In this document: in pieces, positions 1 to 48,085 of the stretch
Numbering within the stretch: position 1 is the first letter of the stretch
Layout: each line of letters opens with the position of its first letter
DNA from: Candidatus Pacearchaeota archaeon
Lineage (GTDB): Archaea > Nanobdellota > Nanobdellia > Pacearchaeales > GW2011-AR1
Length of the DNA: 48,085 nt
NCBI GenBank assembly: GCA_038874355.1
Contig: JAVZCO010000001.1
Span: forward strand, 386,074-434,158
Direction of reading: 5' to 3'
Made by a program: the position numbers and the translations under genes
Notes under the pieces: model-generated
What the model was told of the DNA's origin: nothing
Databases searched by the model: none
What the model saw: only the letters and a program-made list of their open reading frames with translations

Positions 1-1
1 A

Positions 2-1054
2 AATACAACGAACATAACTATTCATTATGTAAATGTTGATTTATTGGCAAGTCAACCACCAGATGCTATGTTCGAAGAAAATGCAAATAAAACTACAAGT
101 GGGAATATAATGAAAGAAGCATGGCGTTTTGGTAGTGCAGGCCCTAACATTTATGATTATGTTATAATAGGAGTTCCTTATAATGATTCTGCAATAAACG
201 AATCTTCTGAAATAAAGATTAATATAACAAAATTCCATGATGAAGATTGGAATGCTTTATGGGAACAGGGAGATAGTTTAGATAATTTAAATGGAACAGA
301 ATATGAAGATTACAAATCTTCTGATTATATTAAGTATATTAATGGAAGTGCTGTTTTTTGTAACGAAACTGATGAAAACTTGACAAGTGGATTGTGTTAC
401 AAAGATTTAATACACAATATGATATGGTTTAAAATTCCTCACTTTTCTGGAATAGAACCTTCTATTGTTGGTCAAGCAATAATTACAGAAAGCGAAGAAG
501 AAGAAAATGAAAATGATGGTGGAACATCAAACAGCGGAACTAATACAGGAATCATAACATATTATACTACAGAATCTTCTTTCTTAGAAGGAATAATTTA
601 TAATTTATCTTATAATGACAAGATAAGATTTTATCTTGCTAATGAAAATCATACTTTAACTTTATTAACATTTAATACAACTACAGCAAAAATAAAAATA
701 GAATCTAATACAATAATAACATATATAGAAAAAAATGTTATTTATGAATTTGACCTAAATAATGATTCTATTAAAGATATTAAGGTTAAATATGAAGGTA
801 TGGCTTTAGGAAAAGCAAAAATATTTATACAAAAAATAATACAGCCAATTTCAACAGAGAGATCATCTCCAGAAGAAACAAAAAATGAAACAACTTCTGT
901 TGGTACTGAAAACAAAGATATAGAAAAAAGTAAAAAAGAAAAAATTAGCAAAGAAAAAATGATCTTAATCTCTATTATCATTCTGGTTGTTATTCTTTTT
1001 TTTATATTTTATTATTTTTATAAAAAAAGAAGATATTATAATAAGGGATACTAA
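2..1054 (+). CDS. C-terminal part of a membrane-anchored surface protein (5' truncated by window edge)
   Basis: The frame is open from base 2, so the true start lies outside the window; the TTG at 44 is only an internal codon. The visible part is rich in Asn-X-Ser/Thr sequons, contains a short segment ending in IPHFSGIEP of a kind I associate with archaeal secreted proteins, then an acidic Gly/Ser/Asn linker (about bases 490-550), a beta-rich stretch, a Ser/Glu/Thr-rich stalk and one hydrophobic helix (about 958-1020) followed by a Lys/Arg tail. This is the architecture of a cell-surface protein with the bulk outside and a C-terminal membrane anchor. Ligand or enzymatic role cannot be told from this fragment. 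Confidence 0.75.
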   Translation, partial: NTTNITIHYVNVDLLASQPPDAMFEENANKTTSGNIMKEAWRFGSAGPNIYDYVIIGVPYNDSAINESSEIKINITKFHDEDWNALWEQGDSLDNLNGTEYEDYKSSDYIKYINGSAVFCNETDENLTSGLCYKDLIHNMIWFKIPHFSGIEPSIVGQAIITESEEEENENDGGTSNSGTNTGIITYYTTESSFLEGIIYNLSYNDKIRFYLANENHTLTLLTFNTTTAKIKIESNTIITYIEKNVIYEFDLNNDSIKDIKVKYEGMALGKAKIFIQKIIQPISTERSSPEETKNETTSVGTENKDIEKSKKEKISKEKMILISIIILVVILFFIFYYFYKKRRYYNKGY

Positions 1055-1147
1055 AATATAATAAGAATTTCTTTTTACTTTATATTAAAAATATAAGATA
1101 GGGAAATATAAAAAAATATTTTCTTATTTTTAAAAATAAATAATTAA

Positions 1148-1909
1148 TTAACTTAAAGTACCCCACATTATACTTCTTGCCTGTTTTGTTAATTTTGGGT
1201 TCTTTTTAAGATTATTTAAAAATTTTGGAATTATACTTTCTATTCTATTTATATTTGAAGGAGTTATTCCTAAAAAGGGTATTTTATAATACCTATAAGC
1301 ATTATTCTTTTTTATTGTCTTTGCTCTTGCTCCAGGATATTGACCATAAACTTCTATTATTGCATTATAATCTGGGATAAAAAAATCAGGAATAGCAAAA
1401 ACTATTTTTAATTTTTCATAATCAGGAAAAACCAACATTTTTGCTTCATATTCATATCTAATGTTATTTTCTTTTAAATAATTAGCAACAATTACTTCAT
1501 AAGTGCTTCTTACTCTTTCTTTATTTTTTGTAATGTATGAAAGATTTAGCTTATTTCCTTCTCCTTTTCTGATATATTTTAAAGCATTTCTATTCTTTTT
1601 TATCCAATCAATAAATCTTTTCCTTGCTTCTTCCCTTAAGTTAGGATGTTCTTTATAAACTTGTTCTATTGCATCAGGATGTTTTTCATGATATATCTTT
1701 AAAGATCTTGATATTTTTTCTCTTTCCTGTTTTTTTCTAAATCTTGCTTTTTGTGCTTTGCTTAATTTTAATTTATATAATTTATTTTTATAAGCTTCTT
1801 TTATTGCTAAAATTCTTTTTTCATTCAATTCTTTATTCTTTTTTAAAATTTCTTGCAATCTTTTGCCTCCTTTCTTTCTTTCTTTTTGTGTTAAAATATG
1901 GTGTTTCAT
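1148..1909 (-). CDS. PD-(D/E)XK / Vsr-like endonuclease-type protein with basic N-terminus
   Basis: 253 aa. Residues 1-130 are highly basic and helical, with repeated short HP-containing segments resembling the DNA-binding repeats in front of homing-type nucleases. Residues 131-215 look like a restriction-endonuclease fold: Glu138 in a STYE helix, Asp175 in IPDFFIPD, Glu186 in IIEVYG and Lys198/Lys200 downstream, a spacing compatible with Vsr-like or EDxHD-type nucleases. Its ATG overlaps the stop of the HEPN gene by 4 nt (ATGA), so translation should be coupled and it belongs to the MNT-HEPN operon. No intron or intein is visible around it, so a free-standing homing role is not obvious. The nuclease assignment is an inference from motif pattern. 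Confidence 0.6.
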   Translation of the reverse strand: MKHHILTQKERKKGGKRLQEILKKNKELNEKRILAIKEAYKNKLYKLKLSKAQKARFRKKQEREKISRSLKIYHEKHPDAIEQVYKEHPNLREEARKRFIDWIKKNRNALKYIRKGEGNKLNLSYITKNKERVRSTYEVIVANYLKENNIRYEYEAKMLVFPDYEKLKIVFAIPDFFIPDYNAIIEVYGQYPGARAKTIKKNNAYRYYKIPFLGITPSNINRIESIIPKFLNNLKKNPKLTKQARSIMWGTLS

Positions 1910-2310
1910 TTTATCCTATTTTTAAATTTTGAAATTAAATTCTTTAATTTTTCTATAATTACTTTTGCTTCTTCTTTTTCAAGTTTTCTTCTATAATAAT
2001 TTATATCATTTCTAGTTTTTCTCAAATCATTAAAAATATCTGCTTCTCTTGATAAACCCATTATCTCCTTTAGGAAAGCAACATAGCATTCATGGTTATA
2101 AATCTTAAATCCTTTTTTAATAGCTAGTGCTTCTAGAATTTCTCTTAGAGAATCATATAATAAAGAAATTTTACTTATAAAAAATTCATCGGCCAAAAAA
2201 TCAGCAGACTTTAATTTTATTTCTGCTGTTTCTAATAAAGATTTTACTAGATTTTTATCTTCTTTTGTTTCTTTCACAATTCTTTGTTTTAAACATTCTT
2301 TCCAGTCCAT
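1906..2310 (-). CDS. HEPN domain protein, partner of the HTH-nucleotidyltransferase (module 2)
   Basis: 134 aa, all-helical. The second half carries RNDINYY at residues 100-106, which sits where HEPN RNases have R-x4-6-H. The Arg and following polar residue are kept but Tyr105 stands in for the catalytic His. HEPN proteins paired with MNT nucleotidyltransferases are toxins (HepT type) kept inactive by the partner. It starts 1 nt after the stop of the MNT gene and ends overlapping the nuclease gene by ATGA, so three genes are tightly coupled. With the His replaced, RNase activity is doubtful and a binding or regulatory role is possible. Confidence 0.75.
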   Translation of the reverse strand: MDWKECLKQRIVKETKEDKNLVKSLLETAEIKLKSADFLADEFFISKISLLYDSLREILEALAIKKGFKIYNHECYVAFLKEIMGLSREADIFNDLRKTRNDINYYRRKLEKEEAKVIIEKLKNLISKFKNRIK

Positions 2311-2311
2311 T

Positions 2312-2824
2312 TTACCAGCTTCCTTTTATTTTAAATCCATTTAATATGTTTTTAAGCAATTCTTCGTTTTTCACATCTTTCATATCCTTAAAAACAAAAA
2401 TCTGTATTTTCCTTTTTAGAAGTTTTTCAAATTTTTCAAGATTAATTTCTTTTTTCTTTGGTGTAAAAATTGCTAAATCAATGTCAGAATCACCTTTAAC
2501 TTCTGCTTTTGATAAAGAACCAAAAAGATAAACTATAGGATTTAGCAGGTTTTTTTCTAGTTCTTCTAATAATCCTGAATCTTCTAATATTCTTTTCCAA
2601 TAAATTCTTAAAAGCTCGATAAAAAACTCGGAATCTTTATTTGCGAAATAATAATTATAAAGATTCTCTTTTTCTTTTTTGAGCAAACCTTCTTTATGCA
2701 ATTTTTCAAGAATCTTTGAAGCTGTCGGCGGGCTTATTTTTTGGATTCTTGCATATTCGCGAACATTAATACGTCTATAACAATCTTCAAAGAAAGGCTT
2801 TAAAGTGTTAAATATTTCTAACAT
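2312..2824 (-). CDS. Winged-helix / MNT-type nucleotidyltransferase (module 2)
   Basis: 170 aa. Residues about 10-60 form a winged HTH (SPPTASKILEKLHKEG recognition region). Residues 95-165 form a minimal nucleotidyltransferase with GS at 102-103 and DID at 114-116, the GSx10DxD signature. The third metal-binding Asp expected in the following RK-x-D strand appears as Gln (RKIQIF). Members of this family pair with HEPN proteins; the best-studied inactivate the toxin by AMPylating it. The fused HTH implies autoregulation, and inverted repeats of GTTAA lie between TATA box and ATG and again upstream. First gene of the three-gene operon. Confidence 0.8.
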   Translation of the reverse strand: MLEIFNTLKPFFEDCYRRINVREYARIQKISPPTASKILEKLHKEGLLKKEKENLYNYYFANKDSEFFIELLRIYWKRILEDSGLLEELEKNLLNPIVYLFGSLSKAEVKGDSDIDLAIFTPKKKEINLEKFEKLLKRKIQIFVFKDMKDVKNEELLKNILNGFKIKGSW

Positions 2825-2826
2825 AT

Positions 2827-2842
2827 GTTAAGAATAATTAAC
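2827..2842. promoter_or_regulatory. Operator candidate, GTTAA-N6-TTAAC (module 2, proximal)
   Basis: A 16-bp inverted repeat with 5-bp arms lies 3 bp upstream of the ATG at 2824 and downstream of a minus-strand TATA box (2855-2848), so a bound protein would cover the transcription start. It is one of three copies with the same 6-bp spacing within 95 bp. Confidence 0.6.
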
Positions 2843-2847
2843 ATTAA

Positions 2848-2855
2848 TATTTAAA
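2848..2855 (-). promoter_or_regulatory. TATA box of module 2
   Basis: Minus-strand TTTAAATA begins 31 nt before the ATG. An 18-bp segment including it (2844-2861) is identical to the one in the module 1 promoter (3926-3943), indicating related promoters. Confidence 0.6.
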
Positions 2856-2884
2856 TCTTTTGAAAAATAAACCGCAAAATATAT

Positions 2885-2920
2885 GTTAAAAATAATTAAC
2901 AAGTGTTAAAAAATATTAAC
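2885..2920. promoter_or_regulatory. Two distal operator candidates, GTTAA-N6-TTAAC
   Basis: Copies at 2885-2900 and 2905-2920 start 20 bp apart, roughly two helical turns, and sit upstream of the TATA box. The second overlaps the stop codon of the HEPN gene of module 1. The same 16-bp architecture occurs at 2827-2842, arguing for cooperative binding by the wHTH of the MNT protein. Confidence 0.55.
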
Positions 2921-3358
2921 ATTTTTGTATTTTTGATTCTTCAATTTTTGGTAGATCCTTTTTGTGAAATCTATAACCTTCTTAGCATAATCTTTGTTTA
3001 AATTAGTTCCATAATAAATTATTCCATTTCTGAAATATCTCAACTGATCAAGAAATTGTATGTCTCTTTCATTAAAATTAATCAAAGAAAGATAAGAAAC
3101 TTCTGCTTCATGCGCACTATGGCCCGATGCATTATAACCTTCCAAAATCATTTTTGCTCTGATTAGCTCCATTATAATATCATAACAGGTTTTGATTAAA
3201 TCATTTGCAGTTTCATCATTAACACCTAATTTTTCAATTTTTATTAAAAGTAAATTATAAGATTTATTGGCTTCATTAATTAAATACTCTGCTCTTGATT
3301 TGTCAGGTTTTTGTTTTTTGACTACACCTTCTTTAACAAATTCTTTAAAGTCTCTCAT
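2906..3358 (-). CDS. HEPN domain protein (module 1)
   Basis: 150 aa helical protein. RNGIIYYG at residues 110-117 occupies the position of the HEPN active-site motif; as in module 2 the His is replaced by Tyr115. The two HEPN proteins share the RN-x-I-x-YY core but little else, so they are distant paralogues. Start overlaps the stop of the HTH-MNT gene by 4 nt. Toxin or regulatory partner of that nucleotidyltransferase is the likely role. Confidence 0.75.
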   Translation of the reverse strand: MRDFKEFVKEGVVKKQKPDKSRAEYLINEANKSYNLLLIKIEKLGVNDETANDLIKTCYDIIMELIRAKMILEGYNASGHSAHEAEVSYLSLINFNERDIQFLDQLRYFRNGIIYYGTNLNKDYAKKVIDFTKRIYQKLKNQKYKNVNIF

Positions 3359-3903
3359 AATTCAAATCCCCCTGCTAGTAATATTCCATTTGCAAGATTT
3401 TCCTTTAGATTTTTATGAATTTCTGAAAAAGAGCTGTAGAAATTAAGATTTATTTTTCTTTCAAAAAATTTTTCATAGGATGATAAATCAATTTCTTTTC
3501 TCTTTGCTCCGATAATAGCAATATCAACATCTGAATTTATTGTGTCGTCTCCTCGTGAATAGCTACCAAACAAAATTATTGTTGTTCCAGGAAATTCTTT
3601 TTCTAAAAAATCAAAAAAACCTGTTTCGTAAATATTTTTTAAGTTCTCCACTCTTTTTAACTGCCAAACTCTTTTATTGTTTCTATTTAGTTCTATTGAC
3701 CATCTACCTGTTTCCTTATCCTTCTTGACTTTAATATAATTAAGTTTTTCAAGTAAAGGCAATGCTTTTGTTATACCTGTCTGGCTAACTCCTAAATGTT
3801 TTGCTATTTGTCTCTGATTTAAAGACAATCCTGTTTTTCTAAACAACAAAGACAAAATTTCTTGTTGTAATAATGTTAACTTTTGTTTATATTTATTAAC
3901 CAT
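3355..3903 (-). CDS. HTH / MNT-type nucleotidyltransferase (module 1)
   Basis: 182 aa. An N-terminal HTH (residues about 10-65, with RQIAKHLGVSQTGITKAL as recognition helices) is fused to a minimal nucleotidyltransferase: GS at 113-114, DVD at 125-127. The third acidic residue is replaced by Asn in RKINLNF. It heads the first of two tandem MNT-HEPN modules. A run of three GTTAA boxes spaced 10 bp apart lies immediately upstream. Possible antitoxin and autorepressor. The gene starts just after the remains of hsdM. Confidence 0.8.
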   Translation of the reverse strand: MVNKYKQKLTLLQQEILSLLFRKTGLSLNQRQIAKHLGVSQTGITKALPLLEKLNYIKVKKDKETGRWSIELNRNNKRVWQLKRVENLKNIYETGFFDFLEKEFPGTTIILFGSYSRGDDTINSDVDIAIIGAKRKEIDLSSYEKFFERKINLNFYSSFSEIHKNLKENLANGILLAGGFEL

Positions 3904-3904
3904 A

Positions 3905-3929
3905 GTTAATATATGTTAACTTTAGTTAA
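3905..3929. promoter_or_regulatory. Three GTTAA boxes at exact 10-bp spacing (module 1 operator candidate)
   Basis: GTTAA begins at 3905, 3915 and 3925, i.e. once per helical turn on one face, filling the gap between the TATA box (minus strand, 3937-3930) and the ATG at 3903. Further copies of the pentamer or its complement occur at 3875 and 3896 inside the gene. The pentamer is the same as in the module 2 operators but in direct rather than inverted orientation. Confidence 0.6.
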
Positions 3930-3946
3930 TATTTAAATCTTTTGCT

Positions 3947-4549
3947 TTAAGCATATTTTTCAATCTCCCTTTCCATCTCTTTTATCATTTCAACAAGTAA
4001 CTTAACAATGCATCTTGGAGTGTAAAATTGTCCGCCTTTCTTGCCTTCTTCATCTGCAAATTGTCCAAGAAAATATTCATAAACTCTGCCAAGAATATCT
4101 TTACTTTTATTTTCTTTATCGCCTAAACCAATAGTACCAATTAAATCTATTAGCTCTCCTAAGCGTTGTTTACTTAATGCAGGTCTAGCATAAATTTTTG
4201 GAAGAACTCCTTTTAATGATGGATTGTCTCTTTCGATAATATCCATCGCATGGTCTATTAACTCGCCTATCTCTGGTTTTTTTGCATTAGCTTGTAAATA
4301 ATCCCATCTTGCTTCTTTAGGAACCCAAAAAACTCTTCTTGCAATATATTCATCAACATCCTCTGGATCAGCTTCTGGATCTTTTTTTAATTCTTCATAA
4401 ACTTCATTAAAGGAATCTGAGATGTATTTTAAGAAAATTAAACCAAGAACAACATGCTTATATTCTGCAGCATCCATATTGCTTCTTAATTTGTTTGCTG
4501 CTTGCCAAAGTTTTTGTTCAAAACCTAAATTTGCACCATTAGATTTCAT
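3947..4549 (-). pseudogene. hsdM: Truncated type I restriction-modification methyltransferase (HsdM N-terminal fragment)
   Basis: 200 aa matching the HsdM N-terminal helical domain ([42 protein letters not shown]) and the beginning of the methyltransferase domain ([20 protein letters not shown], then [15 protein letters not shown]). It stops just before the SAM-binding motif I and NPPY motif of intact ~500-aa HsdM proteins. A foreign 11-residue tail follows, and the next gene's promoter begins within 15 bp. No hsdS or hsdR is in the window. It cannot methylate DNA; either a remnant cut by insertion of the MNT-HEPN modules or an N-domain kept for another use. A Shine-Dalgarno-like AGGTGA lies 7-8 nt upstream of the ATG. 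Confidence 0.8.
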
Positions 4550-4944
4550 TTTATTTCACCTTATTCTTTCTCGATGACTTAAATAAGAGTTTTATATTTA
4601 AAAATCTATCATAACTTTACAAGCAAATAACTATAAAAAGAGCAACTCCTTTTCAAATAAAAGAAATTGATATTCAATTAGCAATATAAAAAGTGGCTGA
4701 GCTTATTAAAACAAAGTTTTAATCAATCAAATAAGAAAAAAAATAATATTAAAAATGATCTTTAATACGAAAGAGAGTAAAAACGTAATCTTTATAAATC
4801 TATAAAAAGAGTATATTATGTTGAGAAAAAACAAAAAAAGGATTAGCTCTTTTTTTGAAATAAAAACAATAAAAAATAAATTAAAATTAAGATTATTATA
4901 AAAATTAAAAATATTAAATAAAATAAATTAAAATTAAGATTAAA
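4550..4944. other. 395-bp intergenic region before the proteasome operon
   Basis: Holds the divergent promoter of the hsdM fragment (minus-strand TATA about 4602-4595), a plus-strand TATA box TTTATAAA at 4791-4798, and a possible 27-aa leaderless ORF (listed separately). Two short complementary segments (4635-4643 and 4846-4854, with further pairing beyond) could fold over 180 nt, but in this AT-rich background that is weak. Confidence 0.5.
4818..4901 (+). CDS. Candidate 27-aa leaderless small protein or upstream ORF of psmA
   Basis: ATG at 4818 lies 27 nt from the first base of a good TATA box (4791-4798), close to the 29-nt rule seen for leaderless genes here. It would encode a very basic peptide starting MLRKNKKRISS and ending with TAA at 4899-4901. 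The psmA ATG follows 43 nt later with no better promoter of its own, so this could equally be a translated leader of the proteasome operon or an accident of AT-rich sequence. Confidence 0.3.
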   Translation: MLRKNKKRISSFFEIKTIKNKLKLRLL

Positions 4945-5673
4945 ATGGAAATACAAGGAGATATGCATAATCAAATTATGGGTTATGATAGAACATCTAC
5001 TATGTTTTCTCCAGATGGGCATTTATTACAAGTAGAATATGCTGAAAAAACCGTAAGATTAGGTTCTGCTTCTATAGGAATGATATGCAAAGATGGTGTT
5101 CTTATAGTTTCTGATAAGAGAATTAAAGATAAGTTAATAGCAGATAACTCTGCATCAAAAATTTATGAGATAGACACAAATATTATGGCTACAGCAGCAG
5201 GAATTCTATCAGATGCAAGAGTTTTAATAGAAAGAGCAAGATTAATAGCACAACAAAATCGTGTAACTTATAATGAAAGCATAGAAGTAGAAAGTGTAAT
5301 GAGAGAAATAGCAAACATAAAACAAGCATATTCACAATATGGTGGTGCTAGACCATTTGGAGTTTCTATAATGATTGCCGGAATATCAAAAAGCAAAGGA
5401 AAAATATTTGTTTCAGATGTAACAGGAAATTATCTTTCTTATAAAGCAACTGCAATAGGAGAAAATGATGAAAAAATAAAAGAAGAATTAAGAAAAGAGT
5501 ATAACGAGAATTTAAAAATAGAAGATGGTATAAAAATCGCATTAAAAATATTTAAAAAGGTATTAGAAAAAAATTTTGATATATCAAGAATAGAAGCTGC
5601 TTATATTAAATTAGATGAGAAAAAAATTAAAAGATTAAAAGAAGAAGAATTAAAAAAACTAGTAAAAATCTAA
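4945..5673 (+). CDS. psmA: Proteasome subunit alpha
   Basis: 242 aa, the usual length of archaeal alpha subunits. N-terminal MGYDRTSTMFSPDGHLLQVEYA is the alpha-specific H0/gate region, followed by GMICKDGVLIVSDKR and the helix region ending YGGARPFGVSIMIAG. Alpha subunits form the outer rings of the 20S proteasome and gate substrate entry; they have no catalytic Thr. The annotated ATG gives six residues before MHNQIMGYD; a start at the internal Met7 is also possible. First gene of a tight five-gene run (gaps of 9, 16, 14 and 2 nt) shared with SBDS and the exosome, a classic archaeal arrangement. No beta subunit is present in the window. Confidence 0.95.
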   Translation: MEIQGDMHNQIMGYDRTSTMFSPDGHLLQVEYAEKTVRLGSASIGMICKDGVLIVSDKRIKDKLIADNSASKIYEIDTNIMATAAGILSDARVLIERARLIAQQNRVTYNESIEVESVMREIANIKQAYSQYGGARPFGVSIMIAGISKSKGKIFVSDVTGNYLSYKATAIGENDEKIKEELRKEYNENLKIEDGIKIALKIFKKVLEKNFDISRIEAAYIKLDEKKIKRLKEEELKKLVKI

Positions 5674-5682
5674 TTAATTATT

Positions 5683-6363
5683 ATGGCCACTAATGTAGAA
5701 GCTCGGATTAAAATTAAAGGAAAGAACTTTGAAATTTTAGTAGATTTAGATAAAGCTTTACAATTAAGAAAAGGAATAAATGTTTCTATAGAAAATATCC
5801 TTGCTATAGATGAAATTTTTTATGATGTAAAAAAAGGATTAAAAGTTTCAAAAGCAGATTTGCAAAATTATTTTTCTACAGATAATGTAAGAGAAGCTGC
5901 TAAAAAAATAATTCTTGAAGGAGAAATACAATTGCCTTCAGAATATAAAGCAAAAATGGTTGATGAAAAAATGAAACAAATAATTGATTTCATAGCAAGA
6001 AATGCTATAGATCCTACTACAAATAAACCACATTCTTTAACAAGAATAGAAGATGCTATTAAGAAGATAGGAATAAAAATAGATAACAAACCAGTACAAG
6101 AGCAAATTCCTAGAGTTTTAGAAGAATTAAGAAAAATTTTACCTTTAAGAATAGAAACTAAAAAAATAAAATTAAGAATTCCTGCAATTTATACAGGTCA
6201 AGTTTATAATTTAATTAAAGAGTATAAAGAAAAAGAAGAATGGTTAAATAACGGAGACTTAGAAGTAATAGTTAATATACCAGCAGGATTACAAATAGAG
6301 TTTTATGATAAAATAAATCATGTTTGTCATGGAAATGTAATAAGCCAAGAAATAAAAGAATAA
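5683..6363 (+). CDS. sbds: SBDS-family ribosome maturation protein
   Basis: 226 aa, three-domain SBDS/Sdo1 protein. Domain 1 has KGKNFEILVDLDKALQLRKG and the ISIENILAIDEIFYDVKKG-like region; domain 2 has IDFIARNAIDPTTNKPHSLTRIEDA; domain 3 is the C-terminal ferredoxin-like fold (RIPAIYTGQVYNLIKEYK). In eukaryotes SBDS works with EFL1 to release eIF6 from the 60S subunit; in archaea it is placed in large-subunit maturation or RNA processing by genomic context. It is 9 nt downstream of psmA and 16 nt upstream of rrp4. Confidence 0.93.
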   Translation: MATNVEARIKIKGKNFEILVDLDKALQLRKGINVSIENILAIDEIFYDVKKGLKVSKADLQNYFSTDNVREAAKKIILEGEIQLPSEYKAKMVDEKMKQIIDFIARNAIDPTTNKPHSLTRIEDAIKKIGIKIDNKPVQEQIPRVLEELRKILPLRIETKKIKLRIPAIYTGQVYNLIKEYKEKEEWLNNGDLEVIVNIPAGLQIEFYDKINHVCHGNVISQEIKE

Positions 6364-6379
6364 ATATGAAAAAATAAAA

Positions 6380-7126
6380 ATGACACCAAAAAAAGAAAAA
6401 TCTGAAGAAAAAGAAGAAGAAATGGAAGTAACAGGAAATGAACATAAAGAAGATAAAAAAAGATTTGTAGTAATACCAGGAGAAATAATAATATCAGGAA
6501 AAGAATATCTTCCAGGAGAAGGAACACGAAAAGAAAATGATAATATAATATCAGAAAGATTTGGATTAGCAGAAATTTCTGATAGATTGGTTAGAATAAT
6601 TCCTCTTTCAGGAGCTTATATACCTAGAGTTGGTAATATAGTTATAGGAAGAGTTAGTGATATAAATTTTGCTGGTTGGGTTATGGATATAAAATCTCTC
6701 TATTTAGGATTTTTACCATTAAAAGAATATACAACTAGATATAAAGATGAGAATGATTTAGAAGAAATATATGAAATAGGAGATTTAGTTGCATGTAAAA
6801 TTACAGAAGTAAAAAGAAAAAGTGTAACCTTGACAACAAGGTTAAGGGGTTTAGGAAAATTAGAAGAAGGATTAGTAATAACAATAAATTCAAATAAAGT
6901 TCCTAGAGTAATAGGAAGAGAAGGAAGTATGATAAATTTAATAAAAAAAGAAACTAATTGTAATATTATTGTTGGACAGAATGGAGTTATTTGGATAAGA
7001 GGAAATAGCGTAGAAGATGAAATTAAAGCAAAATCTGCTATTCTCTTTATTGCAGAAAAACCATTTATTGATGGTTTGACAAGTGAAGTAGAAAAATTTT
7101 TAAAAGAGTATAAAATAAAAGAATGA
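6380..7126 (+). CDS. rrp4: Exosome RNA-binding subunit Rrp4
   Basis: 248 aa. A charged N-terminal extension (1-28), an N-terminal beta domain (VVIPGEII, GEGTRKEND), an S1 domain (about 82-155, PRVGNIVIGRVSDINFAGW) and a KH domain (about 160-225, with VPRVIGREGSMINLIKKE as the GxxG segment). Rrp4 trimers cap the Rrp41/Rrp42 hexamer and guide RNA into the pore. The first 14 residues are a Lys/Glu run and translation may instead start at Met15. Sits 14 nt before rrp41 in the same operon. Confidence 0.93.
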   Translation: MTPKKEKSEEKEEEMEVTGNEHKEDKKRFVVIPGEIIISGKEYLPGEGTRKENDNIISERFGLAEISDRLVRIIPLSGAYIPRVGNIVIGRVSDINFAGWVMDIKSLYLGFLPLKEYTTRYKDENDLEEIYEIGDLVACKITEVKRKSVTLTTRLRGLGKLEEGLVITINSNKVPRVIGREGSMINLIKKETNCNIIVGQNGVIWIRGNSVEDEIKAKSAILFIAEKPFIDGLTSEVEKFLKEYKIKE

Positions 7127-7140
7127 AATAAAAAGATAAA

Positions 7141-7842
7141 ATGGCATATACAAAAAGATTTGATGGAAGAAAAGAAGATGAATTAAGAGAAATAAGAGCA
7201 GAGGTTGGTGTAGTTAAGAATGCGGATGGTTCTGCTTTATTTTCTTTTGGAGATACAATTGCAATAGTAGCAGTTTATGGACCAAGAGTAATGCACCCTC
7301 AACATATGCAAGATGCAACTAAGGGCGTATTAAGAGTTAATTATGATATGTTAAGTTTTTCTGTACCAGAAAGGAAGAAACCTGGTATATCAAGAAGAAG
7401 TCAAGAAATAAGTAAGGTAACAGAATGGGCATTAACTCCTGTAATAGATTTAGATAAGTTTCCAAATACAGTAATAGATGTTTTTATTCAGGTTATTCAA
7501 GCAAATGCTTCTACAAGATGTGCGGGAATAAATGCAGCGGCAATGGCTTTGGCCCATGCAGGATTGCCAATGAAAGATATGATTAGTGCTGTTTCAATAG
7601 GTAAAATAGGAGATAAAATAGTAGCAGATTTAATAAAAGAAGAAGAAGATTATGACGAAGAAGGTGGTGCTACAGATATTCCAATTGCTATGTTGCATAA
7701 TACAAAAGAAATAAGTTTATTACAATTAGATGGAGAAGTCTCTTTTGAAGAATTAAAAGAAGCAATAGAATTAGCAAAAAAAGTAATAGAGAAAATTTAT
7801 ATTAAACAAAAAGAAGCATTGAAAAAAATAAGAATAATATAA
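7141..7842 (+). CDS. rrp41: Exosome catalytic subunit Rrp41 (RNase PH family)
   Basis: 233 aa. Starts with the family motif KRFDGRKEDELREI and keeps RSQEISKVTEWAL, STRCAGINAAAMALAHAGLPM and the acidic active-site loop EEGGATDIPIAML, whose Asp matches the catalytic Asp of archaeal Rrp41. It performs phosphorolytic 3'-5' degradation and polynucleotidylation of RNA within the Rrp41-Rrp42 hexameric ring. Neighbours rrp4 and rrp42 encode its partners, the latter only 2 nt downstream. Confidence 0.95.
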   Translation: MAYTKRFDGRKEDELREIRAEVGVVKNADGSALFSFGDTIAIVAVYGPRVMHPQHMQDATKGVLRVNYDMLSFSVPERKKPGISRRSQEISKVTEWALTPVIDLDKFPNTVIDVFIQVIQANASTRCAGINAAAMALAHAGLPMKDMISAVSIGKIGDKIVADLIKEEEDYDEEGGATDIPIAMLHNTKEISLLQLDGEVSFEELKEAIELAKKVIEKIYIKQKEALKKIRII

Positions 7843-7844
7843 AA

Positions 7845-8654
7845 ATGGAAATATCAAATTTAATGAAAGAAAAAATAATAGAATATCTTAATACAGGGAA
7901 GAGATTTGACGGAAGAAAGTTTGATGAATATAGAAATATAGAAATAGAAACTAATGTTAGCAAAAATGCCGAAGGAAGTTCTAGAGTAAAATTAGGAAAT
8001 ACAGAAGTAATAGTGGGAGTAAAAATAGATGTTTCTGAACCTTACACAGATAACGAAGATGAAGGAACTTTAATTACTAGCGCAGAATTAATTCCTTTAG
8101 CTTCAGATAGATTTGAATTAGGCCCACCAAGAATAGAAGCAGTAGAATTAGCTAGAATAATAGATAGAGGAATAAGAGAAAGCAAATTTATTGATTTTAA
8201 AAAATTATGCATAAAAAAAGGAGAAAAAGTTTATTGCGTATTTTTAGATATTTATCCTATCAATTATGACGGAAATTTAATAGACGCTTCTTTTATAGCT
8301 TCTGTTTGTGCTTTATTAACAGCAAAAATGCCGAAATATGACGAAGAAAAAGAAAAGATAAAATATGGAGAACTAACAAATAAAAATGTTCCATTATCAG
8401 ACAAAATACCTGTAATGATAACTTCATGGAAGATTGAAAATAATATAATAATAGATCCTACATTAGAAGAAGAAGATGCTTCTAATTTAAGATTAAGTAT
8501 AGCGGTTACTAAAGAAAAAAAGGAATTTAAAATTAATGCGATCCAAAAAGGTGGAGAAGGTACTTTGACAGAAAAAGATTTAGATAACATATTTAATTTA
8601 GTGAAAGAAAAAGCAGAAGAAATTTTGAAAAAAATTGAGAAAGCTATAAAATAA
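7845..8654 (+). CDS. rrp42: Exosome structural subunit Rrp42 (RNase PH family)
   Basis: 269 aa. KRFDGRKFDEYRNIEIETNV and SSRVKLGNTEVIVGVK mark an RNase PH fold; ELGPPRIEAVELARIIDRGIRES and the longer C-terminal region identify the Rrp42 rather than Rrp41 branch. It lacks the catalytic Asp and contributes RNA-binding surface to the hexamer. Last gene of the psmA operon; an AT-rich spacer of 225 bp with no gene follows. Confidence 0.94.
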   Translation: MEISNLMKEKIIEYLNTGKRFDGRKFDEYRNIEIETNVSKNAEGSSRVKLGNTEVIVGVKIDVSEPYTDNEDEGTLITSAELIPLASDRFELGPPRIEAVELARIIDRGIRESKFIDFKKLCIKKGEKVYCVFLDIYPINYDGNLIDASFIASVCALLTAKMPKYDEEKEKIKYGELTNKNVPLSDKIPVMITSWKIENNIIIDPTLEEEDASNLRLSIAVTKEKKEFKINAIQKGGEGTLTEKDLDNIFNLVKEKAEEILKKIEKAIK

Positions 8655-8820
8655 GAAAATAAAAAAAGAAGAATGTAGATTTTATAAAAAAGCAGTAAAA
8701 TACAAAAATAAAGAATAGTGTATGTTAAAATAATCTTTGTAATAGAATGAAAGTTAAAAAATAGAGAATAAATTTTTATTTTATTATGTAGTTTATGAGG
8801 AATTTATTATAATACATCAT

Positions 8821-8840
8821 ATGAAAATATTTATAAATGC
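8821..8840 (+). promoter_or_regulatory. rpoK promoter, identical 20-mer also found upstream of rpsB
   Basis: The 20 bases at 8821-8840, centred on TTTATAAA (8830-8837), recur without a mismatch at 15566-15585 upstream of rpsB. The TATA box is 50 nt from the rpoK ATG, predicting a leader of about 20 nt, longer than the leaderless norm in this window. Confidence 0.6.
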
Positions 8841-8879
8841 AAAAGATTATTTGAAAAATAGTAAAAAAGAAAATAAAAA

Positions 8880-9281
8880 ATGAAAAAAGAAATAGAAGAA
8901 AAATTCACAAAATATGAAATAGCAAGAATATTAGGAGCAAGGGCATTACAAATTGCAATGAATGCTCCAATTTTAGTTAAGATATCTGAAGAAAAATTAA
9001 AAGAAATAAGATATGATCCTATAGAAATTGCTAAAATAGAATTAGAAGAAGATGTTTTGCCTATTTCTGTAAAAAGACCATTTCCTAAAAAAATAGAATC
9101 AAAACTAGAAATAGAAAGAAAAAAAATTGAAAAAGAAGAAAAAATTGAAGAAAAAATTAATATAGAAAAAATTGAAGAAAAAGAAGAAGAAGAAATAAAA
9201 GAAGAAGGCGAAATTATGGAACTTGCTAGCGACACAGAAGAAACTTCAGAAGAAACTTCTATAGAAGAAGAAGGAATGTAA
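8880..9281 (+). CDS. rpoK: DNA-directed RNA polymerase subunit K (Rpb6 homologue) with acidic tail
   Basis: 133 aa. Residues 8-66 are the whole conserved RpoK core: FTKYEIARILGARALQIAMN, then DPIEIAKIELEEDVLPISVKR. This subunit stabilises the RNA polymerase assembly. The remaining ~65 residues form a Glu/Lys-rich low-complexity tail absent from typical 55-95-aa archaeal RpoK. The gene precedes enolase, as in many archaea. Function of the tail is unknown. Confidence 0.92.
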   Translation: MKKEIEEKFTKYEIARILGARALQIAMNAPILVKISEEKLKEIRYDPIEIAKIELEEDVLPISVKRPFPKKIESKLEIERKKIEKEEKIEEKINIEKIEEKEEEEIKEEGEIMELASDTEETSEETSIEEEGM

Positions 9282-9486
9282 AATAAAATTTTAATGGGAA
9301 AATTGAAATAAATATTTAGGATGATGTGTTAAAATATTAGAAATAAAAATTTTTTAAATCTTTATTATAAAAATTCTCTATTTTTTATTTGTCATAATCT
9401 TTATTTATTAAAAATAAAAATAAGAAATATTTAAAAATACTTTTTTTTTAATTTATATAATTAATTAATAAAAAATAATTATAAAA

Positions 9487-10677
9487 ATGAAACCAAAACA
9501 GATTTTAGCAAAAGTAATTCTTAATTCTAGAAAAGAGAAAACAATTGAGGTTATAGTAAAAACAGAATATGGAAATTTCTCTGCATCTGCTCCAACAGGA
9601 AGAAGTAAAGGAAGTTATGAAAAAGATTATTACAAAGATGTGATCGAAAAAGAAGCAAAAAAATTAGAATCTTTTTCTAATAAAATATGTGAAATAAATA
9701 TAGAACATTTTACTGATTTGCAATATGTAGAAAATATATTAAAAGGTTTTATTGGTGCAAATACAATTTATTCTTTAGAAGTTGCTTTATTAAAAGCAGC
9801 AGCAGCTGAACAAGGAAAATCTTTATGGCAATTTTTAAACCCAAATGCAAAGAAATTTCCAATTCCTATAGGAAATTGTGTTGGTGGTGGTTCACATTCT
9901 TTACCTTTCAAAGGGAAAAAACTTGATTTTCAAGAATTTTTAATTATCCCTAGATGTAAAAATTTTTCTAATTCTGTATATTTAATGAAAAAAGTTTATA
10001 ATACCTTAAGAGATATTCTAAAAGCAAGAAGAGTTTTAGGTCAAATAAATGATGAAAATGCTTTAACTACTTCTTTAAATAATGAAGAAACTCTCGAATT
10101 ATTAAATAAAATAAGATTTCAAATAGAAAAAGAGCATAATGAAAAAATAGAAATTGGCTTAGATGTTGCGGCAAATTCTTTTTATGATAAATCTTCTAAA
10201 ACATATAATTATAAAAATCCTGAAACCTCTTTAACAAGAGAAGAACAAATTGAATATATTTCTGGTTTAGTAGAAAATTACGAATTATCTTATTTAGAAG
10301 ATCCTTTGGAAGAAAATGATTTTGAAGGTTTTGGTATGGTAAAAGATAGAGTTGGAAATTGTCTTGTTGTAGGAGATGATTTAACAGTAACACAAATAAA
10401 TAGATTACTAAGTGCTATAAAATTTGATTCTATAAATGCAATAATAATAAAACCAAATCAATGCGGTTCGCTACTTGAAGTAAATAAGGTTTTAAAATTA
10501 GCAAGAAAATACAATTTAAAAGTGATATTTTCTCATAGAAGTGGAGAAACTTTAGATTATACTATTGCAGATTTAGCATTTGCTTCTGGTGCAGATTTTA
10601 TAAAAACAGGAATTTATGGAAAAGAGCGTGAAATAAAATTGAATAGATTAATTAATATAGAAAAAGAAATAAAATAA
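9487..10677 (+). CDS. eno: Enolase (phosphopyruvate hydratase)
   Basis: 396 aa, slightly shorter than the usual 410-430 aa. Catalytic and metal ligands are in place: H137 and E150 (GGGSHS, QEFLI), D226 (GLDVAAN), E271 (YLEDPLE), D297/D298 (VGDDL), K322 (IIKPNQCGS), the SHRSGET loop (349-355) and K373 (IKTG). It interconverts 2-phosphoglycerate and phosphoenolpyruvate in lower glycolysis. In many archaea rpoK-eno-rpsB are contiguous; here rpsB follows only after ~5 kb of accessory genes. TATA-like ATTTATATAA lies about 35 nt upstream of the ATG. Confidence 0.95.
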   Translation: MKPKQILAKVILNSRKEKTIEVIVKTEYGNFSASAPTGRSKGSYEKDYYKDVIEKEAKKLESFSNKICEINIEHFTDLQYVENILKGFIGANTIYSLEVALLKAAAAEQGKSLWQFLNPNAKKFPIPIGNCVGGGSHSLPFKGKKLDFQEFLIIPRCKNFSNSVYLMKKVYNTLRDILKARRVLGQINDENALTTSLNNEETLELLNKIRFQIEKEHNEKIEIGLDVAANSFYDKSSKTYNYKNPETSLTREEQIEYISGLVENYELSYLEDPLEENDFEGFGMVKDRVGNCLVVGDDLTVTQINRLLSAIKFDSINAIIIKPNQCGSLLEVNKVLKLARKYNLKVIFSHRSGETLDYTIADLAFASGADFIKTGIYGKEREIKLNRLINIEKEIK

Positions 10678-10877
10678 AAAAATAAAACCAATGATAAAAT
10701 AAAATTTCTTTTAAAAGACATAAAAAATAAATACAATGACTTATATTTATAGTGAAAATATTTCATTTCTTACAATGAATAAAGAAAAATTGATTGGAGT
10801 TATAATAAAAAATAAAGATATTACACATACTTAAAAATAAATGTTTGAGTTAATTTAAAGGTTATTATATAGAAAGA

Positions 10878-10885
10878 TTTATAAA
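10878..10885 (+). promoter_or_regulatory. TATA box of the repeat-protein gene
   Basis: AGAAAGA (BRE-like) followed by TTTATAAA, first base exactly 29 nt before the ATG at 10907, predicting a leaderless transcript. Confidence 0.7.
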
Positions 10886-10906
10886 CTCTAAAAATTTAAT
10901 AAAAAA

Positions 10907-11782
10907 ATGGAAGAAAAGAATTTGAAGAAAAAATTAGCAAAAGGGATTTCTGAATATAAAAAATTAATTCGTGAGAAAGAGGCGACAGAAAAGAAAATTG
11001 CTAAGCATCTCGAAAAGGAAACAGCTTTTATCGAGGAGAATTTGCCAGAAATTATTGATATTGCTAAAGAAGATTATGAAAAATGGCGGGAAAAAGAAGG
11101 ATACAAACTTAAAAGAGAGATCCAAGAAGCATTAAAAACAAATGATTTTGATAGAATTAAAGAAATAATAGAATATGCAAAATTAAAAGATATAGAAATA
11201 CCAATAAAAAAAAGAGTTAAAGAATTATTTTCTCCAAGCGAGAGAGAAGAACTTTTAGAGTATGCAAAGAAAGCAGCTGAGAAAGAATGGTATTCTGATG
11301 CTGGAATGATTGCAGCTAAAGTAGGAGCAAAGAAAGAAGCTTTGGAGTATGCAAAGAAAGCAGCTGAGGAAGGAAAGTATTATTATGCTGGAATGATTGC
11401 AGCTAAAGTAGGAGCAAAGAAAGAAGCTTTGGAGTATGCAAAGAAAGTAGCTGAGAAAGAATGGTATTATGATGCTGGAAAGATTGCAGCTAAAGTAGGA
11501 GCAAAGAAAGAAGCTTTGGAGTATGCAAAGAAAGCAGCTGATGAGAAAGAATGGTATTATGCTGCTGGAGAGATTGCAGCTGAAGTAGGAGCAAAGAAAG
11601 AAGCTTTGGAGTATGCAAAGATAGCAGCTGAGAAAGAATGGTATTCTGATGCTGGAATGATTGCAGCTAAAGTAGGAGCAAAGAAAGAAGCTTTGGAGTA
11701 TGCAAAGAAAGCAGCTGATGAGAAAGAATGGTATTATGCTGCTGGAAAGATTGCAAATGAGATTTTAAATTATTATCTTTAA
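10907..11782 (+). CDS. Alpha-helical tandem-repeat protein
   Basis: 291 aa. Residues 1-115 are charged helical sequence. From residue 117 six units of 29-30 residues follow almost to the end, consensus LEYAKKAAEKEWYSDAGMIA then AKVGAKKEA. The units look like a two-helix solenoid (TPR/Sel1-like in character, though I cannot place the family). No signal peptide or membrane segment, so cytoplasmic; probably a protein-protein scaffold. The DNA repeats are nearly identical, unlike old solenoids. The stop is 2 nt before a receiver-domain gene, so the two are probably co-expressed. A leaderless promoter lies 29 nt upstream. Confidence 0.8.
   Translation: MEEKNLKKKLAKGISEYKKLIREKEATEKKIAKHLEKETAFIEENLPEIIDIAKEDYEKWREKEGYKLKREIQEALKTNDFDRIKEIIEYAKLKDIEIPIKKRVKELFSPSEREELLEYAKKAAEKEWYSDAGMIAAKVGAKKEALEYAKKAAEEGKYYYAGMIAAKVGAKKEALEYAKKVAEKEWYYDAGKIAAKVGAKKEALEYAKKAADEKEWYYAAGEIAAEVGAKKEALEYAKIAAEKEWYSDAGMIAAKVGAKKEALEYAKKAADEKEWYYAAGKIANEILNYYL
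11255..11782 (+). repeat. Six tandem 87/90-bp DNA repeats inside the gene
   Basis: Units start at 11255, 11342, 11429, 11516 (90 bp), 11606 and 11693; the last is cut short by the stop codon. Long blocks such as the one encoding GAKKEALEYAKK are base-for-base identical between units, so the array is recent or homogenised and may vary in copy number between strains. Confidence 0.85.
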
Positions 11783-11784
11783 AA

Positions 11785-12303
11785 ATGGCTGAAAAACTAA
11801 AGATACTTATTGTTGAAGATAGAGAAGAAAATATTGGGGCTGCAAAAGAATATTTTGAGAATATTGGTTTTGAATTAGATTTTGCTCAAACCGGAAATGA
11901 AGCTTTAGAGAAATTAGGAAAAGAGCGTGAAAATTATCTTTTTTTAATTAGTGATTTATCTTTGCCAAGAGAAAAAGGAGGAAAAGAAGAGTTTATTGGC
12001 TTTGAAATAGGAAAAAAAGCAGAAGAATTAGGTATTCCTTATGTGTTTGCTACTTCATTTAATGTAGTTAATAATCATAATATTATACCTTATGAAAACT
12101 TTGAAGAAGAATATAACAAATTTTATAATGGAAATCCAAAACATGATTGTAGAATAATTGGTTTAAATAAAAAAGAAGTTATGGAGTGGAAAAAAGTTTA
12201 TGAAAATATAGAAGAATTAGGTATTTTAAAAAATGCAGAAGAAATAAGAGAAGCAAGAAGAAGATATAAAAAATATACTGGAAAATCTTATAAGAAGAAA
12301 TAA
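11785..12303 (+). CDS. Stand-alone response-regulator receiver domain protein
   Basis: 172 aa. CheY-like fold: acidic pocket E11-D12 (LIVEDREEN), phosphoacceptor Asp57 in FLISDLSLP, and T90-S91 (FATSF) in the switch strand. A ~45-residue helical basic extension follows. No DNA-binding or output domain, and no histidine kinase in the window, so it is an orphan. It is 2 nt downstream of the repeat protein, which could be its partner; that is inference. Confidence 0.8.
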   Translation: MAEKLKILIVEDREENIGAAKEYFENIGFELDFAQTGNEALEKLGKERENYLFLISDLSLPREKGGKEEFIGFEIGKKAEELGIPYVFATSFNVVNNHNIIPYENFEEEYNKFYNGNPKHDCRIIGLNKKEVMEWKKVYENIEELGILKNAEEIREARRRYKKYTGKSYKKK

Positions 12304-12357
12304 AAATATCGAAATCGATAATTGATAAAATAGTTAAACAATATAAGAAATTAATAT

Positions 12358-13110
12358 TTATAATCTTGCTGCCAATTCTTGCATATAAGAAATAAAGTAA
12401 TCTGCTTTTTTTATTAAATTATCTAGTTCTTTTCCAGAAATATCTTTTATTTCTCCATGCTCATATTTTTTATAAGTATTAAAAATATCTTCAAAATAAC
12501 TTATAATAATTTTTGTTATCTCTCTTCTTTTTTCTATATTTTTTAATAATGCTGGGATAGAAGAAGGAATTATAACCGTGTATCCTTTTAACAATAAAAA
12601 CGCTTGAGCAGAGTCTATAACTGCTGAATAAATATTAGAAAGAATATCTATTTTTATTCTTCTTATTTCTGTCATTTTACTTCCAGTATCCATTATCAAA
12701 TGTAATAAAGAATCGCTTGATTTTCCTATTCTTCCTAAATTAATTAATATTTTTAAAGGATTTATTAAACTCGAAGGATCGTATATTACTAAAGAATTCT
12801 TTATTTCATTTATAATATAGAAATCATTCTTCATTATTCTTTCGAAATAGTCTGTTAATAAATATGAATAGATTTTTATCTCCAATGAAAATTTATAATT
12901 TAACAACCAATCTTGAATATTTTTTATTTTTTCTTTTTTTTCTTTTAGATTATCTAATAAAACACAAATTAATATATCTTCCGATTCTTTATTAATAACA
13001 CACCAAATTGCTTTTATTTCTTTTCTATATTTTTTTAAACAATCTGTTAAAAATTTTTTTAAGGTATTCTTTAAAATTTCTTTATTTTTTATTTTTTCTT
13101 CTTTTTTCAT
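12358..13110 (-). CDS. HEPN-containing protein with degenerate nucleotidyltransferase-like N-terminus
   Basis: 250 aa. The N-terminal ~115 residues have an alpha/beta pattern ending in LVIYDPSSLINP, like a nucleotidyltransferase fold without the GS and DxD motifs. The C-terminal half is helical and HEPN-like: VIDSAQAFLLLKGYTVIIPS, then KYEHGEIKDISGKELDNLI with an HG in the expected area. It is encoded 4 nt after the intact nucleotidyltransferase gene, so it is probably its partner. Toxin-antitoxin or another signalling pair are both possible. Confidence 0.55.
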   Translation of the reverse strand: MKKEEKIKNKEILKNTLKKFLTDCLKKYRKEIKAIWCVINKESEDILICVLLDNLKEKKEKIKNIQDWLLNYKFSLEIKIYSYLLTDYFERIMKNDFYIINEIKNSLVIYDPSSLINPLKILINLGRIGKSSDSLLHLIMDTGSKMTEIRRIKIDILSNIYSAVIDSAQAFLLLKGYTVIIPSSIPALLKNIEKRREITKIIISYFEDIFNTYKKYEHGEIKDISGKELDNLIKKADYFISYMQELAARL

Positions 13111-13114
13111 TTTA

Positions 13115-14191
13115 TCATTTTCTTTCTAACTTATTTAATAATATTTCCATTCCTTTAAAATAATTTTTATCTATATTTATTAATTTTTTATTTGTTTTTT
13201 TGTAATGTATATAAGAATATAAATTTTTTAGTATATCATAATAAGATTCGGGAATTTTATTTTTTTTAACAAACTCTTTTTCAAATAAATAAAGTATTTT
13301 TTTATCATTTTTATCTTTTTCTTTCACAACTTTTTTACATAAACTTATTCCATAATTATATGCTTCTTCTAATCTTTTTCTTTTACTTTCTTCTTCAAGT
13401 TTTTTAATTATATTTTTTGCTTCATTTAAGATTAATTTTATTTTATTCATCCATAAATCAATTTCTTCGCCAGAGAACTCCCCAAATGTTCCTTTGTATA
13501 TTTTTTCATTTATTTTTATCAATTCATTATAAGTTTCTAAAAAGTAATTTGAAATCCCTATTTCTTTTTTATTAGCTCTTAATTTTTCTAAGGTATCTGT
13601 TGCAGAACTTGTTCTAATTTCTAAATAACTCAAAATTATTTGTGAAATAATTGTTAAAATATTTAATAAAGCAAAGGGAATTTCTAGAAGCTTTTTTTTC
13701 GCAGATAAAAAATAATTGATTGCTCTATAAAATAATCTTTCTGATTTTTCATTAATGCTATATATCTTTCCTTCTGCTAATAAATTTTTTATTAATCTAA
13801 TGAAATCTCCTTTATCATATAAAATAATAGAAGTTCTTATTGCAGAAATAGTCCAAGGTTCAGCAATATGAATTAAATGCCAGATTAATCCAATTGTTTT
13901 TGGAGGTTGAAAATGTATTTCTATTCCCTCTTTTTTTGCCTTTTCTTGTATAGTTATAAGAAGTATATCTAATTTCTTTTCTTCTTCTTCAAAGTTTGGG
14001 ATTGTTTCATCAATTGCAATGAAAATATCTATATCATGGCCTTTTACTAATCCTTTTTTTACAGCACTACCATAAAAAAAAACACTTTTAACAATATTTA
14101 ATTCAAAAATAGGAGAACATAGTTGTTTTAATATTTTTTTTATATTTTCAGGAGTTTTTATTATTTTATTATCCTCTTTTTTTTCTTCCAT
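13115..14191 (-). CDS. Nucleotidyltransferase fused to HEPN-like helical domains
   Basis: 358 aa. The N-terminal domain has FFYGSAVKKGLVKGHDIDIFI, a good GSx10DxD nucleotidyltransferase signature. Middle and C-terminal parts are long helices, including RAINYFLSAKKKLLEIPFA and a GEFSGEEIDLWMNKIKLILNEA segment parallel to the ISGKELDNLI segment of the downstream protein, which suggests both carry related HEPN-like domains. TATA TTTATTAA (14220-14213) is 29 nt from the ATG, so leaderless. Heads a two-gene operon; role unknown. Confidence 0.65.
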   Translation of the reverse strand: MEEKKEDNKIIKTPENIKKILKQLCSPIFELNIVKSVFFYGSAVKKGLVKGHDIDIFIAIDETIPNFEEEEKKLDILLITIQEKAKKEGIEIHFQPPKTIGLIWHLIHIAEPWTISAIRTSIILYDKGDFIRLIKNLLAEGKIYSINEKSERLFYRAINYFLSAKKKLLEIPFALLNILTIISQIILSYLEIRTSSATDTLEKLRANKKEIGISNYFLETYNELIKINEKIYKGTFGEFSGEEIDLWMNKIKLILNEAKNIIKKLEEESKRKRLEEAYNYGISLCKKVVKEKDKNDKKILYLFEKEFVKKNKIPESYYDILKNLYSYIHYKKTNKKLINIDKNYFKGMEILLNKLERK

Positions 14192-14330
14192 AAAAGCAAA
14201 AATTTAATAGAATTAATAAACCTTTCTATTATTTTTATAATGATAAGTTTTTTCTTTAATTTTATTATATTTAATATTATTTGATTATAAATATTTTTAT
14301 TTCTTTAAGAATAATATTATATAGATTTTA

Positions 14331-14462
14331 TTTATAAAAAAATAAAGAAAAATAAGAAAAGACTTAATTCTAAAGCTTTATTGTTCTAGGCTTGTAATAT
14401 CTGGAATTAAATATTCCAAACTTGGCAGATTACAATCATATATTGCTTTTTGTTTTTATTTT
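14331..14462 (+). ncRNA. Candidate small non-coding RNA with promoter and T-rich end
   Basis: A TATA box TTTATAAA (14331-14338) predicts a plus-strand start near 14360. The following ~80 nt are richer in G+C than the surroundings and fold: AAAGC/GCTTT outer pair, TTGTAAT (14392-14398) with ATTACAA (14429-14435), CTG/CAG, and an inner GGAAT/ATTCC hairpin. A T-rich run (about 14446-14462) could terminate it. No ORF. It lies between the downstream end of the 259-aa gene and the promoter of the nucleotidyltransferase gene, both on the other strand. No known RNA family recognised. Confidence 0.4.
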
Positions 14463-14481
14463 CCTTATTTCTTATCTATCT

Positions 14482-15261
14482 CTATTCCAATTCTTCTTTG
14501 TTTATTTTTACCTTACCCTTTTTACCTAGATCTATTACTATCTCGTCTCCATCATCCCTCAAATCACGAATATGAAGATAACTTTTATCAAAGCTCGAAT
14601 CTGTAACTCTCTTATAATTTACTTTTCCATTCTTTCTCCAAACTAAATATACAGTATCATGTCCGTAATCTCTTCCATTTTCTGCCGACCATACAATAGC
14701 TGCTATATCTTTTCCAGGTATTCTTTTTTCTCCACTTAAATAATCACATCCCAGTCTTGAACCAACACTTATTACAAGATTTCTCGCCTGCTCCATAAAA
14801 TCTTCTGGTTCTTCTATTTTTCCTTCAAGAGTTATTTTTTTCTTCATAGGACTGTATGAGATTCCTTTTGTTTCTTTAGGTGATATTTGAGCAATTACTC
14901 CATCTTCTAATAGTTTTTCTAAACCAATATAAGCCTCTCTTCCACGAACGTCTGATGATGGGGAAACTCTTTCATTTATCCATGCATGATCTTCATAAAT
15001 CTGTTTTGGCTTTTCATATCCTTGTATATACCAAACACTATAACGATATTGATTACCAAAATATCCTGCTCCTTCTTGCGAGCATCTATCTGTATCTATT
15101 TGTTCGAAAAGAACAAATGCTGCTCTTTCTTTTTCTTTATCAACAATATAGTTTGTTATACGTGTTTCTCTATATAAAGGATGATTGTGTTGGTGAGTTT
15201 TAACAACATCGTCCATTACTTTTTTTACATATTCTTCAAAATTTGTTTCTTTATTTTCCAT
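14482..15261 (-). CDS. Conserved-looking protein of unknown function, 259 aa
   Basis: Soluble, acidic, no signal peptide or membrane helix. Mixed alpha/beta with charged, aromatic-rich segments such as RITNYIVDKEKERAAFVLFEQ, YRYSVWYIQGY and DTVYLVWRKNGKVNY; no motif I recognise. A strong Shine-Dalgarno GGAGG lies just upstream of the ATG, inside the preceding small gene, whose stop overlaps this start. Translation is therefore probably reinitiated or coupled, unlike most genes here, which are leaderless. Confidence 0.7.
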   Translation of the reverse strand: MENKETNFEEYVKKVMDDVVKTHQHNHPLYRETRITNYIVDKEKERAAFVLFEQIDTDRCSQEGAGYFGNQYRYSVWYIQGYEKPKQIYEDHAWINERVSPSSDVRGREAYIGLEKLLEDGVIAQISPKETKGISYSPMKKKITLEGKIEEPEDFMEQARNLVISVGSRLGCDYLSGEKRIPGKDIAAIVWSAENGRDYGHDTVYLVWRKNGKVNYKRVTDSSFDKSYLHIRDLRDDGDEIVIDLGKKGKVKINKEELE

Positions 15262-15424
15262 TTTTCTTACCTCCTTCCATTTGCCTCATCGCGTCATGCT
15301 CGTTTTTATTAAGTATGATTTCTAATTCACCTTTTTCTTTTGGTAAGAGAGGGTAATTTTTTAGATCTTCGTAATCAAAATCTCTTTCTTCCTCTATTTT
15401 TCTTTCATATTTTTCCTTTATCAT
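15251..15424 (-). CDS. Small protein of 57 aa upstream of and overlapping the 259-aa gene
   Basis: ATG at 15424, TAA at 15253-15251, overlapping the following start by 11 nt. Highly charged (begins MIKEKYERKIEEERDFDYED) with NYPLLPKEKGELEII in the middle; its end encodes the GGAGG ribosome-binding site of the next gene. A 19-aa ORF (15464-15405) beginning MKTRINITIDKE, reminiscent of the first strand of ribbon-helix-helix repressors, overlaps its start in another frame. Could be a real small protein or the remnant of a frameshifted one. Confidence 0.5.
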   Translation of the reverse strand: MIKEKYERKIEEERDFDYEDLKNYPLLPKEKGELEIILNKNEHDAMRQMEGGKKNGK

Positions 15425-15505
15425 TTTTCTCTTTGTCTATTGTGATATTTATTCTTGTTTTCATTTTATTTTGTATTATGTTATACTATATAGTAGTAAC
15501 ACTAG

Positions 15506-15545
15506 TATTTAAATCTTTCGGTTTTGTAATTACTAAATAGTAATT
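15506..15545 (-). promoter_or_regulatory. Promoter and palindrome of the 57-aa/259-aa operon
   Basis: Minus-strand TATA box TTTAAATA (15513-15506) preceded by AAAGA, predicting a start near 15484 and a leader of about 60 nt. Directly upstream, 15528-15545 is an inverted repeat AATTACT-N4-AGTAATT, a plausible activator or operator site. Confidence 0.5.
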
Positions 15546-15565
15546 ATAATATTTATTAAAATTTT

Positions 15566-15585
15566 ATGAAAATATTTATAAATGC
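15566..15585 (+). promoter_or_regulatory. Distal rpsB promoter (20-mer shared with rpoK)
   Basis: Base-identical to 8821-8840. TATA box TTTATAAA at 15575-15582 predicts a start near 15604 and, if it reads into rpsB, a leader of about 144 nt. Confidence 0.55.
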
Positions 15586-15661
15586 GAAGTCTTAAGAGAA
15601 ACATTAAATAAAAACAAAAATTTAAAAACTCTAAATATTAATTACTATTTATCACTTATTA

Positions 15662-15717
15662 TCGGGTGCAAAATTTGCAGATTTATTTTTTCTGCAGAAA
15701 GTAGCTTTTACTCCCGA
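15662..15717 (+). ncRNA. Structured element upstream of rpsB (leader or small RNA)
   Basis: Outer arms TCGGG (15662-15666) and CCCGA (15713-15717) enclose alternative hairpins: TGCAAA-A-TTTGCA (15667-15679) or TGCAG/CTGCA (15676-15680 with 15692-15696), plus AAAG/CTTT. The two inner hairpins share bases and are mutually exclusive, which is the look of a switch. It sits between the distal promoter and a second TATA box next to rpsB. Confidence 0.4.
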
Positions 15718-15721
15718 ACTA

Positions 15722-15741
15722 TTTATAACTTAAACGTTTAA
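15722..15741 (+). promoter_or_regulatory. Proximal rpsB promoter with TTAAACGTTTAA palindrome
   Basis: TATA-like TTTATAAC (15722-15729) begins 26 nt before the ATG. The perfect 12-bp palindrome at 15730-15741 occupies the space between TATA box and start, where a repressor would block the polymerase. Confidence 0.45.
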
Positions 15742-15747
15742 ATAAAA

Positions 15748-16569
15748 ATGCCAAGAAAGAAAAAAATTTTGCAAGAAGAAAAAGAAGAAGAAAAAATTTC
15801 AGATTTAATTGAAAATACAAAAATCAAAGAAAAATTAGAAAATGAAGAGTTAAATAAAATTTCAGAAGAAGATAAAGAAGAAATAACAGAAACAAAAAAG
15901 AAATTACTTGAAAGAGCTGCAGAATTACAAAAAACAATTGAAGAGAAAAAAATAAAAGAAGAATTACAAGAAGAATTAAAAAAATCAAAAACTTTTGTTC
16001 CTATTGAAGATTACTTAAAATATTCTGTTTATTTAGGAACCAAAGTGATTACTCCCCATATGAGAAAATTTGTTTATAAAAGAAGAGCCGACGGAATTGC
16101 AGTAATAGATGTAAATCAAATAGACAAAGCATTAAAAAATTTTATTAAAGAATTAGTGAAATATGATCCAGAAGATTTTATTATTGTATGTAAAAGAGAA
16201 GCTGGTTGGAAAGCTGTGAATTTATTTTCTCAGTTGACCGGAGTAAAGGTATTCACAAAAAAATATCCAGCAGGAATAATAACAAACACAAATCTTGTGG
16301 ATTTTTTTGATCCTAAAATGGTTTTTATTTGTGATCCTTGGGTAGATAAAAATGCTTTAAATGATGCAAAAAAAACAAAAAAGAAAATTTTTGCTTTATG
16401 CGACACAAATAATTATACATTTGATATTGATCTATTTATACCATGTAATAACAAAAGTAATAAAAGCATAGGATTAATATTTTATATAATAGCAAAAGAA
16501 TATTTAAAAGAGAAAAAAATAAATAAAAATCTTCCATCAATAGAAGATTTTGTTGGAGAGAAAATTTAA
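15748..16569 (+). CDS. rpsB: Small-subunit ribosomal protein uS2 with long N-terminal extension
   Basis: 273 aa. Residues from about 87 on are a complete archaeal S2: VPIEDYLKYSVYLGTKVITP, RRADGIAVIDVNQIDKAL, AGIITNTNLVDFFDPKMVFICDP and NNKSNKSIGLIFYIIAKEYL. The first ~85 residues are a Lys/Glu-rich, coiled-coil-like extension not found in typical ~200-230-aa S2. Same orientation as rpoK and eno, with which it is usually clustered, and immediately upstream of the rRNA operon. Confidence 0.93.
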   Translation: MPRKKKILQEEKEEEKISDLIENTKIKEKLENEELNKISEEDKEEITETKKKLLERAAELQKTIEEKKIKEELQEELKKSKTFVPIEDYLKYSVYLGTKVITPHMRKFVYKRRADGIAVIDVNQIDKALKNFIKELVKYDPEDFIIVCKREAGWKAVNLFSQLTGVKVFTKKYPAGIITNTNLVDFFDPKMVFICDPWVDKNALNDAKKTKKKIFALCDTNNYTFDIDLFIPCNNKSNKSIGLIFYIIAKEYLKEKKINKNLPSIEDFVGEKI

Positions 16570-16589
16570 GATTTCTTAAATAAAATTTC

Positions 16590-16604
16590 CGAAAGATTTA
16601 TAAA
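16590..16604 (+). promoter_or_regulatory. rRNA operon promoter
   Basis: CGAAAGA (BRE-like) plus TATA box TTTATAAA at 16597-16604; predicted start near 16626, about 175 nt before mature 16S. It begins only 20 nt after the rpsB stop. Confidence 0.7.
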
Positions 16605-16657
16605 TAAATATTTCATTCATTAAACTATTCAAAAATGATAAATTTTATCAGAATGAG

Positions 16658-16790
16658 TGCCTTAAAAAAGAAGAAGTTTAAGGCATGAAGTATGTAAGGC
16701 AACATTCTGGTAAATATTTCTAAATGAAATAAGTAATTAAAATTAATAACTTATAGATAGTAATATTTACCAGGGTTATTATGATATTTC
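16658..16790 (+). other. 16S leader: processing stem 5' arm and side hairpins
   Basis: In order: hairpin TGCCTTAAA/TTTAAGGCA (16658-16666 with 16677-16685); 5' outer arm 16689-16704, a perfect 16-nt complement of 18284-18299; side hairpin CTGGTAAATATT/AATATTTACCAG (16707-16718 with 16762-16773); 5' inner arm 16776-16790, a perfect 15-nt complement of 18267-18281. Together they form a three-way junction with 16S looped out, where archaeal splicing endonuclease normally cuts a bulge-helix-bulge. Confidence 0.8.
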
Positions 16791-16800
16791 GACCTTGTTA

Positions 16801-18243
<1,443 letters not shown>

Positions 18244-18266
18244 AAATTAAAAAGGAGTTAAAAAAA

Positions 18267-18299
18267 GAAATATCATAATAATTTGTTGCCTTACATACT
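18267..18299 (+). other. 16S processing stem, 3' arms
   Basis: 18267-18281 pairs with 16776-16790 and 18284-18299 with 16689-16704, both perfectly; only 2 nt separate the 3' arms against 71 nt on the 5' side. Confidence 0.8.
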
Positions 18300-18313
18300 A
18301 CAAAAATTTTAAA

Positions 18314-18384
18314 GGGCCTGTAGTCTAATGGTAGAATGCGTCCCTTGCACGGACGAGGTCCGAGTTCGATTCTCGGCAGGTCCA
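18314..18384 (+). tRNA. tRNA-Ala (UGC)
   Basis: 71 nt. Acceptor GGGCCTG/CAGGTCC with discriminator A, anticodon stem CGTCC/GGACG, loop CTTGCAC with anticodon TGC. The third acceptor pair is G3-U70, the universal alanine identity element. CCA is not encoded. Located between 16S and 23S as in many archaea. Confidence 0.97.
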
Positions 18385-18439
18385 TTTTCAAATGAATTTG
18401 AGAAAAAAATTCTCAAAGGATAGCTGATGTTCAAAAATG

Positions 18440-18460
18440 AAGCAGATAGAAAGATCTTAC
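18440..18460 (+). other. 23S processing stem, 5' arm
   Basis: Perfect 21-nt complement of 21282-21302 across the whole 23S gene, defining the pre-23S stem. Confidence 0.85.
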
Positions 18461-21281
18461 TTAGTTAAACTGCTAGATGGATAGCTTGGCTTAAGTCGTG
18501 ATGAAGGACGTGGCAAGCTGCGATAAGTCCAGGGTAACTGCACGCAAGTTTTGATCCTGGAATTTCCGAATGAGATAACTTTCTCGAAAGAGAATATCTA
18601 GCGATAGATGTACCCAGGGAATTGAAACATCTTAGTACCTGGAGGAAAAGAAAACAAAAAGTGATATCCTTAGTAACAGCGAGTGAAAAGGATAGAGGGC
18701 AAACCGAATCTTTCGTCGAAAGGCGATAAGAGATGTGGTGAGATAAATAAGAGCTAAATTATCGAGTCGAATTTCTTTGGAATAAGAAGCCTTAGAGGGT
18801 GATAGCCCCGTAGACAAAGATAATATGCTCTTATCTCAAAGAGTAAGGCTCTCTGGATTGAGAGTCTGAAAATAGCAGAATTAACTGCTAACCCTAAATA
18901 TAGACTTAAGTCCGATAGCGAACTTAGTACCGCGAGGGAAAGCTGAAAAGAACTCTTGGCAGAGAGTTAAAAGACTTGAAATCTAGCAGTGACAGGTTGT
19001 TACGGCTCGAAAAGAGTTGTAACGTACGTTTTGAAGAACGGGCCAGGGAGTTAAGATTAGTGGCGAGGTTAAGTCTCTCTGAGATGTAGCCGTAGCGAAA
19101 GCGAGTTCGAAAGAGCGATTAGTCACTAGTCTTAGACCCGAAGCCAGATGATCTATTCCTGAGCAGGGTGAAGTCTCTCGAAAGAGAGATGGAGGCTCGA
19201 ACCAGTGTTGTGTGCATGCACTTGGATGACTTGGGAATAGGGGTGAAAAGCCACTCGAATCTGGCGATGGCTGGTCCCTGCCGAAATATGCCTTAGTATA
19301 GTCTTTTCCTGCTAGAATATGAGGTAAAGTACGGATAAAACCTGCAGAGGATTTTTCCTACGGGGTTTTTTCCAACTCAGAACTTATATTCTGCAAAGGA
19401 AAGGAATCAGGGGCGGCGCGTAAGGTGCTGTTCCGAGACCGAAAAAACGGAGACTGGAGTTAAGGTCCCAAAGTTTATGTTAAGTGTATCAAATCTTGTC
19501 GAGACCCTGAGACAGTAGGGAGGTAGGCTTAGAAGCAGCCATCCTTTAAAGAAAGCGTAACAGCTCACCTATCGAGGTTCTCGGCGGAGAAAATGGACGG
19601 GGCTAAACATAACACCGATACTCCAGCCCTACTCGAAAGAGTAGTGGGGTAGGCAGGCGTGCTTCTTGCTGCGAAGTACTTTCGTGAGAAAGTATGGAGC
19701 GAGAAGTAGTGAAGATCCTGGTGTTAGTAAGATCGTACTTGTCTGAGATATGACAAGCGCTGAAAGAGCACGGTTTCCTCGGCAATAAAAATTAACCGAG
19801 GGTTAGTCAGCACCTAACCAACCTCTTAACCGAGAGTTGGGAAAGGGTAACAGGTTAATATTCCTGTACTAATTATTTTCAATTATTGTATAGAGTTAGT
19901 TTTTGGATAAGCAAAGTTCCGAAAGGAATTTCCTTACAGAAGTTTGTGGAGCGTAATGCTAAGATACAAATGAATGTAAGGATTAAATTTGCTGATTCCA
20001 AGAACCCATGAAAACTCTATACATAGAAAATAATTAGCTGTACCAAGAACCAACACAGGTGCTCTAGCTGAGAAGGCTAAGGCGTGTAAGGATAAACTGG
20101 ATAAGGGAACTCGGCAAATTGGCCCCATATCTTCGGTAGAAGGGGTGTCTATTCTTGTAATTTGAAATATAATTGCAAGAGTAGATCTCAGTAACAAGGG
20201 TGGCCCGACTGTTTACCAAAAACGTAGCCGGGTGCTAATCTGAAAAGATTTGTATACCCGGTGAGTCCTGCCCAGTGACGGTGTCTGAAACTCCTTTTCA
20301 AGGGAGCTAATGCCCGTCAAACGGCGGGGGTAACTCTGACCCTCTTAAGGTAGCGTAATGCCTTGTCGTCTGAATGGCGACGTGCATGAATGGATCAACG
20401 AGGTTGCCACTGTCCCTATCCAGGTCCTTCTGAAGACACTTTCTGGTGCAGATGCCAGAGACGTCTAGTGGGAAGCGAAGACCTTATGAACCTTTACTGC
20501 AGCTTGTTGTTGTATTTTTACAAAGAATACATAGAATAAGTAGGAGCGTAGATGTTTAGCTTCGGCGAAAACGGAGCAAAAGTGTAATACTACTTATTCT
20601 TTGTGAAAATACTTACTCTCGGAAGAGAGGACACCAACAGGTGGGCAGTTTGGCTGGGGTAGTTCCTGCCGAAAAAATATTGGTAGGGCCCAAAGGTAAG
20701 CTCATCCGGCTTGGAAACCCGGAGTAGAGTGCAAAGGCAAAAGCTTACCTGACTGTTTTCTGAACAGCAAGGAAAACAGGCATGAAAGTGGGGCTTAGCG
20801 AACCTACGAGGTCTTTTAATGGGACCCGTAGATGACAGAAAAGGTACTCTAAGGATAACAGGCTTGTCGCGCCCGATAGTTCATATTGACGGCGCGGTTT
20901 GGTACATCGCTGTCGGCTCTTCCTATCCTGGGTGTGCATAAGCACCCAAGGGTGTCGGAGTTCACGCATTAAAAGGGATCGTTAGCTGGGTTAAGAACGT
21001 CGCGAGACAGTTTGTATGATATCTACTAGACGTGTCGTTGAGTGAGCGGAATGAGTCTATAGTACGAGAGGAACTAGACTCAGGCGCCTCTGGTAAAGCG
21101 GTTGTAATGAGCAAGCCGCGAAGCTACGCGCTGTGTGGATAAGAGCTGAAAGCATCTAAGCTCGAAGCCATCCGCAAAACGACTCAACTAATGCCGTCAT
21201 AGAACATGACGTCGATAGAGGTCGGATGTAAGCATCAAGGCAACGAGATGTTTAGTCACGACCTACTAAAAGCATCAATCT
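18461..21281 (+). rRNA. 23S ribosomal RNA
   Basis: Bounded by the 21-bp stem. Recognisable blocks include the GTPase-centre segment GCTTAGAAGCAGCCATCCTT with GCGTAACAGCTCACC, GGTAGCGTAATGCCTTGTCG after helix 69, GGATAACAGGC in the peptidyl-transferase ring, and the sarcin-ricin loop AGTACGAGAGGAAC. About 2.8 kb. Several near-invariant positions in functional centres differ (see findings). No intron and no 5S gene downstream: the next gene on the other strand starts its 3' end at 21369. Confidence 0.96.
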
Positions 21282-21302
21282 GTAAGATCTTTCTATCTGC
21301 TT
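21282..21302 (+). other. 23S processing stem, 3' arm
   Basis: Complement of 18440-18460, 21 of 21 bases. Sets the 3' limit of 23S at about 21281. Confidence 0.85.
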
Positions 21303-21368
21303 TAATTTAAAATTATAAAAAATTAAAAAGAAGAATTATTCATAATAACTTTAAAAAATATATTTATT

Positions 21369-21992
21369 TTATTTTAAAAATTCTAAAATATCCAAATAGT
21401 TCAAAATTTTTTTGTCATCCTTATCTAATCCCGGGCAAGCTGTATTAATATATAAAGGCAAGGAAAAATTTTCTATTTCTTCTTTAGTTACATTATCACA
21501 AATTAATATATATACTTTTTTTCCCAACTTTTCTATTTTATTTTTTAATAGTAGAGCATAATCTAATTTATTTTGGTATTTTTTTATTGATACAATAATT
21601 CCTATTTTGTCACAAAGAAAAAATTTTTTTATTTTTGCTTTTTTATTATTCTCATAATGAGAAATTTCATCATACGAAATTTTTTCTATACAATAGCCAT
21701 TAAAAAAATAAATCTCTTTTTTTGAATTAATTGCTATGTTTAAAGCATGAAATTTTCCATCACAAATTAATAAAACATTTTTTTTTGTTTTTATTAAAGA
21801 ACAACCTAAAACTTGTTTTATTTCACTTTTCAATCCTAAATATTTTTTTACAGCTTCTGCTAACTTTTTATATTGTATAGTATAAAAAATATCTATATTT
21901 TCTTTTGATCCAATTTCATCTACAAATTTATTTAATATTTTTTTATTAAAATAAATATTTCTTCTTAACAAAGGAATAAATAAAGTCTTCAT
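21369..21992 (-). CDS. dph2: Dph2-like diphthamide synthase lacking the first domain
   Basis: 207 aa against ~320-340 aa for archaeal Dph2. It matches domains 2 and 3: VLGCSLIKTKK (second cluster Cys), VLLICDGKFHALNIAI, the KIGIIVSIKKYQNKLDYALL segment and INTACPGLDKDD (third cluster Cys). Domain 1, with the first Cys of the [4Fe-4S] cluster, is missing. Intact Dph2 transfers the aminocarboxypropyl group of SAM to a His of elongation factor 2. The start is firm: TATA TTTAAAAA (22021-22014) lies 29 nt upstream of the ATG, so the short form is what is expressed. With two of three Cys it may be inactive or use a partner. Confidence 0.7.
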   Translation of the reverse strand: MKTLFIPLLRRNIYFNKKILNKFVDEIGSKENIDIFYTIQYKKLAEAVKKYLGLKSEIKQVLGCSLIKTKKNVLLICDGKFHALNIAINSKKEIYFFNGYCIEKISYDEISHYENNKKAKIKKFFLCDKIGIIVSIKKYQNKLDYALLLKNKIEKLGKKVYILICDNVTKEEIENFSLPLYINTACPGLDKDDKKILNYLDILEFLK

Positions 21993-22056
21993 TATTAAAA
22001 AAAGAAACTTAATTTTTTAAATATAACTTAATTTAAAAGGTAATTTTTAATTAAAA

Positions 22057-22446
22057 TCACAACTCTAAATATTTATCTTCTTGTTTTTGTGGAGAATTAA
22101 AAGAAGGCTTTTTTGGTTTGTAAACTTGTGCAAAAGATGGTGTAGCTATTATTATATTTTCTCCGAATCCTGCTATGTCCCCTTCAATTGCTTCTACTGT
22201 TTTCTTTATCTTTAAAATTGCTCTTTTTAAATCCATCATATCTTTTCCCTTCATTTGTTTTATATCAATAACAACTATATTATAACCTTCTCTCAAAGCA
22301 TTCAAAACCTCATTAACATCATCAAATTTTTTAAGAACAAAAGGTCTTACCATAACTTTTTCTTTTTTTATTTCTTGTCCCAAATCAACTTCAATATATT
22401 CTTCATCACCTTTTCTTAATCTTCTTTTTAACCTTCCAAATACCAT
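22057..22446 (-). CDS. sepF: SepF-like cell division protein
   Basis: 129 aa. YIEVDLG, MVRPFVLKKFDDVNEVLNAL, GYNIVVIDIKQMKGKDMMDLKRA and the end EGDIAGFGENIIIATPSF are the SepF core. SepF anchors FtsZ to the membrane in archaea lacking FtsA; the amphipathic N-terminal helix (MVFGRLKRRLRK) would be the anchor. A ~20-residue Pro/Lys/Ser tail follows the core. Leaderless promoter: TATA TTTATAAA at 22475-22468, 29 nt from the ATG. FtsZ is not in the window. Confidence 0.88.
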   Translation of the reverse strand: MVFGRLKRRLRKGDEEYIEVDLGQEIKKEKVMVRPFVLKKFDDVNEVLNALREGYNIVVIDIKQMKGKDMMDLKRAILKIKKTVEAIEGDIAGFGENIIIATPSFAQVYKPKKPSFNSPQKQEDKYLEL

Positions 22447-22534
22447 AAAAAAATTAATTTTAGGTGGTTTATAAATATTTCTATTCTTAATATTTATAAT
22501 TTTTATTTAAAATTTATATTTTATTCGACGATAA

Positions 22535-22858
22535 TCAATTCTTTTCTATATCTTTACTTAAACTTTCTAATTTTTCTTTTAAGGATTTTTCTTGTTTTTC
22601 AAAAGATTTTATTTTCAATTCAATTATTTTTTTCCTTTCTTCTAATTCTTCAATAATCTTTTCTCTATCATAATTTATCATCAAGTTCCCTATAATTTTA
22701 TAAACCTCTTTATTAGCTTTTTTTATTTCTTCTAAAGAAAAATTTATTTCATTTAATTCTATTTGTAATGACTGTAATTGAAAAAGAATATTTTGTAAAT
22801 TTTGTTCTATAATTTGTATTTCTCTTATTTTTTCTTTTTTCTTATCATCTCTTTCCAT
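22535..22858 (-). CDS. pfdB: Prefoldin subunit beta
   Basis: 107 aa, two long coiled-coil helices around a short beta hairpin (NKEVYKIIGNLMI, the family's most conserved segment). Beta subunits assemble with alpha subunits into a jellyfish-like hexamer that hands unfolded proteins to the thermosome. Starts 2 nt after the rpoP stop, so it is in one operon with rpoP. Confidence 0.85.
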   Translation of the reverse strand: MERDDKKKEKIREIQIIEQNLQNILFQLQSLQIELNEINFSLEEIKKANKEVYKIIGNLMINYDREKIIEELEERKKIIELKIKSFEKQEKSLKEKLESLSKDIEKN

Positions 22859-22860
22859 AT

Positions 22861-22998
22861 TTATTCTGCCTTCACTTTTTTTATGACATTTCTTGTTTTA
22901 TAAAATATTTTACATCCACAATAAGGACAAACAAATCTTTTTTCTAATGTTTTAGAAGATATACTTTTTTCACACTTAAAACATTTATAATTTGCCAT
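22861..22998 (-). CDS. rpoP: DNA-directed RNA polymerase subunit P (Rpb12 homologue)
   Basis: 45 aa. YKCFKCEKS near the N-terminus and RFVCPYCGCKIFYKTRNV near the C-terminus give the two Cys pairs of the RpoP zinc ribbon and its diagnostic CPYCG-x2-IFYK-x-R signature. It is a small, essential assembly subunit of archaeal RNA polymerase. Lies between the 68-aa gene (8 nt upstream) and pfdB. Confidence 0.93.
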   Translation of the reverse strand: MANYKCFKCEKSISSKTLEKRFVCPYCGCKIFYKTRNVIKKVKAE

Positions 22999-23006
22999 TT
23001 TCTATT

Positions 23007-23213
23007 TTATTTATCTTCATTTAATTTATCTACTAAACATTTTGCTTTTTCTAAAACTATATTATCATTTATTTCTACAACGTACATTCCATCTATTTCT
23101 TCTGCAAAATTTTTATTCTTTATATTATAATATATAATTTTTCCTTCAATATTTCCTATATACTTCCAATAAGGTAAAGGAAAAAATTCATAATTCCTTT
23201 TTTTATTATCCAT
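23007..23213 (-). CDS. Unknown 68-aa protein between eL43 and rpoP
   Basis: Starts MDNKKRNYEFFPLPYW, with a YIGNIEGKIIYYNIKNKN strand pattern and a C-terminal helix. No Cys pair, signal peptide or familiar motif. Some archaea have the KEOPS subunit Pcc1 in this neighbourhood, but I see no Pcc1 similarity. A TATA-like TATAAAAG (23242-23235) begins 29 nt before the ATG and the gene runs directly into rpoP, so it probably heads a three-gene transcript with rpoP and pfdB. Confidence 0.65.
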   Translation of the reverse strand: MDNKKRNYEFFPLPYWKYIGNIEGKIIYYNIKNKNFAEEIDGMYVVEINDNIVLEKAKCLVDKLNEDK

Positions 23214-23259
23214 TTTTTAATTAAAAATAATAATCTTTTATATTTATATGTTTATAAAT

Positions 23260-23475
23260 CTATTGTATATAATAACATCCAGAAGTAAATTTCTTTTTAC
23301 ACTTTCTACAATACCATATACCTTTTGCTAATCTTTTTACTTTTTTTTTATTACAAAAAGGACATTTTTGTTTTTTTCTTTGAATAGATTCAATTTTTCT
23401 TATTTTTTCTTTTACTTTAGTTCCATACCTAGATGAAAATCTTCCTGCATGTTTTATTTTTTTTGTTTTTCCCAT
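23260..23475 (-). CDS. rpl37ae: Large-subunit ribosomal protein eL43 (L37Ae)
   Basis: 71 aa. GRFSSRYGTKVKEKIRKIE and a zinc ribbon KCPFCNKKKVKRLAKGIWYC followed by KCKKKFTSG. Slightly shorter at the C-terminus than common archaeal L37Ae. Only 25 bp separate its ATG from the end of tRNA-Pro, leaving no room for its own standard promoter, so it is probably transcribed behind that tRNA. Confidence 0.92.
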   Translation of the reverse strand: MGKTKKIKHAGRFSSRYGTKVKEKIRKIESIQRKKQKCPFCNKKKVKRLAKGIWYCRKCKKKFTSGCYYIQ

Positions 23476-23500
23476 TTTATAAATTAAAATTTGATAAAGA

Positions 23501-23574
23501 TGGGGATGCCCGGATTTGAACCGGGGTCGCGTGCTCCCAAGGCACGAATACTAACCAGGCTATACTACATCCCC
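23501..23574 (-). tRNA. tRNA-Pro (UGG)
   Basis: 74 nt. Acceptor GGGGATG/CATCCCC, discriminator A, anticodon stem CGTGC/GCACG with loop CTTGGGA, anticodon TGG. A TATA box (minus strand, about 23609-23602) predicts a start ~6 nt before the tRNA. Followed on the same strand by eL43. Confidence 0.95.
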
Positions 23575-23616
23575 TTAAATATAAATTTAATCTTTCTTTA
23601 TTATATAAATTTATTG

Positions 23617-24309
23617 TTATTTTTTGGATGTAGATTTTTTTTCTTCTATTTGAGTTGGTTTTGTAGATGTTGCTTTTGCTCCAACCCCGGTTGTAGATGT
23701 TTCTGTAACTTGTTTTTTTATTTCTTCTGCTGTTTTTTCTTCTTCTAATTTCTTTTTTATTTCTTCTTGCTTTGCTTTTATTTTTGAAAAAGTTTCTTGT
23801 AAAAATTTTAATTTTTCCTTATCTGGAATAGTTTTTTCATTTAAAATTTCATCATCATATAAACCTTTATCCACTTCTTTTATTACTTCTTTAGGGTCTT
23901 TATTTTCTACTAATATTCCAGCAGAAACACAAGTTCCTAAAACATTTTTTACACACGCTTTTAATGTTTTTGAAAGCATATTTTGTTGCTTCATTTTTGC
24001 TATTTTTATTATCTGTTCTATCGATAAATTACCAACTTTTACATTCTTCATGTCTGGAGAACCCTTTTCTATTGAAAGTTCTTTTTTTAATAATTCTACT
24101 ACTGGAGGTGATAAAACTTTAATTTTAAAATTTTTTGATTTTACATTGACATCTAATTCTACCGGAACCTTTAATCCAGAAAAAGTTTTTGTTGCCTCAT
24201 TTATTTCTGAAATAACTTTTCCAATATTTATTCCCAAAGGACCAAGTTTTTGGCTTAAGGTTGGGCCAGGTTTCATATTACCACCATCTACTAAAAGTTT
24301 TATTATCAT
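23617..24309 (-). CDS. rpl11: Large-subunit ribosomal protein uL11 with C-terminal extension
   Basis: 230 aa. The first ~160 residues are L11: LVDGGNMKPGPTLSQKLGPL, GINIGKVISEIN, VPVELDVNVKSKNFKIKVLSPP. The N domain contacts translation factors and the C domain binds the GTPase-centre rRNA. The last ~65 residues are Lys/Glu-rich helix followed by a Ser/Thr/Lys tail, not part of the usual protein. Nine nt downstream of spt5, the normal archaeal order secE-spt5-rpl11. Confidence 0.93.
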   Translation of the reverse strand: MIIKLLVDGGNMKPGPTLSQKLGPLGINIGKVISEINEATKTFSGLKVPVELDVNVKSKNFKIKVLSPPVVELLKKELSIEKGSPDMKNVKVGNLSIEQIIKIAKMKQQNMLSKTLKACVKNVLGTCVSAGILVENKDPKEVIKEVDKGLYDDEILNEKTIPDKEKLKFLQETFSKIKAKQEEIKKKLEEEKTAEEIKKQVTETSTTGVGAKATSTKPTQIEEKKSTSKK

Positions 24310-24318
24310 TTTATAAAA

Positions 24319-24786
24319 TTATTCATTTTCCTCCTTTTCTTCGGAAATTTCCTCTCTTCTAATTACTCTTAAATTATCTAAGCTTATTGTTACCGGAATT
24401 GGAATTGCAGCTTGCAATAAAACAACAACAGCTTCTCCTTTTTGTTTGTCTACTCTAACAACTTTTGCTTTTTCTTTTTTGAAAGGTTCTGATATTATTT
24501 CTACTATATCATTTTTTTCTATGTTTATTTCTTCTATTTTTGGCTCGATCATTGGTTTTATTTCTTCATAAGTTACATTTTTTCTTAATATTCCTTTAAC
24601 ATATCTAAAATTAAAAACAGCTTCTTCTGCAGAATCTTTATCTTCTGCTTCTAATATAATATATCCTCTCACGCCATGAGGTCTGATTATAGAATATACT
24701 TGTAACTGTTTTTTTTCTACTCTTTCCTTTATTGCCTTCATTACTGTATCTTCCTTATTCGTTGTTATTTTTATTACAAATAACAT
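24319..24786 (-). CDS. spt5: Transcription elongation factor Spt5 (NusG homologue)
   Basis: 155 aa. NGN domain: TNKEDTVMKAIKERVE, SIIRPHGVRGYIILEAEDK and the NFRYVKGILRK helix; then a KOW domain, NDIVEIISEPFKKEKAKVVRVD. Binds the RNA polymerase clamp to increase processivity, with Spt4 (not in window). Between secE and rpl11. Confidence 0.93.
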   Translation of the reverse strand: MLFVIKITTNKEDTVMKAIKERVEKKQLQVYSIIRPHGVRGYIILEAEDKDSAEEAVFNFRYVKGILRKNVTYEEIKPMIEPKIEEINIEKNDIVEIISEPFKKEKAKVVRVDKQKGEAVVVLLQAAIPIPVTISLDNLRVIRREEISEEKEENE

Positions 24787-24846
24787 TTTTATTTATAAAG
24801 AAATTAGTTTAAAAATTTTTGTTTTTTGTATTTAAAAAATCTTCGT

Positions 24847-25038
24847 TTAGTGCATAAGGGTATAGATTATTAAATTTATTAAAAATCCTAAAAACCCAAT
24901 AATAAGTAAACCAATTATAGAAACTTTTGATATTATTTTGAATTCTTCTAAAGTAGGTTTTTTCATGATTTTCCATACTCTCCCACATTTAATAAAAAAA
25001 TTTTTGGTATTATTAATAAAGTTATTAATAAATTTCAT
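24847..25038 (-). CDS. secE: Protein translocase subunit SecE (Sec61 gamma)
   Basis: 63 aa. Amphipathic N-terminal helix, the conserved KKPTLEEFKIISKVSIIGL segment, then one membrane helix (about 38-61). SecE clamps SecY in the Sec channel. TATA TTTATAAA at 25067-25060 is 29 nt from the ATG, and spt5-rpl11 follow on the same strand. Confidence 0.92.
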   Translation of the reverse strand: MKFINNFINNTKNFFIKCGRVWKIMKKPTLEEFKIISKVSIIGLLIIGFLGFLINLIIYTLMH

Positions 25039-25136
25039 ATTATCAAAAAAATTTTTAACTTTATAAATCTTACATCTTTTATAAAATTTAACTTACAATA
25101 AATTTTATAAATTAAATTAATATAAAAAATATATAT

Positions 25137-25220
25137 GCGGGGGTTCCGGAGTGGTCAAACGGGCAGGACTTAAGATCCTGTGGCTTAGTGCCTTCAGAGG
25201 TTCGAATCCTCTCTCCCGCA
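25137..25220 (+). tRNA. tRNA-Leu (UAA)
   Basis: 84 nt class II tRNA with a long variable arm (GTGGCTTAGTGCCTTC region). Acceptor GCGGGGG/CTCCCGC, discriminator A, loop CTTAAGA with anticodon TAA. TATA box at 25104-25111 predicts a 4-nt leader. Confidence 0.96.
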
Positions 25221-25328
25221 TTTTTCACTTTTATTTTTATTTCTTTAAAATTTTATAATAATTTTATAAATTAAAAAGAAAATTATTCATTAAAAGAAAA
25301 AATAAAAAATTTTCTTAAAAAATAAAAA

Positions 25329-25400
25329 CGCCCACACCGAGAGTCGAACTCGGATTGCATCCGTGACAGGGATGCGTCATAGCCGTTAGACCATGTGGGC
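25329..25400 (-). tRNA. tRNA-Asp (GUC)
   Basis: 72 nt. Acceptor GCCCACA/TGTGGGC, discriminator G, anticodon stem GCATC/GATGC region with loop CTGTCAC, anticodon GTC. Minus-strand TATA TTTAAAAA (25435-25428) predicts a 6-nt leader. Confidence 0.95.
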
Positions 25401-25471
25401 AGAATATTAATTTTAAGCATAAAATGATTTTTAAATTTTTCTTATTACAATTATTTTTCTAAAATATTATA

Positions 25472-25957
25472 TTGAAAAATAATAATCCTTTTAAAATAAA
25501 AATTATTAAAAAATTAATGGAATTGGAAAAAATTTTAAAAAAACAAAATTTATCAAATTTAAAAATATTAAATAATAGTATGGTTAATTTTGAATATAAG
25601 GATTTCTATGTACATTTTTTTATTTATCAAGATGTAATGTATGGAGAAGCTTACAAAAAAAATATTATAAACGATACTGAACAATTAAGATATTGTAGAT
25701 TTTTATTTTTTCCTTCAAAAAAGGAAAGAGAAGAATTTGAAAAAGAAGCTGGATATATTCATTTCATATTAGAAGGTAATTTAAAAAGGAACATAAAAAA
25801 TTTAATAAGATTGTTAGAAACTCCTAAGGAGAATATATTTCTATTAGAAGATAAAAAAGGAACAGTTTTTTTAAAAAATAATGAAGATATAAGAAGAAAA
25901 ATTAATTTTTTAAGATTAAGAAATTTCATAAATAAGAAAAAGTATTATAAGAAATAA
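25472..25957 (+). CDS. Unknown protein, ~160 aa
   Basis: Basic, soluble, mixed alpha/beta. Contains FEYKDFYVHFFIYQDVMYGEAY and a YIHFILEGNLKRNIKNLIRLLE helix; no recognised domain. Start is uncertain: the longest frame opens with TTG at 25472, while the first ATG is at 25517 (MELEKILKK). An in-frame TAA at 25460 blocks further extension. It is followed 30 nt later by a protease gene that has its own promoter. Confidence 0.6.
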   Translation: MKNNNPFKIKIIKKLMELEKILKKQNLSNLKILNNSMVNFEYKDFYVHFFIYQDVMYGEAYKKNIINDTEQLRYCRFLFFPSKKEREEFEKEAGYIHFILEGNLKRNIKNLIRLLETPKENIFLLEDKKGTVFLKNNEDIRRKINFLRLRNFINKKKYYKK

Positions 25958-25987
25958 TTTTAAAAATATGGGAAATATTTAAATTAT

Positions 25988-26914
25988 ATGAAAAATTATA
26001 TATTTTTTATTTTTTTATTAATTATCATTTCTTCTGGTTATTTTTTTCTAAAACTAAATTTCTTTACAGAACCAAAAAAATTAGAAGTTAACAAAACTCA
26101 AATAAATTATAATAATCAAATCTCAAGTTATGAAAATGAATTACAGATTTGTCAAAATACAAAATTTAACCATAATAATATTACATATTCTATTGATTCT
26201 AACTGCAAAGAAAATAAAATAAAAAGAATAGAAGAAGCTTTTAAAATTATAGAAAAGGAAGTTGGAGAAATAAAATTTATTAGAGTAAATAGCGATGCTG
26301 ATATAGATGTAATATGTCAAAATATAAAAATCCCAACAGAAACAAAAGGATACTTTATTGCCGGAGAAGGTGGGCCAACATCTTTGATTAACACAAGTTT
26401 ATTCTGTATTATAGAAAAAGGGAAGGTTTTATTATATAAGGAAAAAGATTATTGTGATTATCCTAATGTAGAATTACATGAGATTTTACATGTTTTTGGC
26501 TTTGGGCATTCAGATAATGAAAGAAGTATAATGTTTAATACTTCATTTTGCAATCAAATTTTAACAAAGGATATAATAGATGAAATGAAAAGATTATATA
26601 GTATAAAGAATCTTCCAGAATTATATTTTGAGGATGTAGAAATAAAAAAACACGGATTATATATAGATTTTAATTTAAAAATTAAAAATTCTGGATTAAT
26701 AGAAGCAAAAAATGTTTCTTTATTAATAAAAGAATATCCATCTTATAAAAAAATCGATTCTTTTGAACTATCTGATATAGAATATGGTGCTGGAAAATCT
26801 ATAAATGTAGAGAATTTAAGAATTCCTTTAAAAACAAAAAAATTAATTTTTGAGATTTTCTCTATTCAAGAAGAAATAGATAAAGAAAATAATTTTTTAG
26901 AAGTAGAATTATAA
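25988..26914 (+). CDS. Membrane-anchored or secreted zinc metalloprotease (metzincin type) with CARDB-like tail
   Basis: 308 aa. Hydrophobic residues 4-24 form a signal peptide or anchor. HEILHVFGFGH at 164-174 is the HExxHxxGxxH zinc site of metzincins, and Met182 in SIMFN is the Met-turn, as in matrixin-like peptidases. Six Cys residues in the extracellular part could form disulfides. Residues about 210-308 form a beta domain like the CARDB/COG1361 modules of archaeal surface proteins. Substrate unknown; probably cell-surface turnover. TATA TTTAAAAA 29 nt upstream gives a leaderless start. Confidence 0.8.
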   Translation: MKNYIFFIFLLIIISSGYFFLKLNFFTEPKKLEVNKTQINYNNQISSYENELQICQNTKFNHNNITYSIDSNCKENKIKRIEEAFKIIEKEVGEIKFIRVNSDADIDVICQNIKIPTETKGYFIAGEGGPTSLINTSLFCIIEKGKVLLYKEKDYCDYPNVELHEILHVFGFGHSDNERSIMFNTSFCNQILTKDIIDEMKRLYSIKNLPELYFEDVEIKKHGLYIDFNLKIKNSGLIEAKNVSLLIKEYPSYKKIDSFELSDIEYGAGKSINVENLRIPLKTKKLIFEIFSIQEEIDKENNFLEVEL

Positions 26915-26919
26915 TAAAT

Positions 26920-28173
26920 TTATTCAGATTTTTCTTTTAAATTTTTTTCTTTTGTCTCTTCTTCTTTTTTTTCATTTTCTTCTTTTATTTCTTTTTCTTC
27001 TTCAATTTCTTTACCTTTTTCTAATTCATAAGAAAATTTTTTCCTTGCTATTATAATAAGAATAATTAAGATTAAAAAAAGAATTGATGTAACAATAATC
27101 GGTAATAAATAATACAAATTTATGTTTCCTTTTTTAGGATAATTAATAAATAAATCTTCTTTTGGTATTATGCTTAAAGAAAAATCTTCGCAATTATTAA
27201 ATTTTGTTAATTTCGCATCTTTTGATTCATAATAATATAACCATCTCTTTTTGCCATTATCATCTTCACCATAATATATTCTTTTATTTATTCCAGCATA
27301 TCCTAACTTAGCTAAATTAGAAATCTCTAAAATATCCTTATTAGAAATTGTTATTAAATTATTAAATCTAATCCATCTTATCTCTTTTTCTGTTATTAAA
27401 TTCCAATCTATATCACTTAAATCTTCTTTATAATTTCTTGTTAGATTTTGTTTTTGTAAAGAATAAAAAAAATCGCTCTTTAAATCCGGATAAAATTTTT
27501 CCATTATTTTTTTTCCACTATTTTCTATTTTATAATTTAAAAAAAGTTCATCTACTTTATCTATAATTTTTAAGTTTTTTAATAGGTTTTCTATTTCTTC
27601 TTTATTTTTATTATTTATGCAAAAAACCCCGGTAGAGTAATATACTTTCTTTCCATCACAATTATAATCTCTTATATCTTCTCCATAAATTTCTATGTTT
27701 ATTTTTGTGGAATTAGAGATGGAATTATCTAAATAAATAAAGAGATTTTCTTTATAAAATGAACAGAAATTTAAAAAACATTCGTAATCCCATGAAGACG
27801 CATTATTAAATATACTCTCATTAAAAGATAAACTTTTATTTTTTAGTACTGTGGAAAATTCAAAAAAAGAGACTTCTTCAGAAGTTTTATTTACAGGAAC
27901 TTGTATTCTTAAAGACAAACAGTCATAACAGAAAGGATAAGAAACTTTTTTTAATATTAAAGCAATATTATCACTTACAGAAGATTTAAATATAAAATTT
28001 CCATTTATATAATTAACATTTTTTGCGTTTTCTAGTAAACTTAAATCTTTTGTTATATCCTGTTTATTAAATAATATTTCTATAGCATAATCATCTAAAG
28101 AATTTATACAATCTGCATAAACCAAACTTATAAGATTAATAGAAAGTATTATTAATAAAAATATTTTTTTCAT
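26920..28173 (-). CDS. Secreted membrane-anchored protein of unknown function
   Basis: 417 aa. Signal peptide (1-20, ending VYADC), a large extracellular region with at least eight Cys including C-x2-C in FCYDC, many Asn sequons, one membrane helix near 355-378 (PIIVTSILFLILIILIII) and a Glu/Lys-rich cytoplasmic tail. No enzymatic motif visible. Convergent with the metalloprotease, 5 nt apart, but not co-transcribed. Confidence 0.7.
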   Translation of the reverse strand: MKKIFLLIILSINLISLVYADCINSLDDYAIEILFNKQDITKDLSLLENAKNVNYINGNFIFKSSVSDNIALILKKVSYPFCYDCLSLRIQVPVNKTSEEVSFFEFSTVLKNKSLSFNESIFNNASSWDYECFLNFCSFYKENLFIYLDNSISNSTKINIEIYGEDIRDYNCDGKKVYYSTGVFCINNKNKEEIENLLKNLKIIDKVDELFLNYKIENSGKKIMEKFYPDLKSDFFYSLQKQNLTRNYKEDLSDIDWNLITEKEIRWIRFNNLITISNKDILEISNLAKLGYAGINKRIYYGEDDNGKKRWLYYYESKDAKLTKFNNCEDFSLSIIPKEDLFINYPKKGNINLYYLLPIIVTSILFLILIILIIIARKKFSYELEKGKEIEEEKEIKEENEKKEEETKEKNLKEKSE

Positions 28174-28398
28174 TTTTAGAAAAATAAAAATGTATTTTTA
28201 AGTATTACTATAATGAAATATAATAAATATTTTATTGAAGTTTTATTTACCAAAAATTTAACTCATTATGTTTAGGTATAATTTTTTGATAATATTTCTA
28301 TTAATTATTTTTTTCTGACTCTTTTATAAATTTTAAAATCTAATCGCTTTTTTAATTTTACTTTTATAGAATCTATTTTATTAAATCTTGTAAATTTT
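28174..28398. other. 225-bp intergenic region, no feature seen
   Basis: AT-rich, with a minus-strand TATA-like TTAAAAATA about 29 nt from the 417-aa gene start. No ORF, hairpin or RNA motif that I can support. Confidence 0.5.
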
Positions 28399-28683
28399 TT
28401 ATTCTATCTTTTCTAATATGCTAGGAAATTCTTTCATAACTTTATTTATTACTTCTTTATCTTTTAAGTTTGGTTCTTTTTGTAAAATATTTATTGCTTT
28501 AGAAGCAGCCGCAATCATTGCCATTCTTGTTTTATAATCATTAACACTATTAGATTTTTCTGAAACATATTTAATTATTTTTTCATAATCAATTACAAAA
28601 TCAATTTTTGGATTTTCCTTCCTATATTTTAGAACTTCATTAACCGCATTTATCATATTAATTTTTATATCAACATTTACCAT
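28399..28683 (-). CDS. Small helical protein of unknown function, 94 aa
   Basis: Soluble, predicted all-helical; YKTRMAMIAAASKAINILQ is the most regular helix. No known motif. Isolated between the 417-aa membrane protein gene and tRNA-Tyr on the same strand. Single-domain and well-formed with a TATA-like AATAAATTTA near -27, so probably real. Confidence 0.6.
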   Translation of the reverse strand: MVNVDIKINMINAVNEVLKYRKENPKIDFVIDYEKIIKYVSEKSNSVNDYKTRMAMIAAASKAINILQKEPNLKDKEVINKVMKEFPSILEKIE

Positions 28684-28817
28684 TTTTTATTTATCTTTAT
28701 TAAATTTATTTCTATAACAGTTTATCTTAATCATCTTTGTTAATATCTTTTTTATATCTTTCTATTTTGTAAATTTATTAATTTTTTATTTTTATATTTT
28801 TCTTTTTTAAATTTAAA

Positions 28818-28955
28818 TCCCCGCGGCAAGAATCGAACTTGCGATCTCTCGGTTTCTGTAATGAGCATCCGGCTTATCAAGCTTCATTCTTTTCCTTTAG
28901 GAATGTCTGCTCTAAATTTCTACAGCCGAGCGCTCTACCACTGAGCTACGCGGGG
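28818..28955 (-). tRNA. tRNA-Tyr (GUA) with 66-nt intron
   Basis: 138-nt gene. Exon 1 28955-28920 (acceptor CCCCGCG, D arm, CTCGG CTGTAG), intron 28919-28854, exon 2 28853-28818 (A, CCGAG, T arm, CGCGGGG, discriminator A). Mature tRNA 72 nt, anticodon GTA. The intron is at the canonical 37/38 site. It can fold into GAGCA/TGCTC, CATTC/GAATG and GCTT/AAGC helices. The C1-G72 pair is the archaeal/eukaryotic tyrosine identity element. Confidence 0.93.
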
Positions 28956-29035
28956 ATAAATATAATTATGAATAACTATTTTTAAAATTATCTTAATTTA
29001 AAATTATTTCAAGAAGCATATTTCTATCTTGCTAT

Positions 29036-29071
29036 TAAAAAATAAAAAGAAAAAAGAAAAAAGAAAAAATT
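29036..29071 (-). terminator. Poly-U terminator of the S-layer gene
   Basis: Just after the S-layer stop, the minus strand reads runs of six T separated by single C residues (three 7-bp repeats GAAAAAA on the plus strand), a typical archaeal oligo-T termination region. Confidence 0.6.
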
Positions 29072-29081
29072 ATTCACAGTT

Positions 29082-31421
29082 TTATGCACCTGTTGCAGGT
29101 CCTATTAATGGGGGAGCACCAACATCAGTTGATATTCCTTCTAATAGTTTGTCAGCAGCTTTTCTTGTGTCTGCTGCTTCCCAACCTGCTACAAGTACAG
29201 CGATTTTTCCTGATTGAGCTCCAGTTACAACACTATTTGCTGCAACTACTTTTATTACATATTTGTCTTTTTGGATTGTACTTGATTCACCACAAGATGG
29301 ATATGCAACATTAAGTATTTTTGCAGCTAAGCTGTTTACACAGCTTCCACCAACAACAATTAAGTTTTTGTCTGTTGGTATTGTGTCTGTGTCTTTTATT
29401 ATTTGAACAGATGAAGCACCACTTGTTGTTGATACTGCTTTTGCTTCTGTTACATAAACCTTACCGTAAGATTCGTCTCCATGATAAATTATTTTCAATG
29501 AATCTTGGTCTCCACTTGTGTCATGTAACAATTCTGTTGCTAATTCTCCATAAATAAAACTTCTGAATACATCTGTATCTTCAATTTCTAATCCTCCATC
29601 AGGCGTTTCTCCTACAATTCCACTTACTGTTGCTTTATCTGATGTCCATCCAAGAGTTACATTGAATTGCTTTCCTGCAGTTGTAGAGCCTGTTTTATCT
29701 TCTTCTCTAAATCCAAGCTGATATGAAGTTACTGCAGTATAACCATCAGCAGTAGCATTTGCTTGGAATTCAGGCCATTTAACTGGTGTGGCTGTATAAT
29801 TAGCAGCATCTTTTGCTATTGGCAAATAAACTTTTAATCCTTCTTTGGAGAACAATCTATCAAAATAGACATTTGTTCCAGAATTAATAACTACTGATTT
29901 TCCATTTCTGTCAATAGCACCAATTGTTAAAGAGACACTTCCTAAATTTACTGTATCTCCTTGAACTGCTTCTGCTTTTTTATCTACCCAACTTCCATCC
30001 TTGTAATATTGTATGGATGTTGTGTTTGTTGTTCCGTCAGATTTAACACCAAAGTTTGTAGCTCTCATAAGATAAGATTCTTTATTTAATCCATCATCAT
30101 ATGAAGCAACAAAATATTGGTGTAAGTCACTATCAAAGGTTATGGTTGTTGTTGTTGAATTTGCTGTTAATAACCCCTTTCCTGCTTCTCTTCCTGTTCC
30201 TTGCCATACTGTTCCATTACCATACATTAAATCTATATCTGCATTTCCATCTTTAAGAGGGAAAGATTTTAATCTAATGTAGGTATTTGAACCTTTTTCA
30301 ACTTTTATTTCTTCATTAGCTGGGTAGTGCATTCCATTAAAAATAATTTTCACATTTTCAAATACAGGCATTGTTAATGCTTGGTCTTCTGTTGCAAAAA
30401 CATCTTCATCTGCTTTCCATTCAAGAACTATCTTATTAAGTCCTGCTCCTGAATTTGTGAAATAAGCTGTTAAATCATTCATAGTTACATCATTCACTTT
30501 TACTGGCAATCCATGTCTTAATTCAATTTTTCCGCTTCCTATGCTGAATTCTACACTTGCAATTGTTCCTGCAACATCTCTCATTGCTATATCTTTTATT
30601 CCAATATAAGTTTTATCTAATAACTTATATGTTTGTCCTTCTCTTAAACTATTTGTTAATTCTCCATTAACACTCAACTTTACTTCTGGATTAGAAGCCG
30701 CTCCACTTAGTGTAGCTATTGATATAGTGTATGTTTTTCCTCCAACAGTTACTGTTTTTGTTTCTCCTTCATTTATCAATATTGTATTTGCTGCATCCAG
30801 TAAATTAATAGTAGTGTTTGTTGTAACACTACTTATGAAATAATCTTTTCCCATTATTTCAATATCTGTATTTGTTAAATCAGCCCATTCAGGATTAGTT
30901 GAAAATTCTAAGGTATAATTAAGAATTGTTGTTCCAGAAGGTACTCTTATACCAACTGTAGGGACATCTGATTTATAATCAGAATCCTCGAATAATGATA
31001 ATGTAAGATTAGTTAATTGAATCTTTTGTGTGTATTCAAAAGCGTCATTATCATCATCCAAGTACTCTCCATCTTTAAGTATAGTACCTAAATCATCGCT
31101 TGTTATTGTGCCAGAAACAACATCTAATATACCTTTTCCAATGCTGAATTTAGTAGCTGCTCTTTCAATTGGATATTTATCTCCTTCACCAACACTTATT
31201 TCTCCAATATTTGTAGTAACCTTGCTATTCAAATTGCTTTGGATAGCTGTTGCAGCACCACTATCTAATGGAGCATTTGAACCTACTATTATAGCAGCAT
31301 CAGCAACTCCATTAACAACAAATGGTGCTGGGTAATTAGCAGCTAAAGCAAATCCGGCAGTACTTCCCAACATTAAAGCGCTTGCTACAACTGAAGCTAC
31401 TTTTCTAAAATTAAATTTCAT
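29082..31421 (-). CDS. S-layer protein (methanococcal Sla-like family)
   Basis: 779 aa. Signal peptide 1-28 (MKFNFRKVASVVASALMLGS, cleaved after AFALA or GFALA), then the family's N-terminal hallmark ANYPAPFVVNGVADAAIIVG and the C-terminal hallmark KIAVLVAGWEAADTRKAADK. Acidic, Thr/Ser-rich beta domains lie between. It forms the paracrystalline cell envelope and should be the most abundant protein; base composition is less AT-extreme than neighbours, as expected for high expression. No C-terminal membrane helix, so anchoring must use another route. Preceded by GGAGGTC 8 nt before the ATG and a structured ~129-nt leader. Confidence 0.92.
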   Translation of the reverse strand: MKFNFRKVASVVASALMLGSTAGFALAANYPAPFVVNGVADAAIIVGSNAPLDSGAATAIQSNLNSKVTTNIGEISVGEGDKYPIERAATKFSIGKGILDVVSGTITSDDLGTILKDGEYLDDDNDAFEYTQKIQLTNLTLSLFEDSDYKSDVPTVGIRVPSGTTILNYTLEFSTNPEWADLTNTDIEIMGKDYFISSVTTNTTINLLDAANTILINEGETKTVTVGGKTYTISIATLSGAASNPEVKLSVNGELTNSLREGQTYKLLDKTYIGIKDIAMRDVAGTIASVEFSIGSGKIELRHGLPVKVNDVTMNDLTAYFTNSGAGLNKIVLEWKADEDVFATEDQALTMPVFENVKIIFNGMHYPANEEIKVEKGSNTYIRLKSFPLKDGNADIDLMYGNGTVWQGTGREAGKGLLTANSTTTTITFDSDLHQYFVASYDDGLNKESYLMRATNFGVKSDGTTNTTSIQYYKDGSWVDKKAEAVQGDTVNLGSVSLTIGAIDRNGKSVVINSGTNVYFDRLFSKEGLKVYLPIAKDAANYTATPVKWPEFQANATADGYTAVTSYQLGFREEDKTGSTTAGKQFNVTLGWTSDKATVSGIVGETPDGGLEIEDTDVFRSFIYGELATELLHDTSGDQDSLKIIYHGDESYGKVYVTEAKAVSTTSGASSVQIIKDTDTIPTDKNLIVVGGSCVNSLAAKILNVAYPSCGESSTIQKDKYVIKVVAANSVVTGAQSGKIAVLVAGWEAADTRKAADKLLEGISTDVGAPPLIGPATGA

Positions 31422-31551
31422 TTTCTTTGACCTCCTTTCACTTAATTAAAGGCCTTGTCTGTATTAGGCAACATTAATAGATAAGATTGGCTGCCTTTTT
31501 TTACAGACATTCAACTCCATAAGGGGAGTTTAGGCCTACGCATAAAGCGTA
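31422..31551 (-). promoter_or_regulatory. Structured 5' leader of the S-layer mRNA with strong Shine-Dalgarno site
   Basis: In transcript order: hairpin TACGC/GCGTA (31551-31537 region), AGGCCT (31537-31532), hairpin AACTCC/GGAGTT (31530-31513), TGTCTGTA (31509-31502), AGGCAGC (31496-31490) pairing with GTTGCCT (31472-31466), TACAGACA (31463-31456) pairing with TGTCTGTA, and a second AGGCCT (31455-31450) closing the junction. Then GGAGGTC and the ATG. Every stem is closed by intact complementarity within an otherwise AT-rich region. Likely function: translational control or stabilisation of the S-layer mRNA. Confidence 0.7.
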
Positions 31552-31571
31552 ATTATATTATAATTTTAGTA

Positions 31572-31587
31572 TTTTTAAATCTTTCTA
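31572..31587 (-). promoter_or_regulatory. S-layer gene promoter
   Basis: Minus strand AGAAAGA followed by TTTAAAAA (31579-31572); a 29-nt spacing puts the start at about 31550, exactly where the structured leader begins. Confidence 0.7.
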
Positions 31588-31955
31588 TTTTTTATACAAA
31601 AAAATATAAAAAATACCTCGATTTTCCCATTTTCATTTATAAATATTATGTTATCACTTAAAGTGACAATAAATAAAATAGAAAGATTTAAATAGATATA
31701 TGTTATTATAAAACATATATACAAAATTAAAACATATAAATAAAAAATATATATTAAATATATATGTTTGAAAATATACTCTATATAAAAAAATATACAA
31801 ATAAATTTGCTTATGCGATCTAAATTGCAAAGCGAAATAATATAAAATATAGATAATAGAGATAAAAAATTAAATTATAAAAGATTAAGTTTTAATAAAA
31901 TAAATAAAAAACTAATATTAAATAAAATAAAAAAAGATAGATGTAGTACCTAAAA
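31588..31955. other. AT-rich divergent region between S-layer and wHTH genes
   Basis: Contains palindrome TCACTT-A-AAGTGA (31656-31668), a plus-strand promoter AGAAAGATTTAAATA (TATA 31687-31694), AT-only inverted repeats around ACATATA/TATATGT, and a small GC-richer hairpin TTTGC/GCAAA near 31807-31834. If the promoter drives the wHTH gene, its leader would be ~240 nt. No ORF. Confidence 0.45.
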
Positions 31956-32315
31956 ATGGCAAGAAAAAGAGAAAGAATAGTAAATTTATATGTAAGACCA
32001 GGAAATTTTGCTTTTTTCTTTAGAAGAATATCTGGGAATAAAGAAGAATACGATTTTTCAGAATTAGAAGATTTAAGAAAAGTTCTAAATAATGAAAAAG
32101 CAAAAATATTAAGTATTATTAAAACAAAATCTCCAAGCAGCATATATGATTTAGCAAAAGAACTAAAAAGGGATTTTAAAGCAGTAAGAGAAGATGTTAA
32201 ACTTTTAGAAAAATTTGGTTTAATAGAATTAAGAAGTATAATTAAAGGTAAGAGAAGATGCTTAAAACCAGAAATAGCTCTAGATACTTTACAGATAAAT
32301 ATAAACTTTGATTAA
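31956..32315 (+). CDS. Winged-helix DNA-binding protein (HVO_A0114-like)
   Basis: 119 aa. A basic N-terminus, then a winged helix: KILSIIKTKSPSSIYDLAKE (helix-turn), KRDFKAVREDVKLLEKFGLI as recognition helix, and a wing ELRSIIKGKRRCLKPEI. Similar to the small haloarchaeal HVO_A0114-type regulators. It is followed after 1 nt by the NFACT-R gene, so the two are one operon. Target unknown. Confidence 0.7.
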   Translation: MARKRERIVNLYVRPGNFAFFFRRISGNKEEYDFSELEDLRKVLNNEKAKILSIIKTKSPSSIYDLAKELKRDFKAVREDVKLLEKFGLIELRSIIKGKRRCLKPEIALDTLQININFD

Positions 32316-32316
32316 A

Positions 32317-32700
32317 ATGAAGATAAAATTCAGAAAACTCACACTCTCTTCAGGAAAAATCTTGCTTGCCGGAAGAGATGCACTAAGCAATGAAGAATTA
32401 ATAAAGCAAGTTAATGAAAATGAATATGTGTTGCATACAAAACAAAAAGGAAGCCCTTTTGTTAATATAAAAGCAAAAAAACAAGAAGTAACAAAAAAAG
32501 ATTTAAAAGAAGCTGCTATTTTCTGTGTTAAATACAGTCAAGCATGGAAAAAACCAAAAATTAAACCTTCTTTTGTAGAAGTTCATTATTTTTTAGGAAA
32601 AGATATTTTTAAAGATAAATATATGGCAATAGGAACATTTGGTGTAAAGAAATATAAAAAAATAATCATAAAAAAACAAGATATTATTTCTTTAGGCTAA
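32317..32700 (+). CDS. Stand-alone NFACT-R (RqcH C-terminal type) RNA-binding protein
   Basis: 127 aa from the ATG at 32317; a TTG three codons earlier is inside the upstream stop context and unlikely. FRKLTLSSGKILLAGRDALS, NEELIKQVNENEYVLHTKQK and GSPFVNIKAKK match NFACT-R, the domain of RqcH/NEMF that binds tRNA and ribosomes in quality control. The NFACT-N and coiled-coil parts are absent, so it is a single-domain form, as seen in some archaea and bacteria. 3' end overlaps the convergent Nudix gene by 9 nt. Confidence 0.8.
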   Translation: MKIKFRKLTLSSGKILLAGRDALSNEELIKQVNENEYVLHTKQKGSPFVNIKAKKQEVTKKDLKEAAIFCVKYSQAWKKPKIKPSFVEVHYFLGKDIFKDKYMAIGTFGVKKYKKIIIKKQDIISLG

Positions 32701-33135
32701 TTTCTTTTGTCCTTCATATTTTTTAATAAACTCATAAGCTTTTTCTAACATCTCTTTATTAGTTTTTATTTTTAATCTCTCTAAAGCTTTATTGAAAGGT
32801 AGCCAAACAAAACTTTCATGCTCATAAGATATTTTTGTTTTTGCTGCATCTTCTTTAGTTGTCTTACCTAAAAAGAATGTTGCTTCTTTATTTATAAAAT
32901 CATTTTCTCTTTTAAAGAACCATTTTTGTTTATATTTAAATCCCTTAATTAGTTGTATATTATTTATTCCTGTTTCTTCTATAGTTTCCCTTAATGCTGT
33001 TTCTAATTCATTTTCATTATTTTCTATTATCCCTTTAGGAAATCCCCAGTAAGTTTTATATTTCAATAAAATGAAATAAGGTATCTCATTATCTAGATAG
33101 TATAAAATTATTCCAGAAGATTTTTCTTTCATCAT
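32692..33135 (-). CDS. Nudix hydrolase (Ap4A hydrolase-like)
   Basis: 147 aa. KYKTYWGFPKGIIENNENEL leads into a full Nudix box, G-x5-E-x7-RE-x2-EE-x-G (GIIENNENELETALRETIEE then TGI). WGFPKG before the box and the EHESFVWLPF segment near residue 110 resemble asymmetric diadenosine tetraphosphatases. Clears alarmones or capped/oxidised nucleotides. Ten nt downstream of the DUF357 gene and probably co-transcribed with it. Confidence 0.88.
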   Translation of the reverse strand: MMKEKSSGIILYYLDNEIPYFILLKYKTYWGFPKGIIENNENELETALRETIEETGINNIQLIKGFKYKQKWFFKRENDFINKEATFFLGKTTKEDAAKTKISYEHESFVWLPFNKALERLKIKTNKEMLEKAYEFIKKYEGQKKLA

Positions 33136-33144
33136 TTTTATTCT

Positions 33145-33396
33145 TTAATCATCCTCTTTTAAAAAACCTTTTTGTAAGCCTATTTCAATCCATGCCCAAG
33201 CCCAAATAACAGCTTCAAAAGCTTCTATAAATTTATTTTCAACTAGAAAATACTTATAATCAGCAAGATAAGCATCTATATTCTCTAAAAAATCTTCATA
33301 TTTTTTATTTTTTACTTTTATATTCTTTCTTTTTTCTTTAGCTTTTTTAAACCACTTTTCTGCTTCTTGAATTAATCTTTTTTCAGTATTACTCAT
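33145..33396 (-). CDS. DUF357 family protein
   Basis: 83 aa helical protein with the family's signature ENIDAYLADYKYFLVENKFI and EAFEAVIWAWAWIEIGLQKG. DUF357 proteins are small, widespread archaeal proteins of unknown function. Promoter is the shared palindromic TATA box at 33419-33428, 29-30 nt upstream; the Nudix gene follows after 9 nt. Confidence 0.8.
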   Translation of the reverse strand: MSNTEKRLIQEAEKWFKKAKEKRKNIKVKNKKYEDFLENIDAYLADYKYFLVENKFIEAFEAVIWAWAWIEIGLQKGFLKEDD

Positions 33397-33418
33397 TTTA
33401 TATATTTTATCACAATAG

Positions 33419-33428
33419 TATTTAAATA
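33419..33428. promoter_or_regulatory. Palindromic TATA box serving two divergent genes
   Basis: TATTTAAATA reads the same on both strands. On the plus strand TTTAAATA starts 29 nt before the ATG at 33450, on the minus strand 30 nt before the ATG at 33396. The intergenic space is 53 bp and has no other TATA-like octamer at the right distance. Confidence 0.65.
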
Positions 33429-33449
33429 TTATTTATTAATTTAATAATT

Positions 33450-33770
33450 ATGGATAAAAATTATTATCCGTGCTTTGCTTTAAATTTTGAATATGAAGAT
33501 AATTATAAAGGTTTTTGTATACTTATTCCTTATAGAATTTTAATTAATTATCTTTTTATTGAAAATAGAGTAGATGTAATTATCTCTAAAGACAAAGAGG
33601 ATTTAGAAGAAAACTTAGAAGATGCTATCAATAATAATTGGTATCGTTTTAAAGTTAGAAATTCTCTTTTGAAAATTTTGGAAAAAGAAATTTATAGTTT
33701 AAATGAGAACTCTTCTAGAGAAAATATGGAGAAGATTTTTCATCTAATTTTAAGAGAATACAAAATTTAA
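33450..33770 (+). CDS. Unknown 106-aa protein
   Basis: Acidic, soluble. YYPCFALNFEYEDNYKGFCI suggests strands, the rest is helical with KVRNSLLKILEKEIYSL. No recognised motif. Leaderless start from the shared TATA box supports it being expressed. Confidence 0.6.
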   Translation: MDKNYYPCFALNFEYEDNYKGFCILIPYRILINYLFIENRVDVIISKDKEDLEENLEDAINNNWYRFKVRNSLLKILEKEIYSLNENSSRENMEKIFHLILREYKI

Positions 33771-33816
33771 GATTATTTTAGAATAAATTTATATATCTTT
33801 CTTTTATAAAAAGATT

Positions 33817-34035
33817 ATGAAAATTTATGTAAAAGTAAAACCAAATTCTTCAAAACAGGAGATTGTTGAATTTGGTAATTATAGATATTTAGTTTATTTA
33901 AAAAATGAAGCAAAAAATAATGAAGCAAATATTGAACTAATAAATTTATTATAAAAACATTTAGGTATTCCTCCAAAAAAGATAAGAATTGTTTTTGGTT
34001 TAAAATCAAAAGATAAAATTTTAGAAGCAGATTAA
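33817..34035 (+). pseudogene. DUF167 (YggU) family gene with an in-frame TAA
   Basis: 72 codons in one frame. MKIYVKVKPNSSKQEIVEFG and VVYLK-like YLVYLKNEAKNNEANIELIN match DUF167, then a TAA at 33952-33954, then KHLGIPPKKIRIVFGLKSKD, the rest of the family. Family members usually have an LLAK/LLSK sequence here; TCA to TAA is a single base change. No frameshift, and the leaderless TATA box (33788-33795) is still 29 nt from the ATG, so the lesion is recent or the stop is read through. The next gene starts 2 nt after its end. Confidence 0.8.
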
Positions 34036-34037
34036 AA

Positions 34038-34406
34038 ATGAGATACGAAATAGCTATTGACTTAAAAGAAAGATCTTTAGACATAATAAAAAAATTAAAT
34101 TTGCCGATAAAAGAAGAGGATTTTTTTTGTGTTAGAAGTTACGGCTCTTCAACAAAAAGAACAATAGCAAGATGCCACGGAACAAGTAAGGTTTTACAAT
34201 TGGCTTTAAATATAAATCCAGTATATGTTTTAGAATTTTTAAGCGAAAGATTTGACAAGCTTAATGAAAAAGAAAAAATAAAAATAATAATTCATGAATT
34301 AATGCATATACCAAAAAATAAAGGTGGTGGATTTAGACATCATAATTTTGTAAATGAAAAAAATGTTAATAAACTATATGAAAAATATATAAATAATAAA
34401 ATATGA
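34038..34406 (+). CDS. Putative metallopeptidase (PhageMetallopep-like)
   Basis: 122 aa. IIIHELMHIP (HExxH at 86-90) followed by GGGFRHH (96-102), supplying a third zinc ligand; RTIARCHGTSKVLQLALNI upstream corresponds to the conserved beta segment of the same family. Small, cytosolic, no signal peptide. Family members are frequent in archaea and phages, with unknown substrate. Two nt downstream of the DUF167 pseudogene. Confidence 0.75.
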   Translation: MRYEIAIDLKERSLDIIKKLNLPIKEEDFFCVRSYGSSTKRTIARCHGTSKVLQLALNINPVYVLEFLSERFDKLNEKEKIKIIIHELMHIPKNKGGGFRHHNFVNEKNVNKLYEKYINNKI

Positions 34407-34424
34407 AAATAATCAACTACTTAT

Positions 34425-34835
34425 TTAAGAAACAAATTTCCTTAAAAAAAATTTACCAAAAAAGAATTTAACTTTATTTAAGAATGTTTTTTTAACTATC
34501 TTTATTTCCCCATTTTTATAAGCTTCTAATAAAGCTTTGGTTGGATTATCACTTTTTTCTATTTTTTCTGTAATAAAAGAAGTAGTATATATTTCTAAAG
34601 TTGGTTTTTCAAATTTTTCTTTTATATAGAATTTAGAAGAGATAATTTCAACAGCAAGAACAAAAGAATTATCTACATACACATTAATTCTTTGATTTCC
34701 CAATAATTTTCCTATTTCTTCTGGAATTTCTCCTTCTTTTTCTTTTATAGAACTTACATCAAATGCACTTATAATTGAGAAATTTATAAACAAAAACAAA
34801 AGTACAGAAAATAAAATAAAATTTTTATAATTCAT
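34425..34835 (-). CDS. Small secreted protein of unknown function
   Basis: 136 aa from the ATG at 34835 (MNYKNFILFSVLLFLFIN), a clear signal peptide cleaved near SAFD. The frame extends upstream into the thermosome gene but those codons are antisense-free overlap without a signal-peptide start, so the shorter start is preferred; it begins 1 nt after the thermosome stop and is probably co-transcribed. Mature part: INVYVDNSFVLAVEIIS, acidic, then a basic C-terminus. No catalytic motif. Confidence 0.65.
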   Translation of the reverse strand: MNYKNFILFSVLLFLFINFSIISAFDVSSIKEKEGEIPEEIGKLLGNQRINVYVDNSFVLAVEIISSKFYIKEKFEKPTLEIYTTSFITEKIEKSDNPTKALLEAYKNGEIKIVKKTFLNKVKFFFGKFFLRKFVS

Positions 34836-34836
34836 T

Positions 34837-36432
34837 TTAATATTCTTCTTCTGGTAATTTTTTATTTTTACTTTTTGTATTTGCAGCAATAACATCATCT
34901 ATCCTTAAAATCATAATAGCAACTTCTGTTGCAGAATCTATTGCTTGCTTTTTTATTCTTACTGGCTCAATTATTCCTGCTTTTATAGAATCTTCTATTT
35001 TTCCTGTTAAAAGATTTATTCCTGCATTAATTTCGCCTTTTTCATGCTTTGCTCTTAATTCTGTTAATATGTCTATAGGATCTAATCCTGCATTTTCTGC
35101 TAAAGTTGCTGGTATGAATTCTAGAGCAGAGGCAAATTCTTCTACTGCAAGCTGTTCTCTTCCATTTAAACTTTTGCTATATTCTCTTAATCTTTTTGCT
35201 AATTCAACTTCTATTGCTCCTGCGCCAGGAACTATTTTTTTATCTTTTAAAGCAGAAGCAACTACGCCTAAACCATCTTTTATTGCTCTTTCAATTTCAT
35301 TTACAACATGTTCTGTGCTTCCTCTAATAAGAATTGTTAAAGCTCTTGCATTCTTACATCCTTTTACATAAGTATAATTATCTTCTCCTTCTTTTTTTTC
35401 TTCAACCAGAGCAGCATAACCTAATTGTTTTTCATTTAATTCGTCTAAATTTGAAATTATTTTTGCTCCTGTGGCTTTTGATAATTTTTCCATATCACTT
35501 CGTGGAATTCTTCTGCATGCATAAATTTTTTCCTTTGCTAAATAGTATTGAGCAATATCATCTATACCCTTTTGACAAAAAATTACATTTGCTTTTGATT
35601 TTTTTATTTTTTCTACCATATTCTTTAATGTTTTTTCTTCTTGTTCTAAAAAACTTTGTAATTGTTCCGGTGTACTTATAGATATTTTAGTTTCTGTATT
35701 AGGTGAACTTATCTCTAAAGCACAATCTATTAAAGCTATTTTTGCATCTTTTACAATAGAAGGCATATCAATAGAAATTTTTTCTTTATCAAGTACAATT
35801 CCTTCTATAAGCTCTGTATCCTCTATACCCTCTCCCTTAATCTTTTCTATTTTTATGTCTGTTAAATCTATATTTCCATTTTGGGAAATTTGTTTTATCG
35901 CTTTAACTATTATATTTGCAAATTTTTCTTTTTTTGCAGAAGCATTTTTACTTGCTAATGAAGTATAAACTAATTCTTTTAGTAAACTTTCATTATCATT
36001 TATATTTATTGCAATATCCTTTAATATCTCTTTTGCTTTTTCAGCAGCTAATCTGTATCCTTTTGTTATTATTGTTGGATGTATTTTGTTATCTAATAAT
36101 TTTTCTGCATTTTCAAGAAGTTTACCAGCAATCATTACAACACTAGTAGTACCATCTCCAACTTCTTTATCTTGAGTTTTTGCTACTTCTACTATCATTT
36201 TTGCAGCAGGATGTTCAATTTGCATTTCTTCTAATATTGTTACTCCATCATTCGTAACTGTTATATCTCCTAAAGAATCAACTAACATCTTATCCATTCC
36301 TTTTGGGCCGAGGGTAGTTTTTATTGTTTCTGCTACTATTCTTGCTGCTAATATATTATTTCTTTGAGCATCTCTTCCTAACATTCTTTGAACATCTTCA
36401 GGTGTTATTATCATTGGTGATTTGTCTGTCAT
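34837..36432 (-). CDS. ths: Thermosome (group II chaperonin) subunit
   Basis: 531 aa. Equatorial ATP motifs [28 protein letters not shown] and [13 protein letters not shown], the C-terminal [21 protein letters not shown] and [17 protein letters not shown]. Forms the double-ring ATP-dependent folding chamber that receives substrates from prefoldin (pfdB at 22.5 kb). The short C-terminus lacks the Gly/Met-rich tail common in other archaeal subunits. A Shine-Dalgarno-like AAGGT lies 5 nt before the ATG and the TATA box (minus, about 36469) is ~37 nt away, so this mRNA has a short leader. Confidence 0.97.
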
Positions 36433-36570
36433 TTTACCTTTTAGAATTTTAAAATAATCTCATTTATAATTTTATCTTTTATGTTTTTTAAATTTTTTTG
36501 TAAATATTATTGTATAAAATATATTTTGTAGTATATAATTTTTTATAAAATAAAAAAATTTATTATTCAT

Positions 36571-37161
36571 ATGTCAATAGGAAGTTTTTTCTTTAAAGAA
36601 AAGCCAAAAACAGGAATCAAGGTAGGAGATATAATGACTAAAAATTATGTTTATGTTTCTCCAGAAACTTCTATTTTAGATTGTGCAAAAACAATGGTTA
36701 AAAAAAATGTTGGTAGTTTACTTATTCAAGAAAAAGATAGAATTTTAGGAATAATAACAGAAGGAGATATAATTTATGCTTTAGCAAAGAAACCAAAAGA
36801 TCTTTCTAAAATAAAGGTTATAGAATTAGCAAGAAAAAAATTAATAACTATACAGCCAAGTGCAGATGTTGCAGAAGCTCTTTTTAAAATGAGAAAAACA
36901 AAAATAAGATGGTTACCAGTAGTAGTTAAAAATAAGCCAGTTGGTTTTATAACTTTAAAAGATATATTAAGATTAGAACCAGCATTATTCGAATCTGTTA
37001 GCGAGATTATGGATATAAAAGAAAAATCAGAAAAATTGAAAAGAATAAAAGAATCAAAAAAAGGAAAAAGATTTATTGAAGGTAAATGTGAATCATGTGG
37101 AAATTTCGATATTCTTTATGAAAATAATTCTGGAACGTGGGTTTGTAATAACTGTTTATAA
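36571..37161 (+). CDS. CBS-domain pair with C-terminal zinc ribbon
   Basis: 196 aa. Two CBS motifs: VGDIMTKNYVYVSPETSILD to LGIITEGDIIYAL, and LITIQPSADVAEALFKMRKT to VGFITLKDILRLEP. A basic linker leads to a zinc ribbon, CESCGNFDILYENNSGTWVC then NNC. CBS pairs sense adenylates; the ribbon suggests nucleic-acid or protein binding. TATA TTTATAAA (36542-36549) is 29 nt from the ATG. Followed by an independent transporter gene. Confidence 0.85.
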   Translation: MSIGSFFFKEKPKTGIKVGDIMTKNYVYVSPETSILDCAKTMVKKNVGSLLIQEKDRILGIITEGDIIYALAKKPKDLSKIKVIELARKKLITIQPSADVAEALFKMRKTKIRWLPVVVKNKPVGFITLKDILRLEPALFESVSEIMDIKEKSEKLKRIKESKKGKRFIEGKCESCGNFDILYENNSGTWVCNNCL

Positions 37162-37230
37162 TTGTATATCATAGATTATTCTTCAAATTTAAAATAATAA
37201 GAAAAATTAAAATAATTCTTTTACAATTTA

Positions 37231-37250
37231 TTTAGAAAGATTTATAATTC
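37231..37250 (+). promoter_or_regulatory. Leaderless promoter of the transporter gene
   Basis: TTTAGAAAGATTTATAATTC, with TATA TTTATAAT at 37241-37248, 29 nt before the ATG. The same 20 bases occur at 45000-45019 before the membrane HTH gene. Confidence 0.7.
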
Positions 37251-37269
37251 ATATTTTTAAAGAAAAATT

Positions 37270-38517
37270 ATGATACCTTTATCAATCATAATTTTATTTC
37301 TAGTTTTTTTCTTAATAATGATAAGAAGGATAAAAAATGTGAAATTGGAAATATGGCAAATAATGAGTGGAGGAGCTTTACTAGTTTTATTATTTAATCA
37401 AATTTCTTTAAAAGAAGCCTTTTTTTCTATTAATTTTGATATAATAATTTTTTTATTTTGTATGTTTGTTATTGGAGTAGCATTAGAAGAATCAGGTTAT
37501 TTATCTCATTTATCTTATAAAATATTTAAAAGAGCAGATAATATTAATAAACTTCTTCTTTTTATTATTTTTCTTTTTGCTTTTTTGTCTTCTATTTTAA
37601 TGAATGATACAATTGCAATAATAGGGGTTCCTGTAGTTTTATTATTAGCAAGAAAACATAAAATTCATGCAAAAATTTTATTACTTGCTTTAGCCTTCTC
37701 TATAACAATTGGCAGTGTTATGAGTCCTATAGGAAATCCTCAAAATTTATTAATAGCTATGAATAGTAATATTAAAAACCCTTTTTATGAATTTTTTAAA
37801 TATCTTTTTTTTCCAACAATTTTAAATTTATTTGCTTGTTTTTTTATTTTGAAGATATATTATAAAGAACATTTTCATAGAAAAAAAATAAATCATTCTC
37901 AAGAACCAATAAAATCCCATTATTTATCTATTTTATCTAAAATATCTTTAATCTTAATATTTTTAATGATTTTATTAAAAATACTTTTAATATTTTTAAA
38001 GATAAATTTTGATTTTAAATTAACTTACATAGCTTTAATCTCTTGTATTCCGGTATTATTCAGTAAAGAAAGAAAAAAAGTTTTAAAAAAAGTGGATTAT
38101 AAAACTTTAATTTTTTTTATTTCTATGTTTATATTAATGCAATCTGTTTGGAACTCCGGATTTTTCCAATCCTTTTTAGAAAAAACAAACATTAATATTT
38201 TATCATTATTTATGATATTTGTAGTAGGAATATTTTTAAGTCAATTTATTTCCAATGTTCCTCTTGTGGCTTTATATTTACCTTTGTTGCTTCATGAAGG
38301 AGCAACAACAAAAGAAATAATAGCATTAGCAGCATCTTCTACAATTGCCGGAAATCTTTTTATTTTAGGAGCTGCAAGTAATGTTATAATAATACAAAAT
38401 GCAGAACAAAGAACAAGAGGAGAAGAAAAAATTACTTCTTGGGATTTTGCAAAAATAGGGATTCCATTAACAATAATTAATGCTTTAATTTATTTTTTAT
38501 ATCTTAAAATATTTTAA
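37270..38517 (+). CDS. ArsB/NhaD-type ion transporter (IT superfamily)
   Basis: 415 aa, about ten membrane helices in two inverted halves. The conserved re-entrant signatures are visible: SILMNDTIAIIGVPVVLLLA and SPIGNPQNLLIAMNSN in the first half, and SQFISNVPLVALYLPLLL with AASSTIAGNLFILGAASNVI in the second. This is typical of SLC13/ArsB/NhaD transporters that move anions or exchange Na+/H+. The substrate cannot be read from sequence. Single-gene unit; the convergent ABC permease ends 1 nt away. Confidence 0.85.
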   Translation: MIPLSIIILFLVFFLIMIRRIKNVKLEIWQIMSGGALLVLLFNQISLKEAFFSINFDIIIFLFCMFVIGVALEESGYLSHLSYKIFKRADNINKLLLFIIFLFAFLSSILMNDTIAIIGVPVVLLLARKHKIHAKILLLALAFSITIGSVMSPIGNPQNLLIAMNSNIKNPFYEFFKYLFFPTILNLFACFFILKIYYKEHFHRKKINHSQEPIKSHYLSILSKISLILIFLMILLKILLIFLKINFDFKLTYIALISCIPVLFSKERKKVLKKVDYKTLIFFISMFILMQSVWNSGFFQSFLEKTNINILSLFMIFVVGIFLSQFISNVPLVALYLPLLLHEGATTKEIIALAASSTIAGNLFILGAASNVIIIQNAEQRTRGEEKITSWDFAKIGIPLTIINALIYFLYLKIF

Positions 38518-39735
38518 TTATTCATATCTTAAGGCATCTACAGGATTTAATTTAGATGCTTTTATAGCAGGTAAAGTTCCAGATAAACAACCTATTAAAA
38601 AACTAAAAAGCAAAACAAAAATGATTGTTATCCAACTAGTTGCAATCTTTAACAAAGTAATTCCATAAAAATTTATAGTTATATACTCTATTCCTTTACT
38701 TATTAATATACCTAAAATTATTCCAAATATCCCTCCAACTAATCCTAATAAACCAGCTTCTATAAGAAATATTATCATTATATCAGAATTTTTAGCACCA
38801 ATAGCTTTCATTATTCCTATTTCTCTTGTTCTTTCTAAGACAGAAGTATACATTGTATTCATAATTCCAACTCCACCAACGAATAGAGATATAGCCGCAA
38901 TTCCTATAAAAACAACATTTATTACTGTTAAAATATTTTTTATTATTTCTAACAATTGTTCTGATGTAGAAACAGCGAAACTTTTTTCATTTTCATTTTC
39001 TTTTCTACTTTTCATAAGTTTTTCTTCTATTTTTTTTGCTATATCTTTTACATTGTCTTGATTTTCTGTTTTTACATATATAACAGAAACTACATCAGGA
39101 TTTTTTTTAATTTCTTTTAATGCTTTATTTGGAATATAAATAGATTTATCATCTTGAGGATTCCCTACTTGTTTTAATATTCCTACTATTTCAAAAGAAG
39201 TTCCATTTATTTCTATTTTGCTTCCAATTCCAATTTTTTTATTAAACTCTTCATGAAATCTAGCTCCTACAATAGCAGAATACTTATCTGTTTCTTTTAA
39301 CATTCTTCCACTTTCTATTTTAAAAGATTCTAATGTCATAAATAATTCCTCTATATCTTTTGGTTCTATGCCATAAATGAATGTACTTACTGATTCTTTT
39401 CCATATCTTATGTTGCTAGGATAAACATTCATAGGAGAGACTATTTTAACACCAGGGATTTTTTTTATTAAATCAACATCTTCTGTTGTTAATGGTTTTG
39501 AACTCACAGAAGAAGCAATAGGAGATACTATTTGTCCAGCTTTTCCCATAATTATTATTATATCTGTTCCTAGTTGAGAAAATTGTTCATTAATATAATT
39601 ATTCATTCCTTGGCCTAAAGTTATAAAAGTTACAATTGCAGTTATTCCTATAAAAATTCCTAAAATTGTAAGCCAACTTCTTATTCCTCTATGCTTTAAA
39701 TTTTTAAAAGCTAAAAAGAAATAATCTTTTATCAT
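38518..39735 (-). CDS. MacB/FtsX-type ABC transporter permease
   Basis: 405 aa. N-terminal helix with RSWLTILGIFIGITAIVTFI, a ~220-aa extracellular MacB_PCD domain, and three C-terminal helices starting SLFVGGVGIMNTMYTSVLER and TREIGIMKAIGAKNSDIMII, the coupling region of this family. Such type VII transporters use mechanotransmission, moving or releasing lipoproteins or peptides rather than transporting across the membrane. Start overlaps the stop of the upstream surface-protein gene by 1 nt. Confidence 0.92.
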   Translation of the reverse strand: MIKDYFFLAFKNLKHRGIRSWLTILGIFIGITAIVTFITLGQGMNNYINEQFSQLGTDIIIIMGKAGQIVSPIASSVSSKPLTTEDVDLIKKIPGVKIVSPMNVYPSNIRYGKESVSTFIYGIEPKDIEELFMTLESFKIESGRMLKETDKYSAIVGARFHEEFNKKIGIGSKIEINGTSFEIVGILKQVGNPQDDKSIYIPNKALKEIKKNPDVVSVIYVKTENQDNVKDIAKKIEEKLMKSRKENENEKSFAVSTSEQLLEIIKNILTVINVVFIGIAAISLFVGGVGIMNTMYTSVLERTREIGIMKAIGAKNSDIMIIFLIEAGLLGLVGGIFGIILGILISKGIEYITINFYGITLLKIATSWITIIFVLLFSFLIGCLSGTLPAIKASKLNPVDALRYE

Positions 39736-40598
39736 TATAAATTACTTATTATTAATTCGTTTCTCTTTAATAATTTTTTTCTTTTATTTCTTCTTCTTAT
39801 TATAATTATAATAAAAATAATTAAAATAAGAGATATTAAAAATATTAATTTATTGTTTGTTTTAATTATACCAATTTCTTTTGCTTGTTGTTCAGTATAT
39901 ACAGTTAAAGGTAATTCTATTTCTTTTGTTATTTCTTTATTTTCAAAATCTTTATATTTTATTATAGCCTTTAAAATAGCATTTCTGTTTTTATAGATAA
40001 CATCAAAACTCGCTATTTCATAATCATCAGGATCTATTGACCCTATATAAATTTCATTTTCTGATAATAAAGAGTAACCTTTAGGTATAATTGAAACAAC
40101 AACAAATTTTGCTTCTGTTGTTCCTTTATTTATTATTTTTAAATCAATTTTTCCTTTATTATTTAAGATATTATTTTTTTGTGAAACTATGTAATATAAA
40201 TCTACATTTCCATATATTGTTAATCCAATAACACCTTTTTTTGTTTTGGTTGAGCCATCATTATATGTTATTATATAAGGTATATTATAATTTGAGGGTT
40301 TTGCATCATTATTAGCTTTTATTTTAAAAGTAAAAGTTTTTGTTTTTCCTTCAAGAATTTCCTCTGTACTTGCTTCAGAAGAATCGATTGCTATTAAAGG
40401 TATATTAGAAAAATCCAAACTAATCGAAACATCTTCTATATCAACAGAAGCGTCATTTTTTAAAGTTATTGATAATATTCCTTCTTTCCCTGGATAAATT
40501 TTATCTACTTCAAAAGATTTTATTATTAATGCTTCTGTTGTTGTTATTTCTAACAAAAAAATAAATAAAATTAAAACAAAAAAATATACTTTTTTCAT
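39735..40598 (-). CDS. COG1361/CARDB-type surface protein coupled to the ABC permease
   Basis: 287 aa. Signal peptide (1-24), two Ig-like beta domains (DKIYPGKEGILSITLKNDAS, KGKIDLKIINKGTTEAKFVV, typical of S-layer-domain/NEW3 proteins), then one membrane helix (about 248-266) and a basic tail. It occupies the place taken by the membrane-fusion protein in bacterial MacAB systems. Leaderless: TATA TTTATAAA at 40627-40620 is 29 nt from the ATG. Transcribed with the permease; divergent from the ATPase gene. Confidence 0.8.
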   Translation of the reverse strand: MKKVYFFVLILFIFLLEITTTEALIIKSFEVDKIYPGKEGILSITLKNDASVDIEDVSISLDFSNIPLIAIDSSEASTEEILEGKTKTFTFKIKANNDAKPSNYNIPYIITYNDGSTKTKKGVIGLTIYGNVDLYYIVSQKNNILNNKGKIDLKIINKGTTEAKFVVVSIIPKGYSLLSENEIYIGSIDPDDYEIASFDVIYKNRNAILKAIIKYKDFENKEITKEIELPLTVYTEQQAKEIGIIKTNNKLIFLISLILIIFIIIIIRRRNKRKKLLKRNELIISNL

Positions 40599-40672
40599 TT
40601 TAATTCTTAATGTAAAGAGTTTATAAATTTTTTCTTTTGTCGTATCTTTTTAGTTATTACAAATTCGCAAGA

Positions 40673-40680
40673 TTTATAAG
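40673..40680 (+). promoter_or_regulatory. TATA box of the ABC ATPase gene
   Basis: TTTATAAG, preceded by GCAAGA, 29 nt from the ATG at 40702. Its divergent counterpart for the COG1361 gene is 46 bp away. Confidence 0.65.
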
Positions 40681-40701
40681 GATAAAATATTTTTCCCTTT
40701 T

Positions 40702-41400
40702 ATGATCCATAAAGAAAATTTAATTTCTTTAAAAAATGTATCAAAGTATTATTTTATGAGTAATGAAATTATAAAAGCAATAGATAATATTAGTATAGAG
40801 ATAAAAAAAGGAGATTTTATTGCTATAGTTGGCCCTTCTGGTTCTGGGAAGAGCACATTAATGCATATAATTGGTTCTTTAGATAAACTAAGTAAAGGAG
40901 ATATATATATTGACAATTATAATGTCTCTATATTAAATGATGATGAATTAGCGTCTTTAAGAGGAAAAAAAATTGGTTTTATATTTCAACAATTTAATTT
41001 AATCCATAATCTTACAGCAAAAGAAAATGTGATGCTTCCAATGATATTCCAAAAAATAAAAAAAGAAGAGAGGGAAAAAAAATCTTTAGAGTTATTAAAA
41101 ATTGTTGGTTTAGAGGGAAGAGAAAATCACTACCCAAATCAATTATCTGGAGGAGAACAACAAAGAGTTGCTATAGCTAGAGCATTAGCCAATGATCCAG
41201 AAATTATTTTAGCAGATGAACCAACCGGAAATTTAGACACAAAAAGAGGTATTTTGGTGATGGATTTTTTAAAAAAATTAAATGAACAAGGAAAAACTAT
41301 AATACTTGTTACTCATGATATAGAATTAGCAAAAAAATATGTAAATAAAATATATTATATAAAAGATGGAAAAATAGAAAATGTTGTTAAAAATAAATAA
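40702..41400 (+). CDS. MacB/LolD-type ABC transporter ATPase
   Basis: 232 aa. Walker [10 protein letters not shown] (44-52), Q-loop FQQ (95-97), signature LSGGEQQR (148-155), Walker B IILADEP (168-174) and the switch TILVTHD-like [10 protein letters not shown]. It energises the permease encoded divergently upstream. The three parts of one transporter are thus split into two transcripts with facing promoters ~100 bp apart. Confidence 0.95.
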
Positions 41401-41447
41401 GATTTAAAAACATTCCTTATTATATATTTTAAGAAAAAAGGTGAAAA

Positions 41448-41948
41448 ATGGCAGAAAAAGATTTTATATTTAAAGGTAAAATAAAACATTCCGGGCCTTT
41501 TGATTGGAAAGAACTTTATGGTTTTTTATATAATTGGTTAATAACAAAAGAATATTGGGTTGTTGAAAAAGAATATTCAGAAAAACAATCTCAGACAGGA
41601 AAAGAAATAGTAGTTAAATGGGATGCAAAAAGAAGAATTTCGGATTACTTTCAATATTATTTAAAAATAGAATTTCGATTATTTGGAATGAAAAAAGTAG
41701 AGGTAGAATATGAAGGAAAAAAAATAGAAATGGACAAAGGGTTATTAGAATTAACTTTACAGTGTATTCTTATAAAAGATTATGAATCAAGATGGGAAAC
41801 CTCAGCTTTTATGAAATGGTTAAGATCTGTTTATGACAGATATATTATAAGAGCAAGAATAGAAGATTATGAAAATGATATTTTTGAAGAAGGAGATGAA
41901 TTTTTAAATCAAGCAAAAGCATTTTTAGCTCATCAAGGGACTAGATAA
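41448..41948 (+). CDS. Unknown 166-aa protein
   Basis: Soluble, alpha/beta. IKHSGPFDWKELYGFLYNWL, then WVVEKEYSEKQSQTGKEIVV and a C-terminal helical stretch ETSAFMKWLRSVYDRYIIRA. It looks well conserved (many Trp and Tyr) but I know no function. A Shine-Dalgarno-like AGGTGA precedes the ATG by 4-5 nt, so it is translated from a leadered mRNA, maybe as the end of the ABC ATPase transcript (47 nt upstream). Confidence 0.7.
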   Translation: MAEKDFIFKGKIKHSGPFDWKELYGFLYNWLITKEYWVVEKEYSEKQSQTGKEIVVKWDAKRRISDYFQYYLKIEFRLFGMKKVEVEYEGKKIEMDKGLLELTLQCILIKDYESRWETSAFMKWLRSVYDRYIIRARIEDYENDIFEEGDEFLNQAKAFLAHQGTR

Positions 41949-41993
41949 AAAAGTTTATAAACATAGAGATAAATCTTTTTATAATATAACAAA

Positions 41994-43373
41994 ATGGAAA
42001 TAAAAAATAAAAGGAATTTTTTTTTAACTTTCTTTTCATTAATTATAATACTTTTTTCTATAAATTTATCTTTAGCTAAAATAGAAATAAAAAAACAAAC
42101 AATTACAGAAAGTGTAATAAAAGAATTTAATAATCCTGCTGTTTTTTCTATAGAAATAACAAATTTAGATGGTTATGATACTTTCTATGTTTATTCTTTA
42201 GCTGGAGTAAACTTTGAAGAAAAAAAATTTGATTTATCTCCATTAGAAAAAAAGACTTTAACATTGAACATTTATCCAACAGAAAGTGTTTTAGAAAAAG
42301 AAACAATATATCCATTTGTATTAAAAATAAAATCTCTTACTAAAAATGAAATAAAAGAGGAAATACTAAATATTAAAATTTTTACATTAGATAGGGCATT
42401 AATATTAAGTGTTAATAATATCTATTTAGATGATAATCAAGCAAGAATATATATAAAAAATAACGCAGATATCCCTATAAATAACATAAATGCAAGAATT
42501 TATTCTAGCTTTTTTGATTTTGAAAAAAAATTTGACCTAAAACCATTAGAAACAAAAGAATTTATAGTTCCTTTAGATAAAGAAAAAATAAAAGTACTTC
42601 AAGCAGGAATATATACTGTTCTAGCAGAAGTTTCTGTAGAAGAAAATAAGTTCATATTAAAAAATTCTTTTAAATTCGAAGAAAAATCTATCTTAGAAAC
42701 AAGAGAACATAAAGAAGGATTCTTAATAAAAAAATATAAAATAGAAAAAGAAAATTTAGGAAATACACCTATAGTAACAGAGATAATAATGAAGAAGGAT
42801 ATTCTTTCAAGATTATTTACAACTTTTAACGCAGATCCTTCTCAAGTAAAAAGAGAAGGATTTTTTATTTATTATACATTTAAAAAAGAAGTTTTACCAT
42901 CAACAATATTTAATGTAACAGCAACAACAAATTATATTTATTTGATTATTATTGTTATAATTTTAATCATTTTACTAAGGATACTATTTGTTTATAGCTC
43001 TTCTCAAATAATATTAAGAAAAAATGTAAAATATGTAAAAACAAAAGGCGGAGAATTTGCATTACAAATAAAACTTTCTGTTAGAGCAAAGAAATTTGTT
43101 GAAAGAATAACAATTTTTGATAAATTACCTTATTCTTTTAATTTATTCAAAGAATTGAAAGGAGAAATGCCAAAAAGAATAGACGAACAAAATAAAAGAA
43201 TCGAATGGTACATTGAAAGTTTACAACCAGGAGAAGAAAGAGTATATAGTTATATAATATTTAATAGAATTGCACCTGTAGGAAAATTTGAATTACCTCC
43301 TGCAAAAGCAATATATGAAAGAGAAGGAAGGATAAAAGAAGCAATAAGTAACAAAACATTTTTTGTTCATTAA
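41994..43373 (+). CDS. Membrane protein with NEW3/COG1361-type beta domains
   Basis: 459 aa. Signal peptide (about 8-29, ending LSLAK), three beta-rich extracellular segments with FSIEITNLDGYDTFYVYSLA and NNADIPINNINARIYSSFF, one membrane helix near 313-336, and a cytoplasmic beta domain (LPYSFNLFKELKGEMPKRID, ending EREGRIKEAISNKTF). TATA TTTATAAA at 41955 is 39 nt from the ATG, giving a ~10-nt leader. Probably an envelope-associated protein; no enzymatic residues. Confidence 0.7.
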   Translation: MEIKNKRNFFLTFFSLIIILFSINLSLAKIEIKKQTITESVIKEFNNPAVFSIEITNLDGYDTFYVYSLAGVNFEEKKFDLSPLEKKTLTLNIYPTESVLEKETIYPFVLKIKSLTKNEIKEEILNIKIFTLDRALILSVNNIYLDDNQARIYIKNNADIPINNINARIYSSFFDFEKKFDLKPLETKEFIVPLDKEKIKVLQAGIYTVLAEVSVEENKFILKNSFKFEEKSILETREHKEGFLIKKYKIEKENLGNTPIVTEIIMKKDILSRLFTTFNADPSQVKREGFFIYYTFKKEVLPSTIFNVTATTNYIYLIIIVIILIILLRILFVYSSSQIILRKNVKYVKTKGGEFALQIKLSVRAKKFVERITIFDKLPYSFNLFKELKGEMPKRIDEQNKRIEWYIESLQPGEERVYSYIIFNRIAPVGKFELPPAKAIYEREGRIKEAISNKTFFVH

Positions 43374-43398
43374 TTAAGTTTCTTTATCTGCAGACAAA

Positions 43399-43406
43399 TT
43401 TATAAA
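43399..43406 (+). promoter_or_regulatory. TATA box of the RCK protein gene
   Basis: TTTATAAA, 29 nt from the ATG at 43428. Leaderless start predicted. Confidence 0.65.
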
Positions 43407-43427
43407 CAATAAAAATTTCTTATAATA

Positions 43428-44171
43428 ATGCCAAGAGGGGAATCAAAATTAACCGATATTCAAGAATTTCCGAGAAGAATTAAAATATTTTTCTTTGTTA
43501 TTCTTTCTATTCTTTTTGTAGGAACATTTGGCTTTAAAATACTAACAAAAGAAACAATTAAATCTTCTCTTTTAAGAACATTAGAAACTCTTGTTTTTAT
43601 GTTTAAAGAAAATAGTACAATTTCAGAAAGATTATTAGAAGTTTTTTTAGCATTAGTTGGAGTTTTCTTAGTTTGGTGGGTTTTATGGAGTTTTGCAGAT
43701 TTATTGCTAGAAGGAAATTTACAAAAATATTTAAAAACCAAAACTTATTCATTTATCATAAAAAAAATGAAAAATCATATAGTAATTGTTGGCGGTGGTC
43801 GTTTTGGAGAAGAAATAGCCAAAATATTAAGTAAAAAAAACAAAAAATTTCTAATAATAGAATCTAACGAAAATTTAGTAAAAAGTTTAAGAAAAAAAGG
43901 GTATCTAACTATTCTAGGAGATGCTTCTCACGAATCTATTTTAAAAGAAGCTAATATTGAAACAGCAAAAAAATTAATTATAACATCACCAGAAGGAAAA
44001 ACAAATATATTAATAACATTAACTTCAAAAGAATTAAATCCAAAATTAGAAATTTATTCAAGATGCGAAAATCCTTCTTTAGTTTCAAAATTAAAAAAAG
44101 CAGGAGCAAAAATAGTTATAGTTCCAGAAATAATTGCTGCAGATAAAATAGCTTTTGATTTAGATATATAG
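43428..44171 (+). CDS. Two-helix membrane protein with TrkA-N/RCK domain and no K+ filter
   Basis: 247 aa. TM1 about 18-37, TM2 about 67-88, then a Rossmann RCK domain: IVIVGGGRFGEEIAKILSKK, then ESNENLVKSLRKKGYLTILG, ending IVPEIIAADKIAFDL. The layout is that of RCK-gated 2-TM potassium channels, but the segment between the helices reads LETLVFMFKENSTISERL; the expected TVGYGD filter is missing. It may be a non-conducting nucleotide sensor or a channel of different selectivity. The RCK C-terminal lobe is absent. Confidence 0.8.
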   Translation: MPRGESKLTDIQEFPRRIKIFFFVILSILFVGTFGFKILTKETIKSSLLRTLETLVFMFKENSTISERLLEVFLALVGVFLVWWVLWSFADLLLEGNLQKYLKTKTYSFIIKKMKNHIVIVGGGRFGEEIAKILSKKNKKFLIIESNENLVKSLRKKGYLTILGDASHESILKEANIETAKKLIITSPEGKTNILITLTSKELNPKLEIYSRCENPSLVSKLKKAGAKIVIVPEIIAADKIAFDLDI

Positions 44172-44203
44172 TTATTCCTGTAAATCTGTTAATTAAATAT
44201 TTT

Positions 44204-44965
44204 TTAACTATACCCATACCTATAAAAAATTACTAAATATCCTTCTTTATCAATTAGATAAAAACTATCTTTATCATCATTCCAAAAAGAAAAATTATAA
44301 CTTATCTTAATTATTTCTTGCGGGTTTAAAGTTAAATTTAATATATCTTTATTAGAAGAAGAATCATCTCTTATCTTCCAGCCATTTAGATCACAAGGAA
44401 AATTACAAATATTTTTTAAAACTATGTGTTCATAAGGATCTTTGTTATTTAATTCTTCTAATTTAATACAATCTTTACATATATTTTTTGATTCTTCCCA
44501 TATCCCTATTTTATTTTTTCTTGCTTCTTCTTCTGCTTTTAGCATTTCTTCGTAATAAATATCCTTTTTATAATAATATATTTTTGCTAAACCTTTCTCT
44601 AATATTAATTTATTAAATAAGGAATTATTATAATAAACATACCTTAATAATCTTCCATATCTATCTTTATTTTCATATCCTTTTAATTTTATTAAAATTA
44701 TTTCCTTATCTTTTAATTGAGAGGTAAAATTTTTTGCTTCTTCATATAGTCTTTCTTTTTTTTCTGGAACATTTATTCCTAATAATCTTACTATTCCTAA
44801 ATTTGTTTCTATTGTATCTCCATCCAATATTCTTGTTGCATTACAATACTCTTCTATTATCAAATCATTTTTTTCGGAATATTTTTCTTCTGTAGAGAAT
44901 AAAACGCCCATTAATAAAAAGGAATTAAAAATTAATAAGAATAAAAGTATTTTTATTAATCTCAT
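44204..44965 (-). CDS. Secreted thermonuclease (SNase) with lamin-tail-like domain
   Basis: 253 aa. Signal peptide or anchor (4-24). SNase fold: ATRILDGDTIETNLGIVRLL with Asp and Arg of the active site, then KDRYGRLLRYVYY with the second catalytic Arg, and GLAKIYYYKKDIYYEEML. After about residue 165 an LTD-like beta domain follows: HIVLKNICNFPCDLNGWKIR. The fusion is known in secreted archaeal and bacterial nucleases and would degrade external DNA or RNA, e.g. for nucleotide scavenging. The acidic general base is in NVPEKKERLYEEA. TATA TTTATATA (44994-44987) is 29 nt from the ATG. Confidence 0.85.
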   Translation of the reverse strand: MRLIKILLFLLIFNSFLLMGVLFSTEEKYSEKNDLIIEEYCNATRILDGDTIETNLGIVRLLGINVPEKKERLYEEAKNFTSQLKDKEIILIKLKGYENKDRYGRLLRYVYYNNSLFNKLILEKGLAKIYYYKKDIYYEEMLKAEEEARKNKIGIWEESKNICKDCIKLEELNNKDPYEHIVLKNICNFPCDLNGWKIRDDSSSNKDILNLTLNPQEIIKISYNFSFWNDDKDSFYLIDKEGYLVIFYRYGYS

Positions 44966-44999
44966 AAAAAATTTAAATAATTTATATATATAAATTTTT

Positions 45000-45019
45000 T
45001 TTAGAAAGATTTATAATTC
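45000..45019 (+). promoter_or_regulatory. Leaderless promoter of the membrane HTH gene
   Basis: TTTAGAAAGATTTATAATTC, TATA box 45010-45017, 29 nt from the ATG; identical to the 20 bases before the transporter at 37231-37250. Confidence 0.7.
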
Positions 45020-45038
45020 ATTTTTTCTATAAGTTTAT

Positions 45039-45518
45039 ATGAAAAAAGAGAACAAATTCAGACCGTTTCTCTTACTTCTAGGAATAATAACTTTCTTTAT
45101 ATTTGTAATTTCTTTTATTGTATTTTACACAACAGAAAATTTTTCTCCTGTTTGTGGATGTAAACTACCACCTTGGCTAGTTATTGTAATAGCTTCTTCT
45201 TTGGGTTTATTTGTTGGAATAATAACTTATTATATAATTTCCAATAATTTTATAAAAGAAAAAAAAGAGATCGAAAAAAATTTAATTAAAATACTAGATT
45301 TGTTAGATAAAGATGAAAGAGAAATTTTAAATAAAATAATAGAAAATAAAGGAGTAATAAATCAGAATTCTTTGACTAAGTTATTAAATTTGAATAAAGT
45401 AAAAGTATCAAGAATAATCTCTAAAATGATAAACAAAGGTATAATAAAAAAAGAAAGATTAGGAATGACTAATAGAATAAGTTTAGATGAAGAAATAAAA
45501 GATCTTTTCATAAGATAA
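45039..45518 (+). CDS. Membrane-anchored winged-HTH regulator with extracellular CxC
   Basis: 159 aa. TM1 about 10-30, a 15-residue outer loop with Cys39 and Cys41 (SPVCGCKLPPW), TM2 about 46-68, a linker helix, then a MarR-like winged helix (LDLLDKDEREILNKIIENKG, LTKLLNLNKVKVSRIISKMI). The topology puts the two Cys outside and the DNA-binding domain inside, so it could respond directly to redox or metals. It lies 69 nt upstream of a thioredoxin-CcdA fusion whose promoter has repeated GTTTCA boxes. The regulator-target link is inference. Confidence 0.85.
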   Translation: MKKENKFRPFLLLLGIITFFIFVISFIVFYTTENFSPVCGCKLPPWLVIVIASSLGLFVGIITYYIISNNFIKEKKEIEKNLIKILDLLDKDEREILNKIIENKGVINQNSLTKLLNLNKVKVSRIISKMINKGIIKKERLGMTNRISLDEEIKDLFIR

Positions 45519-45527
45519 TTATCTTAT
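45510..45527. terminator. Perfect 18-bp palindrome at the stop codon of the HTH gene
   Basis: ATAAGATAATTATCTTAT equals its own reverse complement; a hairpin with 7-bp arms could end the HTH transcript. Alternatively another operator for the downstream promoter. Confidence 0.4.
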
Positions 45528-45535
45528 TATAAATA

Positions 45536-45573
45536 GTTTCATTTTTTGAAACAAACATTTATAAGCAGTTTCA
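45536..45573 (+). promoter_or_regulatory. Trx-CcdA promoter with three GTTTCA boxes
   Basis: GTTTCA (45536-45541), its inverted copy TGAAAC (45547-45552), TATA box TTTATAAG (45558-45565, 30 nt from the ATG), then GTTTCA again (45568-45573). The boxes bracket the TATA box; a protein binding them would prevent TBP/TFB loading. Confidence 0.6.
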
Positions 45574-45587
45574 ATATATTTTAAACT

Positions 45588-46712
45588 ATGAAAGAATTAA
45601 GAATTTTTCCAACTAGAAAGTTATTAATTTTAATTTCATTATTTATTATACTTTTTCTTAACATATCTTACGCAAAAGATGTAAATAAAAATAGTAATAA
45701 AATAAATATTTATTTTTTTTATGGTTTAGGTTGTCCACATTGCGAAAATGTTATTTCTTCTGGAATTTTAGAAGAAGTTAGTAAAATAGAAAATGTTAAT
45801 ATATATAAATTAGAGGTCTATTATAATCAATCTAATAGAGATAAATATAATCAATTTGCTGATAAATTAGGCATTAGTCAATATCAAAGAGGAGTTCCAT
45901 TTTTAGTTATTGAATGTCAAAAAGGATACTCTTATTTTATTGGAGATACCCCGATAATTAATAATTTAAAAAATGCAGTTACAAACTGCACTCCAATGAA
46001 AGAGATTTCATCAGAAGTTTCTTCAGATAATCCAAATTCTCAAGCACTAACTTTTGGAAGTATAATTATAGCAGCTTTAATAGATTCTATAAATCCTTGC
46101 GCCTTTGGTGTTTTAATTTTTTTGCTTACTATTTTGATATCTATGGCCTCTACTAAAAGGGCATTAAAATATGGAATTATGTATACTTTTATAATATTTA
46201 TAGTATACTTTTTATTTGGTCTTGGGATTATAAAAGCAATAAATACTTTTTCAGGAATTATTAAATACTTTATTATTTTTGTTGCAATTTTAGTTTTTTT
46301 TGGCAGTTTAATTGAAATAAAAGATTTCTTTTTTTATGGAAAGGGAATTTCTCTTGCCATACCTAAAAAAATTAAACCAACTTTAGAAAAAATTACAAAA
46401 AAAGGAACATTTTTTGCAGTAATAATATTAGGACTTCTTGTTGCTTTAGTAGAATTGCCTTGTACAGGTGGTATATATTTAGCAATATTAAGTTTAATGC
46501 ATATAAATAAAACTTTTTCTATTTTTTATTTATTAATTTATAATATTATTTTTGTTTTACCATTACTTATAATAACTTTTTTTATTTGCTATGGAACTAA
46601 AACAGAAAAAATAAATAAATGGATAGATAAAAATAAAAGAAATATGAGATTGAGTGCAGGAATATTAATGTTATTATTGTCTTTTTATTTATTAAATTCA
46701 ATATTCAGATGA
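45588..46712 (+). CDS. Thioredoxin-fold / CcdA (DsbD-like) fusion membrane protein
   Basis: 374 aa. Signal peptide (10-29), an extracytoplasmic thioredoxin-like domain with CPHC (49-52, YGLGCPHCENV) and the cis-Pro VPFL segment (103-106), then a six-helix CcdA domain with its Cys pair, INPCAFGVL (C171) and VELPCTGGIY (C292). CcdA carries electrons from cytoplasmic thioredoxin across the membrane; the fused domain would pass them to outer disulfides, making a two-domain DsbD. Follows the redox-type membrane HTH. Confidence 0.9.
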   Translation: MKELRIFPTRKLLILISLFIILFLNISYAKDVNKNSNKINIYFFYGLGCPHCENVISSGILEEVSKIENVNIYKLEVYYNQSNRDKYNQFADKLGISQYQRGVPFLVIECQKGYSYFIGDTPIINNLKNAVTNCTPMKEISSEVSSDNPNSQALTFGSIIIAALIDSINPCAFGVLIFLLTILISMASTKRALKYGIMYTFIIFIVYFLFGLGIIKAINTFSGIIKYFIIFVAILVFFGSLIEIKDFFFYGKGISLAIPKKIKPTLEKITKKGTFFAVIILGLLVALVELPCTGGIYLAILSLMHINKTFSIFYLLIYNIIFVLPLLIITFFICYGTKTEKINKWIDKNKRNMRLSAGILMLLLSFYLLNSIFR

Positions 46713-46755
46713 GTATAGAAAAATCTAAAAATTAATATGTACAATAATTAAAAAA

Positions 46756-47484
46756 ATGAAAATCTTATCATTTTTAAAAAATAGGGGAAATATTCTATAT
46801 TATCCGGGATGTTTAACAAAATTTGTTTTAAATGACATAGAAGAGAATTATAAAAAAATTTTAAGAAAAATAGGAATAGATTTTATTATGCTTAAAGATT
46901 TAGAAGTTTGTTGTGGAAATCCTATATTAAATTCTGGCCATGAAAAAGAAGCTAAAGAATTAGCACAAAAGAATTTTAATTTATTTAAAGAAAGAGGCGT
47001 TTCTAAAATAATAACTAATTGTCCTGCATGTTTTTATATGTTTAAAAATAATTACCCTAAATTAATCAATAAGTGGGATATAGAAGTAGAACACATAACA
47101 CAATCAATTGATAAAGCTATAAAGGAGGGAAAAATTGATATTAAAAAGTTAAATGTACCTATAACATATCACGATCCTTGCCATTTAAGTAGGTATTCTA
47201 ATGTTTATGAAGAGCCTCGTAACATAATAAAAAGTATAGGAAACTTAAAAGAAATGAAATTAACAAAAAATTATTCCTTTTGTTGTGGTGGTGGTAGCGG
47301 AGTAAAATCCAACTATCCAGAATTAGCAAATTCAATTGCAAAAGAGAGAGTAAAAATGGCAAAAGAAACAAATGCGAAATTATTATGTACTTCTTGCCCA
47401 ATGTGCTATTTAAATTTAAAAGAAAATTCAAAAGATTTAGAAGTAAAAGAAATAAGTCAATTAATTAGTTTAGAGAAAAAATGA
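46756..47484 (+). CDS. CCG-domain Fe-S protein (HdrB/HdrD/GlcF-type)
   Basis: 242 aa. Two CCG motifs: YYPGCLTKF, VCCGNPILNSGH, CPACFYMF; and YHDPCHLSRY, FCCGGGSG, CPMCYLNL. CCG domains coordinate a noncubane [4Fe-4S] cluster and catalyse thiol/disulfide or FAD-linked redox steps in heterodisulfide reductase and glycolate/lactate oxidases. No partner dehydrogenase is in view, and the N-terminal ferredoxin domain of GlcF/HdrD is absent, so it is HdrB-like. The GNAT gene overlaps it by 4 nt. Confidence 0.88.
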   Translation: MKILSFLKNRGNILYYPGCLTKFVLNDIEENYKKILRKIGIDFIMLKDLEVCCGNPILNSGHEKEAKELAQKNFNLFKERGVSKIITNCPACFYMFKNNYPKLINKWDIEVEHITQSIDKAIKEGKIDIKKLNVPITYHDPCHLSRYSNVYEEPRNIIKSIGNLKEMKLTKNYSFCCGGGSGVKSNYPELANSIAKERVKMAKETNAKLLCTSCPMCYLNLKENSKDLEVKEISQLISLEKK

Positions 47485-48038
47485 GAATAATAACAAAAAG
47501 ATTGATTTTAAGACCTCTAAAAAATTCAGACGCAAAAAGCATAGTCGAAAATATAAATGATTTGAAAGTTAGTAAATGGTTATTGGTTGTTCCTTACCCT
47601 TATAATTTAAGAGATGCAAAAAAGTGGATAAAGGAGACACAATGTGAGTGGAAAAAAAGAAATAAAAAAGAATATGTTTTTGGGATTGAACTTAAAGAAG
47701 AAAAAAAAGTAATTGGTGGTATAGGAATTCATAAAGTTGATAGGTTTCAAAGAAAAGCTAAGGTTAAGTATTGGTTAGGAAGAAAATATTGGAATAAAGG
47801 ATATGGAAGTGAAGCCCTTAAAGCTGTTTTAGAATTTGCTTTCAAAAAACTAAAATTAAGAAGAATAGAAGCGGGAGTCTTCGTTGGGAATATCCCTTCT
47901 AAAAAATTGCTTGAGAAGTTTGGAGCAAAAATTGAAGGAATAAGAAGGAAATCTTATATATGCAAAGCAGATAAAAAGATTAAAGATGAATATGTTTATG
48001 GTTTATTAAAAGAAGAATTTTTTTCAAATAAAAAATAA
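47481..48038 (+). CDS. GNAT acetyltransferase (RimJ/RimL type)
   Basis: 185 aa. RLILRPLKNSDAKSIVENIN at the start, ELKEEKKVIGGIGIHKVD, the acetyl-CoA loop GRKYWNKGYGSEALKAVLEF and KKLKLRRIEAGVFVGNIPSK, all typical of GNATs that acetylate protein N-termini or small molecules. ATG overlaps the CCG gene's stop (ATGA), so they are translationally coupled. Substrate unknown. Confidence 0.88.
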   Translation: MRIITKRLILRPLKNSDAKSIVENINDLKVSKWLLVVPYPYNLRDAKKWIKETQCEWKKRNKKEYVFGIELKEEKKVIGGIGIHKVDRFQRKAKVKYWLGRKYWNKGYGSEALKAVLEFAFKKLKLRRIEAGVFVGNIPSKKLLEKFGAKIEGIRRKSYICKADKKIKDEYVYGLLKEEFFSNKK

Positions 48039-48039
48039 A

Positions 48040-48085
48040 ATGAAAAATATCAACTTAAAAAAAGAAATAAAAAAGAATGAAGAAA
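48040..48085 (+). CDS. Start of a further gene, cut by the window edge
   Basis: ATG 1 nt after the GNAT stop, open to the edge: MKNINLKKEIKKNEE. Spacing fits continuation of the CCG-GNAT operon. Nothing can be said about function. Confidence 0.4.
   Translation, partial: MKNINLKKEIKKNEE

Follow-up and report, generated by a model that had tools for sequence, protein, structure and literature searches.

The window, by which we mean the whole stretch of 48,085 nucleotides that was analysed, carries a gene for a predicted membrane-bound winged-helix regulator (P0001), followed by a gene for a thioredoxin-CcdA fusion protein (P0002) and by genes for a CCG-domain protein, a GNAT acetyltransferase and a LutB-like protein (Table 1).

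Table 1. Features of the P0001-P0002 locus (positions are those of the window)
Feature	Position	Strand	Basis or remark
TATA-like TTTATAA of the promoter of P0001	45010..45016	+	23-29 nt upstream of ATG; read from sequence
Membrane winged-helix regulator P0001, 159 aa	45039..45518	+	ORF, profile, AF2 model, hydropathy
Codons of C39-G40-C41 in the predicted outer loop	45153..45161	+	Sequence, hydropathy
Winged-helix DNA-binding domain of P0001, residues 91-149	45309..45485	+	DUF7343 profile, AF2 model
Operator box 1, GTTTCA	45536..45541	+	Retained in relatives with exact spacing
Operator box 2, TGAAAC on the + strand	45547..45552	-	Pairs with box 1 as GTTTCA-N5-TGAAAC
TATA box of ccdA, TTTATAA	45558..45564	+	24-30 nt upstream of ATG; within the N15 spacer of TGAAAC-N15-GTTTCA
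Operator box 3, GTTTCA	45568..45573	+	21 bp (two helical turns) from box 2
Trx-CcdA protein P0002, 374 aa	45588..46712	+	Fusion of a thioredoxin-like domain (C49-P-H-C52) and a CcdA/DsbD membrane domain (C171, C292)
CCG-domain protein (LutA/HdrB/TfrB-like)	46756..47484	+	PF02754, E 4e-38
GNAT acetyltransferase, overlapping the CCG gene	47481..48038	+	Profile match
First codons of a LutB-like gene (LUD domain and 4Fe-4S)	48041..48085	+	Runs past the window (L065:7114-8397)

The cysteines C39 and C41 are the only ones in P0001 and are flanked by two hydrophobic stretches, as seen from the hydropathy. According to the profiles, the winged helix is of the MarR-like type: DUF7343 matches it with an E-value of 9e-11 (41.9 bits, cut-off 27.6) and is recognised in 29 of 31 relatives (E ≤ 0.001), and the MarR profile itself gives 21.0 bits (E 3e-4), under its cut-off of 24.6. 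An AlphaFold2 (AF2) model obtained with 31 relatives as input has a mean pLDDT of 79, and of about 90 for the winged helix. It consists of a helix (residues 7-33), a loop (34-44), a single long helix (45-86) and the winged helix (91-149), predicted to represent TM1, the outer loop, TM2 with a coiled linker, and the DNA-binding domain, respectively; the position of the loop outside the cell follows from the predicted topology. An earlier note on this DNA had described the protein as having two closely spaced cysteines outside and a winged helix inside, which agrees with these results, the topology being a prediction. The PDB folds closest to the model (Foldseek) are of the MarR family, with OhrR and AbfR, in several redox states, among the matches listed. 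These and other thiol repressors of the MarR family differ from P0001 in that they are cytosolic, have the sensing cysteine in the dimer core and possess no transmembrane helices.

The adjacent P0002 is the single match to PF02683 (DsbD_TM) in the whole 593-kb genome, with an E-value of 3.5e-7 and 27.9 bits in the genome search (cut-off 27.1) and 26.4 bits, slightly under that cut-off, in a hmmscan of the protein. Among the CcdA partners of P0001 relatives the equivalents of C171 and C292 are present in 34 of 35 and 33 of 35 proteins, respectively, and the CxxC motif in all 26 of 26. Its DsbD_TM domain, the conserved pair of membrane cysteines and the thioredoxin-like part with CxxC give P0002 the properties of a CcdA/DsbD reductase, and the assumption of the earlier note that the neighbour is an enzyme of the disulfide-reducing type agrees with the CPHC motif, the domain and both CcdA membrane cysteines. 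Weak matches below threshold were obtained with ArsG and SfLAP transporters; a function of P0002 as metal(loid) exporter is disfavoured by the conserved redox cysteines.

Between the two genes, three GTTTCA boxes enclose the TATA box of ccdA as GTTTCA-N5-TGAAAC-N15-GTTTCA, with one inverted N5 pair as noted earlier. Since the box centres are 11 and 21 bp apart, the boxes would lie on one face of the helix. No GTTTCA box was found at the promoter of P0001 itself. A lone GTTTCA is not enriched in the window (23 observed, 27.9 expected), but chance does not come near explaining the arrangement: the 593-kb genome has one GTTTCA-N5-TGAAAC and no copy of the reversed control, and base composition predicts 0.06 two-box sites and 4e-5 three-box sites. 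With a 38-bp position weight matrix for which eight operators from relatives were used, the own site being excluded, the window site scores 42.3 and the runner-up in the scanned 593 kb 13.1. There is no other site scoring near the window operator, which speaks against a wider regulon in this genome, and look-alikes with N4 and N8 spacing are located within coding sequence.

When 181 genomes of the same GTDB-type family were searched with a single sequence, 13 close members were obtained, including the one in the window, chosen by score alone; all 13 adjoin a Trx-CcdA gene and all 13 retain the two loop cysteines. Extending the search with a profile to 371 genomes of the phylum, together with a scan of named genomes, gave 45 unique loci from many families, the named records being Nanoarchaeota, Woesearchaeota and one member of the Aenigmatarchaeota. 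The scan made use of alignment A3, which is centred on the CGC loop, a diverse alignment (A1) having yielded no usable DNA pattern; 6 of the 45 loci come from this CGC-pattern scan and, being preselected for the motif, do not count as evidence for cysteine conservation. Two loop cysteines occur in 38 of the 45 members as CxC, CxxxC or CxxxxxC (including L167, of which the gene start is cut off and the CGC is visible), and the pair makes up 74 of the 86 cysteines (86%) of the family regulators. The earlier note had regarded homologues without the cysteine pair and the neighbourhood as an argument against its proposal; in this set a CcdA gene lies within 3 kb of 34 of the 38 two-cysteine regulators versus 1 of the 7 with fewer cysteines (Fisher p about 2e-4, from draft metagenome genomes, with linked loci and near relatives that do not count as independent). 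Sequence comparison thus establishes the family, its cysteine pair and the linkage, and indicates that the pairing of regulator and CcdA recurs across a whole class of archaea.

Several members that deviate from this pattern remain in thiol-redox surroundings. The two-cysteine regulators L134 and L154 adjoin either Grx or a Trx-like protein together with a pyridine-nucleotide disulfide oxidoreductase (in L154 a Trx/Grx-like protein and the oxidoreductase), and the two-cysteine member L138 adjoins a gene that reads as a similar flavoprotein. The cysteine-less or single-cysteine members L151, L153, L156 and L158 are also still beside thiol-redox genes. Among these, L153 (genome G317) has no loop cysteine and yet keeps two operators, with DsbA-like and CcdA-like genes adjacent, and L158 has a single loop cysteine and an adjacent CcdA gene; because of these two exceptions the cysteine pair is apparently not strictly required for the circuit. 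L153 is a natural test of the need for the pair. Such loci, and the variable spacing of the loop cysteines, would also suit a structural role of the loop disulfide, or a situation in which CcdA merely keeps the loop reduced while the regulator, activator or repressor, responds to another signal such as membrane state, electron flow or a partner protein. We consider this quite improbable in view of the loss of the pair along with detected CcdA linkage and the preponderance of the pair among the family cysteines. Moreover, short-ring CxC pairs occur at redox-active sites.

The spacing of the operator is identical in relatives whose regulators share 36-66% sequence identity. Near the 45 regulator genes GTTTCA ranks first of all 4096 hexamers as an inverted pair with N5 or N6 (14 loci); next come the variant GTTACA with 4 loci and then all others with at most 2. 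In a scan of gaps from 0 to 30, sharp maxima occur at N5 (20 loci) and N6 (5 loci) for inverted pairs and at N15 (19 loci) for everted ones, with 0-2 loci at nearly all other gaps and 0-1 in the control. The element TGWAAC-N15-GTTWCA shows a sharp peak around TATA boxes at the 45 related loci, and its N15 spacer contains a TATA-like core in the relatives. In 24 genomes this TATA-spanning element is found at 16 places, 15 of which are regulator-ccdA loci and one a CCG/LutB operon (G153). Together, the linkage and the exact operator spacing decide the refuting condition of the earlier note in favour of its proposal.

The gene order varies between clades. Regulator, operator and ccdA follow each other in the CGCKLP clade; in the CGCP clade the regulator and ccdA genes overlap (ATGA) and an N6 operator precedes both, its inverted pair lying entirely upstream of the TATA box; and genome G083 harbors a divergent regulator/ccdA pair with the operator in between. 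These orders imply that the operator goes with the promoter of ccdA, not with the regulator. In the ACGC clade the regulator's own TATA box lies between two inverted pairs, one of which overlaps the regulator start codon; this suggests autorepression in this clade. In L148, L149, L158, L161 and others, the inverted pair GTTWCAAAAAATGAAAC holds an in-frame ATG at or near the regulator start, and this operator may double as a start site.

The strict operator is present at 26 of 35 ccdA-linked loci and at 0 of 19 ccdA genes of regulator-free genomes (Fisher p 4e-8); with one mismatch allowed the numbers are 28 of 35 and 0 of 19 (p 4e-9). Its absence from all 19 Trx-CcdA genes in genomes without a core regulator, even at one mismatch, led us to reject the operator as a general feature of ccdA genes. 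In G185, where regulator and ccdA are on separate contigs, the full GTTTCA-N5-TGAAAC-N15-GTTTCA stays before ccdA. The operator and its specificity are thus established by comparison, and there is a strong case that the regulator acts at the GTTTCA boxes on ccdA. A chance neighbourhood with chance boxes in an AT-rich genome, to which the frequency of lone GTTTCA would correspond, has practically no likelihood left: it is ruled out by the conserved spacing, the matrix scores, the hexamer and gap scans and the regulator-free and unlinked (G185) controls.

The CCG gene is probably the second gene of the regulated operon. Its orthologue in G153, which forms a CCG-LutB pair, has its own copy of the same three-box operator in front; the two G153 copies, at contig ends that are nearly identical, may represent a single place that was assembled twice. 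Orthologues of CCG and LutB directly follow ccdA in the window and in G081, whereas in G072 and G087 ccdA-CCG is followed by genes for a FAD oxidase and a small Fe-S protein. The LutB-like gene matches PF02589 (E 2e-37) and TIGR00273 (LutB/LldF, E 3e-81), the latter under its cut-off. Judged by the common operator, the Fe-S (CCG/LutB) operon belongs to the regulon. The GNAT gene was seen in just one of the compared loci, and co-transcription with the CCG gene is suggested by its position only. The CCG and LutB-like genes travel with Trx-CcdA (46756-48085; L065:5830-8397; L058:178-2269), and their products may serve as electron suppliers of the CcdA pathway and not in lactate oxidation.

A sister family of paralogues beginning with MENKNVG... 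has the loop CxHGPxCxM (of 19 loops, 14 contain His and 17 Met) and no CcdA neighbour. It possesses its own palindrome TGAAACYAGTTTCA, found in 9 of 26 loci and located right after the HTH gene and before the apparent promoter of the next gene (for example in L031, L094, L025 and L028). Neighbouring genes, as read from the sequences, encode a heavy-metal ATPase, DUF411-like, cupredoxin-like and NifU-like proteins and small membrane transport proteins, and the family is probably the metal-responsive counterpart of the P0001 group. The occurrence of the same half-site in both branches supports GTTTCA as the recognition sequence. For the same reason the chief rival reading stays alive, in which regulator, operator and target are as described, the cysteine pair of the loop binds a thiophilic metal(loid) (Cu, Hg, As) and Trx-CcdA answers metal stress; the sub-threshold ArsG and SfLAP matches of P0002 fit in with it as well. 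This remains unlikely in our opinion, as extra ligands are scarce in the loops of the core family (4 of 37 have His, 5 of 37 Met), the partner retains the CcdA redox cysteines, the neighbours of core members are Trx, Grx, disulfide oxidoreductase, DsbA-like and Fe-S proteins, and in the flanks that were read no core member is beside a metal ATPase.

We therefore favour P0001 as a membrane-bound one-component repressor of the Trx-CcdA operon that senses redox conditions outside and is relieved upon oxidation, with a probability of roughly 0.6. The winged helix, on the cytoplasmic side of the membrane, would bind the GTTTCA half-sites, with a dimer on GTTTCA-N5-TGAAAC upstream of the TATA box and another subunit or dimer on the downstream GTTTCA. 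Because boxes on one DNA face that enclose the TATA box should exclude TBP, TFB and RNA polymerase, repression is the likely outcome. Activation, with the upstream inverted pair recruiting TBP/TFB and the thiol/disulfide state switching the effect, is doubtful; it would accord with the CGCP clade, where the N6 pairs are wholly upstream of TATA, and with OxsR, which works through a motif upstream of BRE/TATA (PMC9426492), but the clade of the window and the ACGC clade have boxes on both sides of TATA, as expected for repression, and one ACGC inverted pair overlaps the regulator start codon.

For the repressor proposed here, redox sensing by C39/C41 is plausible from the conservation of the pair, the scarcity of His and Met and the redox function of the CcdA target. 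The loop cysteines would gain or lose a disulfide with the external redox state, and the signal would pass via TM2, which is a continuous helix into the winged-helix linker in the model, to alter DNA binding. In which direction the response goes is a guess: outside oxidation would most likely lift repression, giving more Trx-CcdA, which would pass reducing equivalents from carriers in the cytosol on to disulfides outside, and the exported reductant would re-reduce the loop and close the feedback circuit. VKOR was considered as the outer oxidant and discarded, as it was not found in the own genome. Concerning the one-protein redox feedback loop put forward earlier, the regulator-operator-ccdA circuit is strongly supported by its linkage and exact spacing, and the redox-sensing step is what we infer. 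We give about even chances to the broader proposition of a class-wide DPANN family in which a minimal loop (CxC, CxxxC or CxxxxxC) senses disulfides directly, the action on DNA proceeds without a kinase or a periplasmic domain, and a TATA-enclosing operator makes the expression of CcdA, the trans-membrane electron exporter, and of the Fe-S electron-supply operon depend on the external redox state.

If this is correct, very small archaea, in which little regulation is known, would possess a complete one-gene trans-membrane signalling circuit that predicts its own DNA sites exactly, so that a test needs no more than one protein and one DNA fragment. It would also name a regulon (CcdA and the CCG/LutB Fe-S operon) and suggest the electron source of CcdA in these cells.

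Members of the CadC/ToxR family have an N-terminal OmpR-type winged helix, one transmembrane segment and a periplasmic sensor domain. On the basis of domain content and the AF2 model P0001 does not belong to this family: unlike ToxR, CadC and TcpP it has a C-terminal MarR/DUF7343 winged helix, two transmembrane segments and an 11-residue outer loop, with no periplasmic domain. These three proteins represent the transmembrane transcription regulators (TTRs), a class in which, as in P0001, one protein chain links a DNA-binding domain in the cytoplasm to a sensor part on the other side of the membrane; the combination of a DNA-binding domain with at least one transmembrane segment in one protein is predicted for P0001. 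A census of this class includes many archaeal membrane HTH proteins without assigned function, and the words disulfide, cysteine, redox and DPANN do not occur in its text (PMC10269533). CadC has a signal-dependent periplasmic disulfide (C208-C272) that is linked to pH, disulfide oxidoreductases reportedly being without major influence (PMC3096576), and periplasmic cysteines are important for the function of TcpP (PMC7017273).

Among archaeal proteins, ArnR and ArnR1 from Sulfolobus acidocaldarius are also membrane one-component HTH regulators with inverted repeats (TCGAC-N5-GTCGA), but have the opposite domain order, with an N-terminal HTH, HAMP and sensor domains and two C-terminal transmembrane segments, and are concerned with starvation and archaellum control; the searched part of the text mentions neither cysteine nor redox for them (PMC6396743). 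With its domain order and lack of HAMP and sensor domains, P0001 is not an ArnR/ArnR1 protein. OxsR from Haloferax volcanii is a winged-helix thiol switch over thiol-relay genes, yet consists of a single winged-helix domain without a membrane part, forms an intersubunit disulfide through one cysteine (C24) and recognises a CG-rich motif (PMC9426492). SurR from Thermococcales is a redox-responsive winged-helix protein with two nearby cysteines, GTT-type half-sites and disulfide oxidoreductase targets. It is a soluble ArsR-type protein with the CxxC in the DNA-binding protein itself, and its motif, given in PMC8595942 as GTTn3AACn5GTT, has GTTn3AAC instead of GTTTCA-N5-TGAAAC-N15-GTTTCA; a SurR-like origin of P0001 was rejected for its two transmembrane segments, the CxC in an outer loop and the other spacing. 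By analogy, P0001 would work like a TTR with a redox-active outer part and serve a purpose like that of the archaeal thiol switches, with an architecture that matches none of them. In the literature searched, mostly outside subscription papers and preprints, we found no earlier description of the regulator-CcdA pairing and nothing that connects CcdA with membrane regulators or Woesearchaeota. The earlier statement that no archaeal counterpart is known thus applies to a membrane-bound regulator tied to CcdA; membrane HTH proteins (ArnR/ArnR1) and cytosolic thiol regulators (OxsR, SurR) are known.

Two further gene associations were observed. In L061, L064, L060, L070, L135 and L145 the regulator-ccdA genes are beside paired MinD/ParA-type ATPases that carry 4Fe-4S ferredoxin domains; several of these loci also adjoin apparent DUF134, NifX-like and cation-efflux genes. 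In the window, P0001 adjoins a gene on the minus strand (44204-44965) for a secreted staphylococcal-nuclease-like protein with a weak lamin-tail match, relatives of which are found near two other regulator loci (L061 and L069).
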